Shown: positions 1 through 64,000 of the stretch, piece after piece | Numbering within the stretch: the first letter of the stretch is position 1 | How the letters are laid out: each line of letters opens with the position of its first letter | Assembly (NCBI RefSeq): GCF_003298505.1 | Contig: NZ_QNGB01000003.1 | Span: 62,001-126,000 of the forward strand | Source of the DNA: Roseovarius sp. TE539 | GTDB lineage: Bacteria; Pseudomonadota; Alphaproteobacteria; Rhodobacterales; Rhodobacteraceae | Length of the DNA: 64,000 bases | Reading direction: 5' to 3' | The notes under the pieces: generated by a model | Database searches by the model: none | Told to the model about the DNA's origin: nothing | What the model saw: the letters and a program-made list of their open reading frames with translations, nothing else | Program-made: the position numbers and the translations under genes

Positions 1-490
1 CGAGTTCTACAGCACCGAAGAGCTGCACGAGATCGTCACGCGCAATGCCGATCTGATGAGAACACCGGCAGAGCCGGAAGGGGCCCGGGAAATCGCGCGC
101 CGGTCGCGCGGGACCCCTCGTATCGCCGGACGGCTGCTCCGGCGCGTTGCCGATTTCGCGGTGGTCGAGGGGGATGGCCGGATAACGCGCGCCCTTGCCG
201 ACGGTGCGCTGACACGTCTGGGGGTTGACGGTTTGGGCCTCGACGGCGCCGACCGCCGGTATCTTCGTCTGATCGCAGAGGCTTACCAGGGTGGCCCTGT
301 CGGGATCGAGACGATCGGTGCGGCCCTGAGCGAAAGCCGGGACGCGCTGGAGGAGGTGATCGAGCCCTTCCTGCTGCAACAGGGGCTGATCCAGCGCACC
401 CCGCGCGGGCGGATGCTGGCCCAAGGCGGATGGCGCCATCTGGGCATTGTCCCGCCAAGCGGCCCCGGAAAAGACCTTTTCGGCAAGTGA
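1..490 (+). CDS. ruvB: RuvB Holliday junction helicase, 3' part
   Basis: The window opens inside this gene; the first whole codon is at base 2 and 162 codons remain before the TGA at 488-490. RuvB is the hexameric AAA+ motor that drives Holliday junction branch migration with RuvA. What remains is the end of the AAA+ lid and the C-terminal winged-helix DNA-binding domain: [11 protein letters not shown] at the start, then [18 protein letters not shown] with the arginine-rich sensor segment, and GGWRHLG close to the end, all typical of RuvB. The Walker motifs lie outside the window. A very strong family match; no sign of damage in the visible part. Confidence 0.97.
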
Positions 491-549
491 CCTGCACGTG
501 GTGAAGACTTTGAACAAGGAATTCGAAATGTCCCGCGCACACGTCGCCG

Positions 550-579
550 GGCCGTCTCCGATTGAACGCAACACGCCCT
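550..579 (+). repeat. Dispersed intergenic repeat, copy 1 (pair with 62581-62610)
   Basis: A 30-base segment in the gap between ruvB and the next gene matches 62581-62610 at 28 of 30 positions in the same orientation (core gccgtctccgattgaacgc). Just downstream, cgcaac and gttgcg can form an imperfect hairpin. Both copies are non-coding. The function is unknown; it looks like a small dispersed element or a conserved 3' UTR piece. Confidence 0.6.
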
Positions 580-695
580 CAACCTCTCGGAGGCGTTGCG
601 CCATCGGTGTGGCGGGCCATCCTGTCCGCTCCGATGAAGGTCCGGACCGGGCACGGGGCGCTTGCGCTGAAGCACAGGATTGGTAGGCAGACGGT

Positions 696-1334
696 ATGAC
701 GGACGAGATCACCCCGGACGAAATCCAGTCGCTGTTCACCCGCGGTGACGGCCAGTATGTGTTCGCGCGGTGGGGGCGTCCAATCGTTCCGGTTGTGTTC
801 GGTGTGGATGACGCGACGATCGGAACCGTCAAGGGTGCGGTCGAAGCCGTGGTCACGCTGGCAGGGCACGCGATTGCCGAAACGGACCCCGAACTTGGTG
901 TCAACCTGATGATCTTTTTCTTCCGCGACTGGCGGGAGTTGCCGGAGGTGCCCGATCTCGACCGGATGATCCCCGACCTCGGGCCCCTGGTGGAGCGGCT
1001 GGAGGCGGCGGATGCCAACCAGTATCGGATATTCCGTTTCGACGAGGAGGGGGCGATCCGCGCCTGTTTCGTTTTCCTGCGCATGGACCGGGAGCTGCGC
1101 GCGGTGCCCGCAGAAACCCTCGCGCTGAGCCAGATCGTGCAGACAGCGCTGCTGTGGTCGGACCTGGCCTTCACCGAGAGATCACCGCTGGCCCGGGTGC
1201 CCGAGACCGGCGCGGTGATTCTGCGCCCCGAGATCGCCGGGTTGATCCGCGCGGCCTACGATCCGGTTTTGCCGGCGGTGGCAGATGATCCGGCGCACGC
1301 GCTCAGGTTGTTTGCGCGCCTGCGTCCGCACTGA
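696..1334 (+). CDS. Conserved-looking hypothetical protein, 212 aa
   Basis: I do not recognise a family. The frame encodes a 212-residue soluble acidic protein with no signal peptide and no membrane segment, although it has a hydrophobic run near residues 66-76 (GVNLMIFFFRDW) that reads like a buried beta strand. Codon use fits the neighbours, which supports a real gene. The ATG at 696 is preceded by only a weak purine stretch (gcagacgg). It lies on the same strand as ruvB after a 205-base gap and stands apart from the LysM genes by about 147 bases, so it may be its own transcription unit. Confidence 0.75.
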   Translation: MTDEITPDEIQSLFTRGDGQYVFARWGRPIVPVVFGVDDATIGTVKGAVEAVVTLAGHAIAETDPELGVNLMIFFFRDWRELPEVPDLDRMIPDLGPLVERLEAADANQYRIFRFDEEGAIRACFVFLRMDRELRAVPAETLALSQIVQTALLWSDLAFTERSPLARVPETGAVILRPEIAGLIRAAYDPVLPAVADDPAHALRLFARLRPH

Positions 1335-1481
1335 AATCCCTTGGCGATTCAACAGTCTGCAATTCGGTGCCGCGCCCCGGGGCTGACCCCGCGTCAGGAA
1401 AATTTCGCACAAGGCAGTCAGAAGGCTTGACCGGAGCCCCCCGGATATCGTTATTTCCACTTCATATTGGGGGATAGTGAC

Positions 1482-2570
1482 ATGCGGAACACCATTTTTA
1501 GTGGTCTGCTGCTGGTGTGTGGGCTACTGGGTTTGCCAGCCGCGGCACAGACATGCGGCGGCACCTACACCGTGAAGCCTGGCGACAGCCTGTCAGAGAT
1601 CGCCGACCGGCATTACAAGAACGCGTCGATGTGGACGGCGATCCATTCCAACAACCTGGAGGTCATCGGAGAACGGGTGGACACGATCCGTGTCGGGATG
1701 ACCCTGTCGCTGGGTTGCATCGACGGACACCCGACTGGATTGCCGGGTGGCGTGCCCGTCGGGAGCGCGGCGGCCGCCGATCAAGCGGTTCCGGCGCTGC
1801 GGGAAGGCAGCGGAACCGCGGCCACGCGCAGCCGTATCAATCTTCTGACCGCGGGCGACTTCGAACCCTTCACCGATCGTGACCTGCCCAATGGCGGGCT
1901 GTTGGCGGATGTCGTCAACGCCGCGATGGACAAGGCCGATCCCGCGGCAGGCTATGCCATTCACTGGGTCGAGGACTGGGGGTCGCATCTGGAGCCGCTT
2001 CTTTCCAACGCGCTTCTGGATCTGGGGTTCCCGTGGTACCGGCCCGATTGCGCCGGCACGCCGGACAGTTACCGCTGCGCCGATTTCCTGTTCTCGGACC
2101 CGATGTTCGAGATGTTGATCCTGCTGTTCACCCGCAAGTCCGACCCGATCGCGTTCGAGTCGGATGCCGACATTCCCGGCCGGACCCTGTGCCGTCCGCG
2201 CGGCTATTTCACTCATGATCTGGATCGTCAGGGCCGCCGGTGGATCAGCGAGGAGCGGATCACATTACGCCGGCCGCAGGCGGTGGCCGACTGTTTCGAG
2301 ATGCTGATGGAGGGGGAGGTGGACGCCGTGGCCCTCAACGAGTTCACCGGCCGCACCGCGCTGCGTGATCTGGGCCTCAAGGACTCCGTAGAGATCGTGC
2401 AGGCCCGTCCGCTGTCGATCGAGGGGCTTCACGTGGTCGTCCACAAGAGCCATCCGCAGGCACAGGCGATGCTTGGAACGATCAACGCGGGCCTGCGCGG
2501 GATCAAGGAAGACGGCACCTATCAGGCCATCATCGACCGGCACATGACCCGTGTCTGGGCCGGGTTCTGA
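1482..2570 (+). CDS. Secreted LysM plus solute-binding-protein fusion, copy 1
   Basis: A 362-residue exported protein. Residues 1-23 are a signal peptide ending in AAAQ; residues about 29-78 form a LysM domain (YTVKPGDSLSEIADRHY), which in other proteins binds peptidoglycan glycan strands; residues about 115-362 resemble the periplasmic amino-acid-type solute-binding fold (SBP_bac_3), beginning INLLTAGDFEPFTDRDLP. Several cysteines (CAGTPDSYRC, GRTLCRP) suggest disulfides. The ATG at 1482 is preferred over the in-frame TTG at 1467 because ggggga lies 8 bases upstream and the signal peptide then starts cleanly. The next gene, 3 bases after the stop, is a paralogue of the same design. No permease or ATPase is adjacent, so a role in transport is doubtful; a wall-anchored sensor or binding protein is inference. 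Confidence 0.85.
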   Translation: MRNTIFSGLLLVCGLLGLPAAAQTCGGTYTVKPGDSLSEIADRHYKNASMWTAIHSNNLEVIGERVDTIRVGMTLSLGCIDGHPTGLPGGVPVGSAAAADQAVPALREGSGTAATRSRINLLTAGDFEPFTDRDLPNGGLLADVVNAAMDKADPAAGYAIHWVEDWGSHLEPLLSNALLDLGFPWYRPDCAGTPDSYRCADFLFSDPMFEMLILLFTRKSDPIAFESDADIPGRTLCRPRGYFTHDLDRQGRRWISEERITLRRPQAVADCFEMLMEGEVDAVALNEFTGRTALRDLGLKDSVEIVQARPLSIEGLHVVVHKSHPQAQAMLGTINAGLRGIKEDGTYQAIIDRHMTRVWAGF

Positions 2571-2573
2571 GCA

Positions 2574-3617
2574 ATGGCCGTGATCCGGGATCTCCTCCCC
2601 CGACTCACCCGCGCGTTGCCCGTGCTTGCGCTGTCGCTGCTGCCCGGCACCGCGGCGGCCCTGTGCGACGTGACACACAAGGTGCAGCCGGGCGATACGC
2701 TGTTCACGATTTCCGAACAGCACTACGGTTCCCGCGACCGGTGGACCCTGATCTATTATGCGAATCAGGGTATTCTGGCGGGTGGCGGCCGCGAGCTGGA
2801 ACCGGGGCGCGAGGTCTATGTGCCCTGTCCGGCCGGAGACGTGGCGCCGGATGCCACGCCGCTACGGCAGGCGGATGCGCAGATGACCCTGCTGACCGGC
2901 AGCAATTATTCGCCCTTCACCGACCGGGCCTGGCCGGGGCGCGGGATGGTGATCGAACTTGTCAACGCGGCGCTGGAACTGAGCCCGTCGCCGGTGCCCT
3001 ATTCGATCGGGTGGGAGGATGACTGGTCGCGGCACCTGTTCCCGATGCTGGACGGCAAGGAATACGACATGGGATTTCCGTGGCTTCGCCCTGATTGCGA
3101 GGCAACACCGGACGATGAGCGATGCGCGGGATTTCATTTTTCCGACCCGTTGATGGAACTGCCGGTGATGCTGTTCACGCGCGCCGCAAGCGATTTCACC
3201 TACGAGAGCGATGCCGACATCCCGGGCCGGACACTGTGCCGCCCCGCGGGGTATTTCACCCATGATCTGGACCGCGACGACCGCCGCTGGCTGAGCGGGG
3301 GACGGATCGAGCTTGTTCGGGCCGAAAGCCCCGAAGCCTGTTTCGAGCGCCTGATGGCCGGAGACGTGGACGCGGTGACTGTGAACGCGTTCCTCGGGGC
3401 CTCCAAGATCGTTGCAATGGGACTGCGCGGAAAGGCCGTGCCGGTGGAAAAACCATTGTCCCACGAGGCGCTGCATGTGATCATCTCGAAGACGCACTGG
3501 CGCGGGACGGCACATCTCTACCGCGTCAATGCCGGGCTTCGGGCGCTGCGCGCTTCGGGCCGCTACAACGAGATCGTCTCGAAGCATCTCAGGATCTTCT
3601 GGGACCAGTTGAACTAG
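2574..3617 (+). CDS. Secreted LysM plus solute-binding-protein fusion, copy 2
   Basis: A 347-residue paralogue of the gene before it, 3 bases downstream and surely co-transcribed. It has a signal peptide (residues 1-29, ending GTAAA), a LysM domain (HKVQPGDTLFTISEQHYG, residues about 34-80) and an SBP_bac_3-like domain from about residue 100. The two copies share long identical stretches such as ESDADIPGRTLCRP and GYFTHDLDR, the DxGFPW(Y/L)RPDC segment, and the end (NAGLR), but differ strongly in the LysM-SBP linker. That pattern indicates an old tandem duplication with the binding fold conserved. The ligand is unknown. No transporter genes accompany the pair. Confidence 0.85.
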   Translation: MAVIRDLLPRLTRALPVLALSLLPGTAAALCDVTHKVQPGDTLFTISEQHYGSRDRWTLIYYANQGILAGGGRELEPGREVYVPCPAGDVAPDATPLRQADAQMTLLTGSNYSPFTDRAWPGRGMVIELVNAALELSPSPVPYSIGWEDDWSRHLFPMLDGKEYDMGFPWLRPDCEATPDDERCAGFHFSDPLMELPVMLFTRAASDFTYESDADIPGRTLCRPAGYFTHDLDRDDRRWLSGGRIELVRAESPEACFERLMAGDVDAVTVNAFLGASKIVAMGLRGKAVPVEKPLSHEALHVIISKTHWRGTAHLYRVNAGLRALRASGRYNEIVSKHLRIFWDQLN

Positions 3618-3626
3618 GGCAATGGC

Positions 3627-4184
3627 ATGCGCCTGTTCGTGTCGATACCGATTTCCGGCTCGGCTGCCGGAGAGTTGGCGCGCCTGCAAGCGGATCTTTC
3701 GACGGGTCGGCATGTGGAGCCCGGGAATTTTCACGTGACCCTTGCCTTTCTGGGTGATCAGGACGTCGCCACCGCCGAGGCGGTCCACGAGTTGTTGTCG
3801 GAAATCGACATGCCCGGCTTTCACCTCGGGATTGGTGGCCTGGGAGTGTTCGGGGACCGCAATCCGAGGCTTGTCCACGCCATGGTGGAAAAATGCCCCT
3901 GGCTGGTCAGGCTGCGGGAAAAGGTGCGGGGTGCGATCCGCACCGGCGGGGTGGAGATGCCGCGCGAGAGGTTCCGCCCGCATGTGACGCTGGCGCGCTT
4001 CCCCAGGCAGATGGAGCCGCAGGACCGTGATAGGCTGGGCCGGTTCCTGCAGGCGCATGGCGACCTGTCGTTGCCGCCTTTCCCGGTCGAGGAGTTTCAC
4101 TTCTGCCGTTCGCATCTGGGTCCCGCGGGCCCGGATTATGAGGCACTGGCGGAATATCCTCTCCGGGCGCCGGAAAACGCCTGA
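3627..4184 (+). CDS. thpR: RNA 2',3'-cyclic phosphodiesterase (2H family)
   Basis: A 185-residue cytoplasmic enzyme of the 2H phosphoesterase superfamily (ThpR, formerly called 2'-5' RNA ligase). The two signature HxTL motifs are present at residues 36-39 (FHVTLAFLG) and 119-122 (PHVTLARF), spaced as expected for the two-lobed active site, and the length matches the family. Family members open 2',3'-cyclic phosphates on RNA ends. The ATG at 3627 follows the LysM gene stop by 9 bases, so it may be read through from that operon, although no functional link is obvious. Confidence 0.93.
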   Translation: MRLFVSIPISGSAAGELARLQADLSTGRHVEPGNFHVTLAFLGDQDVATAEAVHELLSEIDMPGFHLGIGGLGVFGDRNPRLVHAMVEKCPWLVRLREKVRGAIRTGGVEMPRERFRPHVTLARFPRQMEPQDRDRLGRFLQAHGDLSLPPFPVEEFHFCRSHLGPAGPDYEALAEYPLRAPENA

Positions 4185-4268
4185 GCGGACATGAAGGCCG
4201 GCAAGGGTCCGGCTTGCGCGCCGGTCGGGCACGGCCTACGGTCAGCCCGCACTCACCGGGACCGTACC

Positions 4269-4658
4269 ATGACTCACCGTTTCGCGATCCGCGTCCATTA
4301 CGAAGATACCGACATGGGCGGTATCGTCTATCACGCCAATTACCTCAAGTTCATCGAACGTGCGCGCAGCGACTGGGTGCGGCAGATGGGCATCGACCAA
4401 GTCGCGATGAAGGCAGACTCGGGGCGCGTTTTCGCGGTCCACCGTATCGAATGCGATTACCTTGCGACCGCCGGCTTCGACGATCGTCTGGAGGTGGCGA
4501 CGCGGGTGCAGTCGGTCAGCGGTGCGCGTTTGGTGATGGAGCAGAAGGTATGGCGCGACCATACCCTCCTTTTCACCGCTTTGGTGACCGTGGTGTGCAT
4601 CACGGATGCCGGGCAGCCGGCGCGATTGCCGGCGAATATCCGCCGCATCCTCCACTGA
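4269..4658 (+). CDS. ybgC: Acyl-CoA thioesterase, YbgC family
   Basis: A 129-residue hot-dog-fold thioesterase. The motif YEDTDMGGIVYHANYLKF (residues 11-28) carries the catalytic Asp of the 4-hydroxybenzoyl-CoA thioesterase/YbgC family. YbgC is the usual first gene of tol-pal clusters and in E. coli acts on acyl-CoA near the inner membrane. The ATG at 4269 is chosen because homology begins at MTHRF; an upstream in-frame ATG at 4191 would add 26 residues of non-conserved sequence. tolQ follows after about 115 bases. Confidence 0.95.
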   Translation: MTHRFAIRVHYEDTDMGGIVYHANYLKFIERARSDWVRQMGIDQVAMKADSGRVFAVHRIECDYLATAGFDDRLEVATRVQSVSGARLVMEQKVWRDHTLLFTALVTVVCITDAGQPARLPANIRRILH

Positions 4659-4773
4659 GGCCGCCAAAACGGGGCCGTTGACAGGATCGTGTTGGCTTTC
4701 ACGGTGGAATTCCTGTAGCGTCCCGTGCAAGGCGGTCAGCCCAAAAAGGCCGTGGACAAAAACGAGCAGGCAG

Positions 4774-5469
4774 ATGGAAGCAGAAACCCTGGCAATGGCG
4801 CAGGAGATTGATTTCTCCATGTGGGCCCTTTTCGCGCGCGCCACGATAATCGTGAAACTGGTCATGCTGATGCTGATCATCGCGTCGTTCTGGGCGTGGT
4901 CGATCATCATCCAGAAACTGATCACATATCGCGCGGCACGACGCGAGGCGGATCAGTTCGACGCGCGGTTCTGGTCCGGCGAGCCGCTGGATGAACTGTT
5001 CGACGAGATCGGCCCTGATCCGGCCGGGCGGTCCGAGCGAATTTTTGCGGCCGGCATGATGGAATGGCGCCGCAGCCACCGGACCGACGGCGCGCTGATC
5101 GCCGGCGCCACGGCCAGGATCGATCGCAGCATGGACGTGGCCATCGCCAAGGAGGCCGAGGACCTGCAAGGTGGGCTTTCGGTTCTGGCGACCGTGGGGT
5201 CCACGGCGCCTTTCGTGGGGCTTTTCGGCACCGTCTGGGGCATCATGCATGCCTTCATCGGCATTGCCGAGCAGCAGAGCACCAACCTTGCCGTAGTGGC
5301 GCCGGGCATCGCCGAGGCCCTTCTGGCCACGGGCCTTGGTCTGCTGGCGGCGATCCCGGCGGTGATTTTCTACAACAAGCTGAGTGCGGATGCGGATCGG
5401 ATCGTGGCGGGCTACGAGGCGTTCGCGGATGAATTCGCCACCATTCTCAGCCGGCAGCTGGACAGCTGA
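4774..5469 (+). CDS. tolQ: Tol-Pal system proton channel subunit TolQ
   Basis: A 231-residue inner-membrane protein of the MotA/TolQ/ExbB family. Three membrane segments are visible: residues about 21-46 (LVMLMLIIASFWAWSII), about 132-158 (GSTAPFVGLFGTVWGIMHAF) and about 170-195 (GIAEALLATGLGLLAAIPAV), separated by the large cytoplasmic loop usual for TolQ. With TolR it forms the proton-driven motor that energises TolA. The ATG at 4774 gives the usual N-terminus; an ATG at 4795 (MAQEID) is also possible. Normally tolR follows within a few bases, but here 271 bases intervene. Confidence 0.97.
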   Translation: MEAETLAMAQEIDFSMWALFARATIIVKLVMLMLIIASFWAWSIIIQKLITYRAARREADQFDARFWSGEPLDELFDEIGPDPAGRSERIFAAGMMEWRRSHRTDGALIAGATARIDRSMDVAIAKEAEDLQGGLSVLATVGSTAPFVGLFGTVWGIMHAFIGIAEQQSTNLAVVAPGIAEALLATGLGLLAAIPAVIFYNKLSADADRIVAGYEAFADEFATILSRQLDS

Positions 5470-5473
5470 TATC

Positions 5474-5737
5474 ATGGGATCGAAGGACGCATCATCGATA
5501 TTCGGGCGTGTGGACAGGTTCGCGCCCGCCCCCGAGGGTGGGTGCGGCGGGGTCTGCGCCGCTCATGTTCCAACACGAAGCCGTCCCGTATCCTTGGGAC
5601 GTCCGGACAATTCGCGCCCGCCGTCTTTGGGGAATCACGCCGGAGCCGTGCTTGGGGCGGGGCCGGGCGCGAACCGGAGCGTAGGCGGTCCGTGGCATTT
5701 CGTTGCCGTGACGGGTTTTTCGGAGTCGGGGGCCTAA
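5474..5737 (+). CDS. Doubtful 87-codon ORF filling an insert between tolQ and tolR
   Basis: The frame starts 4 bases after the tolQ stop and its TAA lies 3 bases before the tolR ATG, so it could be translated by coupling. The product would be 87 residues rich in Gly, Pro, Ser and Arg, with no motif or membrane segment that I recognise. About 27 of 87 codons end in A or T, which looks higher than in the flanking tol genes and argues against ordinary coding. The insert also holds a perfect 6-bp hairpin (5582-5601) and a 12-base direct repeat (5519-5530 and 5611-5622). It may be a young or spurious ORF, a decayed insertion, or a non-coding RNA segment inside the operon. Confidence 0.3.
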   Translation: MGSKDASSIFGRVDRFAPAPEGGCGGVCAAHVPTRSRPVSLGRPDNSRPPSLGNHAGAVLGAGPGANRSVGGPWHFVAVTGFSESGA

Positions 5738-5740
5738 GCG

Positions 5741-6226
5741 ATGGCGGGTGGCGTGGTTCAGAAGACGGGTGATGGCGAAGGGCGGAGGCGCCGGGGCCGC
5801 GGCCGGACGCGGCCGATGGCCGAGATCAACGTCACGCCGTTCGTGGACGTGATGCTTGTGCTGCTGATCATATTCATGGTGGCGGCGCCGCTGATGACGG
5901 TGGGCGTTCCGGTCGAGCTTCCGAAAACCGCCGCGGAGGCGCTGCCGGCCGATCAGGAGGAACCCCTGACCGTGACGGTGACGGGCGAGGGCGCAGTCAT
6001 GATCCAGAAAACCGAGGTGGAACGCGATGCGCTCTTGCCCAAGCTGCGGGCCATCGCCGCCGAGCGGGACAGCAAACGCGTGTACCTGCGCGCGGACGGG
6101 CGGGTGCCTTATGAACAGGTGGTTCAGGTCATGGGGGCGCTGAACCGGGGCGGTTTCGCGGATATAGGGCTGGTGACGGATACCGGCGGGCCGGACCTTG
6201 AGTCCGGCGGTTCACAGGTTGAATAG
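5741..6226 (+). CDS. tolR: Tol-Pal system protein TolR
   Basis: A 161-residue ExbD/TolR family protein: a basic cytoplasmic N-terminus, one membrane helix (VMLVLLIIFMVAAPLMTVG, residues about 37-55) preceded by NVTPFVDV with the conserved Asp needed for proton flow, and a periplasmic domain that ends near residue 155. It pairs with TolQ to couple the proton gradient to TolA. The N-terminal tail (GRRRRGRGRTRP) is unusually arginine-rich. The ATG at 5741 lies 3 bases after the stop of the doubtful ORF between tolQ and tolR; tolA follows after 8 bases. Confidence 0.97.
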   Translation: MAGGVVQKTGDGEGRRRRGRGRTRPMAEINVTPFVDVMLVLLIIFMVAAPLMTVGVPVELPKTAAEALPADQEEPLTVTVTGEGAVMIQKTEVERDALLPKLRAIAAERDSKRVYLRADGRVPYEQVVQVMGALNRGGFADIGLVTDTGGPDLESGGSQVE

Positions 6227-6234
6227 GGGCGCGG

Positions 6235-7335
6235 ATGAACGCGGGCCAGTTCATATCCGGTGCCGGTCATCTGGGCCTGATCGGCTGGGCGTTGGCGGGC
6301 AATCTCTTTGCGCCCGATACGCCGCCCTTCGAGGTAACGGAGGTGACGGCGATTTCGGCTGAGGAATACGCGGCGCTGACGCAATCCGAGACGGTGCCCG
6401 AGGCGATCGCGGATGTGGCGATTCTGGATGCGCCCGACCCGGGCGGGCCCGCGCCTGACCTGTCCTCGCGCGCCGATGCGGCCCCCGAGCGTGCGCGCCC
6501 CGAAGAGGCGGATGCGTCCGCGCCCGACAGGGCACCCGAAACCCTGCCCGAAGCGCCCCCGCCGCCCCGGGCCGGTGATGTCCCGGGTGCGGCCCCGCAG
6601 GCGCCCGCGGCCCCGCCTGAAGAGAGTGCGGCACTGCTGCCCGACGCCGACCCGCAGCCGCGCGCGGCGCCGCGGGTCAGGCCCGATCCTGTTGCGCCAC
6701 CCGAGCCCGACACCCTGACCGAGGAAACGTCGCGTGATGAACGTGCGCCGGATCCCGAAGCCGATGCGCCGGCGGAGCCGGGTGAAGCTGCGGCGCCGGA
6801 GGCCGCCACGACCGAAATCGTGACCGAGGCCGAGAAGGCCGCGGCGGCGCCGGAACGGTCATTGCGCCCCCGTGCGCGGCCCGGGGCGCCCGCGGATGCC
6901 CCCGAGGAGCCTGCGCCGGAGGCGGAACCGCCCGACGATGCGGCGGTGGATGCGGCGATTGCAGAGGCGCTTGGCGGGGACGCGCCAGACCCGGCGCCGG
7001 CGCCTGCCGGGCCCCCGCTCAGCCGCGGCGAGAGGGAGGCTTTGCGCGTGGCGGTCGGCCGATGCTGGAATGTCGGATCCCTGAGTACCGATGCGTTGGG
7101 GACCACGGTTGTCGTGGGCCTCGAGATGTCGCGCGACGGCACGCCGGTCAACTCTTCCATCCGCATGGTCGGTGCGACCGGCGGTTCGGGCGAGGCTTCG
7201 CGCCAGGCCTTCGAAGCGGCGCGCCGGGCAATCATCCGGTGTGGTGCGCGGGGTTTCGATCTGCCGCCGGAGAAGTATGATCGGTGGCGTGACATCGAAA
7301 TGACATTCAATCCGGAGAACATGAGAACCAAATGA
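6235..7335 (+). CDS. tolA: Cell envelope integrity protein TolA
   Basis: A 366-residue TolA. A short N-terminal membrane anchor (residues about 8-25, [18 protein letters not shown]) is followed by a very long Pro/Ala/Glu/Asp-rich periplasmic spacer (about 45-255) and a C-terminal TolA/TonB-like domain ([14 protein letters not shown] to the end) carrying two cysteines. TolA spans the periplasm and links the TolQR motor to TolB-Pal. The spacer is low complexity, as usual for alphaproteobacterial TolA. The stop overlaps the tolB start (ATGA), indicating translational coupling. Confidence 0.94.
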
Positions 7336-8663
7336 TGACACGTTTCCTGCCTCTCCTTGCCCTGCTCGTGACCTGGGCCCTTCCGGCCGCTGCGCAAGAC
7401 GAGAACCGTGGCCCGCTCCGGATCGAGATAACCGAGGGTGTGATCGAGCCGCTGCCCTTCGCGGTGCCCCGTTTCATCGCCGACAGCGCCGGAGGGCGCG
7501 ACTTGGCCGAGCGCATCACCCGGGTGATCGCCGCCGATCTCAGCGGGACGGGGCTTTTCCGGGAAATCCGGAAAGACGCGTTCATCAGCCCGATCACCAG
7601 TTTTTCCAGTCCGGTGCAGTTCTCCGACTGGAAAGCCATCAATGCGCAGGCGCTGGTCACCGGGTCGGTGAGCCTTGAGGCTTCGGGGCGGCTGGTGGTG
7701 CAGTTCCGGCTTTACGACGTATTCGCCGGGCAGGAGATGGGCAACGGCCTGCAATTCGTGGGGACCGAGGAGGGGTGGCGCCGAATGGCCCACAAGGTCG
7801 CCGATCAGGTCTATAGCCGGATCACCGGGGAGGGTGGTTATTTCGACAGCCGGGTGGTGTTCGTGGCCGAAAGCGGCCCCAAGGATGATCGAGCCAAGCG
7901 GCTCGCGCTGATGGACTACGATGGTGCCAACGTGAAATACCTGACCGACAGTTCGGCGCTCGTGCTCGCGCCGCGCTTCTCGCCCACGGGAGACAGGATC
8001 CTTTACACCAGCTACGAGACGGGCCGGCCGCGCATCTATGTCCTTGATGTGGCGAGCGTGCGGCGCCGGGCGCTGGAAGCGCAGGACGGCGCGATGAGTT
8101 TCGCCCCGCGCTTCGGGCCGGACGGCCGGACGGTGGTCTACTCGCTGACCCGTGGCGGAAATACCGACCTCTACCGGATGGACATCGCGACGGGCGAGAG
8201 TACCCGTCTGACGAGCGCCCCCTCGATCGAGACGGCGCCAAGCTTCTCGCCCGACGGGAAGCGGATCGTCTTCGAGAGCGACCGCAGCGGCAGCCGGCAG
8301 ATCTACATCATGCCGGCGCAGGGCGGCCCGGCCGAACGGATCAGCAGCGGCGCCGGCCTTTACGGCACGCCGGTCTGGTCGCCGCGCGGTGATCTGATTG
8401 CGTTCACCAAGCAATCCAAGCGGCGGTTTCATATCGGAGTGATGCGCGTGGACGGCAGCGAGGAACGGCTTCTGACGGCATCCTTCCTGGACGAGGGGCC
8501 GACATGGTCACCCAACGGGCGCGTGATCATGTTCACCCGCGAAACCCAGGGGGCACAGGGCCGTGCGAACCTCTACTCGGTGGATATCACCGGGCGGAAC
8601 CTGCGCAAGGTGCCGACCGATACCGGAGCAAGCGATCCATCGTGGTCACCGCTGCTGGACTGA
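7332..8663 (+). CDS. tolB: Tol-Pal system beta-propeller protein TolB
   Basis: A 443-residue periplasmic protein. Residues 1-22 are a signal peptide (ending PAAAQ), followed by the TolB N-terminal domain and a six-bladed WD40-like PD40 propeller whose blades show the typical FSP(D/T)GxxI(V/L)(F/Y) repeats ([41 protein letters not shown]). TolB binds Pal and TolA to control outer-membrane constriction at division. The ATG at 7332 overlaps the tolA stop by 4 bases; a second ATG follows directly at 7335 and either could be used. Length matches the family. Confidence 0.97.
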
Positions 8664-8834
8664 GGCCGCGGTGCGGAGGAAACCCGCCGAAAGCAGGCCG
8701 CGTACATGCGGTGATGCGTTCCAATGCGGTCCACACTGTGCTAGAAACCGAAAACAGACGCGCGGAAAAGCGTGCTGCGGGCGTAATGGCGCATGATTTG
8801 ACGAAACGGGCAAATGATCGAGCGGGGCATAGAC

Positions 8835-9332
8835 ATGAAATTCTTGAGCAGGCTTCTTATCCTGATGGCGGCAATGGCGCTGAGCGCATGTGGCGGCGCG
8901 GCACGGTTCGGGGATGACAACACCGTGAACCTGAACGGCGCGAATGCCGGCGTGGACGATCCCACGTCGCCTGCCTATTTCGAGCAGGCGGTCGGTGATC
9001 GTGTTCTCTTCGAGGTCGATCAGCACACCCTCACCACGCAGGCGCGGCAGGTGCTGGACGGACAGGCAGACTGGTTGTTGCGCAATGCCGATTACGATGC
9101 CGTGATCGAGGGCCATGCCGATGAACAGGGGACGCGGGAATACAACCTGGCACTGGGGGCGCGGCGCGCGAATTCGGTTCTTGAATACCTGCTCAGCCGC
9201 GGTGTCCCGGCCGAACGGCTCGATGTGGTGAGCTATGGCAAGGAGCGCCCGATCGAGATTTGCAGTGCCGAAAGCTGCTATGCCAAGAACCGCCGTGCCG
9301 TGACCGTGATCACGGCCGGTGTCACCGGCTGA
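8835..9332 (+). CDS. pal: Peptidoglycan-associated lipoprotein Pal
   Basis: A 165-residue outer-membrane lipoprotein. The signal peptide ends in the lipobox LSAC (Cys19). The C-terminal OmpA-like domain (residues about 55-160) carries the peptidoglycan (diaminopimelate) binding pattern: DAVIEGHADEQGTREYNLAL and AKNRRAVTV. Pal anchors the outer membrane to peptidoglycan and is recycled by TolB. The ATG at 8835 is preferred over 8814 because it gives a clean lipoprotein signal peptide; agcggggc lies upstream. A gap of 171 bases separates it from tolB, long enough for an internal promoter. Confidence 0.97.
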   Translation: MKFLSRLLILMAAMALSACGGAARFGDDNTVNLNGANAGVDDPTSPAYFEQAVGDRVLFEVDQHTLTTQARQVLDGQADWLLRNADYDAVIEGHADEQGTREYNLALGARRANSVLEYLLSRGVPAERLDVVSYGKERPIEICSAESCYAKNRRAVTVITAGVTG

Positions 9333-9350
9333 TCGCGGGGTGATGGACGG

Positions 9351-10214
9351 ATGCGTGGCATGAAGGCATTTCTTTGCGGGCTCGCTGTGCTGGCCGCGCT
9401 GGCCTGTGTGCCGCGTCCGGGCCTGGCGCAGGATCGCGATGCAACCCTTGCCGACATCCGTCAGGAACTTTCGGTTCTTTACGTCGAGCTGCGCAGGTTG
9501 CGGCGGGAACTCAGCACCACGGGAGGCACCGGAGAGCTGGTGACAGGCGGATCGGTTCTGGACCGCCTTTCGGCGATCGAGGGTGAGTTGCAACGCCTTA
9601 CCGCGCAGACCGAGGAATTGGAACTCAGGATCGAAGGCGTCGTGCGCGACGGCACCAACCGGATCGGGGATCTTGAGTTCCGCCTGTGCGAACTGGAGCC
9701 GGACTGCGATATCGCCACGCTGGGCGAGACGCCGACACTGGGCGGTGCCGGGGCGCCGGGCCCGGTGCCGGGCGCCGCGCCCCCCGATGACGCCGCGGAT
9801 GCCGACGGCGCAGCGGAACCGGAGCTGGCCGTCGGCGAGAAAGAGGATTTCGAGAATGCCGAGGCGGCGCTGGAAGATGGCGAATATGCCGAGGCCGCCG
9901 ATCTTCTGCGGGGGTTCCGCGAAACCTATCCCGGAAGTCCGCTGGCGGGCCGTGCCGGCCTGCTTCTGGGCCGGGCGCTTGAGGGTGCGGGTGATACCAG
10001 CGGCGCCGCGCGCGCCTTCCTGGATACGTTCAGCGCCGCACCGGCCGGTCCGTCAGCGCCGCAGGCGCTGTATAGGCTGGGCGCCGCGCTTGGCCAGCTC
10101 GGCAAGGTCGATGAGGCTTGCGTCACCCTCGGAGAGGTCGGGCCGCGTTATCCGCAGGCAGCCGATGTGGTCGAGGCCGCGCGCGACGAGATGCGCGAAC
10201 TGGGATGTCCTTGA
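9351..10214 (+). CDS. cpoB: Tol-Pal accessory protein CpoB (YbgF)
   Basis: A 287-residue periplasmic protein with a signal peptide (cleavage near residue 26, PGLAQ), an N-terminal coiled coil (residues about 30-115, rich in the pattern LRRLRREL and LQRLTAQTEELELR), a Pro/Ala-rich linker, and C-terminal TPR repeats (from about residue 165: FENAEAALEDGEYAEAADLL). In E. coli CpoB coordinates PBP1b with the Tol machine at septation. Start at 9351 or the second Met at 9360. The 3' end overlaps tilS by 10 bases, tying the tol operon to the following genes. Confidence 0.94.
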   Translation: MRGMKAFLCGLAVLAALACVPRPGLAQDRDATLADIRQELSVLYVELRRLRRELSTTGGTGELVTGGSVLDRLSAIEGELQRLTAQTEELELRIEGVVRDGTNRIGDLEFRLCELEPDCDIATLGETPTLGGAGAPGPVPGAAPPDDAADADGAAEPELAVGEKEDFENAEAALEDGEYAEAADLLRGFRETYPGSPLAGRAGLLLGRALEGAGDTSGAARAFLDTFSAAPAGPSAPQALYRLGAALGQLGKVDEACVTLGEVGPRYPQAADVVEAARDEMRELGCP

Positions 10215-11479
10215 GCGTCACCCCGGCGGTGGCATTGCGCGACAGGATCGCAGATCATTTTCTGCCCGACGCGCCGCCATGCCTGGCAGTGGGTGTTTCA
10301 GGGGGCAGCGACTCGCTTGCCCTTCTGGTGCTTCTCAGCGACTGGCGCGATCGGGGCGGCCCCGAGATCAGCGCAGTGACCGTCGATCATGGCCTGCGGC
10401 CTGAATCGGCGGCGGAGGCACGGCAGGTTTCCGATGTCTGTGCCGGTCTGGCCGTACCGCATGAGACCCTGGAATGGAGTGGCTGGGACGGCCGCGGCAA
10501 CCTGCCCGACAAGGCAAGGCGGGCGCGCTATGGGCTGATTGCCGGGTGGGCGCTGTCGCACGGGTTTGCCGATGTCGCGCTGGCCCACACGGCCGACGAT
10601 CAGGCCGAGACCGTCCTGATGCGGCTTGCACGCGAGGCCGGGCTTGACGGGTTGTCCGCGATGGCACCAAGGCGCCACGATGCGGGCGTGACATGGCATC
10701 GTCCCGCACTTCCGGTCACCCGGGAGGCCCTGCGCGGGGTGCTGCGGGCGCGTGGCATGACGTGGGCCGATGATCCCGGCAATGCCGACCCTGCCTATGA
10801 GCGGGTGCGGGCGCGGCAGGCCCTCGCGGAGCTGGCGCCATTGGGAATCACCGCCGAGGGGTTGAGTGCGGTGGCGCGGCATTTACGCGCGGCGCGGGTG
10901 GAGCTGGGGCTGCAGGCCGAGGCGGCGGCACGCTCGATCGTGGCCGTTGACCAGGGCGACCTGTTGATCGAGGGCGAGGGCTTTGCGGCGCTTTCGGACG
11001 AATTGGCGCGGCGCATTGTGCAGGCGGCTCTCATGTGGATCAGCGGGGCGGATTATGTGCCGCGGGGACGGGCCCAGATGCGGCTCGTGGACACGTTGCG
11101 CGCCGGGCGCGGCATGACATTGCATGGCTGCCTGATCGGTGTGGGGCGCGGGCAGATCCGCATGAGCCGGGAATACAGGGCGGTATCGGGGCTTCGCGTA
11201 CCGCCCGACGGTATCTGGGACGGGCGCTGGCGGCTTTCCGGGCCCGACGCGCCGGGCGCGGAGATCAAGGCCCTTGGTCCGGAGGGGCTGGCGCGGTGTC
11301 CCGGGCGTCATCGGACCGGGCTTCCCGCGGCCTCGATGGCGGCGTCACCGGCGCTCTGGCGGGGGGCGGAGCTGCTGTCGGCGCCGCTGGCCGGGCTGAA
11401 CAATGGATGGTCGGCCCGGCTCTCACGGGGGGGCGAGGACTATTTTGCCACGTTGCGTGGCGATTGGCCGCCGCATTGA
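10205..11479 (+). CDS. tilS: tRNA(Ile)-lysidine synthase
   Basis: A 424-residue enzyme that converts C34 of the CAU-anticodon tRNA-Ile into lysidine with ATP and lysine, allowing AUA decoding. The PP-loop motif SGGSDS is at residues 32-37, followed by VTVDHGLRPESA and AHTADDQAETVLMRL, both typical of TilS. The C-terminal part is poorly conserved, as is common in Rhodobacterales. The ATG at 10205 sits inside the 3' end of cpoB; homology begins here (MSLSVTP). The tilS-ftsH arrangement is widely conserved in proteobacteria. Confidence 0.96.
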   Translation: MSLSVTPAVALRDRIADHFLPDAPPCLAVGVSGGSDSLALLVLLSDWRDRGGPEISAVTVDHGLRPESAAEARQVSDVCAGLAVPHETLEWSGWDGRGNLPDKARRARYGLIAGWALSHGFADVALAHTADDQAETVLMRLAREAGLDGLSAMAPRRHDAGVTWHRPALPVTREALRGVLRARGMTWADDPGNADPAYERVRARQALAELAPLGITAEGLSAVARHLRAARVELGLQAEAAARSIVAVDQGDLLIEGEGFAALSDELARRIVQAALMWISGADYVPRGRAQMRLVDTLRAGRGMTLHGCLIGVGRGQIRMSREYRAVSGLRVPPDGIWDGRWRLSGPDAPGAEIKALGPEGLARCPGRHRTGLPAASMAASPALWRGAELLSAPLAGLNNGWSARLSRGGEDYFATLRGDWPPH

Positions 11480-11559
11480 AGTGGGCTGCATGATGTCTAT
11501 TTAAGAAGGGTGGCCCTTGTGGTAGGCGCAGGGTCAACCGATTTTTTGGGAGAGTTTCC

Positions 11560-13479
11560 TTGGGCAACGCAAGAAATATCGCCTTCTGGCTGGTCCTGTT
11601 CCTGTTGATCCTCGCTCTGTTCAATTTGTTCAGCGGATCCGGGAACACGCTGCAAAGCAAGCAGCTCAGTTATTCCGAGTTCCTGACCGCGCTGGAGCAA
11701 GGCAATGTCAGCCAGGCGACACTGGATGGCGAGACGATCCGCTTTCGCGGGCAGGACGGCCAGAATTACGTCACGATCAAACCGGAAGATGCCAAGATCA
11801 CCGATCGCCTGATCGAGGAAGGCATCCCGGTGAGCGCCGAGAGCCAGGAGCAGTCAGGGTTCCAGACATTCCTGATCTCGCTTCTGCCGTTCCTGTTGCT
11901 GATCGGGGTCTGGATCTACTTCATGAACCGCATGCAGGGCGGCGGCAAGGGCGGTGCCATGGGCTTCGGCAAGTCCAAGGCCAAGATGCTGACCGAGAAA
12001 CAGGGCCGGGTGACGTTCGATGACGTGGCCGGCATTGACGAGGCCAAGGAAGAGCTTGAGGAGATCGTGGAATTCCTGCGCAATCCGCAGAAGTTCTCGC
12101 GGCTCGGCGGGCAGATTCCGAAGGGGGCGCTGCTTGTGGGCCCGCCGGGCACAGGCAAGACGCTTCTGGCGCGTGCGATCGCCGGCGAGGCGGGGGTGCC
12201 GTTCTTCACCATTTCCGGGTCCGACTTCGTGGAGATGTTCGTGGGTGTCGGCGCATCCCGTGTGCGCGACATGTTCGAACAGGCCAAGAAGAACGCGCCC
12301 TGCATCGTCTTCATCGATGAGATCGACGCCGTGGGACGGCATCGCGGCGCCGGATATGGCGGCGGCAATGACGAGCGTGAACAGACGCTCAACCAGCTTC
12401 TTGTGGAAATGGACGGGTTCGAGTCCAACGAGGGCGTGATCATCGTGGCCGCGACGAACCGCAAGGACGTGCTTGACCCCGCGCTCCTGCGCCCCGGCCG
12501 GTTTGACCGTCAGATCACCGTGCCCAACCCCGACATCAAGGGCCGGGAAAAGATCCTTGGCGTGCACGCCCGCAAGACGCCGCTCGGCCCGGACGTGGAC
12601 CTGCGCATCATCGCCCGCGGCACGCCGGGTTTCTCGGGGGCCGATCTGGCCAACCTCGTCAACGAAGCGGCGCTGATGGCGGCGCGGATCGGGCGGCGCT
12701 ACGTCTCGATGGTGGATTTCGAGATGGCCAAGGACAAGGTGATGATGGGCGCGGAACGGCGGTCGATGGTGCTGACCCCGGAACAAAAGGAAAAGACCGC
12801 GTACCACGAGGCCGGACATGCCATCGTGGGGCTGGAACTTCCCAAGTGCGATCCCGTCTACAAGGCTACGATCATTCCGCGCGGCGGTGCGCTTGGCATG
12901 GTTGTCAGCCTGCCTGAAATCGACCGGCTGAACTGGCACAAGTCGGAATGTGAGGAAAAGCTGGCGATGACGATGGCCGGCAAGGCCGCCGAAATCCTGA
13001 GATACGGAGAAGGCAATGTCAGCAACGGCCCGGCCGGTGACATTCAGCAGGCCAGCGGACTGGCGCGCGCCATGGTTCTTCGGTGGGGTATGTCCGACAA
13101 GGTGGGCAATGTCGATTACGAGCAGGCGCACGAGGGGTACATGGGCAATGCCGCCGGCGGTTTCTCGATCTCGGCCCACACCAAGGAGTTGATCGAGGAC
13201 GAGGTCAAGCGCCTGATCGACGAAGCCTATGACCGGGCAAAGCAGATACTAACCGACAAGCGTCAGGAGTGGGAACGCCTGGCAGAAGGGCTTCTGGAAT
13301 ACGAGACCCTGACCGGCGAGGAGATCAATCGCGTCATTCGGGGCGAACCACCCGAGTCGGATGACCACGGTGGCGATTCCCCGGCCGAAGAGGACAAGCC
13401 GTCTTTCGCGGCGATCCCCAAGACCAAACCCAAGTCGCCCCCCAAGGACGGCGGGCTGGAACCCGAACCCTCGACGTGA
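11560..13479 (+). CDS. ftsH: ATP-dependent zinc metalloprotease FtsH
   Basis: A 639-residue membrane-anchored AAA+ protease that degrades misfolded membrane proteins and short-lived regulators. Two N-terminal membrane helices are seen (residues about 5-24 and 103-124), then the AAA domain with Walker A GPPGTGKT at 194-201 and Walker [10 protein letters not shown], and the zinc protease motif HEAGH at 416-420. The C-terminal tail is Pro/Lys-rich. Translation very likely starts at the TTG at 11560: gggagag lies about 7 bases upstream and homology starts at [10 protein letters not shown]. The stop overlaps the next gene by 4 bases (GTGA). Confidence 0.98.
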
Positions 13480-14258
13480 GCGCCAAGGCGAAAAGCGACT
13501 GGAATCCCGGAGCCTATGCAAGGTTCCGGGATTTGCGCATGCGCCCGGCACTGGACCTGCTGAACGCGGTCGGGCAGATGGGCGCGGGTGACGTGATCGA
13601 CCTTGGCTGCGGCAATGGCACGATGGGCGAGGCTTTGTCGGCACGCGCCGGCGGGCGTGCGGTCATCGGCGTCGATGCATCGCCCGCGATGCTGGAAAAG
13701 GCGCGCGCCGCGACGGGGTATGACAAGCTGCAGCAGGTGGATATCGCGGATTGGCACCCGCATCGTGCGCCGGGCCTGATCTTTTCCAATGCGGCGCTGC
13801 ACTGGGTCGGCAACCATGAGGTTCTGATGCCGCGGCTGGCGGCGATGCCGGGGCGCGGCGGGACCCTTGCGGTGCAGATGCCGCATCAGAACAAGGCTCC
13901 GTCGCACCGCGTCTGGCTGAACCTTGTCGAAGAGATGTTTCCCGGCCGCGTCGAGAAGATGGGTACCCCCGGGCTCATGGCGCCGGCGAAATACGAGGCG
14001 TTGCTTGAACCGCTGGGGCGGTTCCGCCTTTGGGAAACGGAATATTATCAAAGGTTGATGGCCGAAGCCGGAAGCCACCCGGTGCGGCGATTCACCGAAA
14101 GCACCTATGCGCGGCCCGTGCTGGCGGCGCTTGACCCCGATGAGAAGGCGGCACTCGTGCAGCGCTATGAGGAGGCCATGCAGGCCGCCTATCCGGTGCG
14201 CGCCGATGGATCGGTGCTGTTTCCCTTCCGGCGCTTGTTCTTCACGCTGACGGTGTGA
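13476..14258 (+). CDS. tam: Trans-aconitate 2-methyltransferase-like SAM methyltransferase
   Basis: A 260-residue class I SAM-dependent methyltransferase. SAM-binding motif I is [15 protein letters not shown] (residues about 40-54), followed by the acidic residue in [11 protein letters not shown], and FSNAALHWV, a signature of the Tam family. Tam methylates trans-aconitate, an inhibitor of the TCA enzyme aconitase. Translation starts at GTG 13476, overlapping the ftsH stop (GTGA), so it is coupled to ftsH. The methyl acceptor is inferred from family resemblance only. Confidence 0.88.
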
Positions 14259-14275
14259 CCGCCCCGCCGGGGCGG
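14259..14275 (+). terminator. GC-rich hairpin after tam
   Basis: A perfect 7-bp stem (ccgcccc / ggggcgg) with a 3-base loop begins at the base after the tam stop codon. There is no T tract, so it may act with Rho or as an mRNA end stabiliser. It closes the tol-tilS-ftsH-tam gene run. Confidence 0.5.
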
Positions 14276-14455
14276 GGGCGTCCGGCGCAGGGGCGCGTCT
14301 GCACGGGTGCCGTCTGTTTCCGATGCGAAACGGGGCCGCGGCAACCCGCCGCAAGCGGGGGTGGAAATGTCGGAATCGCGTTCTGTATGCTGTCGCGGAC
14401 CGGATAAGAGCGGCCACAGCATCACCGGCCGGCCGGCAGAACGAGGACCAAGGAC

Positions 14456-16132
14456 ATGGCATTCAAATCCGATATCGAGATCGCCCGCGCGGCGAAGAAG
14501 AAACCGATTCAGGAAATCGGTGACAACCTCGGCATTCCCGCCGAGCACCTGCTGCCTTATGGCCATGACAAGGCCAAGGTAAGCCAGGAGTACATCAACG
14601 CCGTTCAGAAGAACGACAATGGCAAGCTGATCCTCGTGACCGCGATCAACCCGACCCCGGCGGGCGAAGGCAAGACCACGACGACCGTGGGGCTTGGCGA
14701 CGGGCTGAACCGGATCGGCAAGAAGGCCATGATCTGCATCCGCGAGGCCAGCCTTGGCCCCAACTTCGGAATGAAGGGCGGCGCCGCGGGCGGCGGGCAT
14801 GCGCAGGTTGTGCCGATGGAGGACATGAACCTGCACTTCACGGGTGATTTCCATGCCATCACCAGCGCGCACAGCCTCCTGAGCGCGATGATCGACAACC
14901 ACATCTACTGGGGCAACGCGGAGGAAATCGACGTGCGCCGGGTTCAGTGGCGCCGCGTGGTGGACATGAACGACCGGGCCCTGCGGCAGATAAACGTGTC
15001 GCTGGGCGGGGTCGCAAACGGCTTCCCGCGCGAGGGGGGCTTCGACATCACCGTCGCCTCCGAAGTCATGGCGATCCTGTGCCTGGCCAGCGACCTGAAG
15101 GACCTGGAGGACCGCCTGGGCGCCATGATCGTCGCCTACCGGCGCGACCGCACGCCGGTCTATTGCCGCGACATCAAGGCCGAGGGCGCGATGGCGGTGC
15201 TGCTCAAGGACGCGATGCAGCCCAACCTGGTGCAGACGCTGGAAAACAACCCCGCCTTCGTGCACGGCGGGCCGTTCGCCAACATCGCTCATGGTTGCAA
15301 CTCGGTCACCGCCACCAAGACGGCGCTGAAGATCTCGGACTACGTGGTCACGGAGGCCGGATTCGGTGCCGATCTGGGTGCCGAGAAGTTCATGAACATC
15401 AAGTGCCGCAAGGCCGGACTGGCGCCCGATTGCGTGGTCCTGGTGGCCACCGTGCGGGCCATGAAGATGAATGGCGGGATCAGCAAGGAGAACCTCGGCG
15501 AGGAAAACGTGGAGGCCGTGAAGGAAGGCTGTGCCAACCTGGGCCGCCATATCGGGAACCTGAAGTCCTTCGGGGTGCCGGTGGTCGTGGCGATCAACCA
15601 TTTCGTCAAGGACACCGAGGCCGAGATCGAGGCCGTTAAAGACTACGTCGCCGGCCAGGGCAGCGAAGCGATCGTCAGCCGCCACTGGGAACTGGGCGGC
15701 GAGGGCGCGGAAGATCTGGCGCAGCGGGTGGCCGAGGTGGCCGACAGCGGCCAGAGCCAGTTCGCGCCGCTCTATCGCGATGACCTGCCGCTTTTCGAGA
15801 AGATCGAGCGGGTGGCGAAGTCGATCTACCGGGCTGACGAGGTGATCGCGGACAAGAAGATCCGCGACCAGCTCAAGCTCTGGGAAGAGCAAGGATACGG
15901 AAACCTGCCGGTCTGCATGGCAAAGACCCAATACAGCTTTTCCACCGACCCCGGCTTGCGCGGCGCGCCCACCGGGCACAGTGTCCCGGTGCGCGAAGTG
16001 CGTCTGAGTGCCGGTGCGGGATTCGTGGTTGTGGTCTGCGGCGAGATCATGACCATGCCGGGCCTGCCCAGCAAGCCGGCTGCGGAATCGATCCGCCTCA
16101 ACGACGCGGGCGAGATCGAGGGCCTGTTCTGA
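14456..16132 (+). CDS. fhs: Formate-tetrahydrofolate ligase
   Basis: A 558-residue enzyme that makes 10-formyl-THF from formate, THF and ATP. The N-terminal nucleotide-binding motif [18 protein letters not shown] (residues about 64-81) and [20 protein letters not shown] are diagnostic, and the length equals that of the family. The 197-base gap upstream contains a promoter-sized space and small inverted repeats (for example gtttc/gaaac) but no riboswitch that I recognise. folD follows 106 bases downstream on the same strand, making a two-gene one-carbon module (formate to methylene-THF). Confidence 0.98.
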
Positions 16133-16195
16133 ACACGGGACGGGCCGGACGGTGCATGGCCCCGCCCGGCCCGGTCGCCGCCCGATGGCGGCTCC

Positions 16196-16228
16196 GCCTC
16201 CGGCGGGAGTATTTTGGGAAAGATGAAG
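16196..16228 (+). repeat. Dispersed repeat, copy 1 (pair with 56721-56753); supplies the folD RBS
   Basis: A 33-base segment with core cctccggcgggagtattt and end ggaaagatgaag matches 56721-56753 at 31 of 33 positions. Its purine-rich end runs into aaggga, which sits 7 bases before the folD ATG and so serves as the ribosome binding site. The other copy is not next to a start codon. Confidence 0.65.
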
Positions 16229-16238
16229 GGACCGCAAA

Positions 16239-17156
16239 ATGACGGCCGAGATCATTGACGGCAAGGCGCTCGCGGCCACGGTACGCGAAAAGGTGGCAGG
16301 ACAGGTTGCACGCCTGAAGGAGAATCACCAAATCACTCCCGGCCTTGCCGTGGTTCTGGTGGGCGAGGATCCGGCCAGCCAGGTCTATGTCCGTTCGAAG
16401 GGCAAGCAGACGGTCGAGACCGGCATGAACTCCTACGAGCACAAGCTGGAAGCCGACACCCCGGAAGCGGATCTTCTGGCTTTGATCGACACGCTCAACA
16501 ACGACCCGGAAGTACATGGAATTCTCGTGCAGCTTCCGCTGCCCGGGCATCTGGACGAGGATCTGGTGATCAACTCAATCAGCCCTGAAAAGGATGTCGA
16601 CGGGTTCCATGTCTCGAATGTCGGCCGTCTGGGCACCGGGCAGAAATCCATGGTGCCGTGCACACCGCTTGGCTGCCTGATGATGCTCCGCGAACACCAT
16701 GGCCGCCTGAGCGGCATGGACGCGGTGGTGATCGGACGCTCCAATATCGTCGGCAAGCCCATGGCGCAGCTTCTGCTGGGGGACAGCTGCACCGTCACGA
16801 TCGCCCATTCACGCACCAGGGATCTGCCTGGAACGGTCCGGCGGGCCGATATCGTGGTGGCGGCCGTTGGCCGGCCGCAGATGGTGCCGGGTGACTGGAT
16901 CAAGCCGGGTGCGACCGTGATCGATGTCGGTATCAACCGCATCGCCGCGCCCGAGCGCGGTGTGAACGAGGATGGAAGCCCCAAGAGCCGGCTGGTGGGC
17001 GACGTGGATTTCGAGTCCGCGGCGGCGGTTGCGGGGGCGATCACGCCCGTGCCGGGCGGCGTCGGGCCTATGACCATCGCTTGCCTTCTGGCCAACACGG
17101 TTACCGCCTGTTGTCGGGCCAATGGGCTGGATGAGCCCGAGGGGCTGACCGCCTGA
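16239..17156 (+). CDS. folD: Methylene-THF dehydrogenase / methenyl-THF cyclohydrolase
   Basis: A 305-residue bifunctional enzyme that interconverts 10-formyl-, methenyl- and methylene-THF using NADP. Family signatures are present: [13 protein letters not shown] with the catalytic Lys, GILVQLPLP, the DVDGFHVSN segment, and the nucleotide-binding motif [15 protein letters not shown], ending in [16 protein letters not shown]. The ATG at 16239 is preceded by aaggga. It acts directly after Fhs in the same pathway and is very probably co-expressed with it. The C-terminal tail ([10 protein letters not shown]) is slightly longer than usual. Confidence 0.98.
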
Positions 17157-17166
17157 AACCCGGCCG

Positions 17167-17565
17167 TCAGCCGCCCATGAGGACGGCATGCATCAGGCGG
17201 CCCGGCAGAAGTGTGAAGACCCCGGCGCCGATCAGGGCGATCCACACGAGTTGCAGCATCGTTCGCCGGTGATCGGCCACGCGGTGGCGGCGTGCGGCCG
17301 ACACCCCGTAAGCGAGCCCGGCCAGTGTGGCGAGAGAGAGCAGGTGAATGAGGCTGAACGGCCCGAACTGGCCAATCGTGTGTATCCAAAAGCTGCTGAC
17401 AGCGATAACGAGCATTGCGATCACCCATATCCAGCCGAGGACGCGATGCGCCCGGCGCCCGCGCGGGAGCATGAAGATGGCCCCCGTAAGGCACAGCACC
17501 GCGAGCGCGGTGAGGGCGTGAAGCTGTATTGCCGCTGTGGTATTCAGGAGGGGTTGAAGTGTCAT
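17167..17565 (-). CDS. DUF2306-type membrane protein
   Basis: A 132-residue integral membrane protein with four predicted helices (about residues 13-33, 43-62, 70-88, 101-125) and histidines near the helix ends (LHALTA, AHRVLGW, HTIGQFG, HLLSL, DHRRTM), a pattern seen in the DUF2306 family. The function is unknown; conserved His residues could suggest heme or metal binding but that is inference. Start at 17565 because the 28 residues further upstream are Arg-rich and unlike the family. It is convergent with folD, with 10 bases between the stops. Confidence 0.72.
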   Translation of the reverse strand: MTLQPLLNTTAAIQLHALTALAVLCLTGAIFMLPRGRRAHRVLGWIWVIAMLVIAVSSFWIHTIGQFGPFSLIHLLSLATLAGLAYGVSAARRHRVADHRRTMLQLVWIALIGAGVFTLLPGRLMHAVLMGG

Positions 17566-17685
17566 GATGCGTCTCCCGTGCCGGTGATGTCTGGATCTGG
17601 ATGTCCAGGCCGGTATCGGGCAGGCGCGGCGGTCCGCGCCAGAGCGCATGCGCGGCCGTCAAACCGGCTACGTGGGTGACGGGCA

Positions 17686-18444
17686 ATGCAATGCGCGCTT
17701 CGTGAACTGCACCGCTGGCGGCTGCCGCTCGGGATCTGGGCAATCCTGAGCGTGCTGGCCGGGGTGGCCGGCCCCTTCGGTACGTTCGAAGCACTCGCCC
17801 CCACGGCCAGGCTGGCCTACTGGGCCGGCATCGTGGGGATTTCTGTCAGCCTGGGGTTGCTTGCGGTGAGGTTGTCCGCCGGCCTTTCGGAGTGGGGCGG
17901 CATCGCGGCGCGGTCCGCCGGGTCGATCATCCTTGCATTGGCGATTCACGGAATTAATGCGGCCGTCTTCGACGGCTGGGGTAGCTGGGAGGATCTGGTC
18001 TACATGGTTGGACTGGTGTTCCTGATCACGCTGATGGTCGAAGCCGCGGCGAGGCTGCTGGGACCATTCAGCGCGCCGCGACCGGGCAAGGCCCCGCCAG
18101 AACGGTCAGGGGGCACGGCCGAACCATCGCCGGCCACCGTGTTCCTGCGGCGTTTGCCATCGGACAGGCGTGGGCCTCTCATCCGCATCGAAGCGCAGGA
18201 CCATTACCTGAAGGTCGTGACGGCGGCCGGACATGCGCTGATCCTGATGCGCCTTGCGGATGCGGAGGCCGAGCTGGACGGGGCGGGCGGCCTTCGCGTT
18301 CACCGCTCGCACTGGATCATGATCCGGCAGGCGAGCGGGCACCGCCGGCGCCGTGGCCGGGACCTTGTCGTGATGGCCGATGGTGCCGAGGTGCCGGTAA
18401 GCCGCTCCCAGAGACCCGCGGCACGTGCCGCGGGATTGATCTAG
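17686..18444 (+). CDS. Membrane-anchored LytTR-domain regulator, copy 1
   Basis: A 252-residue protein with about four N-terminal membrane helices (roughly residues 12-30, 42-62, 75-95, 105-125) and a C-terminal LytTR DNA-binding domain (about 150-250), recognised by RRLP...LIRIEAQDHYLKVVT and LRVHRSHWIMI. LytTR domains bind direct repeats at promoters; fused to membrane helices they could sense an envelope signal. There is no receiver domain, so it is not a classical response regulator. A second protein of the same design is encoded at 19152-20015. The ATG at 17686 lacks a strong RBS. Confidence 0.86.
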   Translation: MQCALRELHRWRLPLGIWAILSVLAGVAGPFGTFEALAPTARLAYWAGIVGISVSLGLLAVRLSAGLSEWGGIAARSAGSIILALAIHGINAAVFDGWGSWEDLVYMVGLVFLITLMVEAAARLLGPFSAPRPGKAPPERSGGTAEPSPATVFLRRLPSDRRGPLIRIEAQDHYLKVVTAAGHALILMRLADAEAELDGAGGLRVHRSHWIMIRQASGHRRRRGRDLVVMADGAEVPVSRSQRPAARAAGLI

Positions 18445-18451
18445 TGCAAGC

Positions 18452-18498
18452 TGCGCCAGATCGGATGCATCCATCCGTCGCAACCGCGACGGGCACGC
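18452..18498 (+). repeat. Dispersed 3'-end repeat with conserved hairpin, copy 1 (pair with 62508-62555)
   Basis: The segment starts 8 bases after a stop codon. It shares tgcgccagatcggat and gcgacgggcacgc with 62508-62555, and between them both copies keep a ccgtcg / cgacgg stem with a 6-base loop although the loop and flanks differ. Both copies lie directly after plus-strand genes, suggesting a 3' UTR hairpin element. Confidence 0.6.
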
Positions 18499-18593
18499 AA
18501 CCGCCCCGAGGCGGGCGCGTGCCGGAGCCGCCGGAACCACCGGGGCGGCCGGGCGCACGTCTGCGGATCGGGTCCGGTCAACAGTGAAAGACT

Positions 18594-19022
18594 TCAGCCG
18601 GGGAGGATCGGAACCATGGTGCCGGTCATGAGCGCGACATGGGTTTCAGTCCCGTCCGCGCGGGCGTGGATGTCAGCCTGCACGATGACAAGCCTGCGGC
18701 CCGGTTTGATCACCCGTCCGCGTGCGATCAGAACGTCGCCGCGTGCCGGAGCCAGAAGGTGGATCTTCATCTCGGAGGTCAGCACTTCGGCCCCATCCGG
18801 CATCACGCTGAGGGCCGCGTAGCCGGCTGCGCTGTCACCGATCGAGAAGGTTAGCCCGGCATGGGCATAGCCGTGCTGCTGAAGGCTACCGGGAAGAATT
18901 GGCGCATGTATTTCGGCCTCGCCCTCGCCGGCCTTGGCAAGGGTGGCGCCAAGCGTGGCCATCATCGACTGGGCGGCGAAGCTGGCCTGCAATTCTTCAA
19001 TTTTTCGTGATCGCGGGCACAC
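18594..19022 (-). CDS. PaaI-family thioesterase
   Basis: A 142-residue hot-dog-fold protein of the PaaI/uncharacterised thioesterase group. Typical features are the QQHGYAHAGLTFSIGDSAAG helix region with the catalytic Asp/Ser area (residues about 47-66) and the strand SEMKIHLLAPARGDVLIARG. Such enzymes hydrolyse acyl- or aryl-CoA. The substrate is unknown. It is encoded divergently from the second LytTR gene (129-base gap) and convergently with the first, so it lies between the two regulators and may be one of their targets (inference). Confidence 0.88.
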   Translation of the reverse strand: MCPRSRKIEELQASFAAQSMMATLGATLAKAGEGEAEIHAPILPGSLQQHGYAHAGLTFSIGDSAAGYAALSVMPDGAEVLTSEMKIHLLAPARGDVLIARGRVIKPGRRLVIVQADIHARADGTETHVALMTGTMVPILPG

Positions 19023-19151
19023 GTCAGAATTGTTTCCCTTGTGGCTGGATGTGCTACCCCTTGCTTCTAGCGTTCGGCGCGGGAGCTGTGAACAGAAATT
19101 CGCGCCGTTTTTTGGTTCGGGCCCTTTCGGGCAAGTGGAAGCGGTGAGATC

Positions 19152-20015
19152 TTGTCACGCAAGAGGGAAGAGGACCTGAGGGCTGCATTCAGGGAAAGTT
19201 ACGGGTCGCTTCTCAGCCCGTTGACCATTCACATATGGCTGATCGCTGTCATGGTCGCGATCCTGGCAGCGCCGTTCGGTACGGACCGGACGATGAGTTT
19301 CGAAGGCCGCGCGCTCTATTGGCTGGTGATCGTGACGGTGTCCATCGTGGCGGGCTGCGGAGTGAGGACAACGGTGAAGGGGCTGGTCGGCACGGAACGG
19401 CCGATCCTTTTCGATGTTTCGGCGGTACTCATGATGACAGCGGTTTTCTCGCCGGTTCCGTGGCTTGCCAAAAGGGGCCTGGCGTTGCCGGGCGCCGAAC
19501 CCGATACCCCGTTTCTGCATACCGCGCTGAATGTCCTGATCATCTCGGTCGGGGTATTCGTCGCGCGGCGCCTGATCCCCGGCGTCGAACCGGGGAGCTA
19601 CTTCACCTCCGGCACGAGTGACGCCTGCGTCCGCGTTTCCCCGCGTGCAGACGCGCACGGACCCGAGGCGGCGCGGCTGTTGCGGCGCTTGCCCAGGGAG
19701 GATCGTGCGCCGATCCTCTACCTTTGCGCGCGGGATCATTTTGTCGAAGTGGTCACCGAAGGTGGCCGGCACACATTGCGCATGCGTCTTGGTGACGCAA
19801 TGGACGAGATGGAGCCGGTGGAAGGGTTCTGCACGCACCGGTCCTTCTGGGTAGCGCGGAGGGCCATTGCCGGAATGGAACGTGAGAACGCGCACCGGTT
19901 CTTCGTCATTGTGACAAATGGCGATCGTCTGCCGGTCAGCCGGAAATACCGGTCCGACCTCGAGGCTTCGGGTATCATCCATACCGGCGAGAACGCCTTG
20001 GCGCGAAGCGCATGA
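19152..20015 (+). CDS. Membrane-anchored LytTR-domain regulator, copy 2
   Basis: A 287-residue protein with four predicted membrane helices in residues about 25-145 (LIAVMVAILAAPFG, YWLVIVTVSIVAGCG, VLMMTAVFSPVPW, ALNVLIISVGVFVA) and a C-terminal LytTR domain (about 175-275). Its DNA-binding part is clearly related to the protein at 17686-18444: both have LRRLP, (A/E)xDH(Y/F) followed by VVT, (L/I)xMRL.DA, HRSxW and PVSR. The likely start is TTG at 19152 with ggtgag 7 bases upstream; no closer in-frame ATG precedes the first helix. No receiver or kinase domain. Confidence 0.86.
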   Translation: MSRKREEDLRAAFRESYGSLLSPLTIHIWLIAVMVAILAAPFGTDRTMSFEGRALYWLVIVTVSIVAGCGVRTTVKGLVGTERPILFDVSAVLMMTAVFSPVPWLAKRGLALPGAEPDTPFLHTALNVLIISVGVFVARRLIPGVEPGSYFTSGTSDACVRVSPRADAHGPEAARLLRRLPREDRAPILYLCARDHFVEVVTEGGRHTLRMRLGDAMDEMEPVEGFCTHRSFWVARRAIAGMERENAHRFFVIVTNGDRLPVSRKYRSDLEASGIIHTGENALARSA

Positions 20016-20018
20016 CCT

Positions 20019-20681
20019 TCAGCGCGGCATCGGAATCACGACCGGAGCAGCCCCTGTCAGGACCGCGACGGCGGACTCCCGCATCAGCCCGGCAAGGGCG
20101 GGATCATCGCTGCGCAGGCCGCCCGTATAGGTGCCGAAAGCGGGCAGGATGACCCTGTCGTTGTCAATCAGGAAGGCCGGCCGCGACATGCGGCGTCCGC
20201 CCAGCCCGATCGTGGCCTTGGGGTGGTAGTGCCCCGATATCTCGCCTGTCCGGTCGCGACGGGCGATGTGGCGGAAGGAAAGCGGGGGCAGCGCCATTTC
20301 GTCTAGATGCGTGCCGCCCAGCTCCACCGGGCCCGGATCGTGATTGCCCTCGATCCAGATCCAGCGTCTGCCGGCCTGTAGCGCCGTGATCCTGAGTTTT
20401 TCTTCCTCGGGCAAGTCCCTCGCGGCGGCGTTGTCGTCAAAACTGTCGCCAAGACATACCACGGTTCCGGCGCCGGTATGGTGCAGCGCTGTTTCCAGCC
20501 GTTCAAGCGTGTCGCGTGTCTCATAGGGGGGTAGCGGGGCGCCGCCGAGGCGCAACCGCCGGCCGGACTTGCCGAGATGCAGGTCCGAAACACAGAGCAG
20601 GTCATGCGCGGGCCAATGCAGGGCGCCGCTGCCGAGCGCGACGAGATGCGCGCCGGAAAGGGTGAAACCATGTCCCGTCAT
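20019..20681 (-). CDS. pdeM: Ligase-associated DNA damage response endonuclease PdeM
   Basis: A 220-residue calcineurin-like metallophosphoesterase. The metal-binding motifs are intact: VSDLHLGKSG, LGDSFDD, GNHDPG and GHYHPK. PdeM-type proteins are encoded with an Lhr-like helicase, an exonuclease and an ATP-dependent ligase in a bacterial repair cluster; here it directly follows the helicase gene on the same strand (53-base gap), but ligase and exonuclease are absent. The start at 20681 is chosen because homology begins at MTGHGF; the frame stays open far upstream into the helicase region, which is not coding for this protein. Confidence 0.92.
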   Translation of the reverse strand: MTGHGFTLSGAHLVALGSGALHWPAHDLLCVSDLHLGKSGRRLRLGGAPLPPYETRDTLERLETALHHTGAGTVVCLGDSFDDNAAARDLPEEEKLRITALQAGRRWIWIEGNHDPGPVELGGTHLDEMALPPLSFRHIARRDRTGEISGHYHPKATIGLGGRRMSRPAFLIDNDRVILPAFGTYTGGLRSDDPALAGLMRESAVAVLTGAAPVVIPMPR

Positions 20682-20734
20682 GGCCCCTGATTGGAGCGCC
20701 GGCACCGAAGTTGCAAGCCTGTCACGGGAGGCTG

Positions 20735-23143
20735 TCAATCGTTCAGTCCAGCCGCGTTCATCAGCTTCTGCGCCTGTTGGGCCATCAGGCGCTCCTGACC
20801 CGTGCCCTCGACCGGTGTGCGCCCGGCCTCGAGAAGAAGGGGCGCCGCGAAAGGGGATACCCGTTTCAGGCGGCGATGGTCTATCCGCCCGCCAATCCGT
20901 TCCAGCATTTCGGTGACGCGCCCGAAATCGATCAACCCGCGCATCGCCTCCTGCCGGGTAACGCGCAGCAGCAGGTGACCGGGATCGTGCCGGTGCAGGG
21001 TGTCGTAGAGAATGTCGGAAGAGAACGTCGCCTGGCGGCCGGATTTCCGTGAGCCCGGCGCGTTGCGCTGGATCAGGCCGGCGATGGTGGCCGACGCACG
21101 AAAGGTGCGTTTCATCAGGGCGTTCTGCGCGAGCCATGTATCAAGCCCGGCGCGCAGCGCCTCGGGCTGGAAAAGCGGCGCCGGATCCTGTACCGGCTCC
21201 AGCCCCCAGATCAGCGTGGCGTAATCGGTGGCCACGAAACCGAGCGGCGCAAGGCCCGTCTCCTCCATCCGTTTGGTCAGAAGCAAGCCGAGTGTCTGTT
21301 GCGCGTTGCGCCCGGCAAAGCCGTAAATGCAGGTATGTTCCCGGCTTTCATGTCGAAAACTCTCGATCAGCAGGCGGCCGGCGCGTGGTAATTGCGACAC
21401 TTGATGCTGAAGCTGGAGCCAGTCGCGGGTATGTTCGGGCAGGTCTCGCCAGTCCCCTCCCGCCAGAAGCTTGAGGATACGTTGGGAAAGTTGTGTGGAT
21501 GTGGCGAACTTGGTGCCGGAAAACACCGCGATCCTGGGTTGGCGTGCGGCATCGCGGCTGACCTCTACGGTCATTTCGCGCAGCGACTCGTAACGCACCA
21601 CCTGCCCGCCGATCAAAAAGGTGTCGCCCGGCGTCAGAGAGGCGGCGAATCCTTCCTCGACCTCGCCCAGGGGTTTGCCGCCGCGTTTGCGTTTCAGGCG
21701 CACCTTGAGCTTGTCGGCATCCTGGATGGTGCCAATGTTCATCCGTATGAGGCGCGCACTGCGCGGGTCACGCAGGCGCCATAAACCGTCCGAATCCTGT
21801 TTCAGCCGCCGCCACTGGTCGTAGGCCCGGAGCGCGTAGCCGCCGGTGGCACAGAATTCCAGGCAATCATCGAAATCGGCGCGTGACAGAGAGGCATAGG
21901 GCCCCGCGCGCCTCACCTCGTCAAAGAGGTAATCCGCCGCGACGGGCCCCGCGCAGGCGGTGACGAGAATGTGCTGACACAAGACGTCGAGCGGCCCGGG
22001 CCCTCTTGGCTCGCCATCCAGAGCATGCGCGCGGACCGCTTCCAGAGCGGCACGGCATTCGAGCTCCTCGAACCGGTTGGCGGGCACCAGAAGCGCCTTG
22101 GAGGGAGCATTGTAGCGATGGTTTGCCCGTCCGATACGCTGCACCAGACGCTTGACGTTCTTGGGGGCGCCGACCTGTATCACCAGGTCCACATCGCCCC
22201 AGTCGAGCCCTAGATCAAGGCTGCCGGTGCAAACGATGGCGCGCAGTTCACCGCGGCTCATGGCCGCCTCCACACGCTCCCGCTGCGCGCGGTCCAGGCT
22301 GCCGTGGTGGATGCCGATCGGCAAGCCCTCTTCATTGGCCAGCCACAGGTTGCGGAAGAAGATCTCGGCCTGGGCGCGGGTATTGTGAAAGATCAGGGTC
22401 GTTCGGTGGGCCCGGATCTGTTCCAGGATCTCCGGTATCGCGTGGATGGCCCCGCCGCCTGCCCAGGGGGGCGGAACGCGCGTTTCCAGGGTGGCGATAT
22501 CCGGGTCCGGGCCAGGATCGGCGGCAAGGATGGCGCATGGTTCTGGATGCGGCGCCAGGAATGCCGCGATCGCCCCGGGATCCTCCACGGTGGCCGAAAG
22601 GCCCACGCGCCGCAGCCCGGGGCAGAGCGCCTGAAGTCGCGCGAGCGCCAGCATAAGCTGATCGCCGCGCCTGGATTCGGCCAGCGCGTGAACCTCGTCC
22701 ACGACCACGCGCCGCAGCCCCGCGAATATCTGCGGCGCATCGGCATAGGATGTCAGCAGCGCCAGGCTTTCGGGTGTCGTCAGCAAGATGTGCGGAGGGG
22801 CCGCGCGTTGCCTCCGTCGTGTATGCGAGGATGTGTCTCCGGTTCGATCCTCGACCCGGATTGGCAGGTCCAGTTCGGTTATCGGCGTGACCAGATTGCG
22901 CCGTATATCCGCGGCGAGGGCCTTGAGCGGCGAGATATAAAGCGTGTGCAACCCGTCATGCCCGCCATCGGCCAGCTCTGCCAGGGTGGGCAGAAAGCCC
23001 GCCATCGTCTTGCCGCCGCCGGTGGGCGCAATCAGCAAGGTGGCGGGGTCGCCGGCCCGTGCGAGCATCTCGCGCTGATGCGGGTGAAGCGACCAGCCAC
23101 GCGTGGTGAACCAGTCCGAAATGAGCGGGGGCAAAGCTTTCAT
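20735..23143 (-). CDS. Ligase-associated DEXH-box helicase, Lhr family
   Basis: An 802-residue superfamily 2 helicase. Walker A APTGGGKT is at residues about 39-46, the DEXH box is VVVDEVHALAE, and motif III LSATVEDP is present; the second RecA domain has IGRANHRYN (motif VI region). The C-terminal DUF4145/Lhr-associated part extends to the end. Length fits the ligase-associated Lhr group (about 800 aa) rather than long Lhr. ATG at 23143 is chosen over the TTG at 23152. It is probably co-transcribed with pdeM and takes part in DNA repair; direct activity is inferred from the family. Confidence 0.94.
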   Translation of the reverse strand: MKALPPLISDWFTTRGWSLHPHQREMLARAGDPATLLIAPTGGGKTMAGFLPTLAELADGGHDGLHTLYISPLKALAADIRRNLVTPITELDLPIRVEDRTGDTSSHTRRRQRAAPPHILLTTPESLALLTSYADAPQIFAGLRRVVVDEVHALAESRRGDQLMLALARLQALCPGLRRVGLSATVEDPGAIAAFLAPHPEPCAILAADPGPDPDIATLETRVPPPWAGGGAIHAIPEILEQIRAHRTTLIFHNTRAQAEIFFRNLWLANEEGLPIGIHHGSLDRAQRERVEAAMSRGELRAIVCTGSLDLGLDWGDVDLVIQVGAPKNVKRLVQRIGRANHRYNAPSKALLVPANRFEELECRAALEAVRAHALDGEPRGPGPLDVLCQHILVTACAGPVAADYLFDEVRRAGPYASLSRADFDDCLEFCATGGYALRAYDQWRRLKQDSDGLWRLRDPRSARLIRMNIGTIQDADKLKVRLKRKRGGKPLGEVEEGFAASLTPGDTFLIGGQVVRYESLREMTVEVSRDAARQPRIAVFSGTKFATSTQLSQRILKLLAGGDWRDLPEHTRDWLQLQHQVSQLPRAGRLLIESFRHESREHTCIYGFAGRNAQQTLGLLLTKRMEETGLAPLGFVATDYATLIWGLEPVQDPAPLFQPEALRAGLDTWLAQNALMKRTFRASATIAGLIQRNAPGSRKSGRQATFSSDILYDTLHRHDPGHLLLRVTRQEAMRGLIDFGRVTEMLERIGGRIDHRRLKRVSPFAAPLLLEAGRTPVEGTGQERLMAQQAQKLMNAAGLND

Positions 23144-23287
23144 GGGCGGCAAGCTAGGGGCGCGGGCGCGGAAAGCAAAGACGTGGCCGAAGAGAGCGGT
23201 GGCGCGCCCGCAGGGCGATCTGCGATCAGGGCCGGAAGCCGCACGTTTATTCCGGCCCGAGGAGCGGGCCGGGCCGCGCCACCGCCG

Positions 23288-24604
23288 TCAGTGGATGATC
23301 TCTTCCTCGCGGACGAACATGTTGGCCCAGGCACGTTCTATCAGTTCGGGCGTCATCTGGTACTGGATGCCCTCGAACTCACATATCGCGATCATCTGGT
23401 CGATCAGGAAAATCGGCTGGTAGTTTGCGTACACGTTATTGATTTCCGGATATTTCTTGCGGATCAGATGGACAAGCGACGCCTCGTCGAGCGGCATCTT
23501 CTTTTTCTTGGCCACCATTGCGAAGATCTTGAGGAAATCGGCCTGGCAGGGACCGTCGATCTTGATCTTGTAGAAGATGCGGCGGAGGGCGGCCTGGTCG
23601 AAGATCTCGTTCGGGTGGAAATTGGTCGAGAAGATCGCAAGCGTGTCGAAGGGCACCTCGAATTTTTCACCCGACTGCAGGGCGAGGATGTCCTTTCCTT
23701 CCTCCAGCGGCACGATCCAGCGGTTTATCAGGCTTTGCGGCGGCTCGGATTGGCGGCCAAGGTCATCGACGATGAAGATCCCGCCGGTGGCCTTGAACTG
23801 AAGCGGCGCCTGGTATGTCCGGGCCGTGGGGTTGTACACCAGATCAAGCATGTCGAGCGTCAGTTCCCCGCCGGTGATCACGGTCGGACGTTCGCAGCGC
23901 ACGTAGCGCGCGTCGAATGTGCGGCGCCGGCGCAGGGCGTTGGGGTCGTCCTGTTCCGCTTCTGCCGCGGAATGCACGATGGGGTCGTAAACAGTGATCA
24001 CCTGGCCGGCGTACTCGATCGCGCGGGGGACATAGATCTTGTCGCCAAGGGCGTCGCGGATGCCATTCGAGATCGAGGACTTGCCGTTACCCGGCGGGCC
24101 GTACATCAGGATCGAGCGCCCCGCGCTGACCGCCGGACCCAGGTGATCGAGCAGCGAGTCGGGCAGTACCAGATGCCCCATCGCGCGGGTCAGTTCATCC
24201 CGGGTGATCTGGATATTGCGGATTGACTGCCGACGGACCTGCTCGGCGTAAACCGCGAGCGGCACAGGCATGGCGCCGAAATACTCTGACTGGCTGAGCG
24301 CGTCGAGGGCGCGGGACTTGCCCGCATCCGTGAGCTGGAAACCCATCTCGTTGCCGGAGTTGGCGTTGAGCGTGCCGGTCGCCTCGAGCAGGCGTTGTTC
24401 GCGGGCAGTGTCCACGAGTTCCTGGGTGACGGCGCGCGGCAGGCAGAGCGCGGTGGCGATATCCGAGGCGGTATTGGTATTCTTGCGGAAGATCGTTTTC
24501 AGCAGGATGTCGCGCATCATCACCGGGGGGAGGCGCATGTCCTCGATGGTGCTGGGTGGCGGGGGTGGTTGTACCCCGGTTGCAGGGGCTTGCATGTTCA
24601 TCAC
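23288..24604 (-). CDS. AAA ATPase linked to the Tad pilus locus
   Basis: A 438-residue cytoplasmic ATPase. An N-terminal Pro-rich tail and a winged-helix-like region (residues about 25-95) precede a AAA core with Walker A GPPGNGKS (Lys175) and Walker B GGIFIVDDLG. It resembles the ATPases that accompany prepilin peptidase and tad genes in alphaproteobacteria; the exact job is not established. It is the last gene of the minus-strand run that starts at the Flp pilins, 96 bases beyond the prepilin peptidase gene. Family assignment is good, function is not. Confidence 0.85.
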   Translation of the reverse strand: MMNMQAPATGVQPPPPPSTIEDMRLPPVMMRDILLKTIFRKNTNTASDIATALCLPRAVTQELVDTAREQRLLEATGTLNANSGNEMGFQLTDAGKSRALDALSQSEYFGAMPVPLAVYAEQVRRQSIRNIQITRDELTRAMGHLVLPDSLLDHLGPAVSAGRSILMYGPPGNGKSSISNGIRDALGDKIYVPRAIEYAGQVITVYDPIVHSAAEAEQDDPNALRRRRTFDARYVRCERPTVITGGELTLDMLDLVYNPTARTYQAPLQFKATGGIFIVDDLGRQSEPPQSLINRWIVPLEEGKDILALQSGEKFEVPFDTLAIFSTNFHPNEIFDQAALRRIFYKIKIDGPCQADFLKIFAMVAKKKKMPLDEASLVHLIRKKYPEINNVYANYQPIFLIDQMIAICEFEGIQYQMTPELIERAWANMFVREEEIIH

Positions 24605-24700
24605 GTCGATCCTGTGCTTGCATGGTGCGTCGCGTGGATGATGCCGGCGAAAGATGCAGGAAATGTGGTATCCCCGGGGCAGGTCCGGGGCGGTGCCGGC

Positions 24701-25195
24701 TCAGGCGCCGTATGCTGCCGCAAGGCCGAGGTAGATCGCCAGGGATCCCCCCAGCGACAGGCCCATTGGGAATTTCTTGCCGCGTGACCAGCTTTCCCAG
24801 TCGGGGGCGAGACGGCGCAGGCCGCTGTACTTGGCGATTCGATGGGCGGCGAAGGCGGCAAGCAGGTTGGCGGCCATGATCAGGGTCAGCAATGTGATAT
24901 CACCGGGGGCGATGAAGGGGGCGGCAGCAGCAACGAACTTGGCGTCGCCCGCCCCCACGAGCCCGCCCGCGTTCAGTGCGATGCCGATCACGAGCGCCGC
25001 AGGAAGGTGGGCCAGCCGCCAGCCGTAATCCTCCAGTGGCAGGACCAGCGGACCCACGATCACGAAGATGGCGGCAAGCGTGATCACAGCCGTGTTCCGG
25101 ATCCGCATCAGCTTGAGATCGGTCCAGGCCACCCAGAGACAGACCGGCAGGACAAAGGGCAGGAACCAGAGGGCCTCGGTGGCGGTTATGTGCAT
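24701..25195 (-). CDS. cpaA: Prepilin peptidase (A24 family, CpaA/TadV)
   Basis: A 164-residue polytopic membrane aspartyl peptidase that cleaves the leader of Flp prepilins. The catalytic aspartates lie in the motifs WTDLKLMRIRN (residues about 24-34) and GAGDAKF (GxGD, about 81-87). The small size without the N-methylation domain matches TadV/CpaA. It lies in the Tad locus, downstream of two TPR lipoprotein genes. The start ATG at 25195 gives a first helix that begins at residue 10. Confidence 0.94.
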   Translation of the reverse strand: MHITATEALWFLPFVLPVCLWVAWTDLKLMRIRNTAVITLAAIFVIVGPLVLPLEDYGWRLAHLPAALVIGIALNAGGLVGAGDAKFVAAAAPFIAPGDITLLTLIMAANLLAAFAAHRIAKYSGLRRLAPDWESWSRGKKFPMGLSLGGSLAIYLGLAAAYGA

Positions 25196-25228
25196 CGGTG
25201 GCTCCGGTCCGGTCCCTTGGCGGGCAAA

Positions 25229-26086
25229 TCAATTGACGACGTTGCTTTCGAGCGCGCGCAAGCTGCGGGCGGCTTCCTCGAAATGCTGGGGATGGGTGTC
25301 GACCGCTTCCTGAAGAAGCCCGCGACCGGTTGTAACGTCATCCTGCTTGATCGCAGAAAGCCCGAGCGTGTAGAGCAGTTGCGCACGTTCGGTCTGGGTC
25401 ACCGGCATCACCGGCAGGGTATAATTGCGCTGTGCTCCGCGGGCCAGGACAAGGTTGTTCTTGGCGGTGAACAGCGTTCCGTCAAGGCGTATGGCGTCAG
25501 AGAACAGCCTTTCAGCCTCGGCAAATTCGCCGCGCGAAAGTTTGGAATAACCCCAGTTGTTCAGAACTCCGGCAGGGCGGGTCGTCAGACCCGCGGCGGT
25601 TTCATAGAAACTGTCGGCGCTTTTCCAGTCCTTGTTGCTGTCGGCGACCATCGCTTCGAGCCGGTAGCGCTTGAAGGTCTCGAAGGTTGGCGGGATGGCA
25701 TCAAGCACCTTCTCGGCCTCGTCCCAGTCATTGTTCCGGATAAGCGCATCGGCCAGGTTGACACGGTCTTCGTCGGTGGCCTTTTCATGCTTGGTGACTT
25801 TTTTCCAGGCGGTTATCGCTTCTGTGTGGCGCTTGGCGCGGATCAGGGATTTGGCCAAGCCGCGCCGAAGGTCGATGCGATCCGGCTGCTCCTGGGTGGT
25901 GCGTTGAAAATAGGTCACGGCCTCGTTCGGGTCCGCCGCCGTGAGCATGACGTCGTTGAGATTTGTCTCGTCAACGACATTCACGCCCTGAAAGGCGCGG
26001 TCGACATCGTCACCGCTGTCCTTTTCACAGCCAGACACCAGGACCGCGCCAGCGGCGCAGAGCGAAAATAGGATGGGGTGGCGCAT
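25229..26086 (-). CDS. tadD: TPR lipoprotein of the Tad locus (TadD-like)
   Basis: A 285-residue lipoprotein: signal peptide ending in the lipobox VSGC (Cys20), followed by an acidic stretch and about five TPR units (for example GLAKSLIRAKRHTEAITAWKK and NLADALIRNNDWDEAEKVL). TadD proteins are TPR lipoproteins needed for assembly of the Tad secretin and pilus. Two TadD-like genes lie side by side here, this being the second in transcription order. The role is taken from family and position. Confidence 0.88.
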   Translation of the reverse strand: MRHPILFSLCAAGAVLVSGCEKDSGDDVDRAFQGVNVVDETNLNDVMLTAADPNEAVTYFQRTTQEQPDRIDLRRGLAKSLIRAKRHTEAITAWKKVTKHEKATDEDRVNLADALIRNNDWDEAEKVLDAIPPTFETFKRYRLEAMVADSNKDWKSADSFYETAAGLTTRPAGVLNNWGYSKLSRGEFAEAERLFSDAIRLDGTLFTAKNNLVLARGAQRNYTLPVMPVTQTERAQLLYTLGLSAIKQDDVTTGRGLLQEAVDTHPQHFEEAARSLRALESNVVN

Positions 26087-26115
26087 TTTTGCGTCCTTTT
26101 ACTGCCTTCGCCTCG

Positions 26116-26664
26116 TCATGGTATCTTGCGGATCAGGTAATCGCTGCTGCCCCGCCGTACCAATTTGTAATCTTGTTCCTTGCCAACAACATAACCGGGA
26201 TTTTCCAATTTTGCGAGGGCCAAGCGAAGATTATCGCGAATCGCGTCACTTTCGCCATTGTCGATCGCGTATGCGTGACGGAAAATCCGGGATGCCTCGG
26301 CCGTCTTGCCCCGTTCCATGAGGACGACGCCGAGATTGTTCCAGGTTTCCGGCACGGCATCTTCGCTTTCGATCGCGTCTCTCAACAGGTCCTCGGCCTG
26401 ACCGAGCCGTCCGAGCGCAAGATTTGCGCTGCCAAGTGCGGCAAGGATATCAGGCGTTATTCCGTGTTCGGACGCGGCGCGGGTAAAAGCCTCGAGCGCC
26501 AGTTCGTGTTCGCCCGCGCGCATCATGCGGTGCCCCACGGTCAAGCCGTCCACAGACGTGCCGGAGGGAGCGATACCCGGTGCGTAGGGTCCATTCGAGG
26601 GATCGCCCGGGTTACAGCCCGCCAGCGCCAGCGCGATCACCAGAATTGCCCCTGCCCGTGCCAT
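26116..26664 (-). CDS. TPR lipoprotein of the Tad locus, short TadD-like
   Basis: A 182-residue lipoprotein with lipobox LAGC (Cys17) and three TPR-like repeats (about residues 42-145, for example ELALEAFTRAASEHG and TWNNLGVVLMERGKTAEA). It lies 30 bases upstream of the longer TadD-like gene and 27 bases downstream of tadC, so it is co-transcribed with them. The C-terminal tail ends in a basic segment (RRGSSDYLIRKIP). Either this or its longer neighbour performs the TadD function. Confidence 0.86.
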   Translation of the reverse strand: MARAGAILVIALALAGCNPGDPSNGPYAPGIAPSGTSVDGLTVGHRMMRAGEHELALEAFTRAASEHGITPDILAALGSANLALGRLGQAEDLLRDAIESEDAVPETWNNLGVVLMERGKTAEASRIFRHAYAIDNGESDAIRDNLRLALAKLENPGYVVGKEQDYKLVRRGSSDYLIRKIP

Positions 26665-26691
26665 TCGGCCCTGTTTTTTTCGATCCGCGTG

Positions 26692-27666
26692 TCACTTTGA
26701 CATTGCCGTGAGTTCCATCAGCCCGATCACCGAAGGCCCCACCAGGATGATAAGAAGTGGGGGAACTGTAAGCGTCATGGTGACCAATGTCATCTTCGTG
26801 GGAAGCTTGTTGGCCTTTTCCTCGGCTCGCATGACCCGTTTGTCACGCATTTCGCCGGCGTAGACCCGCAGCGCGTCGGCGATCGACGTGCCGAAACTCT
26901 GCGACTGGATCAGAACGGTCACGAAGCTCGATATGTCCTGCACGCCACAACGTTCGGACATTTCTGTCAACACCGAAGGTTTGTCACGGCCCGCTTTGAT
27001 CTGCTGTGACACGATCTCGTATTCTTCCGAAAGGGCCGGAAAGGACGGTTTGATTTCATGGGCGACGCGTATGATTGCCTGATCGAGTGATTGACCGGCC
27101 TCGACACAAATCAGCATCATGTCGAGGCTGTCGGGAAAGCCCTCCTCGATCTCCTCCTGCCGTTTCTGCTGGCGCTTGGTGATCCAGTACTTGGGCAGCA
27201 TGTAGCCCACGCCACCCGGACCCAGGATATACATCAGTGTCTGCTGGGTCGTCGTGTCGGTACCCGACACGAACATGACGTAGTAAACAACCCCGATAAC
27301 CAGGAACCCGATCCCGAGCGCGAACTGGGCGAAGTGGAAATAGCGCACGGCATCGCGGCCCCGATAGCCCGCCTGCATCAGCGTGCGCTTCATCTCGGAA
27401 AGCTGTTCCTCGTCCTGCGGCTCAAGGAAATTGGCGTATTTGTCGAGCTTTTCATTGCGCCCGCGGCTGCGCAGGGATTGCTGCTTGTCCTTGGACTTGC
27501 CTGTGTCCGGCCGGGCGTTCTTCTTGAGTTTGTCAAGCGGATCAGCACGCTGATTGATCATCAGCAGAACCGTCCCGAGGATCAGGAAGACGCCCAGCAT
27601 GCCGATCGCGATCACCGGGCCGAAGGGGCCCAGCGTCGTGGTCAGCATGTCGATGATCAGGCGCAT
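26692..27666 (-). CDS. tadC: Tad inner-membrane platform protein TadC
   Basis: A 324-residue inner-membrane protein with the T2SS/GspF-like domain (residues about 170-300: FPDSLDMMLICVEAGQSLDQA, FGTSIADALRVYAGEMRDKR) and four membrane segments (about 14-36, 106-128, 135-150, 295-317). TadC and TadB form the platform that the TadA ATPase works on. A charged linker (about 40-80) rich in Lys and Asp precedes the domain. tadB lies 10 bases upstream in the operon. Confidence 0.95.
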   Translation of the reverse strand: MRLIIDMLTTTLGPFGPVIAIGMLGVFLILGTVLLMINQRADPLDKLKKNARPDTGKSKDKQQSLRSRGRNEKLDKYANFLEPQDEEQLSEMKRTLMQAGYRGRDAVRYFHFAQFALGIGFLVIGVVYYVMFVSGTDTTTQQTLMYILGPGGVGYMLPKYWITKRQQKRQEEIEEGFPDSLDMMLICVEAGQSLDQAIIRVAHEIKPSFPALSEEYEIVSQQIKAGRDKPSVLTEMSERCGVQDISSFVTVLIQSQSFGTSIADALRVYAGEMRDKRVMRAEEKANKLPTKMTLVTMTLTVPPLLIILVGPSVIGLMELTAMSK

Positions 27667-27676
27667 GGTTTTTCCT

Positions 27677-28645
27677 TCAGACCTTGATGTTCACGAGGGC
27701 ACGCATCACGAACAGGTTGGCGACAAGAAACGCCCCGACAGCAAGGCAGGCGGGGATGAAGAAGGGGTGCTCCATCGCCTCGTCATAATAATTCGGGTCC
27801 AGCATGTTGATCGCGATCAGCGCGAGCACGGGAAATGCCGACAGGAAGTTGCCTGACCATTTCGCCTCGGCGGTGATCGCCTTGACCCTGCGAAACAGAC
27901 GGAACCGGGCCCGGATCACCCTGGCGAGACCGGCAAGGATCTCGGCCAGGTTGCCGCCCGATTGCTGCTGGATCGTCACAGCCACGGCCAGAAAGCGCAG
28001 GTCCTGCATGTCGAGACGGTTGGACATTTCCTTGAGCGCCTCGCTCATGTCGCGGCCATAGGCGGCTTCGTCGGCGATCATTCCGAATTCGGTCGCCAAC
28101 GGGTCCGCAACCTCGTTGGCGACGATCGATATGGCCGACGAGAACGGATGCCCCACCTTTAGCGAGCGCACCATCAGTTCGATCGCGTCGGGAAGTTGTT
28201 CCTCAAGCAGGGCCGTCCGCTTGCCGGCCTTGATGTTGATCCAAAGGATCACGCCCCCCACGCCCATCCCGACAGAAATCGCCGCGCGCACCGGCACCTC
28301 GGTCTCGGTGCCGATGGACAATGCCACGAAGGCCGCCGAGGCCAGCCCGAACATCAGCAGGACAAGCTGTTGCGGCGTGAAAGCGATCGCGGCCTTCTGC
28401 GCCTTGCTGGCAAGCATGGAATAAAGCGGTATCCGCTGCGATCGCAGATGCTGCTCCATTTCCTTGCGGAGCTTTTCCATCACCTCCTGCCGGGCGGCGC
28501 CCTTTTCCAGCATGTCGAGGCGTCGATTTACCCTGCTGTTGAGGCTGATGGACTTGCCGAAGACCGTCAGGTAGATGCCTTCCACAAGGACCAGCACCCC
28601 GACGAAAATAAGGCCATAGATTATGGGTTCCGGGCTGATTGTCAT
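27677..28645 (-). CDS. tadB: Tad inner-membrane platform protein TadB
   Basis: A 322-residue paralogue of TadC with N-terminal helix (residues about 8-30), a double helix near 90-135, the GspF-type domain (LPDAIELMVRSLKVGHPFSSA, VTIQQQSGGNLAEILAGL) and two C-terminal helices. The start at 28645 (MTISPEP) gives a clean first membrane helix; further upstream the frame has no homology and overlaps tadA. It follows tadA by 5 bases. Confidence 0.95.
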   Translation of the reverse strand: MTISPEPIIYGLIFVGVLVLVEGIYLTVFGKSISLNSRVNRRLDMLEKGAARQEVMEKLRKEMEQHLRSQRIPLYSMLASKAQKAAIAFTPQQLVLLMFGLASAAFVALSIGTETEVPVRAAISVGMGVGGVILWINIKAGKRTALLEEQLPDAIELMVRSLKVGHPFSSAISIVANEVADPLATEFGMIADEAAYGRDMSEALKEMSNRLDMQDLRFLAVAVTIQQQSGGNLAEILAGLARVIRARFRLFRRVKAITAEAKWSGNFLSAFPVLALIAINMLDPNYYDEAMEHPFFIPACLAVGAFLVANLFVMRALVNIKV

Positions 28646-28650
28646 CCCGG

Positions 28651-30102
<1,452 letters not shown>

Positions 30103-30116
30103 GCGTGCCCCTTGTT

Positions 30117-31346
30117 CTACGCGGCCTCGGCATCATTCTTGCCGATTTCATGCAGCGAAGCGGCGAGCTTCGCGATTTCCCTGCGCAGCGGATTTTTCGG
30201 AGCCGATTCTGCCAAGGGCAACCCGTGATCGCCCCCCTGCGCAACCGGCCGCCCGCCATCCGGCAGTTGCAGTTCGATGCCGATTTCGAGGCTCTCCGAC
30301 ATGCGCTTGACCCGTGAGCGTCCGGTCAGGTCGGTGAATTTCGGCGCCCGGTTGAGACAGTATCGCAAACGCTCCAGGGGCAACTCCTCGGCCTTGAGTG
30401 CGCGTTTGAAGCGCAGGGTGTTCTGGGCCGACCGCATGTCCATTTCCAGGGTCACGAAATAGAGCTGTGCGGAGCTGAGGACGGCTTCGGACCACTGGAC
30501 CAGCGTCGAGGGCATATCCACGACCACGTAATCGAAGTGGCGGCGGGCCTGCTCCAGAACCCGGGTGACGTCTTCGGGTGTGATCATGTCGAGGGGCAGC
30601 ATTTCGGGAGGCGCCGTGAGAACCCACAGCTTGTCCTGGAAACTGACGAGGGCCTGTTTGAACACCTCGTCATCCATCGAGTCGATATCCGACCACATCT
30701 CGTAAACCGCTTCGCGGCGGGGCAGGTCGAGGAAGGTCGCCACTGCCCCGTACTGAAGGTCGAGGTCGAGTATGCAGACTTTGGGCGGGTCTTCGGCCGC
30801 CACGCTGACCAGTTCCCAGCCAAGATTGACGGCCAGCGTCGAAGCCCCGGTCCCTCCGGCGAGTCCATGCACGCCCAGAAGAACACCCTCTTCGCCCGAG
30901 GCATCGGGTGCGGCCACGGTGCTGGCCGGGGCCGGCTCGGGTTTCTGCAGGCGTTCGATGGCCGCCTGCAGCTCGTTCTCCGGCAGTGGATAGGGCACGA
31001 ATTCATCCGCGCCCTGGCGCAGCAGCTGATGCAGGGCTGCCGGGCTCACGTCCTCGGCGATAAGGATCACCTTGATTCCGCGACTGCGTGCGAGGGTGAT
31101 TATCTGCCCCAGAAGCGCGATATCAGCCTCGTCGGTTTCGTCGATTGCAAGGGCGACGAACTTGAGGGTGTCGGCCTCTGGCTGGTTGAAGAATGCAAGC
31201 GCCTCGGAGAATCCCAGGTCGCCCCAACTTTCGCCGAGGGCGGCCTCCATGTCTTCGATCAGGAGGTCGAAATTCTGGACATCCCTGCTGATCGTGCAGG
31301 CGATGATCGGACTCGGATCTGCCTGTTGCATGCCATTACTCGCCAT
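30117..31346 (-). CDS. cpaE: Tad pilus localisation protein CpaE/TadZ
   Basis: A 409-residue MinD/ParA-superfamily protein with an N-terminal receiver-like domain (residues about 15-135, lacking an obvious phospho-acceptor pattern) and a C-terminal ATPase-like domain. The P-loop is degenerate, reading GLAGGTGAST rather than KGGxGKT, as found in many TadZ/CpaE proteins; the region DLDLQYGAVATFLDL matches the switch I area. TadZ places the pilus machine at the pole. It begins a new segment after a terminator at 31555-31578 and is followed closely by tadA. Confidence 0.93.
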   Translation of the reverse strand: MASNGMQQADPSPIIACTISRDVQNFDLLIEDMEAALGESWGDLGFSEALAFFNQPEADTLKFVALAIDETDEADIALLGQIITLARSRGIKVILIAEDVSPAALHQLLRQGADEFVPYPLPENELQAAIERLQKPEPAPASTVAAPDASGEEGVLLGVHGLAGGTGASTLAVNLGWELVSVAAEDPPKVCILDLDLQYGAVATFLDLPRREAVYEMWSDIDSMDDEVFKQALVSFQDKLWVLTAPPEMLPLDMITPEDVTRVLEQARRHFDYVVVDMPSTLVQWSEAVLSSAQLYFVTLEMDMRSAQNTLRFKRALKAEELPLERLRYCLNRAPKFTDLTGRSRVKRMSESLEIGIELQLPDGGRPVAQGGDHGLPLAESAPKNPLRREIAKLAASLHEIGKNDAEAA

Positions 31347-31554
31347 CGAACGTCTGTCCTATCCTGTTTGCCCCCTGCGAAGGGCGCCTCAATTCCGTCT
31401 GGGGCCGCAATTTCCTGTCAAATGCGCATTCCCCCGATCGCCGGTCACCTCGACCTCGAGCAAGGGGCTATGGGGCCGGCAGACATCAATGTCGCTGAAA
31501 ATCTGGGCGATATTTAGGCCAAAAGATCGAATTTGTGGGATCACCAGGGACAAA

Positions 31555-31578
31555 GAAAAACCCGCCCTTCCGGGCGGG
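31555..31578 (-). terminator. Intrinsic terminator after the ompA-type gene
   Basis: On the minus strand a perfect 7-bp stem (cccgccc / gggcggg, 4-base loop) is followed by five T residues (31556-31560 in plus coordinates are A). It lies between the OmpA-type lipoprotein gene and cpaE and so splits the Tad locus into an upstream (pilin, secretin) and a downstream (motor) part, or acts as a partial terminator. Confidence 0.85.
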
Positions 31579-31619
31579 CTCAAGGTGGTCCGGTGACTGT
31601 CCGGACTGGGAGAATGGGT

Positions 31620-32285
31620 TTACTCGCCGCCTTCGCCGGTTGTCGCGCCACCGCCGGTGACCATCTTAAGATCCGAATCCGGTTTGGCGCTTTCGATCGT
31701 TTCGCGGTACACGACCTCGGCATAGCGCCCGTCCATGATGACCGGATGCGATTTCAGGAACCCCGAAACCTCGGTGACCGTCCGGCGGTTGCGGCGTTCG
31801 CGCCCCTGGGCAACGATCAGCGGCTGGGTTTCGCCGAATGAGACAACGGCCTCCAGCCGGTTGCGGCTGATTCCCTGCGAGGCGAGATAGGAAACGACCG
31901 CCCGTGCACGGCGCAGCCCGAGCCGTTTGTTATAGGCGGTCGACCCGACGGCATCGGTATGACCGTAGACGCGGAACCGGACTTCGGGGAATTGCTTGAT
32001 CCAGGCTGCCTGTTCGCGCAACGTGTCGCGCGCGCCTGCGTCCAGACGCGCGGAATTGAAGGCAAAGTTCACCGTCGTCATGACCTCGGTCGCGAAGCGA
32101 TTCGAAAGATCGATGGCAAAGACTTTCTCACCACTCATGATCTGGCGATTGTTGGTGTCGGCGGCGCCGAAGCTCCCGCCGTCGAGGATCCCGCCGGCTT
32201 CGGAATAGGAGCGATAGACCTCTCCGGACGGTCCTGCACAGGCGGTTAAAAAAGATACGCCTGCAATCGCAACAAGTTGTCTCAT
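31620..32285 (-). CDS. OmpA-family lipoprotein of the Tad locus
   Basis: A 221-residue outer-membrane lipoprotein with lipobox LTAC (Cys17) and an OmpA-like C-terminal domain (residues about 75-180), including NFAFNSARLDAGARDTLREQ, VYGHTDAVGSTAYNKRLGLR and GRERRNRRTVTEV, the peptidoglycan-binding pattern. Such a gene is common between secretin and cpaE in alphaproteobacterial tad loci, probably fixing the secretin to the wall. The ATG at 32285 gives a good lipoprotein signal; 17 bases separate it from cpaC. Confidence 0.92.
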   Translation of the reverse strand: MRQLVAIAGVSFLTACAGPSGEVYRSYSEAGGILDGGSFGAADTNNRQIMSGEKVFAIDLSNRFATEVMTTVNFAFNSARLDAGARDTLREQAAWIKQFPEVRFRVYGHTDAVGSTAYNKRLGLRRARAVVSYLASQGISRNRLEAVVSFGETQPLIVAQGRERRNRRTVTEVSGFLKSHPVIMDGRYAEVVYRETIESAKPDSDLKMVTGGGATTGEGGE

Positions 32286-32302
32286 GTGCCCCCGCCTCCG
32301 TG

Positions 32303-33721
32303 TCAATCCATCACGTACCCGTAAGAGCCGCTGAAGTCCTGTTTGGCAACCTCGCCGGCCCCGCCCTTTTCGGGGGGCGTCACTTCACGCGCCACACGCC
32401 CGTTGAGGAACAGATCCTTTTCGGACGGCAGACGCACCCGGTCCGTTGGCAGGGCCAGCGCCTCGCCCTGTGTCGGCGTGACAAGATGCGCCGTGACGAT
32501 GATCACCAGTTCCGTCTGGGATCTCTGGAAATCCGCGCTGCGGAAAAGCGCCCCGAGGACGGGTACGTCACCCAGCCAGGGCACCTGCCCGGCGGTGTCG
32601 CGGAAATCGTCCTGAAGCAGCCCGGCGATGGCAAAGCTTTCACCGTCGCGCAGCGCCACCGTTGTCGAGGTGTCGCGGCGGCGGAAGGCATCAATCGAAA
32701 ATCCGCCGGTGGCCGTGATCCCGTTACTGGGATCCAGAGACGAGACGGCCGCGGCCATTTCTAGGTTGATCACCCCGTCGGCCAGCACCCGGGGCACGAA
32801 GTTCATTTCGACACCGAATGGTTTGAACTCGATCGTGATCTGATCATTTTCCTGGGCGACGGGAACGGGATATTCGCCGCCAGCAAGGAATTTGGCCTCC
32901 TGGCCCGAAAGCGCGGTCAGGTTCGGCTGGGCCAGAGTGCGCACGACGCCCTTGCTTTCAAGGGCTTCCAGAAGAATGCCCACCTGGGTGGAGCCGAAAC
33001 CGAAGCCGAAGGAAATCGCCCCTTCGACCCCGCTCTGGGTGCCGGCCAGCGGGTTGTTGATGGTGCTGCCACCGTCAAGAAATGTTCCGGTTTCACTCAG
33101 GACGCCAACTTCGCCGCCCGGCGCGCTGACCCCCACTGAAGAGCTGAGCTGCTTGGAAACGCTCCGCTGCATCTCGGCGAACCGGACCTTGAGCATCACC
33201 TGCTGTTTGCCGGAAACCGTCATCAGGTTCGATACCCGCTCGGGCGCGTAACGCTCGGCAAGATCAAGCGCGCGCTGCATGTCACTGGTGCTTGAAACAC
33301 TTCCGGAAAGGACGATGCCGTCATTCGCGGTCCTGACCTCGATTTTCTCGTTTGGCAGGATCTGCCTCAGCCGTTCCTTGAACTCGGCGATGTCGTTGGT
33401 GACGCGCACCTCGACATTGGTAATCAGCCGCCCGGTTTCGTCCAGCAATGTCAAAGAGGTGCGCCCCGGCGACTTGCCGAGAACGTATATCGTCCGGTCC
33501 GAAAGGGTGAAGAAGTCCGCGATGGCCGGATTGGCGATGTTGATCTCGGAAAAAATCACGTCGCTCTCGACGACAACTGCCCGGTTGACCGGGACGTTCA
33601 GGTCGCGCGAGGTGCTGCTGCGCATGACATGGATCGTTTGGGCCGCGACCGGCCCAGAAGGCGCCCCGGCAGCCAATGACACCCCCAAAAGGGCAGCCGC
33701 GAAAACAGTCAAGATTTTCAT
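32303..33721 (-). CDS. cpaC: Tad outer-membrane secretin RcpA/CpaC
   Basis: A 472-residue outer-membrane secretin through which the Flp pilus passes. Signal peptide (residues 1-26), N-terminal pilus-assembly domain (VNRAVVVESDVIFSEINIANP), a BON/short periplasmic domain, and the T2SS/T3SS secretin domain (about 235-420, with VRTLAQPNLTALSGQEAKFLAG and GEFPVPV-like GEYPVPVAQEN), ending with VPWLGDVPVLGALFRS, the family signature. Length matches the family. Confidence 0.96.
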   Translation of the reverse strand: MKILTVFAAALLGVSLAAGAPSGPVAAQTIHVMRSSTSRDLNVPVNRAVVVESDVIFSEINIANPAIADFFTLSDRTIYVLGKSPGRTSLTLLDETGRLITNVEVRVTNDIAEFKERLRQILPNEKIEVRTANDGIVLSGSVSSTSDMQRALDLAERYAPERVSNLMTVSGKQQVMLKVRFAEMQRSVSKQLSSSVGVSAPGGEVGVLSETGTFLDGGSTINNPLAGTQSGVEGAISFGFGFGSTQVGILLEALESKGVVRTLAQPNLTALSGQEAKFLAGGEYPVPVAQENDQITIEFKPFGVEMNFVPRVLADGVINLEMAAAVSSLDPSNGITATGGFSIDAFRRRDTSTTVALRDGESFAIAGLLQDDFRDTAGQVPWLGDVPVLGALFRSADFQRSQTELVIIVTAHLVTPTQGEALALPTDRVRLPSEKDLFLNGRVAREVTPPEKGGAGEVAKQDFSGSYGYVMD

Positions 33722-33862
33722 GTGACCTGCCTTTTCCGATCACGCCTCAAAAACGGGTCTTTTTGCCCGCTGTTCCCGACACTGTGCGATATTTTCGGAT
33801 TCTTTGCAACTATCAATGGGTTTTCCTGCATTCTTGCAGTGACCGCTCCACGCAGGATCGGC

Positions 33863-33893
33863 AAAAACGCAACGGGCTGCGCAATGCGCAGCC
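33863..33893 (-). terminator. Hairpin plus T-run after cpaB
   Basis: A perfect 8-bp stem (ggctgcgc / gcgcagcc, 3-base loop at 33875-33893) is followed on the minus strand, after 7 bases, by five T residues (33863-33867 in plus coordinates are A). It lies just after the cpaB stop and may reduce read-through into cpaC. Confidence 0.6.
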
Positions 33894-33919
33894 ACGCGCC
33901 GCTACGCTTTCACGGCACA

Positions 33920-34792
33920 TCAATTGGTGCAGGGGATCTGCGTTTCGATCACCTCGGACCCGCGGCGCGTGCGGATCGTGCATACTTCCTTTTTCGGCGC
34001 TTCGGGGGCTTCCGGGGCCGCTTCGGCGATGCCCAGAAGCCGCCGCTGATCGACCTCGACCACCTCCGAGACGCTGGTGTCTCCGACTCCGACCAAAGAC
34101 AGGCTGAGCCGTCCGGTGGCCTGGGCCTGGGCAAGCGCGGCAACCTGTTGCGGGCGGGCCGAAACGGTCACTGTCCGGGCGTCGATGGCGCCGGTGGTGT
34201 TCGTGTCCGAGACCTGATCGACCGCGATCAGTTCCATGCCGCCCTCGATGAGCTTGGTCACTTCTCCAGTGGAATCACCTTCGGTCCGAAGCCGCTCTGA
34301 TCCGACCTTGCCGGTCCAGTAGATATCCACGTAGTCACCGGGCCGCAGGAAGCCCGAAACACCGCTTGACAGATCGACCTTGATCGCGAAGGCGCGCATT
34401 CCGCGCTTGAGCTTTGTCGTGATTCCGGCACTGGCGCCGGGTTCGGTGACCTTTGATGCAAGCAGCACCTCGTTCTCGGCCAGGCTGCGCAGCACGGTGC
34501 GCGGCTTCTCTTCACCCTCGGGCAGAAGAATTTCAACACTCTCGAACGTGCCTTCGGGCAGCGCATCCACCGGGAACTTGACCCGGCGGACATCCTCTTG
34601 GGTGATACGGTCACCATATGCCAGCGGGCGCCCGGCCACGATCACGTCGGTGGTCTTGATCGCCGGAGCGCGTTGCTTGCGTTCCTTTTCAAGCTGGGTC
34701 TGATAGGACTGGATGTAATTCTTTGCCATGTAGACGGCAAAACCGGCCAGGCCGAGCCCCAGAACAAGAACAAGTCCGAATACCAAACGCAT
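33920..34792 (-). CDS. cpaB: Flp pilus assembly protein CpaB/RcpC
   Basis: A 290-residue protein with a single N-terminal membrane anchor (residues about 4-22, VFGLVLVLGLGLAGFAVYM), a SAF/CpaB domain (about 45-110: TTDVIVAGRPLAYGDRITQ) and an RcpC-type domain with GFLRPGDYVDIYWTG. RcpC/CpaB modifies or stabilises the secretin complex in the periplasm. The start at 34792 gives the anchor at the very N-terminus. Two cysteines at the end (EVCTIRT, QIPCTN) could form a disulfide. It lies between the second pilin gene and the secretin gene. Confidence 0.94.
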   Translation of the reverse strand: MRLVFGLVLVLGLGLAGFAVYMAKNYIQSYQTQLEKERKQRAPAIKTTDVIVAGRPLAYGDRITQEDVRRVKFPVDALPEGTFESVEILLPEGEEKPRTVLRSLAENEVLLASKVTEPGASAGITTKLKRGMRAFAIKVDLSSGVSGFLRPGDYVDIYWTGKVGSERLRTEGDSTGEVTKLIEGGMELIAVDQVSDTNTTGAIDARTVTVSARPQQVAALAQAQATGRLSLSLVGVGDTSVSEVVEVDQRRLLGIAEAAPEAPEAPKKEVCTIRTRRGSEVIETQIPCTN

Positions 34793-34879
34793 GTCTATCC
34801 TTTCAGGGTAACGCACCCGTTTCCAAACGCCCGTTGCGGGCGCACCTGTCTGGTATTTCAATGCCAACCGAATGTGGCG

Positions 34880-34913
34880 AAAAAACGGAAACGCGACGGC
34901 CCTTTCCGGGCCG
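34880..34913 (-). terminator. Possible terminator after the second Flp pilin gene
   Basis: A 6-bp stem (cggccc / gggccg, 5-base loop, 34897-34913) is followed on the minus strand after 11 bases by six T residues (34880-34885 are A in plus). The gap between stem and T-run is long, so at best it is a weak or Rho-assisted site. Confidence 0.4.
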
Positions 34914-34928
34914 GACTTGCCATTCGGA

Positions 34929-35108
34929 TCATTGCACCGAGCGTGTGGACAGGTTGCTTTCGACCTTGCCGCCGAGTGCCTCTATACCCGTCAGCGTGGC
35001 GGTGGCACCGCCCGCGGCGAGACCGATCATCGTTGCCGTCAGAACGACCCAGTCCACGGTGACGGCGCCATCTTCATCGGCACCACGAGATTTGAGAAAT
35101 CCGAACAT
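34929..35108 (-). CDS. flp: Flp-type pilin, copy 2 (59 aa)
   Basis: A 59-residue Flp-family prepilin, short enough to be missed by usual cut-offs. It reads MFGFLKSRGADEDGAVTVDW and continues with a hydrophobic helix VVLTATMIGLAAGGATATLTG and a polar end NLSTRSVQ. The E/D-rich leader junction followed by a hydrophobic helix is the Flp pattern, and GAVTVDWVVLTA is identical to the neighbouring pilin. The leader would be processed by the prepilin peptidase at 24701-25195. It lies 185 bases downstream of the other pilin and upstream of cpaB. It lacks the FxxDE...YxLI pattern of classical Flp, as usual in Rhodobacterales. Confidence 0.88.
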   Translation of the reverse strand: MFGFLKSRGADEDGAVTVDWVVLTATMIGLAAGGATATLTGIEALGGKVESNLSTRSVQ

Positions 35109-35233
35109 CTGAAACTGTCTTCCTGTTGCGTCGCATAATTCTAGGCAACGAGCGGAGCGATAGAAAGAGACGGATGATTAAAATGGAGTCCATCCGAGTG
35201 AAGGGCGTCGATTTCAAGTGATCTTGGGTGCGA

Positions 35234-35262
35234 GAGGCCGCAAATCGGGGATTTGCGGCCTC
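35234..35262 (-). terminator. 13-bp perfect hairpin after the first Flp pilin
   Basis: A perfect 13-bp stem (gaggccgcaaatc / gatttgcggcctc) with a 3-base loop lies about 30 bases after the first pilin stop. There is no T-run on the minus strand. It is placed to stop most transcripts or to protect the pilin mRNA 3' end, giving an excess of pilin over the downstream genes. Confidence 0.75.
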
Positions 35263-35293
35263 AGGCAATTCCGTCGCAGGTGGTTGCCTGCTA

Positions 35294-35473
35294 TTAGCGA
35301 ACGGTTTCGTCAGAGACGCCGCTGCTGATGGACGACGCCAGGCCGTCAACGCCGCCTTCGACGGTCGACACGGCTGCAACGCCCAGGCCCACGATGGCTG
35401 CGGTCAGCACAACCCAGTCAACAGTAACGGCGCCGTCTTCGTCATTGCGGAAGTTCTTGATGAAGTTGATCAT
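35294..35473 (-). CDS. flp: Flp-type pilin, copy 1 (59 aa)
   Basis: A 59-residue pilin at the head of the Tad locus: MINFIKNFRNDEDGAVTVDW, then hydrophobic VVLTAAIVGLGVAAVSTVEG and a Ser-rich polar end (LASSISSGVSDETVR). The core DEDGAVTVDWVVLTA is shared with the second pilin, while the C-terminal halves differ, so they are paralogues and possibly major and minor subunits. A strong RBS (tttggaggg) lies before the ATG at 35473. The 5' region upstream is unusually AT-rich for this window, as expected of a strong promoter zone. Confidence 0.93.
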   Translation of the reverse strand: MINFIKNFRNDEDGAVTVDWVVLTAAIVGLGVAAVSTVEGGVDGLASSISSGVSDETVR

Positions 35474-35896
35474 TGTTTGTCCCTCCAAAGGATCAGGTTA
35501 CTCAGGTTACAACCGCTTCACCGTTCATTGAGCCGTACTCTCTGTTTGGCTCGTTGGCGCCGCGGTATGGGGAGATATAGCCAGCGAATTCAGGCGGGAA
35601 TTTGGCGCGAATGGCGCCTTTTTGTTGCGGGTTCATTTTTTTGCAAATGCAATCATTAAGGTACTGAAAAACATTAACAAAAAATTACGCGCCGCGTGAA
35701 TTCGGCTTGAACGGAGTGTCGCGGCAGGCATCCTGGAGGGGTGATTCAGGGTGTTTTCGGCCTGTCACGAGCGACTCGCGCCTTCATGAATCAGGGAAAT
35801 CGGGATGCGCGGTATGGTAGCAAAAGGCGCGCGGAGCCCAGAGAGCCGCGGCAGATCGCGCGGGCACGGCGCGGTTGGTGCGCCGTGCCCTGGTTG
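35474..35896. other. 423-base gap holding the Flp promoter zone
   Basis: No gene seen. About 35630-35695 is clearly AT-rich (for example acattaacaaaaaatta), unlike the surrounding DNA, and lies upstream of the first pilin gene; I infer that the pilin promoter is here, with a TATATC element near 35565-35580 on the minus strand as one possible -10. The end nearest scoB holds a strong hairpin (35862-35890). Confidence 0.5.
35862..35890 (-). terminator. 11-bp hairpin after scoB
   Basis: A perfect 11-bp stem (gggcacggcgc / gcgccgtgccc, 7-base loop) begins 6 bases beyond the scoB stop on the minus strand. No T tract follows, so it may work with Rho; position strongly suggests the 3' end of the scoAB transcript. 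Confidence 0.65.
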
Positions 35897-36523
35897 TCAG
35901 ACGATTGCGGCGTCGGTCGCGGCGCGGAGTTCTTCCTCGGTGACGCCGTCGGCGGTCTCGACTATCCTCAACCCACCCTCGACAACGTCAAGAACGCCCA
36001 GGTTGGTGATGATCCTGTTCACCACGCCGGTCCCGGTTAACGGCAGAGTGCATTCCTTGAGCACCTTCGACTGACCGTGCTTGTTGGTGTGGTCCATCAC
36101 GACGACGACCCGGCGCACCCCGGCAACCAGATCCATCGCGCCGCCCATGCCCTTTACCAGCTTACCGGGGATCATCCAGTTTGCCAGATCACCGTTTCCG
36201 GCCACCTCCATCGCGCCGAGTATCGCCATCGCGATCTTGCCGCCCCGGATCATCCCGAAGCTGGTTGCGCTGTCGAAATAGGATGTGTTGGGCAACTCGG
36301 TTATCGTCTGCTTGCCGGCATTGATGAGATCGGGGTCCAGCTCGTCCTCGGTGGGGAAAGGTCCCATCCCCAACATCCCGTTTTCAGACTGCAGAGTCAC
36401 GTGCACGCCCTCGGGGATGAAGTTCGGCACGAGTGTGGGAATACCGATGCCGAGGTTGACGTAGGTTCCGTCTTCAAGCTCCTGTGCCGCGCGCGCGGCC
36501 ATCTGGTTGCGGTCCCAAGGCAT
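35897..36523 (-). CDS. scoB: 3-oxoacid CoA-transferase subunit B
   Basis: A 208-residue beta subunit of succinyl-CoA:3-oxoacid (or acetoacetate) CoA-transferase. The catalytic glutamate is Glu47 in QSENGMLG, the class I CoA-transferase signature. It transfers CoA from succinyl-CoA to acetoacetate in ketone-body and PHB turnover. The alpha subunit gene is 3 bases upstream, so the two are coupled. Motifs [12 protein letters not shown] and [19 protein letters not shown] are typical. Confidence 0.95.
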
Positions 36524-36526
36524 GGC

Positions 36527-37222
36527 TCAGCCCTCCCTCAAAGTGCGTTTCTCGATACGCTTCTCGTGCTCACCCTGGATCAGGCGGTGCACGTAGATGC
36601 CGGGCAGGTGGATGCAGTCCGGGTCGAGGCTGCCTGTCGGCACGATCTCCTCGACCTCCATCACGCAGGTGCGCCCGCACATCGCCGCCGGCGGGTTGAA
36701 GTTGCGGGCTGTCTTGCGAAAGATGGCGTTCCCGGTCTCGTCGGCCTTCCAGGCCTTCACGATGGAAAGATCGGCAAAAATCCCGCGTTCCAGAATGTAG
36801 GGCTCGCCGTCGAACTCCTTGACCTCCTTGCCCTCGGCGATCTGCGTGCCGTAGCCCGTCTTGGTATAGAAGCCGGGAATGCCCGCCCCGCCAGCGCGCA
36901 TGCGTTCGGCCAGCGTACCCTGCGGGTTGAATTCCAGTTCCAGATCGCCGGAAAGATATTGCTGCATGAACGTGTCATTCTCGCCCACATAGGAAGACAT
37001 CATTTTCCTGACCTGACGGGTCTGGAGCAGGATGCCGATGCCGAAGTCGTCAACCCCGGCATTGTTGGACGCGAAAGTGAGGTTCTTCGTGCCGGCCTCC
37101 TTGATGGCCTGCAACAGCAGTTCGGGAATGCCGCAGAGGCCGAAGCCACCTGCCGCGATCAACATCCCGTCATGCAGCAGACCGTCGAGTGCATCGGTGG
37201 CGTTCGCATATATTTTCTTCAT
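36527..37222 (-). CDS. scoA: 3-oxoacid CoA-transferase subunit A
   Basis: A 231-residue alpha subunit with the CoA-transferase family 1 glycine-rich motif GMLIAAGGFGLCGIPELLL (residues about 19-37) and NFNPPAAMCGRTCVMEVEE. It forms the heterotetramer with the beta subunit encoded immediately after it. ATG at 37222 is preceded by aagggg; an upstream in-frame GTG would add 10 unrelated residues. The nearest upstream gene (topA) is in the same direction but ends 117 bases away, leaving room for a promoter. Confidence 0.95.
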   Translation of the reverse strand: MKKIYANATDALDGLLHDGMLIAAGGFGLCGIPELLLQAIKEAGTKNLTFASNNAGVDDFGIGILLQTRQVRKMMSSYVGENDTFMQQYLSGDLELEFNPQGTLAERMRAGGAGIPGFYTKTGYGTQIAEGKEVKEFDGEPYILERGIFADLSIVKAWKADETGNAIFRKTARNFNPPAAMCGRTCVMEVEEIVPTGSLDPDCIHLPGIYVHRLIQGEHEKRIEKRTLREG

Positions 37223-37339
37223 GGAAAACTCCCCTTGAGAGGTATTCGCCACGGGTATGTGCCGGGGCGGCCCCCAAAGTCAACGCGTGGCCGTGCCTGA
37301 CAACACGGCATAAGGATTTCTACTTAGGTGCCGGCGCCG

Positions 37340-39859
37340 CTACTTGCGCGCCGTCGCCTTCTTTGCCGGTGCCTTGCGCCCCTTGCCCTTCTTTGCTGCC
37401 TTCTCGTCGATCAGGGCAACTGCCATGTCCATGGTCACGTCCGCGGGTTCGGTGCCCTTGGGCAGCGTGGCATTGATCTTGTCCCACTTGACATAGGGCC
37501 CGTAGCGGCCGTCCATGACATTGACCGGACCGCCATTGTCAGGATGCTCGCCCAGTTCCTTTAGCGGCTTTGCCGCAGCCCCCCGTCCCTTGCCGCGGCT
37601 GGCAGCCTTCTTGGCAAGTTCCTCGACCGCGCGGTTCATGCCGATCGTCCAGGCCTCATCAACCTCCTTGAGATTGGCGTAAAGCCGGCCATGCTTGACG
37701 TAAGGCCCGTAACGGCCGATGCCGGCCTCGATCGGTTCGCCATCCTCGGGGTGGTGTCCGATTTCGCGCGGAAGACTCAGCAGCATGAGCGCCTTTTCAA
37801 GATCCATGTCCTCGGGTTTCCACCCCTTGGGCAGGGAGGCGCGCGGCGGCTTCTTGTTTTCCTCGGTTGCCTCGCCGCGCTGCACATAGGGGCCAAAACG
37901 CCCCGAACGCAGGCTGATCTCGTCGCCCTGATCCTCGCCAAGCACACGATCGCCGGCCTGATCGGCATCCCCGCCGATCGGGCGTGTATAGCGGCATTCG
38001 GGGTAATTGCCGCAGCCCACGAAGCCGCCGGTACGGGACGTCTTGAGGTGCAGCCGCCCTTCGCCACAGAGCGGGCAGATACGCGGATCGCCGCCATCCT
38101 CGCGCGGCGGATAAAGCTGATCGCTGAGCGCCTCATCCAGAACGTCGAGGACTTCCGTGATCCTCAAATCGCTCGTCTCGGCAATGGCGGCCGAGAAATC
38201 ACGCCAGAAATTGTTCAGGACTTCCTTGTAATCAGCGTCTCCCGCGCTGACCCTGTCAAGTTCCTCCTCCAGGTTGGCGGTAAATTCGTAGCCCACGTAT
38301 TTGCGGAAGAAATTGAGCAGGAAGACCGTCACGATCCGGCCCTTGTCCTCGGGGATCAGGCGATTGCCTTCCTTGCGGACGTATTCACGGTCCTGGATCG
38401 TGGTGACGATGCTGGCATATGTTGACGGACGGCCAATCCCGAGTTCCTCCATCCGCTTGACCAAAGTCGCCTCGGTGTAGCGCGGCGGCGGCTGGGTGAA
38501 ATGCTGTTCCGGCGTCACCTCGCGTTTCTCGGCCGGTTCGCCTTCGGCGATCTGGGGCAGGCGATTGTCGTCATCGTCCACGACCGTGTCGTCACGGCCT
38601 TCTTCATAAATGCGCAGGAACCCGTCGAAAAGCACCACCTGCCCGGTCGCGCGCAGGCCGACCTGCCGGTCGGCGCTGTTGATCTGCACCGTGGTGCGTT
38701 CAAGTCGCGCGGCCTCCATCTGGCAAGCCAGGGTGCGTTTCCAGATCAGATCATAAAGCTTGCGCTGATCGGCGTCTGTGGTCCTGATCGCGGCGGCATC
38801 GCGGGTCATCTCGGTGGGACGGATGCATTCATGCGCTTCCTGCGCATTCTTGGCCTTGTTCTTGTACATGCGCGGGGATTTGGGCACGTACTCGGCGCCG
38901 AAACGGTCGCGGATGGCATCACGCGCTGCATGTACGGCCTCTGGCGCCATGTCGATTCCGTCGGTCCGCATGTACGTGATGTAACCCGCCTCGTAGAGCC
39001 GTTGTGCCGCGCTCATCGCCTGACGGGCGCCCATTCCGAACTTGCGCGATGCCTCCTGCTGGAGGGTCGAGGTCATGAAGGGCGCGGACGGATTCCGGGT
39101 GCCCGGCTTGGCCTCGACAGAGGTGACCGACAGGTCGCGACTCCGGATCGCCTGCACGGCCATTTCCGCGCTGGTGCCATTCTCGATGTCGTACTTGTCA
39201 AGCTTTTTGCCCGCCAGGGTGACCAGACGGGCGTCGAATTCCTGTCCCCTCGGGGTGGAAAGGCGGGCCTTGACCGACCAGTACTCGCGGGGTTTGAACG
39301 CTTCGATCTCCATCTCGCGCTCGACGATGAGCCGCAGGCAGACCGATTGCACCCGCCCCGCGGACTTGGCCCCGGGCAGCTTGCGCCACAGGACCGGGCT
39401 GAGGTTGAACCCGACGAGATAGTCGAGTGCCCGGCGGGCCAGATAGGCCTCGACAAGATCCTCGTCGATCCCGCGCGGGTTGGCCATCGCTTCGGTGACC
39501 GCCGACTTGGTGATGGCGTTGAAGACAACCCGGCTGACCGGCGTGTCCTTCTTGATCGCCCGGCGCTTGCGCAGCGCCTCTTCAAGGTGCCAGCTGATTG
39601 CCTCGCCTTCGCGGTCCGGGTCGGTTGCGAGGATCAGTTCGGGGTCGGACTGGAGCGCGTCGGCGATCGCCTTGACATGTTTGCGACTGTCTGTCCCGAC
39701 CTCCCATTTCATGTCGAAGCCGGCTTCGGGGTCAACGGATCCGTCCTTCGGCGGAAGATCCCGGACGTGCCCGTAAGACGCCAGTACCGTGTAATCGGAC
39801 CCAAGATATTTGTTTATTGTCTTTGCCTTGGCTGGCGATTCGACAACGACGACCGGCAT
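37340..39859 (-). CDS. topA: DNA topoisomerase I
   Basis: An 839-residue type IA topoisomerase that relaxes negative supercoils. The Toprim domain is at the N-terminus (VVVVESPAKAKTINKYLG, residues 3-20), the active-site Tyr is Tyr296 in YITYMRTDG, and a zinc ribbon CPLCGEGRLHL...GCGNYPEC and several GPYVKHG/GRYGPY C-terminal repeats follow, ending in a Lys/Ala-rich basic tail (KKGKGRKAPAKKATARK). ATG at 39859 is chosen because homology starts at MPVVVVE. Upstream dprA is on the same strand, as in many alphaproteobacteria. Confidence 0.98.
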   Translation of the reverse strand: MPVVVVESPAKAKTINKYLGSDYTVLASYGHVRDLPPKDGSVDPEAGFDMKWEVGTDSRKHVKAIADALQSDPELILATDPDREGEAISWHLEEALRKRRAIKKDTPVSRVVFNAITKSAVTEAMANPRGIDEDLVEAYLARRALDYLVGFNLSPVLWRKLPGAKSAGRVQSVCLRLIVEREMEIEAFKPREYWSVKARLSTPRGQEFDARLVTLAGKKLDKYDIENGTSAEMAVQAIRSRDLSVTSVEAKPGTRNPSAPFMTSTLQQEASRKFGMGARQAMSAAQRLYEAGYITYMRTDGIDMAPEAVHAARDAIRDRFGAEYVPKSPRMYKNKAKNAQEAHECIRPTEMTRDAAAIRTTDADQRKLYDLIWKRTLACQMEAARLERTTVQINSADRQVGLRATGQVVLFDGFLRIYEEGRDDTVVDDDDNRLPQIAEGEPAEKREVTPEQHFTQPPPRYTEATLVKRMEELGIGRPSTYASIVTTIQDREYVRKEGNRLIPEDKGRIVTVFLLNFFRKYVGYEFTANLEEELDRVSAGDADYKEVLNNFWRDFSAAIAETSDLRITEVLDVLDEALSDQLYPPREDGGDPRICPLCGEGRLHLKTSRTGGFVGCGNYPECRYTRPIGGDADQAGDRVLGEDQGDEISLRSGRFGPYVQRGEATEENKKPPRASLPKGWKPEDMDLEKALMLLSLPREIGHHPEDGEPIEAGIGRYGPYVKHGRLYANLKEVDEAWTIGMNRAVEELAKKAASRGKGRGAAAKPLKELGEHPDNGGPVNVMDGRYGPYVKWDKINATLPKGTEPADVTMDMAVALIDEKAAKKGKGRKAPAKKATARK

Positions 39860-39988
39860 GAAAATTCCTTTCGACTCACCACGATATCCGTGGCGGCGGA
39901 CCATGTGGTGCCGGGGCCGTGAATGTCAATGCAGCGCAACTCGGCGGCTTCATGTCACGATGCCGGGTGATCCGGGCTCACTCAGGCT

Positions 39989-41179
39989 TCACTTCGAGCG
40001 CGATAATAGCCCACCGGGTTGGCGGTGGACGCGCCCCTCGAGCTCGAGCTCCAGAAGGGCCGGTGCAACCCTGTGCGCGGACGCCGAGAGATCGCGGATG
40101 AGCTGATCCTCGGCCAATGGAGACGGACCAAGCCGGTCGAGGATGCGGCGGTGCAGTTCCGCGGTTTCACGCAGGCTGCGGGTTTCCGGTGGGGCGTTGG
40201 CCTGGGGCGGCGCCGGGCACGCGGGGCGTTGAGGTATTGCACCGGAATCGCATGGTGCTTTGGTGGCGTGATCCCGCGGTGCCGCGGTCTCGAGCGTTTC
40301 CAGTACGTCATTGGCGCTGCGCACCAGCAGGGCACCGTCACGGATCAGCATGTTGCACCCGGCGGCGCGGGCATCGAATGGATGACCGGGCACCGCCAGC
40401 ACCTCGCGGCCCTGATCCAGCGCCGTGCGCGCGGTGATCAGGCTGCCGGATTTCGCCGCCGCCTCCACGACAACCACGGCAAGTGCCATGCCGCTGATGA
40501 TCCGGTTGCGGCGCGGGAAATGACGTGCCTGAGGCGTGAGTCCCATCGGCTGCTCGGAAATTCTAAGGCCGCCGCGGTCGCAGATGTCGTTGGCCAGACG
40601 TGCGTTTTCCGCCGGGTACAGCACGTCAACACCACCTGCCATCACCGCGACGGTGCCGTTTTCGAGCGCCGCCAGATGTGCCGCGGTGTCGATGCCGCGG
40701 GCCAGGCCGGAAACGATGACCTTTCCCGCCTCTCCCAGTTCGGCAGACAGCGCGCGCGCCATCCGGGTGCCCAGAGAGGACGCGTTGCGCGCCCCGACGA
40801 GCGCGATCGCCGGACGCGGGCAAATTTCGGCTTCACCCACTGCCCAGAGAAGCGGCGGCGGATCGGAAATCCCGCGGAGGGCGATCGGGTAATCAGGGTC
40901 AGGCAGGCAAATCATGCGTGCCCCGGCCTTTTTCGCCGCGTCCATTTCCGCCCTCGCGGCGGCGTCGGTTGAGGGATGGTAATCCTTGACGCCGGCGTTC
41001 CGGGCGATCGCGGGCAGCGCGTCCAGCGCGGCCGGTGCGCTGCCGTGTTCGGCCATCAGACGGTAGAAGGTGGCCGGCCCGACCCGGCGGGAGCGCAACA
41101 GACGAAGCCACGAAGCCCGATCATCTTCCGTGGTGGGTGGGAGTAGGGGGTGAGTGGAAGGATGACTATCCACGGTCAA
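39989..41179 (-). CDS. dprA: DNA-processing protein DprA
   Basis: A 396-residue DprA/Smf protein that loads RecA on incoming single-stranded DNA. An N-terminal SAM-like helical region (SWLRLLRSRRVGPATFYRLM) precedes the Rossmann domain with ALVGARNASSLGTRMA, VSGLARGIDTAAH and GGVDVLYPAEN; a C-terminal winged-helix DML1-like domain closes it. The start is uncertain: TTG at 41179 has ggcggag 6 bases upstream; GTG at 41173 is the alternative. The same frame stays open to about 41602 but that part has no homology and looks non-coding. It is followed by topA. Confidence 0.92.
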   Translation of the reverse strand: MTVDSHPSTHPLLPPTTEDDRASWLRLLRSRRVGPATFYRLMAEHGSAPAALDALPAIARNAGVKDYHPSTDAAARAEMDAAKKAGARMICLPDPDYPIALRGISDPPPLLWAVGEAEICPRPAIALVGARNASSLGTRMARALSAELGEAGKVIVSGLARGIDTAAHLAALENGTVAVMAGGVDVLYPAENARLANDICDRGGLRISEQPMGLTPQARHFPRRNRIISGMALAVVVVEAAAKSGSLITARTALDQGREVLAVPGHPFDARAAGCNMLIRDGALLVRSANDVLETLETAAPRDHATKAPCDSGAIPQRPACPAPPQANAPPETRSLRETAELHRRILDRLGPSPLAEDQLIRDLSASAHRVAPALLELELEGRVHRQPGGLLSRSK

Positions 41180-41529
41180 CGCGACTCCGCCTGATTGCAG
41201 GACCAGTGATAGAGGCGAGTGGTTAATGGCGCGTAAATCAGGTTTCTTTTCGCAAAAAACATCCGCAAAGCATTGAACTGATGGCAGAAAATTTATCACA
41301 GATTGCCCGCGGGGTACCACAGCGCGGGTTTCTTCGTTTCCGTCCGGGTCGGATGCCGATACTCCTCCCGCGGCTTCCGGACCGGTTGCGGATCGTTTGA
41401 AGCCGGCTTTCGATCCTTTCCCGCCCACGCGTTTTCTGTTCGCCCGCACCGCGGTCGGGTCCGGGGAAAGTCCCCGCTCTTGTGCGACGGCCATGACCCG
41501 GCCATTCATCCCGGACAGGGCCGCTGCTG
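41180..41529. other. 350-base gap between dprA and tldD
   Basis: No gene seen. The dprA reading frame happens to stay open across it, but composition and lack of family resemblance argue against coding. The part nearest dprA (about 41220-41305) is AT-richer (ttttcgcaaaaaac, aaaatttatcacag) and is the likely dprA promoter zone. A 6-bp inverted repeat (cccgcg / cgcggg, 41308-41330) is present. Confidence 0.5.
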
Positions 41530-42951
41530 TCAGGCTGCGGAACCGCCCACCGTCAGCCCGCCGATCATCACGGTGGGTTGCCCCACGCCGACCGGCACCC
41601 ATTGCCCGTCCTTGCCGCAGTTGCCCATACCGGGATCAAGGGCCATGTCATTACCGAGCCCGCGGATTTTCTGCAGCGCGGTGGCGCCATCACCGATCAG
41701 GGTGGCACCCTTGACCGGGGCGCCGACCTTGCCGTCCTGCACACGATACGCCTCCGTGCAGGAGAAGACGAACTTGCCGTTGGTGATATCCACCTGGCCG
41801 CCGCCGAAGCCCACAGCGTAAATCCCGTCGTCCAGATCGGCGAGGATATCGCCCGGATCACTCTCTCCCCCCAGCATGAGGGTGTTGGTCATCCGCGGCA
41901 TCGGCAGGTGGGCGTAGCTTTCGCGCCGGCCGTTGCCTGTTACCCCGACGCCCATCAGCCGGGCATTCTGGCGGTCCTGCATGAAGCCGGTGAGGATGCC
42001 GTCTTCGATCAGCACGTTGCGGCGCGAGGGCGTCCCCTCGTCATCCACTGTGATCGAGCCGCGCCTGTCCGGTATCGTGCCGTCATCCACCACCGTGACA
42101 CCGGGCGCTGCGATGCGGCTGCCCATCAGGCCGGCGAAGGCCGACGTGCCCTTGCGGTTGAAATCGCCTTCCAGCCCATGACCCACCGCCTCGTGCAACA
42201 GTATGCCGGGCCATCCGGGGCCAAGCACCACGTCCATCACACCGGCCGGGGCATCCTCGGCCGAGAGGTTGACGCGCGCTATGCGCAACGCCTCGCGGGT
42301 CTTTTCCCGCCAGTCCTCCGCGGCAATCAACCCCCCCAGGCCCACGCGCCCGCCGCCGCCGGCGGTGCCGGATTCACGGCGCCCGTTCTCTTCGACGATG
42401 ACCGACACGTTGAGGCGCACCATCGGGCGGCTGTCGGAAACCTGGGTGCCGTCGGGGCGAAGGATCACGACCTCCTGATGGGAGGCGGAGATGGTGGCCG
42501 AAACCTGCACGACACGCGGATCGAGGCCGCGGCCGAACGCGTCGATCTCGCGCAGGGTGTCGATCTTCACGGGCAGGGACGCCCCGGCAATCGGATCGGC
42601 ATCGGTGTAGAGCCGGCGGTTCGTCGACACCGGTGGCGGGGCGAGCACGCCGCCGCCGGCGCCCACGGCAAGCCTAGCCGTTTCGACAGCGCGGCCCAAA
42701 GCCGGTTCGGAGATCTCGGAGGTATGGGCATATCCCGACACCTCGCCATGCACGGCGCGCAGGCCGAAGCCCTCGGAAGCATCGTAGCTGGCCGTTTTCA
42801 ACCGTCCGTCGTCAAAGACGAGGGCCTCCGACCGGCGCCGTTCGAGGAAGAGTTCACCGTCATCGGCGCCGTCAGTCGCCTCTCGCAGGTGGCGCAGAGC
42901 CGCGTCACGGTCAAGCGAGGTTTCGAAGGGTGCAAAGCCGTCATCGGGCAT
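41530..42951 (-). CDS. tldD: Metalloprotease TldD
   Basis: A 473-residue TldD, which with TldE (PmbA) forms a zinc metalloprotease that trims unfolded peptides such as CcdA antitoxin or microcin precursors. The zinc motif HExxxH is HEAVGH at residues 253-258, within GILLHEAVGHGLEGDF. The C-terminal segment PGMGNCGKDGQWVPVGVGQP is typical of TldD. TldE is not encoded nearby, as is common. It is divergent from coxB, sharing a 193-base intergenic region with an FNR-type palindrome. Confidence 0.96.
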   Translation of the reverse strand: MPDDGFAPFETSLDRDAALRHLREATDGADDGELFLERRRSEALVFDDGRLKTASYDASEGFGLRAVHGEVSGYAHTSEISEPALGRAVETARLAVGAGGGVLAPPPVSTNRRLYTDADPIAGASLPVKIDTLREIDAFGRGLDPRVVQVSATISASHQEVVILRPDGTQVSDSRPMVRLNVSVIVEENGRRESGTAGGGGRVGLGGLIAAEDWREKTREALRIARVNLSAEDAPAGVMDVVLGPGWPGILLHEAVGHGLEGDFNRKGTSAFAGLMGSRIAAPGVTVVDDGTIPDRRGSITVDDEGTPSRRNVLIEDGILTGFMQDRQNARLMGVGVTGNGRRESYAHLPMPRMTNTLMLGGESDPGDILADLDDGIYAVGFGGGQVDITNGKFVFSCTEAYRVQDGKVGAPVKGATLIGDGATALQKIRGLGNDMALDPGMGNCGKDGQWVPVGVGQPTVMIGGLTVGGSAA

Positions 42952-42981
42952 CCGTGCTCCAGTTCTTCAGGGGGCGGCAAT

Positions 42982-42995
42982 TTGATCTGAGTCAA
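42982..42995 (+). promoter_or_regulatory. FNR/FnrL-type palindrome between tldD and coxB
   Basis: ttgatctgagtcaa is a 14-base inverted repeat that fits TTGAT-N4-ATCAA with one mismatch in the right half. FnrL in Rhodobacter regulates respiratory and photosynthetic genes under low oxygen through such sites. It lies in the tldD-coxB divergent region, 149 bases before the coxB ATG and 30 bases upstream of the tldD ATG, so it could serve either gene. Confidence 0.55.
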
Positions 42996-43144
42996 AAAAA
43001 GCGTCCGTTTGCCGCAATGGTCTTTCTTGTCTGCCGGATCAGAATATGGTTTCTAACGACGACGAAACAACGGGATTGTACCACGGTAGGGGTCGATCCC
43101 TTATGCCGACGACAATGACCCGCTTCAACCGATCAGGATGCATC

Positions 43145-44029
43145 ATGCGACTATTCTCTTCCCTGACGGCCCTGATGGCCGCCGTTTCCGCCCTTCCAGC
43201 GCAGGCGCAGGAGGGGCTCGAGATCATCGGCAAGCCGGAACAGGGCGCAATGGGCTTTCAGCCCGCTGCGACCGAGCTGGCGCGCGATCTGCAATGGCTC
43301 GATGGTCTGATCCTGGTGATCATCACCGCCATCGTGATATTTGTCTGCGCACTGCTCGTGATCGTGATGGTGCGCTACAACCGCAGGGCAAATCCGAATT
43401 CGGCCAGCTTCACGCACAACTCGCCGATCGAAGTGGCGTGGACGGTTGTTCCGATCGTGATCCTGGTGTTCATCGGGGCGTTTTCGTTGCCGGTGCTGTT
43501 CAAGCAGCAGGAGATTCCCGAAGGTGACGTCAACATCAAGGTGACCGGCTACCAGTGGTACTGGGGGTATGAGTACACCGACCACGATTTCGGTTTCGAA
43601 AGTTTCATGATCGGGGAGGGCAAGGTCCTCAACGACGAGGTCGCGGCGGAACTGGAAGCGGCGGGCTACACCGAGGATGAATTCCTGCTGGCCACTGACA
43701 CTGCGGTGGTGGTGCCTGTCGGCAAGACGGTCGTGATGCGGGTGACCGGCGCCGACGTGATCCATTCCTGGACCATTCCGGCCTTCGGCGTGAAGCAGGA
43801 TGCGGTGCCGGGCCGCCTGGCCGAGCTCTGGTTCGAGGCCGAGAAGGAAGGCGTCTATTTCGGTCAGTGCAGCGAGCTTTGCGGCAAGGACCACGCCTAC
43901 ATGCCGATCACCGTCAAGGTGGTGAGCCAGGAGGAATACGATCTCTGGCTCAAGGGAGCGGTGGAGGAGTATGCCGGCGACCCGTCGAGCCTGCCTGACC
44001 GTGTCCGGCGCATGGCGGCGGTCGAGTGA
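43145..44029 (+). CDS. coxB: Cytochrome c oxidase subunit II
   Basis: A 294-residue subunit II of the aa3-type oxidase. Signal peptide (residues 1-22, ending AQAQ), two membrane helices (about 45-72 and 92-115), and a periplasmic CuA domain with the motif CSELCGKDH at Cys242-Cys246-His250 plus Met253. CuA accepts electrons from cytochrome c. ATG at 43145 is used because the signal peptide begins there; the frame is open 33 codons further upstream. Downstream ctaB-ctaG-coxC show it belongs to the conserved Rhodobacterales oxidase assembly run. Confidence 0.98.
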
Positions 44030-44124
44030 CATGATGACGCGGGCGTGTGGGCGTGACGGCCCCATGCACCGACACTGAGGCGTTGAAGGATGCGGGCGGT
44101 CACGTGCCCGCCCGGAGGTTCGGA

Positions 44125-45069
44125 ATGAGCGACGCGAGCATGAATACCTCTGCCCCGGCCCAGACCGGTGATGCGGGCTTCGCCGATTTCTTCGCCCTGC
44201 TCAAGCCACGGGTGATGACGCTGGTGGTGTTCACCGCTCTGGCTGGGCTGATCGCGGCGCCCGGGGGTATCCATCCCGTCGTGGGCTTTGCAGCGATCCT
44301 GTTCATCGCCGTCGGTGGTGGCGCGTCGGGGGCGCTCAACATGTGGTGGGATGCCGACATCGACGGGATAATGAAACGTACCCGGCGCCGCCCGGTACCG
44401 GCCGGACGGATCGGTCCTGATGAAGCGTTCGGGTTCGGGATGGCGCTGGCCGGGTTCTCGGTGGTCATGCTGGGGCTTGCGACCAATCTTCTGGCCGCCG
44501 GACTGCTGGCCTTCACGATTTTCTTTTACGTGGTCATCTACTCCATGTGGCTCAAGCGGAGCACGCCGCAAAACATAGTCATCGGTGGCGCCGCCGGTGC
44601 CTTTCCGCCGATGATCGGCTGGGCGGCGGTGACCGGTGGTGTCGCGATGGAATCGGTTCTGATGTTCGCCCTGATCTTCATGTGGACACCGCCGCATTTC
44701 TGGGCACTCGCCCTGTTCATGAAGTCCGATTATGACGACGCGGGCGTGCCGATGCTGACGGTGACCCACGGCCGTCGTTCAACCCGGGCGCATGTACTGG
44801 TCTACACGCTGCTCCTGGCACCGGTGGCCCTCGGTCTCGGGGTGACTGCCATAGGCGGGCCGGTATACATGGCGGTGGCTGTCATCCTGAACGCGATGTT
44901 CCTCAAGGGCGCGTGGACCGTGTGGCGACGCAACGAGGAAATTGCGGAGGGCGACGGTTACCGCGCCGAGAAGAAACTTTTCGGCCTGTCGCTCTATTAT
45001 CTCTTTGCCCATTTCGGCGCGATCATGCTTGAGGCGGCATTGGCACCGTTCGGGCTGGGAGGCTGGTGA
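44125..45069 (+). CDS. ctaB: Protoheme IX farnesyltransferase (heme O synthase)
   Basis: A 314-residue UbiA-family prenyltransferase with about nine membrane helices. It adds the farnesyl group to heme b, the first step to heme A for the aa3 oxidase. Signature segments: [17 protein letters not shown], the substrate-binding [19 protein letters not shown] and [15 protein letters not shown] at 44125 has ggaggt 7 bases upstream. Its TGA overlaps the following small gene's ATG by one base (tgATG). Confidence 0.98.
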
Positions 45070-45233
45070 TGGCACTTAGCCGGCAGCATGAGATCCACAA
45101 GCGCCGTTTCAGCCGCAACCTGGGGCTTGGGCTGGTGCTTGCCGGGTTTGTCGGGCTGATCTTCGGGCTGACGGTGGCCAAGGTCGGCACTGACGGCTTC
45201 AACGTCCAGAGCGAAAGCGGAGTGGATGACTGA
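45069..45233 (+). CDS. Small one-helix protein of the oxidase operon (54 aa)
   Basis: A 54-residue protein, too short for many gene callers: a basic N-terminus ([17 protein letters not shown]) and one membrane helix ([20 protein letters not shown], residues about 18-37) with a polar acidic tail. Start and stop both overlap neighbours by one base (ctaB TGA/ATG; TGA/ATG of ctaG), so it is translationally coupled. A small protein at this place in the ctaB-ctaG interval is a known feature of Rhodobacterales oxidase operons, sometimes named CoxF; I cannot verify the name here. A role in oxidase assembly is inferred from position. Confidence 0.85.
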
Positions 45234-45814
45234 TGGCACAGAACGCGAATACCAAAACGGTGACACGGCTGGTCGGCGTCGTCCTGCTGATGGGTGGGCT
45301 GGCGTGGGCCTCGGTTCCGTTCTACGACTGGTTCTGCAGGGTGACGGGGTTCGGCGGAGAGCCGGGCGTGGCCACCGCGGGCTCCGATGAGATCCTTGAC
45401 CGGACTATGAAGATCCGGTTCGATGCCTCCAAGGAACGTGACATGCCCTGGGAGTTCAAACCCGTCGAACGCGAGATGGTCGTGCGCATCGGCGAGACAG
45501 GGCTGGCCTTCTACGAGGCTTACAACCCCACTGACAAGCCGGTGGCGGGCAGTGCGAGTTACAATGTCACTCCGTACGAGGCTGGCGGTTTCTTTACCAA
45601 GATTGACTGTTTCTGCTTCGAAGAACAGATCCTGCAACCGGGCGAACGGGTCGAAATGCCCGTGACATTCTATGTCGATCCCGAGATTGTCGAGGACCGC
45701 GACGCCAAGTACACGCGCCGCATCACCCTTTCCTACACCTTCCACGAAATAGACCTGCCCGAAACGCAGGCAGCCCTTGACCGGAAGGGCGAAACCGGGA
45801 CAAACGTGAACTGA
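45233..45814 (+). CDS. ctaG: Cytochrome c oxidase assembly protein CtaG (Cox11)
   Basis: A 193-residue Cox11-family copper chaperone for CuB of subunit I. It has one N-terminal membrane anchor (residues about 10-30) and a periplasmic beta domain with the copper-binding motif CFCFEEQ ([15 protein letters not shown]), plus [14 protein letters not shown] near the N-terminus. Length matches. Its start overlaps the stop of the small upstream gene, and coxC follows after 25 bases. Confidence 0.97.
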
Positions 45815-45839
45815 GCCTTCCAGCGAGGGAATACCGAAG

Positions 45840-46640
45840 ATGGCACATGAGAAAAACCACGATTATCACATTCTGAACCCTTCGGTCTGGCCATTCATCG
45901 GGGCCGTGGCAGGGTTTGTCATGCTCTTCGGGGCCGTGCTGATGTTCCACGGCAACGGCCCGTGGATGTTCCTGGCCGGCTTGGTGGGCGTGCTTTACGT
46001 GATGTTCGGCTGGTGGGCCGATGTGGTGGCGGAAAGCCAGGAAGGCGATCACACCCCGGTGGTGAGGATTGGCCTGCGCTACGGCTTCATCATGTTCATC
46101 ATGTCGGAGGTGATGTTCTTTGCCGCGTGGTTCTGGAGTTTCTTCAAGCACGCGATGTACCCGATGGGGCCCATGTCACCGATCAAGGACGGCCAGTGGC
46201 CGCCGGCGGGGATCGAGACGTTTGATCCCTGGCACCTGCCGCTCATCAACACGCTGATCCTGCTTTGCTCGGGCGCTGCCGCCACGTGGGCGCACCATGC
46301 TCTGGTGCATGAAAACAACCGCGAAGACATGAAATGGGGACTGATCCTGGCGATCGCTTTGGGTGCGTTGTTCACGGTTTTCCAGATCTACGAGTATACC
46401 CACGCGGGGTTCGGATTCTCCGGCAATATTTACGGCGCCAATTTTTTCATGGCGACGGGATTCCACGGTGCGCATGTGATCATCGGAACGATATTCCTGT
46501 TCGTTTGCCTGATACGGCTGATGCGCGGTCATTTCACTCCGGAACGGCATGTCGGGTTCGAGGCCGCCGCGTGGTACTGGCATTTCGTCGACGTGGTCTG
46601 GCTTTTCCTTTTCGCCGCGATCTACATCTGGGGCGCCTGA
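45840..46640 (+). CDS. coxC: Cytochrome c oxidase subunit III
   Basis: A 266-residue subunit III with seven membrane helices. Typical segments are [13 protein letters not shown] at the N-terminus, [18 protein letters not shown], and [17 protein letters not shown] with the C-terminal [15 protein letters not shown] signature. It stabilises the aa3 core enzyme. Start ATG at 45840. Intact and of normal length; SURF1 follows after 100 bases. Confidence 0.98.
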
Positions 46641-46740
46641 AGGCATTTCGAAATCAGCCGCCTCCGTCGGGAGCGTTTCGGCCAAGAAGACGACAGGATG
46701 CGGGGGGCTGCCTTCCGCATCTTTGCTTCAAGGGGATAAC

Positions 46741-47427
46741 ATGCGAGCGAGGATTGTGGCGCCGGTAATCTTCGGACTTGCGGGGGCGGCCGTCCTGATC
46801 GCACTTGGTGTCTGGCAGATGCAGCGGCTGGCGTGGAAAGAGGGTGTGCTCGCCGATATCGAGACCCGCATCGCCGCTGATCCGGTGGCCCTGCCGGAAA
46901 CGCTCGATCCCGAGGCCGACAAGTACCTGCCGGTGACGGTGACCGGACGGTTCGGTGACGGTGCCCTGCGGGTGCTTGTCAGCCGCAAGCGGATCGGTGC
47001 GGGCTACCGTGTGATTTCGCCGCTGGACACCGGGGATCGGGTCATCCTGGTCGACCGTGGCTTCGTGAAGGTGGCGCGCGAGATACCCTCACCGCCCGAT
47101 AAGCCGGTTACCGTGATCGGGAATCTGCACTGGCCCGACGATCGCAACGCGTCCACCCCGGAAAATGACATCTCCGAAAACACCTGGTTCGCGCGCGATC
47201 TTCCGGAGATGGCACAGGTGCTGGGCGCACGCCCCGTCCTATTGGTCGCGCGGGAATTGTCGTATTCCGGCGCCCCGGTGACGCCTTTGCCGGTCGACAC
47301 CCGCGGCATTCCGAACGATCACCTTGAATACGCGATAACCTGGTTTTCACTGGCCGCGATCTGGCTGGCGATGACCTTCTATCTCATTGTGCGGATGCGC
47401 CGTGGCGCGAAGGACGGACCGACATGA
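46741..47427 (+). CDS. SURF1 family oxidase assembly protein
   Basis: A 228-residue SURF1 homologue that helps insert heme A into subunit I. Two membrane helices flank a periplasmic domain: residues about 7-24 and about 198-218, with the SURF1 patterns ALGVWQMQRLAWKEGVL near the start and RGIPNDHLEYAITWFSLAAI at the end. ATG at 46741 follows ggggat. The stop overlaps the thrC start by 4 bases (ATGA), tying thrC to the oxidase operon as in other Rhodobacterales. Confidence 0.95.
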   Translation: MRARIVAPVIFGLAGAAVLIALGVWQMQRLAWKEGVLADIETRIAADPVALPETLDPEADKYLPVTVTGRFGDGALRVLVSRKRIGAGYRVISPLDTGDRVILVDRGFVKVAREIPSPPDKPVTVIGNLHWPDDRNASTPENDISENTWFARDLPEMAQVLGARPVLLVARELSYSGAPVTPLPVDTRGIPNDHLEYAITWFSLAAIWLAMTFYLIVRMRRGAKDGPT

Positions 47428-48812
47428 ACTACATCTCCACGAGGGGTCAGGCGCCCGTCCTGGGCTTCGAAGACGCCATGATGACCGGGCTGGCACGCGA
47501 TGGCGGCCTTTACCTGCCCCAGTTCATTCCACAAATGTCGCGCGCCGACATCGCCGCGCTTCAGGGTGTGTCCTACGAGGAGGCGGCCTTCCGGATCATG
47601 CGCCCGTTCATTGGCGACGCCTTCACCGAGGCGGAATTCCAGGACATCATCACGCGGGCCTATGCCGGTTTCGATCATGCGGCCCGGGCCCCGCTGGTGC
47701 AACTGGACTCCGGTCATTTCCTGCTGGAACTTTTTCACGGCCCGACACTGGCGTTCAAGGATTTCGCCATGCAGCTGATCGGGCAACTCTTCGAGGCGGC
47801 GCTCAAGCGATCCGGCCAGCGGGTGTGCATCGTGGGCGCGACCAGCGGCGATACCGGCAGTGCGGCGATCGAGGCGTTTCGCGGTCTGGATGCGGCGGAT
47901 GTGTTCATCCTGTATCCCGAAGGCCGGGTTTCCGAGGTCCAGCGGCGACAGATGACCACCCCTGCGGAGGCCAATGTGCATGCCCTGGCCGTCGAAGGGC
48001 ATTTCGACGACTGCCAGGCGCGTGTGAAGGGCATGTTCAATGATTTTGCCTTCCGCGACTCGGTCGGGCTGGCTGGTGTCAATTCGATCAACTGGGCGCG
48101 TGTGCTGGCGCAGGTGGTCTACTATTTCACCGCCGCCGTCAGCCTGGGCGCGCCGCACCGCGCGGTCAGTTTCACTGTGCCCACGGGCAATTTCGGGGAT
48201 GTGTTCGCGGGATATGTCGCGCGGCGCATGGGCTTGCCCATCGACCGGCTGGTGGTGGCCACCAACCAGAACGATATCCTGCATCGTTGCCTGAGCGGCG
48301 GGGAATACCGGCCCTCCGGCGTGGTGCCCTCGATCAGCCCGTCGATGGACATCCAGGTGAGCTCGAATTTCGAGCGGGCCTTGTTCCATGCCTATGGACA
48401 GGATGGCAGAGCCGTTGCCCAGCTCATGGACGAACTTGCAGCCGGTGGTTTCAGCGTCAGCCAGGGTGCGCTGGAGGCCCTGCGCGAGGCGTTCGACAGC
48501 GGCGTCTGCAACGAGGATGACACCCGTGCCACCATCGCGGGTCTTTGGCGGACGACAGGAGAACTCCTGTGTCCGCATTCCGCTGTCGGGGCGAAGGTCG
48601 CGCAGGAGCAGCGGGTGCCGGGCACGCCGATGATCACCCTCGCCACTGCACACCCGGCCAAGTTTCCCGATGCGGTAGCGGCGGCCACCGGCATCCGTCC
48701 CCCCTTGCCCGAGCGCATGTCGGACCTGTATGAGCGACCCGAGCGGATCACCGGGGTCGCCAACGACCTGGCCATGCTGGAAACACTCATCAAGGAGCGC
48801 ACCGGGAATTGA
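47424..48812 (+). CDS. thrC: Threonine synthase
   Basis: A 462-residue PLP enzyme that converts O-phosphohomoserine to threonine. The PLP lysine is Lys112 in LAFKDFAMQ, and VGATSGDTGSAAIEAFRG is the phosphate-binding segment. Length and the N-terminal domain (YISTRGQAPVLGFEDAMM) match the long bacterial type. The ATG overlaps the surf1 stop and its own stop overlaps the next start (TTGA), so the run from surf1 to the M16 peptidase is tightly coupled. No threonine leader peptide is seen before it. Confidence 0.98.
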   Translation: MNYISTRGQAPVLGFEDAMMTGLARDGGLYLPQFIPQMSRADIAALQGVSYEEAAFRIMRPFIGDAFTEAEFQDIITRAYAGFDHAARAPLVQLDSGHFLLELFHGPTLAFKDFAMQLIGQLFEAALKRSGQRVCIVGATSGDTGSAAIEAFRGLDAADVFILYPEGRVSEVQRRQMTTPAEANVHALAVEGHFDDCQARVKGMFNDFAFRDSVGLAGVNSINWARVLAQVVYYFTAAVSLGAPHRAVSFTVPTGNFGDVFAGYVARRMGLPIDRLVVATNQNDILHRCLSGGEYRPSGVVPSISPSMDIQVSSNFERALFHAYGQDGRAVAQLMDELAAGGFSVSQGALEALREAFDSGVCNEDDTRATIAGLWRTTGELLCPHSAVGAKVAQEQRVPGTPMITLATAHPAKFPDAVAAATGIRPPLPERMSDLYERPERITGVANDLAMLETLIKERTGN

Positions 48813-50071
48813 CAGTAAATCTCACGACCCTGCCGAACGGGTTCCGCGTCGTCACCGAGCACATGCCGGGGATGAAATCCGCTGCCATCGGTGTCTGGGT
48901 GCTGGCCGGGGCGCGCCACGAGCGGGCCGAGCAGAACGGAATCGCGCATTTCCTCGAACACATGGCCTTCAAGGGGACCGCGCGCCGCTCGGCACTGCAG
49001 ATCGCCGAGGCCATCGAGGACGTCGGCGGTTACATGAACGCGTATACAAGCCGCGAGGTCACGGCCTATTATGCCCGCGTGCTGGGAGAAGACGTGCCGC
49101 TGGCACTCGATGTGGTGGCCGACATCCTGCGCCATCCGGCATTCGATTCCGGTGAGATCGAGGTCGAAAGGGGCGTCATCCTTCAGGAGATCGGGCAGGC
49201 CCATGACACTCCGGACGACATCATCTTCGACTGGTTGCAGGAGCAGGCCTATCCCGATCACCCGCTGGGCCGCACGATCCTCGGACCCGAGGCACGGGTG
49301 AAAACCTTTGACCGACCTGATCTGGAAGGCTTCGTTGACAGCCACTACCACCCGGGGCAGATGATCCTTTCGGCCGCCGGCGCGGTGGACCACGATGCGA
49401 TCGCGGCGGAGGCCGAGAAGCTGTTCGGTGACATGCCCGGCCGTGCGGCGGCGGCGCCCCCGCTGGCTTGTTTCAAGGGGGGAGAAACACGTCACGCCAA
49501 GGATCTGGAACAGGCGCATTTCGCGCTGGCCTTCGAAAGCCCGCATTATTGTGATCCGCGAATCCACGCGGCGCAGGTCTATGCCAGCGCGCTGGGCGGC
49601 TCAATGTCGTCGCGGTTGTTTCAGGAAATCCGCGAACGCCGGGGCCTGTGCTATACCATCTTCGCGCAGGCCGGGGCCTATGCGGATACCGGCATGCTGA
49701 CGATATATGCGGGAACCAGTGGCGATCAGATGGCCGGGCTGGCCGAGATAACCGTAGACGAATTGCGGCGCACCGCCGACGACATGAGCGCCGCCGAGGT
49801 GGAGCGCGCCCGCGCACAGATGAAAGCGGGGCTTCTGATGGGGTTGGAAAGCCCCTCGAACAGGGCCGAGCGCATGGCGCGGATGCTCCAGATCTGGGGG
49901 CGTGTGCCGCCGCTGGAGGAAGTCGTTGGCCATATCGAAGCGGTCACCCTGCAGGATGTGCGCGAGATTGCCGGGGATATCGCACTGCGTGCACCGGCGG
50001 CGATGGCGCTTTATGGGCCCGTGGACGCCGCGCCGACGCTGGAGGCTCTGCAGGAAAGGCGTGCAGCCTGA
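48809..50071 (+). CDS. M16 family zinc peptidase
   Basis: A 420-residue peptidase of the mitochondrial processing peptidase/PqqL type. The inverted zinc motif HxxEH is HFLEH at residues 47-51, and the downstream glutamate lies in the EVERGVILQEI segment; the R/Y pair (RLFQEIRERRGLCYTI) near residue 285 is also typical. It is encoded after thrC with a start codon TTG at 48809 that overlaps the thrC stop. The substrate is unknown in bacteria; mitochondrial MPP-beta is the closest well-known relative. Confidence 0.95.
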   Translation: MTVNLTTLPNGFRVVTEHMPGMKSAAIGVWVLAGARHERAEQNGIAHFLEHMAFKGTARRSALQIAEAIEDVGGYMNAYTSREVTAYYARVLGEDVPLALDVVADILRHPAFDSGEIEVERGVILQEIGQAHDTPDDIIFDWLQEQAYPDHPLGRTILGPEARVKTFDRPDLEGFVDSHYHPGQMILSAAGAVDHDAIAAEAEKLFGDMPGRAAAAPPLACFKGGETRHAKDLEQAHFALAFESPHYCDPRIHAAQVYASALGGSMSSRLFQEIRERRGLCYTIFAQAGAYADTGMLTIYAGTSGDQMAGLAEITVDELRRTADDMSAAEVERARAQMKAGLLMGLESPSNRAERMARMLQIWGRVPPLEEVVGHIEAVTLQDVREIAGDIALRAPAAMALYGPVDAAPTLEALQERRAA

Positions 50072-50655
50072 TGTTCCTGCCGCGCAGGAAGATCAGGCTC
50101 GAAACCGAGCGGCTGACCCTGCGCCCTCCTGCCTTGACCGATTTCCGCCACTGGAGCGGATTGCGCCGGGCCAGCACGGATTTCCTCACTCCCTGGGAAC
50201 CGAGCTGGGCCGCCGATCATCTTGCGCGCAAGGGTTTCACCAACCGTGTTTACTGGGCTCAAAGGTCCATCGCAGGTGGGGCGGCCCTGCCGCTTTTTCT
50301 CTTCCGCCGCGATGATGACACCCTTCTGGGGGCGATAACGCTTGACAACATCCGCCGCGGCCCTGCGCAATCGGGCACGCTTGGGTACTGGATAGGGCAA
50401 CCCCATGCGCGGCAGGGATACATGTGCGAAGCCATTCTCGCTGTTGTGCATCATGCCTTTACCCGGATGGACCTGAGCCGGATCGAGGCCGCCTGCCTGC
50501 CCGAGAATGCCGCGTCGCGGGCTTTGCTTGAAAAATGCGGGTTCAAATATGAAGGGGTCGCACAGAGCTACCTTCAGATTAACGGCCGCTGGCGCACACA
50601 TGTCCTCTATGCGGCACTGCGCGCGGACCGGCGAGGGCGGACCGAGGCGGGTTGA
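50071..50655 (+). CDS. GNAT family N-acetyltransferase (RimJ/RimL type)
   Basis: A 194-residue GNAT. Acetyl-CoA binding is indicated by LGYWIGQPHARQGYMCEAI and the end pattern ALLEKCGFKYEGVAQSYLQI with RWRTHVLYAAL, which resemble RimJ-type enzymes acting on ribosomal proteins. The ATG at 50071 overlaps the M16 stop (tgATG). The C-terminus is Arg-rich (RADRRGRTEAG). Target not determinable from sequence. Confidence 0.93.
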   Translation: MFLPRRKIRLETERLTLRPPALTDFRHWSGLRRASTDFLTPWEPSWAADHLARKGFTNRVYWAQRSIAGGAALPLFLFRRDDDTLLGAITLDNIRRGPAQSGTLGYWIGQPHARQGYMCEAILAVVHHAFTRMDLSRIEAACLPENAASRALLEKCGFKYEGVAQSYLQINGRWRTHVLYAALRADRRGRTEAG

Positions 50656-50716
50656 AGTGAAAGCCGCGGTGACGCCGCAGAATTTTGCGCTATGTTTTTT
50701 GGCGGAGGTGGCGCAG

Positions 50717-51529
50717 ATGATCCGACTGATCCTTTTCCTGACCATGTTCTCCCTGCCCGCAATGGCGCAGGAACGCCGTCCAAGCCATTGTATCGCTATC
50801 GGACAGGACACCCCCGGGGTGGAATATCTGCACCGGGCTTCGTTTCGCGATCCGGTGCCTGATCAGGCGGTGCGCATCACATACGTGGCTCATGCGGCTT
50901 TCCTGATCCAGACGGTCGACGGGTTGTCGGCGGTCACGGACTACACCGGGTTTGTGGGCAACGTGGATTTCATACCCGACGTGGTGACGATGAACCACGC
51001 CCATTCCACGCACTGGACGCCCTATCCGGATCCGGCCATTCCGCATGTCCTGCGAGGTTGGGGCGAGCCCGGCGAGCGGGCCGAACATCATCTGGATCTT
51101 GGCGGCATGCTGATCCGTAACGTGCCGACCGACATCCGGTCGGGCATGGGTGTGGAGCGCGATGGCAATTCCATCTTCATCTTCGAGGCAGCGGGCCTTT
51201 GCATCGGGCACCTGGGCCATCTCCATCACGAACCGACGCCGGAACAATACGCCGCCATCGGCCGGCTTGATGTGGTCATGGCCGCCGTCGACGGGGGGAT
51301 AACGCTGGATCTTCCGACGATGATCGACGTGCTTCAGCGCCTCCGCGCCTCCGTGGTAATCCCGATGCACTGGTTCTCGGAGGCCGGCCTGATGCGGTTT
51401 CTCGACGGGATGTCGGAGGATTACGCGATCAGGGACAACGGGGCCAACGCGCTGACGGTGTCCTTGCGGGACCTTCCCTCCCGGCCGACGATCACGGTGC
51501 TGCGGCCCGAATACCTTCGGGATCCCTGA
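50717..51529 (+). CDS. Secreted MBL-fold metallohydrolase
   Basis: A 270-residue exported protein: signal peptide MIRLILFLTMFSLPAMAQ, then a metallo-beta-lactamase fold of the UlaG/L-ascorbate-lactonase-like type (VAHAAFLIQTVDGLSAVTDY). Metal ligands appear as NHAHSTHW and GHLGHLHH, and IPMHWFS near the end, so the usual HxHxDH has HAHSTH. Secretion is unusual for this group. The ATG at 50717 begins the signal peptide. It follows the GNAT gene by 61 bases on the same strand; substrate unknown. Confidence 0.88.
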   Translation: MIRLILFLTMFSLPAMAQERRPSHCIAIGQDTPGVEYLHRASFRDPVPDQAVRITYVAHAAFLIQTVDGLSAVTDYTGFVGNVDFIPDVVTMNHAHSTHWTPYPDPAIPHVLRGWGEPGERAEHHLDLGGMLIRNVPTDIRSGMGVERDGNSIFIFEAAGLCIGHLGHLHHEPTPEQYAAIGRLDVVMAAVDGGITLDLPTMIDVLQRLRASVVIPMHWFSEAGLMRFLDGMSEDYAIRDNGANALTVSLRDLPSRPTITVLRPEYLRDP

Positions 51530-51578
51530 GCTTCTGTCAGCCGCTGGACGGAGGGTGCGCATGTGTTAAGTGTCACGT

Positions 51579-53000
51579 ATGGCCCTGACCCCCGCTGACA
51601 GTACTTTCGTCGAGGCGCTGCGCGCGGCGCTGCCGGGGCTGGACATGTGCGCGCCCGAGCCGCATCATCTGGAAGAACCGCGCAGCCGTTGGCACGGTCA
51701 GGCCGGTATCGTCGTGCGGCCACGCAGTACCAAAGAGGTCGCGGCAACCGTCGGGGCCGCTGCCCGTGCGAAGGTGCCGGTGGTGCCCTATGGCGGTGGC
51801 ACCGGCCTCGTGGGTGGGCAGATCATGCCGGACGGGCCGGCGCCTCTCCTGCTGAGCCTTGAGCGAATGAACGCGATCCGCGCGATTCACCCAGAGGAAA
51901 ACGTGCTGGAGGCCGAGGCGGGCGCGGTGCTGGCCGACATTCAGGCAGCCGCCGATGCGGCCGGACGGCTCTTCCCGCTCAGCATCGCGGCACGGGGCAG
52001 CGCGCAGATCGGCGGCAACCTGGCCACCAATGCCGGTGGGGTCAACGTACTGCGCTATGGCAACGCCCGCGACCTGTGCCTTGGGCTGGAGGCGGTGCTG
52101 CCGGACGGGCGGGTGTGGAACGGCCTCAAGCGTCTGCGGAAGGACAACACCGGCTATGACCTGCGGAACCTTCTGATCGGGGCTGAAGGCACGCTGGGCG
52201 TGATCACCGCCGCGGCATTGAAGCTGGCGCCGCGCCCGGCGGGCGAGGGCACCGCGCTGATGATCGTACCGGACCCCGCGGCGGCACTGAAGTTGCTGGC
52301 GCTGGCGCGTGCGCACATGGCCGAGGGCATCAGCGCCTTCGAGATCATTCACCGGCAAGGGCTGGAATTTCTGGCCGAAACAGTTCCGGACCTGCGCCAA
52401 CCCTTTGCCGCGCCCCCCGATTGGTTCGTCCTGATCGACGTGGGGCTGGCGCGCGGGTTGGACCCTGCACAGGCGCTGGAGCGGCTGTTTGCCGAGGGGC
52501 TGGACGCGGGCATTGTCAGCGATGGACTGATCGCGCGGTCGGAGGCGCAGCGCCATCAGTTCTGGGAAACGCGTGAACAGATCCCCGAGGCAAATCGCCG
52601 TATCGGGGCAGTCAGTTCACATGACATATCGCTGCCCATGGGCGCGGTGCCGGACTTCATCGAGAAGGGGCGTGCGGTGATCGCGGAAATCGGGGAGTTC
52701 CGGATCAACTGCTTCGGCCATCTGGGGGACGGGAACCTGCATTACAACGTTTTTCCGATGCCGGGCAAAACCCGCGCCGACCATCGGGGCAAGCGCGATG
52801 CGATCAAGCGTGCGGTGCATGATCTGGTGGACGAGATGGGTGGATCGGTCAGCGCCGAACATGGTATCGGGCGCCTGAAAGTGGCCGACCTGGAGCGTTA
52901 CGGCGATCCGGTGAAGCTGGATGCAATGCGTGCGATCAAGACTGCACTGGACCCGGCGGGCATAATGAACCCGGGCGCCGTTCTGCGCCCGGGTCCCTAA
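51579..53000 (+). CDS. FAD-binding oxidase (D-lactate / D-2-hydroxy acid dehydrogenase type)
   Basis: A 473-residue flavoprotein of the GlcD/DLD family. The FAD-binding PP-loop is VPVVPYGGGTGLVGGQ (residues about 67-82), followed by GGNLATNAGGVNVLRYGNARD; the C-terminal FAD-oxidase domain has FGHLGDGNLHYNVFP and SAEHGIGRLK. Such enzymes oxidise D-lactate, D-2-hydroxyglutarate or glycolate. The ATG at 51579 is chosen; a GTG at 51570 is an alternative. A 10-bp perfect hairpin spans the end of the gene. Confidence 0.94.
   Translation: MALTPADSTFVEALRAALPGLDMCAPEPHHLEEPRSRWHGQAGIVVRPRSTKEVAATVGAAARAKVPVVPYGGGTGLVGGQIMPDGPAPLLLSLERMNAIRAIHPEENVLEAEAGAVLADIQAAADAAGRLFPLSIAARGSAQIGGNLATNAGGVNVLRYGNARDLCLGLEAVLPDGRVWNGLKRLRKDNTGYDLRNLLIGAEGTLGVITAAALKLAPRPAGEGTALMIVPDPAAALKLLALARAHMAEGISAFEIIHRQGLEFLAETVPDLRQPFAAPPDWFVLIDVGLARGLDPAQALERLFAEGLDAGIVSDGLIARSEAQRHQFWETREQIPEANRRIGAVSSHDISLPMGAVPDFIEKGRAVIAEIGEFRINCFGHLGDGNLHYNVFPMPGKTRADHRGKRDAIKRAVHDLVDEMGGSVSAEHGIGRLKVADLERYGDPVKLDAMRAIKTALDPAGIMNPGAVLRPGP
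52969..52994 (+). terminator. 10-bp hairpin at the 3' end of the FAD oxidase gene
   Basis: A perfect 10-bp stem (acccgggcgc / gcgcccgggt) with a 6-base loop lies within the last codons of the gene, only 4 bases before the stop codon begins. No T-run follows. It is likely a terminator or stabiliser hairpin that doubles as coding sequence. Confidence 0.65.
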
Positions 53001-53016
53001 AAGGGGTGAAACCCGA

Positions 53017-53031
53017 TGACCCCCCGGGTCA
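53017..53031. terminator. Small symmetric hairpin between convergent genes
   Basis: tgaccc / gggtca with a 3-base loop lies between the stop of the FAD oxidase (plus) and that of the iron-binding protein (minus), partly inside the latter's last codon. Symmetric placement suits a bidirectional 3' end, but there is no T tract on either strand. Confidence 0.4.
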
Positions 53032-54054
53032 ATCCCAACCGACTTCGTTGAATATCGCCTGCGCCGCCTTGGCATTGCGGCTGAACGCGGCGGTCGGGGT
53101 CGTGCTGTCGGCTATGAAGAAGCCCAGGCGTGCGGTGTCCTCGTCCAGCCCGACACCCGGTACGGCGGGGTACTCATTGTTCTGACCGGCAAAGTGCTTT
53201 TGTGCCGTCTCGCTTGTCATGAACTCCAGCAGGGCACGCGCGGCTTCGGGGTTGGGGGCCGATGCGGTCATGCCAGCCGCCGCAAGGTTCACATGCGCCC
53301 CGCGTTCGGCCTGGTTCGGCCAGATCCAGCCAAGCTTCTCTATTCCGTCGGTGAGTCCGGAAATGTCACGATCAAATCCGCGCAGGAAATAGTAGTGATT
53401 GGCCACCGCGATGTCGCATTCTCCCGAGATCAGGCCGCGCAGCTGATCGGTATCGCCACCTTGCGGAGCACGGGCCATGTTGTCCACGATCCCCGCGGCC
53501 CAGTCACGCGCAGCGTCCTCGCCATGGGTTTCTATGATCGAGGCCAGAAGCGACTGATTGTAGACGTTGCTTGAAGACCGGATGCAGATTCGATCCTTCC
53601 ATTCCGGGTCAGTCAAGGCCTCGTAGGTGCGGGGCGGATTCTCGACACGGTCCTCGTGGTAGAAGATGATCCTGGCCCGCTGAGAGATGCCGAACCACAG
53701 GTCGTCGGGATGACGCAGATGTGGTGGCACGCGCGTGGTGATCACTTCCGAGTCGAACGGTTGCAGAACGCCGGCCTCTTCGGCGCGGCTCATCCGGCCG
53801 GCGTCCACGGCCAGGAAAACGTCGGCGGGGCTGTTGTCGCCTTCCGCCGAAAGGCGCGCGATCAGTTCATCGGCGCCGCCCTCGATCCGGTTGACGGTGA
53901 TGCCGGTCTGGTCGGTGAAAGCGTCGTAAAGCTCTGCATCCGAATCATAATGGCGACTGGAATAGATGTTCACTTCCTGCGCGATGGCAGGGGTGGCGCC
54001 AATGGCAAGGATCAGAGCCGCGCCGAGAGCACGGAAGGGGGCCGGGGAAGTCAT
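53029..54054 (-). CDS. Fe(3+) ABC transporter substrate-binding protein
   Basis: A 341-residue periplasmic iron-binding protein (FbpA/AfuA type). Signal peptide to about residue 25 (ATPAIAQ), then NIYSSRHYDSDAELYDAFTD, the typical start of the fold, and VANHYYFLRG with the tyrosine pair that coordinates Fe(III). No permease or ATPase is encoded next to it in this window, so it is an orphan or its partners lie elsewhere. The upstream region is AT-rich with a TTGACT element (minus strand, 54118-54123). Iron control is likely by family but no clear box is seen. Confidence 0.93.
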   Translation of the reverse strand: MTSPAPFRALGAALILAIGATPAIAQEVNIYSSRHYDSDAELYDAFTDQTGITVNRIEGGADELIARLSAEGDNSPADVFLAVDAGRMSRAEEAGVLQPFDSEVITTRVPPHLRHPDDLWFGISQRARIIFYHEDRVENPPRTYEALTDPEWKDRICIRSSSNVYNQSLLASIIETHGEDAARDWAAGIVDNMARAPQGGDTDQLRGLISGECDIAVANHYYFLRGFDRDISGLTDGIEKLGWIWPNQAERGAHVNLAAAGMTASAPNPEAARALLEFMTSETAQKHFAGQNNEYPAVPGVGLDEDTARLGFFIADSTTPTAAFSRNAKAAQAIFNEVGWD

Positions 54055-54335
54055 GTTGTCTCCTTTTCTGTTTTCCGACTACTTCTGTCAGCAATTTCTG
54101 CTTATTCCGATAAAAAGAGTCAACAGAAATCCGGGACCATGTTTCCATTCACGCGGCAAAAGGGCGCCATGGCCGGGGTCGCTTTTCGGGGCAAAATCCA
54201 AAACCTCTTTGGCAAAAGGGGTTTGCGACATCATCCCGCCATGTGAACGTTGCGTAAAACTTGCGTGGTGCGCCGTTCATGCCCATGCTCATCAGAGGAG
54301 GGCGCCACAGTCAGGGCGCGATGGGGAGGACAGAC

Positions 54336-56219
54336 ATGACATTCGCCTCGCGGCAGGACGCGCTGGATATCGAACGGGAAACACCCTGGGAGTCGCGCGA
54401 GCGCCCCGAGACACTCTACAGGATGCTCAAGGACACGGCGGAAACCTTTCCGGATCGCCCGGCGGTCAGTTTCCAGCTTCTTTCGGGACCTCGCGACAAT
54501 TCCCGGACACTGACCTGGATGCAGTTTCACGAACAGGTCTGCCGTGCGGCGAACCTTTTCCGCAGTCTTCGGATCAAGGAGGACGATGTCGTCTCTCTGG
54601 TTTTGCCCAACAGCCTCGAAACGGCGGTGGCGACAGTCGGCGCGGCCGTGGCGGGGATCGTCAATCCGATCAACCCGCTTCTGGAACCCGAACAGATATC
54701 CGCCATCCTGCGCGAAACGGATGCCAAGGTTGTCGTCACCCTGAAGGCGTTTCCGAAAACGGACATCGCCCAGAAATGCGCCGAAGCGGTGCGCCATGCC
54801 CCTTCGGTTCACACGGTTCTGGAAGTCGATCTCAACACCTATCTCAGCCCGCCGAAAAGCTGGATCGTGCCGCTGGTGCGGCCGAAAAACCCGGATAATC
54901 ACCATGCCGATCTGAAGGATTTCGCCGTTGAAATGAGGGCGCAGAGCGTCACCCCGGATTTTCCGGAAACGGGCGAGGACAGGGTCGCGGCATATTTTCA
55001 TACCGGGGGCACCACGGGCATGCCGAAGGTTGCGCAGCACCGGTATTCCGGCATGGTCTACAATGGCTGGCTGGGGCATCAGCTTCTGTTCACCGAAGAG
55101 GACTCGATCATGTGTCCTCTGCCGCTTTTTCATGTCTTTGCCTGCCACGTGATCCTGATGGCGATGATCAAGTCCGGGGCCCATGGCGTTTTTCCAACCC
55201 CTGCCGGCTATCGCGGGGATGGTGTGTTCGACAATTTCTGGAAGCTGTGCGAACGTTGGAAGACCACCTTCGTGATCACCGTTCCCACGGCAGTTTCGGC
55301 GCTCATGCAGCGGGGCGTGGATGCGGATATCTCGACGGTTAAAAACGCGTTTTCGGGGTCCGCGCCGATGCCGCTGGAACTGTTCAGGAGATTCGAGAGT
55401 GCCACCGGCATGACGGTGATCGAAGGGTACGGTTTGACCGAGGCAACATGCCTCGTCTCCTGCAATCCGCCCGAAGGACAGAAAAAGGTCGGGTCGGTCG
55501 GGGTGCCGTTCCCTTACACCGACGTTCGCATTTATCAGGACGGACCTGACGGGCCGGTGGAATGCGCGATCGACGAAGTGGGCGAGATCTGCATCTCGAA
55601 TCCCGGGGTCAATGTGGGCAACACTTATACCGAGGCGGCGAAGAACCATGACCTGTATTATCATGGCGAATACCTGCGCACCGGAGATCTCGGCCGGATG
55701 GACGAGGACGGATACCTCTGGATCACGGGCCGTGCCAAGGATCTGATCATCCGTGGCGGGCACAATATCGATCCGGCCGACATCGAGGAGGCATTGATGG
55801 CCCACAATGCCGTGGCTGTCGCCGGTGCCATTGGCCAGCCCGACGCGCATTCGGGCGAAATTCCCTGCGCCTATGTGGAGCTTGTCGAGGGTGGCAGCGT
55901 TACGGGCGAGGAACTGCGCGAGCACTGCAAGGTGCATGTCCATGAGCGCGCGGCGATTCCGCGTCATGTCGAGATCCTGGACGAGTTGCCCAAGACCGCG
56001 GTCGGCAAGGTCTTCAAGCCGGACCTGCGCAAGCGCGCGATAACACGAGTCTACGACGCCGCGCTCACGGAGGCCGGGCTGCAGGCACGCGTGGCGCAGG
56101 TTGTAGACAGCAAGAAGCGCGGCCTGGTGGCCCAGCTGGAACGGACCGGCGAGGTGGAGGAAGACGCCATCGATCATGTGCTGGGCCAGCTCGTGCGGCC
56201 CTGGGAATGGGCGGAGTGA
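54336..56219 (+). CDS. Acyl-CoA synthetase (AMP-binding enzyme)
   Basis: A 627-residue adenylate-forming ligase. The P-loop is FHTGGTTGMPKVAQH, motif II GYGLTEATCLVS, the hinge GYLWITGRAKDLIIRGGHNI, and the catalytic lysine lies in LPKTAVGKVFKP. Residues near the N-terminus resemble long-/medium-chain fatty acyl-CoA synthetases. The acid substrate cannot be told from sequence. ATG at 54336 is preceded by ggggagga; the gene is divergent from the iron-binding protein gene with a 281-base gap. The gene that follows on the minus strand is a TetR, 657 bases away. Confidence 0.94.
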   Translation: MTFASRQDALDIERETPWESRERPETLYRMLKDTAETFPDRPAVSFQLLSGPRDNSRTLTWMQFHEQVCRAANLFRSLRIKEDDVVSLVLPNSLETAVATVGAAVAGIVNPINPLLEPEQISAILRETDAKVVVTLKAFPKTDIAQKCAEAVRHAPSVHTVLEVDLNTYLSPPKSWIVPLVRPKNPDNHHADLKDFAVEMRAQSVTPDFPETGEDRVAAYFHTGGTTGMPKVAQHRYSGMVYNGWLGHQLLFTEEDSIMCPLPLFHVFACHVILMAMIKSGAHGVFPTPAGYRGDGVFDNFWKLCERWKTTFVITVPTAVSALMQRGVDADISTVKNAFSGSAPMPLELFRRFESATGMTVIEGYGLTEATCLVSCNPPEGQKKVGSVGVPFPYTDVRIYQDGPDGPVECAIDEVGEICISNPGVNVGNTYTEAAKNHDLYYHGEYLRTGDLGRMDEDGYLWITGRAKDLIIRGGHNIDPADIEEALMAHNAVAVAGAIGQPDAHSGEIPCAYVELVEGGSVTGEELREHCKVHVHERAAIPRHVEILDELPKTAVGKVFKPDLRKRAITRVYDAALTEAGLQARVAQVVDSKKRGLVAQLERTGEVEEDAIDHVLGQLVRPWEWAE

Positions 56220-56501
56220 CGAATGCAACGGAAAGACAGATGGCGGACATTGATTTCCGTCATCCGGCAGAGTCTTAAGATTGCGAACCATCGGAAATGA
56301 CCGCGCCGGAGGCGTTCACCACCGGCGACAGGACCGAGCAGAACAAAACGGTCTTCTCCTCCGCGGACTAATCTAACTGCCCGGACCTCCGGGAATGCGC
56401 CACGTGCCGGGAAGAATTCCATGACGGCTACCCGGTGGACGAGATGATGACGGCCGGCGCGGGGCGGTCACGCTAATCCATCCCGCCAGGAGGATCGGGA
56501 C

Positions 56502-56600
56502 ATGTATCAAGGCCGATCCGTTCTTGATCACCAAAAGGGCCGGCCCTGCTTCCGGGAAATCGCCGAGACGCTGCGCAAGTTCTGCATGATTGCAGTTTAG
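56502..56600 (+). CDS. Candidate 32-residue small ORF with strong RBS
   Basis: aggagga lies 7 bases before the ATG at 56502, better placed than in most genes of the window. The product (start MYQGRSVLDHQKGRP) contains two cysteines and FREIAETLRKF; no family is recognised. It sits alone in a large gene-free region. It may be a true small protein, or the remnant of a larger gene. Confidence 0.3.
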   Translation: MYQGRSVLDHQKGRPCFREIAETLRKFCMIAV

Positions 56601-56663
56601 GACGGGCCGGGCCGTGTCGGGGCGGCGCCCGCCTTTTGTCTGGGTTGGCTCTTTCAGGATCGA

Positions 56664-56682
56664 GCGCCCTTCGGGCGCGCTT
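56664..56682. terminator. GC-rich hairpin with short T tract
   Basis: gcgccc / gggcgc with a 3-base loop is followed on the plus strand by gctttaac. This is a weak intrinsic terminator; the nearest plus-strand gene ends 445 bases upstream. Confidence 0.45.
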
Positions 56683-56720
56683 TAACTCTCGTCACCCGAC
56701 TTCGGTGGTTTCCTCGGGGC

Positions 56721-56753
56721 GCCTCCGGCGGGAGTATTTCCGGAAAGATGAAG
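56721..56753 (+). repeat. Dispersed repeat, copy 2 (pair with 16196-16228)
   Basis: 31 of 33 bases match the copy before folD in the same orientation (cctccggcgggagtattt then ggaaagatgaag). Here it is not followed by a start codon, so any role as a ribosome binding site is specific to the first copy. Confidence 0.65.
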
Positions 56754-56876
56754 CAGGGACGGCGCCGCCCGAGGGCAGGGGGGTGATGCGCGATCAGGCC
56801 TGTGCGGCGACGCTGCGCCCGTGGCGGGCCCGGTGGTGGCAACCGCGCTCCGGTCCCGGCGCCGGATCCTGCCGCC

Positions 56877-57461
56877 TCACGCGGTGAGCACCCGGTGTGC
56901 CGCCTGCTGCATCATCATCACGTAGCGCGCCTGGTCCCATCCGCAGCTCTGGGTCAGGAGCTCCCAGTTGGTGATTGACAGCTGCGTCCAGAGCCAATCC
57001 GTTGATTCCTCCTGCGTCATCGCGGCGGTCAGTTGCCCGTCGCGTGCCAGCACCGTCACCACGGTTGAGCAAGCCTCGCGGAAATCACCCATCCTCTCGT
57101 TCCAGGCGCGGGCGGCCTCCTCGTCTGTTTCCTTGAGCACCATCAGCGTTTTGGCCATGCCGAAGATGTGCGGGATATACGCGCCCCAGGTCGCGACGAG
57201 GGCCGCGAGCCTGTCTGTGCCCCGGCCGCTGCAAATACCGGCATCCAGTGCCGCGTGCAGACCGTGCGCGATGTCCTGATGCCGGGTCGCGGCGATGAAA
57301 AGCTCGGTCCGGTTCGGAAAGTGCAGGTAGAGCGCCTGCCGGCTGACGCCCGCGCGTTTCGCGATGTCCGACATGCGCGCACCAGTGCCCGGGGTCGATT
57401 CCAGCAACTCGCACGTGGCGTCGAGGATACGGGTGCGGGTTGTCGGATTTGTACTTGACAT
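56877..57461 (-). CDS. TetR family transcriptional regulator
   Basis: A 194-residue TetR regulator. N-terminal HTH (residues about 10-55: TRTRILDATCELLE, ARMSDIAKRAGVSRQALYLHF) with the family signature; the C-terminal ligand-binding part is divergent (GMAKTLMVLKETDEEAARAW). It is divergent from the flavodoxin-fold gene with a 67-base shared region holding a perfect palindrome, which makes autoregulation and control of that gene very likely. Confidence 0.95.
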   Translation of the reverse strand: MSSTNPTTRTRILDATCELLESTPGTGARMSDIAKRAGVSRQALYLHFPNRTELFIAATRHQDIAHGLHAALDAGICSGRGTDRLAALVATWGAYIPHIFGMAKTLMVLKETDEEAARAWNERMGDFREACSTVVTVLARDGQLTAAMTQEESTDWLWTQLSITNWELLTQSCGWDQARYVMMMQQAAHRVLTA

Positions 57462-57479
57462 AGCGTAAAGCCCTCCCTA

Positions 57480-57516
57480 ATTGACAGCGTGTCAATAGAC
57501 ACGATGTAAAGTCAAT
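57480..57516. promoter_or_regulatory. TetR-type operator with overlapping palindromes and promoter
   Basis: In the divergent region a perfect inverted repeat ttgaca-gcg-tgtcaa spans 57481-57495; gtgtc-aata-gacac (57489-57502) overlaps it, and attgac (57480-57485) pairs with gtcaat (57511-57516). ttgaca could be a -35 with atgtaa (57504-57509) as -10 at 17 bases for the plus-strand gene, so repressor binding would block transcription. Confidence 0.75.
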
Positions 57517-57528
57517 GGAGAAACCCTC

Positions 57529-58110
57529 ATGACCCGCAAGATCTTCATATGGGTGGCGCATCCCAAGCCTGGCTCCCTCAGTGCTGCGCTGGCGGACGCA
57601 TATGAGAAGGGGGCTGCGGCCCGCGGTGCCGAAATCCGACGCATGGACCTCGCGGGGATGAGCTTCGATCCGGCCTTCGAGGGGTACGGGGCCGACCCTC
57701 GTGCGCTTGAGCCGGACCTTCTGCAATGGCGGGAAAACCTGGCCTGGGCCGAACATGTGCTTCTGCTGCACCCGTATTGGTGGGGTGCGATGCCCGCGCG
57801 CGCCAAGGCGGTTCTGGACCGGGCCCTGACCTCGGGATTCGCCTTCAGGTACCACGATCGCGGCATGGGATGGGACAAGCTGTTGACAGGTCGCACGGCG
57901 GATACCTTCATCACCTCCGACACCCCGCCGTGGCTGGATGTCTTGCTGTACCGCAAGCCGGGCCGGCGAGTGCTGCGCAATCAGGTTCTGGGCTTTTGCG
58001 GTATCAGGACACGCCGGCAAGTGCAGTTCGGGCCGGTAAAGCTGGCCGATCCGGGAAAGATCGCCGGCTGGCTCGGACGGGCCGAATCCCTTGGCCGTTC
58101 CGCAGCCTGA
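57529..58110 (+). CDS. NAD(P)H dehydrogenase (quinone), flavodoxin-like fold
   Basis: A 193-residue Flavodoxin_2 family enzyme related to KefF/YwrO/MdaB. The FMN-binding loop region is VAHPKPGSLSAALADAY (residues about 8-24), and LLLHPYWWGAMPARAKAVLDR is the typical active-site segment (about 84-104). These enzymes reduce quinones or electrophiles with NAD(P)H. It is divergent from the TetR gene and has a palindromic operator directly upstream, so it is probably induced by a small electrophile or quinone (inference). Confidence 0.93.
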   Translation: MTRKIFIWVAHPKPGSLSAALADAYEKGAAARGAEIRRMDLAGMSFDPAFEGYGADPRALEPDLLQWRENLAWAEHVLLLHPYWWGAMPARAKAVLDRALTSGFAFRYHDRGMGWDKLLTGRTADTFITSDTPPWLDVLLYRKPGRRVLRNQVLGFCGIRTRRQVQFGPVKLADPGKIAGWLGRAESLGRSAA

Positions 58111-58422
58111 CCGATTGGGACAGGTACAGCACAAGCGAATCATGCAATCGGAATGACAATATTTTCCGGAGCCGCCCCTCTGACAGGATTGGTCTCACGG
58201 CGGGCCCAAACTGCAGCGGGGCCTGACTCCATGCGGCCCAAGAACCGGACGGGATATTCCGAGGTCTTTCCGGTCTGGCTTGCGGGGGAGAGAGCCGGTC
58301 TCGGGCGGGCTTGCAAGACATGTGCTGACATTCTTGAAGCGCCCGCCGGGAGACCGGTTCGCGGCGGGCGCCGGCCCCTTGGGCCCCCGATGCAGCCAGG
58401 CAACGGGCCGACGGGCCGGCCC
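58111..58422. other. 312-base gap between convergent genes
   Basis: No gene seen. The stretch separates the flavodoxin-fold gene (plus) from leuA (minus), and contains the leuA 3' hairpin at 58339-58371 plus smaller GC-rich inverted repeats (ggccggccc, ggccccttgggcccc). Nothing else is recognised. Confidence 0.5.
58339..58371 (-). terminator. 10-bp hairpin downstream of leuA
   Basis: gcgcccgccg / cggcgggcgc, a perfect 10-bp stem with a 13-base loop, lies about 50 bases past the leuA stop on the minus strand, followed by ttcaag. The T tract is short, so it may be Rho-assisted. Confidence 0.6.
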
Positions 58423-60015
<1,593 letters not shown>

Positions 60016-60034
60016 GTCGGGTCTCTTTTGATTG

Positions 60035-60114
60035 TCCTAAGCCTGTCGGCGCGAAATGGGCACATCCTCTGAGCGGTCGCGCCGGATCACGGCACGCTCA
60101 GAGGCGGCTTAGGA
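60035..60114 (-). promoter_or_regulatory. leuA attenuator: three perfect stems with crossing topology
   Basis: Read in transcript order, segment A (60114-60106, tcctaagcc) pairs with A' (60043-60035), 9 bp; B (60104-60095, cctctgagcg) pairs with B' (60075-60066), 10 bp; C (60084-60077, cggcgcga) pairs with C' (60054-60047), 8 bp. B:B' encloses C, and C:C' encloses B', so they are mutually exclusive or form an H-type pseudoknot inside the A:A' helix. The leader peptide's Leu codons and stop overlap A and B. No T-run follows, so the output may be Rho-dependent or translational. leuA starts 19 bases after A'. Confidence 0.85.
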
Positions 60115-60193
60115 GCAGCAGGGCGGCGACAGCACAAGGCGCCGGCCGGATGGACGGTGCGATTACGGTATGGCTGTGACCCTGCGTTCGCAT
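60098..60193 (-). CDS. leuL: Leucine leader peptide (31 aa)
   Basis: The frame starts at ATG 60191-60193 and ends at TGA 60098-60100. The coding end is CTG CTG CTC CTA AGC CGC CTC TGA, giving LLLLSRL: four consecutive Leu codons, then a fifth, then stop, exactly within the base-paired leader region of leuA. This is the classic design of ribosome-mediated attenuation: stalling at Leu codons when charged tRNA-Leu is scarce would change RNA folding. No other start codon exists in this frame. A perfect TATAAT lies only 7 bases before the ATG, so the message may lack a 5' UTR. It is too short for normal gene calling. Confidence 0.82.
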   Translation of the reverse strand: MRTQGHSHTVIAPSIRPAPCAVAALLLLSRL

Positions 60194-60200
60194 GCCGGTT

Positions 60201-60229
60201 ATTATAGGCTTGACGGCGGCTGTTGGAAA
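60201..60229 (-). promoter_or_regulatory. Promoter of the leuL-leuA transcript
   Basis: On the minus strand a perfect -10 TATAAT (60201-60206) follows tttcca (60224-60229, 4 of 6 with TTGACA) at a 17-base spacing. The expected start of transcription, about 7 bases further, falls on or next to the leader ATG at 60193. Confidence 0.7.
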
Positions 60230-60301
60230 CCCCGGAATTTGCCCCCGGGCATTCACCGAACGGGCTTGATACCCGAGGTCGCGCAGCTACTTGCCCTTGT
60301 C

Positions 60302-60967
60302 ATGGAAACAGCTCTCATCATAGGCGCTTCGGGCGGTATCGGCAGCGCTTTATCCGGGGCGCTCGAGGCGCGGAGCGTCAGGGTTACCCGCCTCTCCCGG
60401 CGCAAGGATGGCCTAGACGTGACAGACGAAGCGTCGGTCAAGGCGGCACTCGGGCGCCTGGATGGCGTGTTCGACCTTGTCTTCGTGGCGACTGGCGCTC
60501 TGGAGATTGATGGCGCGCAGCCTGAAAAGGCCCTGTCGCAGGTGACGTCTAGGGCGATGGCGGATCAGTTCATGCTCAACTGCGTAGGGCCTTCTCTGGT
60601 GCTCGGACATGCGCGGCACCTTCTGCCGCGCGACCGCTCGTCGGTCTTTGCGGCGCTGTCGGCGCGGGTCGGGTCGATCGGTGACAACCGGATGGGTGGC
60701 TGGTATTCCTATCGCACGTCCAAGGCCGCGCTGAACCAGATGATCCGTGGCGCCTCGATCGAATTGGCACGCACGCACCCGAAAGCGGCCTGCGTGGCGC
60801 TGCACCCCGGAACTGTCGCAACCGCCTTTACCGAGAAATACCTTGGCCGGCATCCTTCGGTGACCCCGCAGGAGGCAGCACAGAACCTGCTGATGGTGAT
60901 TGACGGGCTCGACGCCGAGGACACCGGTGGTTTCTACGACTGGCAGGGCGAGACGGTGCCATGGTGA
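60302..60967 (+). CDS. SDR family oxidoreductase
   Basis: A 221-residue short-chain dehydrogenase. The NAD(P)-binding motif is IIGASGGIGSAL (residues about 5-16), the catalytic pair is YRTSK (Tyr-x-x-x-Lys) preceded by a Ser-containing ALSARVGSIGDN segment. It resembles C-factor (CsgA)-like SDRs. The ATG at 60302 is chosen because it starts METALIIGASGG; upstream frame extends to 60170 without homology. The stop overlaps the photolyase gene by 7 bases, so the pair is translationally coupled. Confidence 0.93.
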   Translation: METALIIGASGGIGSALSGALEARSVRVTRLSRRKDGLDVTDEASVKAALGRLDGVFDLVFVATGALEIDGAQPEKALSQVTSRAMADQFMLNCVGPSLVLGHARHLLPRDRSSVFAALSARVGSIGDNRMGGWYSYRTSKAALNQMIRGASIELARTHPKAACVALHPGTVATAFTEKYLGRHPSVTPQEAAQNLLMVIDGLDAEDTGGFYDWQGETVPW

Positions 60968-62490
60968 ACCGGTTGATCCTGGTTCTTGGCGATCAGCTTT
61001 CGCATGCGCTGTCGGCGCTGCGCGACGGTGACAGGTCAGGTGATCTGGTGGTCATGGCCGAAGTGGCCGATGAGGCAGCCTATGTGCCCCATCACCCGGC
61101 CAAGATCGCACTCGTGCTGTCTGCGATGCGTCATTTCGCGGAAGAACTGCGGGCGGATGGCTGGCAGGTGGCTTATACCCGGTTCGACGATCCCGGCGCG
61201 GCAACATCCATCGTTGGCGAGCTGCTGCGGCGCGGGCAGGATCATGCAACCGACAAGATCATTGTCACCCGTCCCGGCGAATGGCGGCTGATAGAAGCGC
61301 TGGAAGATGCGCCGCTGACCGTCACGATGTTGCCGGACGACCGTTTCATTTGCCCGACCGAAGTTTTCGATCAGTGGGCGGAGGGGCGCAAGACCTTGCG
61401 CATGGAGTACTTCTATCGAGAGATGAGGCGGCGCACCGGGCTTCTCATGGAAGATGGCACGCCGGCGGGTGGCAAGTGGAATTTCGACCATGACAACCGC
61501 AAGCCCGCAGCGGCCGACATGCTGCGACCCGGACCGAAGCGGTTTGTGCCAGACGCTGTGACCGAGGAGGTGCTCGATCTTGTCGAGGCGCGCTTTGGCG
61601 GCAACTTCGGCCGGCTGCGCCCCTTCTGCCTGGCCGTCACCAGATCCGAAGCCCTGGACGCGCTGAATCACTTCTCCACAAATCTGCTTGCGGGGTTCGG
61701 GGATTATCAGGATGCGATGCTGAACGATGACCGTTTCCTTCATCATTCGGTGCTGTCGCCCTATCTCAACATCGGGCTTCTGGAGCCGATGGAGGTGTGC
61801 GAGCGCGTGGAGCACGAATGGCGTGCCGGGAACGTACCGATCAACGCCGCCGAGGGGTTCATACGCCAGATCATCGGCTGGCGGGAATACATGCGCGGGA
61901 TCTATTTCCGCGAAGGACCCGGCTACACACGCCGCAATGCGCTTGGTCACCGCCGTGACCTTCCGGCGATGTACTGGGGCGCGGAAACCGGCATGGCCTG
62001 CATGCGCAGCGCCATCGCCCAGACCCGCGAGGAGGCGTACGCGCACCACATCCAGCGGCTGATGGTCACCGGCAACTTCGCCCTCCTGGCCGGGGTGGAC
62101 CCGCATCAGGTGCATCAGTGGTATCTGTCTGTCTATGCCGATGCGTTCGAATGGGTGGAGGCACCCAACACAGTTGGCATGAGCCAGTTCGCCGATGGGG
62201 GCATCATCGCCAGCAAGCCTTACGTGAGTTCGGGAAACTACATCGACCGGATGTCGAATTACTGCGGTAGCTGCGCGTATTCGGTGAAGGAAAAGACCGG
62301 TGAGCGCGCGTGCCCCTTCAACCTGCTTTATTGGGATTTCATGGACCGGCACCGTGATCGCTTCGAAGCCAACCCGCGCATGGCTCAGATGTATCGGGGC
62401 TGGGACCGCATGAGCAGCCAAAAGCGCGCGGCGGTGCGGGAAGGCGCCGGCAGAATCCTGGCGCGCCTGGATGCGGACGAACCTGTCTGA
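60961..62490 (+). CDS. FeS-containing bacterial cryptochrome/(6-4) photolyase
   Basis: A 509-residue member of the FeS-BCP (PhrB/CryB) family. The N-terminal antenna-binding domain (NRLILVLGDQLSHALSAL) and the FAD-binding C-terminal part with GRMSNYCGSCAYSV-type sequence (MSNYCGSCAYSVKEKTGERA) are present. Four cysteines, Cys347, Cys435, Cys438 and Cys451, have the same spacing as the 4Fe-4S ligands of Agrobacterium PhrB (350, 438, 441, 454). PhrB repairs (6-4) photoproducts; Rhodobacter CryB is related. The ATG at 60961 overlaps the SDR stop. Confidence 0.95.
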   Translation: MVNRLILVLGDQLSHALSALRDGDRSGDLVVMAEVADEAAYVPHHPAKIALVLSAMRHFAEELRADGWQVAYTRFDDPGAATSIVGELLRRGQDHATDKIIVTRPGEWRLIEALEDAPLTVTMLPDDRFICPTEVFDQWAEGRKTLRMEYFYREMRRRTGLLMEDGTPAGGKWNFDHDNRKPAAADMLRPGPKRFVPDAVTEEVLDLVEARFGGNFGRLRPFCLAVTRSEALDALNHFSTNLLAGFGDYQDAMLNDDRFLHHSVLSPYLNIGLLEPMEVCERVEHEWRAGNVPINAAEGFIRQIIGWREYMRGIYFREGPGYTRRNALGHRRDLPAMYWGAETGMACMRSAIAQTREEAYAHHIQRLMVTGNFALLAGVDPHQVHQWYLSVYADAFEWVEAPNTVGMSQFADGGIIASKPYVSSGNYIDRMSNYCGSCAYSVKEKTGERACPFNLLYWDFMDRHRDRFEANPRMAQMYRGWDRMSSQKRAAVREGAGRILARLDADEPV

Positions 62491-62507
62491 ATCGGCTCAA
62501 AGCATGT

Positions 62508-62555
62508 TGCGCCAGATCGGATTTCACCCGCCCGTCGTGCCAGCGACGGGCACGC
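62508..62555 (+). repeat. Dispersed 3'-end repeat with conserved hairpin, copy 2
   Basis: Matches 18452-18498 in the outer segments tgcgccagatcggat and gcgacgggcacgc; the inner stem here is 7 bp (cccgtcg / cgacggg, loop tgccag). It starts 18 bases after a stop codon, as the other copy does after 8, consistent with a role at gene 3' ends. Confidence 0.6.
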
Positions 62556-62580
62556 GCCGGCCCGCCCCAACCCGTCCCCC

Positions 62581-62610
62581 GGCCGTCTCCGATTGAACGC
62601 CATACGCCCT
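62581..62610 (+). repeat. Dispersed intergenic repeat, copy 2 (pair with 550-579)
   Basis: 28 of 30 bases equal the copy downstream of ruvB, same strand. It lies 25 bases after the end of the hairpin-bearing repeat at 62508-62555, so here the two repeat types form a composite block. Confidence 0.6.
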
Positions 62611-63019
62611 GGGCGGCGGTGGTTGGTCATGCGTGCCTTTGCCTCGCTTGGAGGGGCAGTGCCGTGGCCGGCCGTGGAACTGAAAAACCGTCGCGGGTTC
62701 CGGGAAGGTCCGGAGCATTTGGGTGCCCGCTTCGGTGGCCGCGCCAACCGCCTTCATCCCGGTTCGCGGGCGCCAAGGTCATGCCCTGGAACATCTTCTC
62801 GCATGACCGCCGTATCCCTGACGGTTGCCACGTGCCCGAACGCCTGCGCCGCCGATTTCCCCGCGGCGCCGGTCGACACATGACCCGGCAGGTTGCCCCG
62901 GCGGAGAAGGCAGACGGGCCTTGTGTGAATCGGGCTCGACACCGGCAGGCTCCTTGCGCCGCGATGAAAGAAAGAACGACGTCGCGATGCCAGTGTCGTT
63001 TGATCCGCGCCGAAGGCGG

Positions 63020-64000
63020 TTACTCGGCGGTTTCTTCCGCGCCGGCGTCCTGCGGTTCGGGATCGGTCCGGGCCAGGCTCCCGTCCTGCCACTGGCCGCT
63101 TTCCTCTTCGCCGGAGGCATAGCGCATCGTACCTTCGCCCTGGCGCTTGCCCTTGAGGAACATCCCCTCGTAGACGTCACCATTGGCATAGGTGGCCACG
63201 CCGCGGCCTGAAATCTCACCGTTGCGCCATTCACCGGTGTAACGGAAACCCCCGGGCATAACGATCTCGCCCTCGCCATGGCGTTGCCCCTCTCGGAAGT
63301 CGCCGGTATAGACCGTGCCATCGGGGTATGTGGCCTTGCCCTCGCCGTGGCGCTTGCCCTCTTTCCATTCACCTTCGTACCTGTAGCCATCCTCGTAGGT
63401 CATGACACCGAAGCCGTGGTTCTTGGCGTCCTTGAACCCACCCTCGTAGACCAGACCGTTGGGATAGGTTGCCCGGCCCTCGCCCTCGATCACGCCGTCC
63501 ACCCATTCGCCCTCGTAGGTTGCACCGTCAGGATAGGTGATCTTGCCCTCGCCATTGGCGAGATCGTTGCGGAATTCACCCTCGTAGACCGATCCGTCAG
63601 GGTAGGTCACGCGGCCCTGCCCCGAGATCTGTCCGGCCACCCAGGTGCCCACGTACTTGTAGCCGTCGGTACCGGTGAAGGTGCCCTGTCCGTGGCGCTT
63701 GTCATCCTTGAATTCACCTTCGTAGACATCGCCGTTGGCATAGGTAACGCGCCCTTCGCCTTCGCGGCGGCCGCTTACCAGCGTGCCTTCGTAGACATCG
63801 CCGTTGGGCTGGGTCAGTTTGCCTTTGCCGTCTATCTGTCCGTCCTGCCAGCGCCCCTCGTACACCAGCCCGTCCGGCATTGTCAGGGTGCCCTCTCCAT
63901 GCCGCGCCCCCTGCTTGACCTCGCCTTCATATGTCGCGCCATCCGGGTAGGTGATGCGCGCCTGGCCGTCCTTCACGCCGTTGTCCCAGTCGCCCTCGTA
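63020..64000 (-). CDS. MORN-repeat protein, C-terminal part (runs off window)
   Basis: The 327 visible codons encode 13 good MORN units plus one degenerate final unit, each about 23 residues with the pattern YEGxWxxGxxxGxGxxxYxxG (for example YEGEFKDDKRHGQG). The array already begins at the window edge, so the true start and any N-terminal domain lie outside. A charged tail (TDPEPQDAGAEETAE) ends the protein. MORN repeats bind membranes or partner proteins in many systems; here the function is unknown. It is encoded opposite to the photolyase gene with 529 bases between stops. Confidence 0.9.
   Translation of the reverse strand, partial: YEGDWDNGVKDGQARITYPDGATYEGEVKQGARHGEGTLTMPDGLVYEGRWQDGQIDGKGKLTQPNGDVYEGTLVSGRREGEGRVTYANGDVYEGEFKDDKRHGQGTFTGTDGYKYVGTWVAGQISGQGRVTYPDGSVYEGEFRNDLANGEGKITYPDGATYEGEWVDGVIEGEGRATYPNGLVYEGGFKDAKNHGFGVMTYEDGYRYEGEWKEGKRHGEGKATYPDGTVYTGDFREGQRHGEGEIVMPGGFRYTGEWRNGEISGRGVATYANGDVYEGMFLKGKRQGEGTMRYASGEEESGQWQDGSLARTDPEPQDAGAEETAE

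What the first reader, a model, noticed from the sequence alone, without database searches (positions are those of the whole stretch)
60035..60206. leuA attenuator with Leu4 leader peptide and pseudoknot-capable RNA
Seen: a 31-codon ORF ends CTG CTG CTC CTA AGC CGC CTC TGA, and its end overlaps RNA segments that form perfect 9-, 10- and 8-bp helices (27 perfect pairs within 80 bases). B:B' and C:C' cross each other with loops of 10, 1 and 11 bases, the geometry of an H-type pseudoknot, all enclosed by A:A'. Known: leucine leader peptides control leu genes by ribosome stalling. Unusual: no intrinsic terminator T-run and the enclosing A:A' helix; so the switch may act by Rho, or by leuA translation, or through a true pseudoknot.
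Basis: partly seen in the sequence, partly recalled or inferred. Interest (0 to 1): 0.78.

Follow-up and report, generated by a model that had tools for sequence, protein, structure and literature searches.

The report
Leucine-sensing RNA switch before leuA
In front of the gene for the first leucine-making enzyme lies a tiny leucine-rich reading frame inside a knotted RNA that most likely lets stalled ribosomes switch the gene on when leucine runs short; nearly all sampled members of its bacterial order carry it, and its design closely resembles one described in a distant bacterial phylum.

Summary
On the minus strand, upstream of leuA (60015-58423), a 31-codon ORF (60193-60098) ends LLLLSRL*. 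Three perfect helices, A (9 bp), B (10 bp) and C (8 bp), give a pseudoknot (B x C) closed by A; 0 of 20,000 shuffles give even the B/C crossing.
The element is conserved: a covariance model hits 195 of 196 sampled genomes of the order, once each. B covaries, stop codon included. A and C pass a partner-swap test.
New here: the leader ORF is probably leaderless, with a TATAAT-like box 6-9 nt before its ATG in 57 of 74 single-ATG leaders and an SD-like motif in 0 of 74. In 6 loci with a cupin gene between leader and leuA, A' lies before the cupin start instead. A related version precedes leuA in other Alphaproteobacteria.
Best reading: leucine-dependent control of translation; a ribosome stalled on the Leu codons covers A and frees the start region. 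The architecture matches the actinobacterial LEU element (PMC1262725); homology was not testable. No Rfam match. Ten searches found no description in Alphaproteobacteria, but two key papers were not held.

The parts
60224..60229 (-). -35 element TTTCCA (relatives: TTTTCA-like), 17-nt spacer
   Evidence: promoter scan: 10 of 12 matches together with TATAAT; 2 promoter-like sites in 59900-60400 (one per strand) vs 0.1 expected; TTTTCA-like box at a 16-17 nt spacer in 40 of 74 single-ATG leaders
60201..60206 (-). -10 element TATAAT, 7 nt before the leader ATG
   Evidence: sequence; TATAAT-like box (5 of 6 or better) 6-9 nt before the ATG in 57 of 74 single-ATG leaders; 3 of 74 have one elsewhere within 0-59 nt
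60098..60193 (-). leader peptide ORF (leuL), 31 codons, probably translated from a leaderless mRNA
   Evidence: frame test: 97 of 130 relatives have a -10 box 6-9 nt before an ATG in the Leu-run frame, 0 and 1 in the other two frames
60110..60121 (-). regulatory codons CTG CTG CTC CTA (Leu4)
   Evidence: Leu at codon -4 in 130/130, -5 117/130, -6 126/130, -7 114/130
60106..60114 (-). helix A, 5' strand (last two Leu codons and the bases after them)
   Evidence: swap test z -14.3, 0 of 2000; five control segments z -3.1 to +1.2
60095..60104 (-). helix B, 5' strand; contains the stop codon 60100-60098
   Evidence: 98.7% of cells paired, double changes at 3 of 10 pairs in A1; 95.6% and 7 of 10 pairs in A2
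60090..60094 (-). segment D (UGCCG), could pair with 60084-60080 in an alternative hairpin that excludes C:C'
   Evidence: in the nested MFE; covariation not above control
60077..60084 (-). helix C, 5' strand (pseudoknot)
   Evidence: double changes at 4 of 8 pairs, 80.2% of cells paired in A1; swap z -9.4 vs reversed control -3.2
60066..60075 (-). helix B, 3' strand
60047..60054 (-). helix C, 3' strand
60035..60043 (-). helix A, 3' strand GGCUUAGGA, 19 nt before leuA ATG
60022..60027 (-). purine-rich AAGAGA, weak candidate ribosome-binding site of leuA, 6 nt before ATG
   Evidence: sequence; similar purine stretches in several relatives by eye; function inferred
58423..60015 (-). leuA, 2-isopropylmalate synthase (530 aa)
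   Evidence: NF002087 and TIGR00973 over cut-off

Best explanation
A leucine-responsive leader-peptide switch that acts mainly on translation of leuA. Transcription starts at or 1 nt before the leader ATG (60193), so the leader ORF is read as a leaderless mRNA. When charged Leu-tRNA is plentiful the ribosome passes the Leu codons, ends at the UGA inside B and leaves; A then pairs with A', closing a compact fold around the B/C pseudoknot and blocking the ribosome-binding region of leuA. When Leu-tRNA is scarce the ribosome stalls on the Leu codons, which are part of strand A; A' and the start region stay open and leuA is translated. The pseudoknot begins a short way past the Leu codons, so it may also slow the ribosome there (geometry from recalled footprint sizes). 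Shown here: the anatomy, its conservation, covariation of A, B and C in Rhodobacterales, and conserved promoter spacing. Inferred: transcription start, stalling, direction of control, translational level, role of the pseudoknot.
For: Model R1 hits 195 of 196 order genomes, one match each; all 60 fetched class and phylum hit loci examined carry the LeuA motif downstream. Leu codons are conserved at a fixed distance from the stop; codon -4 is CTT or CTA in 128 of 130 and 59 of 59, although CTT+CTA are 245 of 3054 Leu codons in the leuA genes held, so nucleotides as well as amino acid are constrained. A pairs with its own downstream region by -12.3 kcal/mol vs -9.5 swapped, 0 of 2000. B includes the stop codon and covaries with it. 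A' ends 2-13 nt before the leuA ATG in 41 of 117 and 14-25 nt in 66 of 117; in 6 loci with a cupin gene between leader and leuA, an A'-like strand lies just before the cupin start (by eye). Masking the Leu run raises predicted openness of the leuA start region in 90 of 115 (control block 56 of 115; means: free 0.475, masked 0.587, control 0.506); in the window A' opens from 0.01 to 0.46. No minus-strand terminator-like site.
Against: In the window A' ends 19 nt before the ATG, so it does not cover a normally spaced SD; the block would have to be steric. The own downstream partner of A ranks in the best tenth in only 51 of 130 (median rank 20.5 of 130), and some relatives have a poor A helix (L009 -3.5, L154 -3.9, L177 -4.2 kcal/mol). 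Outside Rhodobacterales A:A' and C:C' are only weakly supported (A z -4.3 vs controls -2.0 and -1.1; C z -2.9 vs -0.5). The reversed-A and reversed-C controls are off zero too (z about -3), so relatedness explains part of the signal. Swapped C strands also find helices of 6.7 bp on average (own 7.4). A ribosome parked on the stop codon would open the start region even more than a Leu stall (0.615 vs 0.587), so the prediction does not single out the Leu codons. In L097 and L129 the promoter-linked ATG is, by eye, out of frame with the Leu run. Seven of 79 leuA relatives, both named Caulobacter loci among them, showed no leader, and 208 of 289 class genomes have no R2 hit. PMC1262725 (passage) cites evidence that mutated leucine codons did not alter regulation of the similar actinobacterial element. 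No expression data were consulted.
Confidence: 0.66

Rival explanations
1. Transcription-level attenuation: the same stall controls Rho-dependent or structure-dependent termination before leuA, without a U-tract.
For: Leader peptides of amino-acid genes commonly act on transcription (PMC6123439, passages). The leader lies upstream of a cupin-leuA pair in some genomes, where a transcript-level effect would reach leuA.
Against: No terminator-like site on the minus strand. After release the leader is predicted to be tightly folded with little free RNA for Rho (inference). A' tracks the start of the first gene at short distance, which a terminator would not need.
Confidence: 0.18
2. The pseudoknot is a binding site for a protein (or ligand), and the Leu run is secondary, as the 2005 authors favoured for the actinobacterial LEU element.
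For: PMC1262725 (passages read) argues for a regulatory protein and reports that mutating leucine codons did not change regulation there. The loop segment GUGCC is well conserved in A1.
Against: Here the Leu codons, their frame, the leaderless promoter and their fixed distance to the stop are among the best conserved features.
Confidence: 0.1
3. No true pseudoknot forms in the cell: B:B' with the nested D:C hairpin is one state and C:C' another.
For: The nested MFE uses B:B' with D:C inside. D and its partner are conserved in sequence.
Against: B and C use different bases and their loop lengths suit an H-type pseudoknot in the window. D x C covariation does not exceed its control, while C x C' does.
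Confidence: 0.15

Closest known systems
LEU element of actinobacterial leuA (Seliverstov et al. 2005, PMC1262725; section 7 and passages read; its figures are not held)
   Same: Upstream of leuA; short ORF with a leucine run; pseudoknot closed by a base stem between the leucine codons and the leuA Shine-Dalgarno box; [quoted passage not shown] S. lividans LeuL1 is MRFGLLLLSCRGEGL, leaderless, without typical terminator (PMC8079986, passages); alphaproteobacterial leaders commonly end LLLLSRL*, LLLLSRP* or LLLLSCP*. One actinobacterial leuA leader that I read by eye (L238) has Leu codons, crossing helices B 11 bp (one G-U) and C 5 bp, and a 5-bp Leu-codon stem near the start region.
   Different: Different phylum; LeuA of the L238 record is only about 28% identical to that of the window. 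Here the stop codon lies inside helix B and covaries with it; in L238 it lies in the first loop of the pseudoknot. Sequence homology could not be tested.
Classical leucine attenuator of enteric bacteria (E. coli leuL; PMC6123439, passages; Rfam Leu_leader, name recalled)
   Same: Leader peptide with 4 Leu codons controls a leucine gene.
   Different: No terminator-like site on the minus strand, no Rfam match at gathering score in the window or in 6 related loci; A:A' pairs Leu codons with the start region of the gene.
Leaderless trpL leader of Sinorhizobium meliloti (PMC10117765, passages)
   Same: Alphaproteobacterial leader ORF that begins at the 5' end of its mRNA.
   Different: Tryptophan attenuator; not a leuA pseudoknot element.
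uORFC-8-2 motif before cysS in Rhodobacterales (PMC8632094, passages)
   Same: Structured uORF element with codons for the matching amino acid in the same order of bacteria.
   Different: Cysteine codons and cysS; the term leuA does not occur in the main text of that paper.

Membership tests
LEU element (Actinobacteria) | lies upstream of leuA | tested here: met
[quoted passage not shown]
[quoted passage not shown]
   Base stem with the leuA start region met in Rhodobacterales; A' ends 2-13 nt before the ATG in 41 of 117, farther upstream in most others, 19 nt in the window
LEU element (Actinobacteria) | pseudoknot inside the base stem | tested here: met
   by sequence, not by probing
[quoted passage not shown]
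   present in the MFE but D x C covariation not above control
LEU element (Actinobacteria) | common descent with the actinobacterial elements | not testable with these tools
Ribosome-mediated transcription attenuator (leuL type) | intrinsic terminator hairpin followed by U-tract before the structural gene | tested here: not met
   none on the minus strand of 59900-60400 (simple pattern scan)
Ribosome-mediated transcription attenuator (leuL type) | leader peptide with codons of the pathway's product | tested here: met
Any Rfam 15 family | match at or above gathering score | tested here: not met
   one search gives only one sub-threshold hit, a human lncRNA family on the other strand

The most novel reading that the evidence does not exclude
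One RNA design serves leuA in two phyla: the leucine codons themselves are the strand that closes over the start region of the gene (CUC CUU A resembles the anti-Shine-Dalgarno end of 16S rRNA, recalled), around a pseudoknot, read from a leaderless mRNA. The alphaproteobacterial and actinobacterial elements are either one mobile or ancient element or a striking convergence favoured by the fact that CUC and CUU codons are complementary to Shine-Dalgarno sequences.
Probability: 0.45. Interest if true: 0.75.

Novelty: new variant of a known kind. Interest (0 to 1): 0.6.

Why it matters
If right, many Alphaproteobacteria carry a leucine switch with no Rfam family, in which codon run, RNA fold and start region are one object. 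It gives tractable laboratory hosts in which to settle how LEU-type elements work, a question left open in 2005 when leader translation was doubted for Actinobacteria (PMC1262725). It also suggests a general rule: leucine codons can double as an anti-start-site strand, so leucine leaders can control translation without a terminator.

Tried and rejected
Alternative hairpin D:C as a conserved switch state: swap test no better than the reversed control (in Rhodobacterales, elsewhere).

Downstream competitor of B' in other Alphaproteobacteria (GCCCTGAG-like repeats seen by eye in L062 and L080): no support as a general feature (z 0.3).

Leaderless leader outside Rhodobacterales: not a general feature (1 of 21 single-ATG leaders), although L127 looks leaderless by eye.

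Rfam relatives: none. Terminator-like site on the minus strand: none.

R1 as a class-wide probe: too specific (15 of 289, four of them of the window's family); R2 was built for that (81 of 289, five of them of the window's family). Both searches used stricter filters and may miss weak matches. The 62 of 299 phylum hits were all of the window's own class; how many of the 299 genomes lie outside the class was not shown.

Rows dropped. From 80 leuA loci L049 was left out as truncated; the simple leader pattern found 68 of 79 relatives (for L076 it took a wrong ORF, corrected); L007, L008, L010 and L035 were found later; L046, L053, L054, L057, L064, L069 and L079 stayed without a convincing leader. 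The 130-row set: of 186 loci with the LeuA motif 174 gave a leader by script; I set aside 38 of these (non-Rhodobacterales, plus L023, L102 and L103, whose leader or helix my script did not pick well, although L102 and L103 are strong R1 hits) and six near-identical copies. The six cupin loci are not among the 130. The list was cut in view, so not every row was read by eye. The 59-row set: nine loci set aside beforehand (eight Rhodobacterales, and L119), 74 examined, 68 with a leader found, 59 after removing near-identical copies. The A'-distance and openness tests used only loci with one leuA ATG (117 and 115 of 130), which leaves out the window itself; its openness was computed apart. In the 130- and 59-row sets helix B helped to choose the leader, so B counts there lean towards B; the evidence on B that I rely on is.

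Literature: ten searches gave listings, and I read passages of ten papers; none that I saw describes a leuA leader pseudoknot in Alphaproteobacteria. Vitreschak et al. 2004 and Lopatovskaya et al. 2010, the likeliest places, I saw only as citations. [quoted passage not shown]

Confidence lowered slightly (0.68 to 0.66) because of results against the reading that are now told.

Full report
What was checked. The finding lies on the minus strand between a promoter near 60229 and the start of leuA at 60015. The ORF 60015-58423 is leuA: NF002087 at 842 bits and TIGR00973 at 664 bits, both over their cut-offs. The leader ORF runs from 60193 to 60098 and ends in CTG CTG CTC CTA AGC CGC CTC TGA. In 20,000 dinucleotide shuffles of the 87-nt stretch, 74 had any helix of 10 bp or more and none had it crossed by one of 8 bp.

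Conservation. LeuA relatives in genome contigs gave 80 loci. A simple pattern found a leucine-run ORF before leuA in 68 of 79 usable ones, and four more came from a wider look; seven stayed without, both named Caulobacter loci among them. A covariance model from 45 Rhodobacterales cores (R1) matches 195 of 196 sampled genomes of the order, once each. A second model (R2) matches 81 of 289 genomes of the class and 62 of 299 of the phylum, all 62 in the same class. All 60 fetched class and phylum hit loci that I examined have the LeuA motif downstream; hits without a fetched locus were not examined.

Helix B. In alignment A1 98.7% of cells are paired and three of ten pairs show changes on both sides. 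In the class-wide alignment A2 95.6% are paired and seven of ten pairs show changes on both sides; none of 500 shuffles reaches any of the five observed measures. B contains the stop codon, and its partner follows it. Among 59 leaders of other Alphaproteobacteria: TGA with TCA 46, TAG with TTA 6 (one G-U) or CTA 1, TAA with TTA 1, and five more that pair through G-U. These leaders were selected for a helix over the stop, so one search is the better evidence.

Helix C. In A1 four of eight pairs show double changes and 80.2% of cells are paired, although MAFFT misplaces some C' strands. Locating C' by pairing, own partners beat swapped ones (z -9.4, 0 of 2000; reversed control z -3.2). A helix of 6 bp or more exists in 128 of 130, but swapped partners also reach 6.7 bp on average against 7.4 for own ones, so the length alone says little. 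Clear single cases outside the order, by eye, are UUUUGGC:GCCAAAA in the AT-rich L122 and CCGGCGG:CCGCCGG in L050.

Helix A. Strand A pairs with its own downstream region by -12.3 kcal/mol on average against -9.5 for swapped partners (z -14.3, 0 of 2000). Five control segments give z from -3.1 to +1.2. The own partner is in the best tenth in 51 of 130. Examples are UUCUUCUUACGCU:AGCGUAAGAAGGA in L031, CUACUAAGC:GCUUAGUAG in L004 and, by eye in the cupin-type locus L117, CCUAAUC:GAUUAGG. Outside Rhodobacterales the support is weaker (z -4.3 against controls -2.0 and -1.1).

The leader ORF. Among 74 Rhodobacterales leaders with a single in-frame ATG, 57 have a TATAAT-like box (5 of 6 or better) 6-9 nt before it, 3 have one elsewhere within 59 nt, 40 also have a TTTTCA-like box at a 16-17 nt spacer (with a looser -10), and none has AGGA, GGAG or GAGG before the ATG. 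The frame test gives 97 of 130 in the Leu-run frame and 0 and 1 in the other frames. In the window it is TTTCCA-N17-TATAAT-N7-ATG. So transcription should start at or next to the ATG. Codon -4 is Leu in all 130 and all 59 other leaders, and CTT or CTA in 128 and 59 of these, though these two codons make up 245 of 3054 leucine codons in the leuA genes held. The four bases CTWA are found in 123 of 130 and 59 of 59. So nucleotides are held as well as the amino acid.

What A' does. A' ends 2-13 nt before the leuA ATG in 41 of 117 loci, 14-25 nt in 66, farther in 8 and past it in 2; in the window it is 19 nt. In six loci (L008, L010, L035, L114, L117, L187) a small gene stands between leader and leuA, and there an A'-like segment stands directly before the start of that gene (by eye). 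It is a Cupin_2 protein in L114; L187 and L010 encode alike proteins, and the other three begin alike by eye. This natural experiment ties A' to the start of whatever gene comes first. Masking the Leu run, as a stalled ribosome would, raises the predicted openness of the leuA start region in 90 of 115 loci (control block 56 of 115). Masking A and B together, as a ribosome on the stop codon would, opens it slightly more (0.615 against 0.587), so this computation supports the role of A but not of leucine as such.

Mechanism. I infer that a ribosome stalled on the Leu codons covers A and keeps the start region open, and that release of the ribosome lets A:A' close over the pseudoknot. No terminator-like site was found on the minus strand. 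Stalling, direction and level of control are inference.

Comparison. The 2005 description of the actinobacterial LEU element (PMC1262725, section 7 and passages) reads like this one: leucine-run ORF, pseudoknot, base stem of leucine codons with the SD, alternative hairpin. S. lividans LeuL1 is MRFGLLLLSCRGEGL, leaderless, without a typical terminator (PMC8079986, passages). C. glutamicum and C. diphtheriae also have four-Leu leuA leaders (PMC4046766, PMC5784534, passages). The one actinobacterial locus that I could read, L238, shows the same order of parts by eye: leader MQWRALLLGCRGGV*, helix B of 11 bp with one G-U, C of 5 bp crossing it, and a 5-bp Leu-codon stem ending 16 nt before the ATG; its plain nested fold is not unusual (z -1.2). 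The element therefore works like a LEU element. I do not file it as a member, because common descent and the SD overlap were not settled.

Novelty. Rfam 15 holds nothing that matches. Ten searches of open papers and passages of ten papers showed no leuA leader pseudoknot in Alphaproteobacteria, but the most relevant papers were not available (see Tried and rejected). I rate it a new variant of a known kind.

Noticed in passing
L008, L010, L035, L114, L117, L187: A small gene (Cupin_2 in L114) lies between leader and leuA, and the A'-like strand sits before its start rather than before leuA.
   Followed up: partly
window 60112-60109 and relatives: The bases CTWA at codons -4/-3 occur in 182 of 189 leaders, also where A:A' is weak. 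CUCCUUA resembles the anti-Shine-Dalgarno end of 16S rRNA (recalled). The reason for the near-invariance is not settled.
   Followed up: partly
L097, L129: The promoter-linked ATG looks out of frame with the leucine run, so these leaders may be broken or misread (by eye).
   Followed up: no
L238:503-679: A Tsukamurella plasmid leuA has a GTG-started Leu leader with a crossing-helix fold of the same order of parts (by eye).
   Followed up: partly
window 60302-62490, + strand: Divergent pair: a short-chain dehydrogenase (PF00106) and a photolyase-related protein (PF04244); a + strand promoter-like site at 60176-60205 overlaps the leader.
   Followed up: no
L082 (G000:C45:74562-76136): A second LeuA-like gene in the same genome, below the TIGR00973 cut-off (228 bits).
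   Followed up: no
window 63020-63976, - strand: An ORF of repeated YEGEF-like units, MORN-like by eye (label recalled).
   Followed up: no
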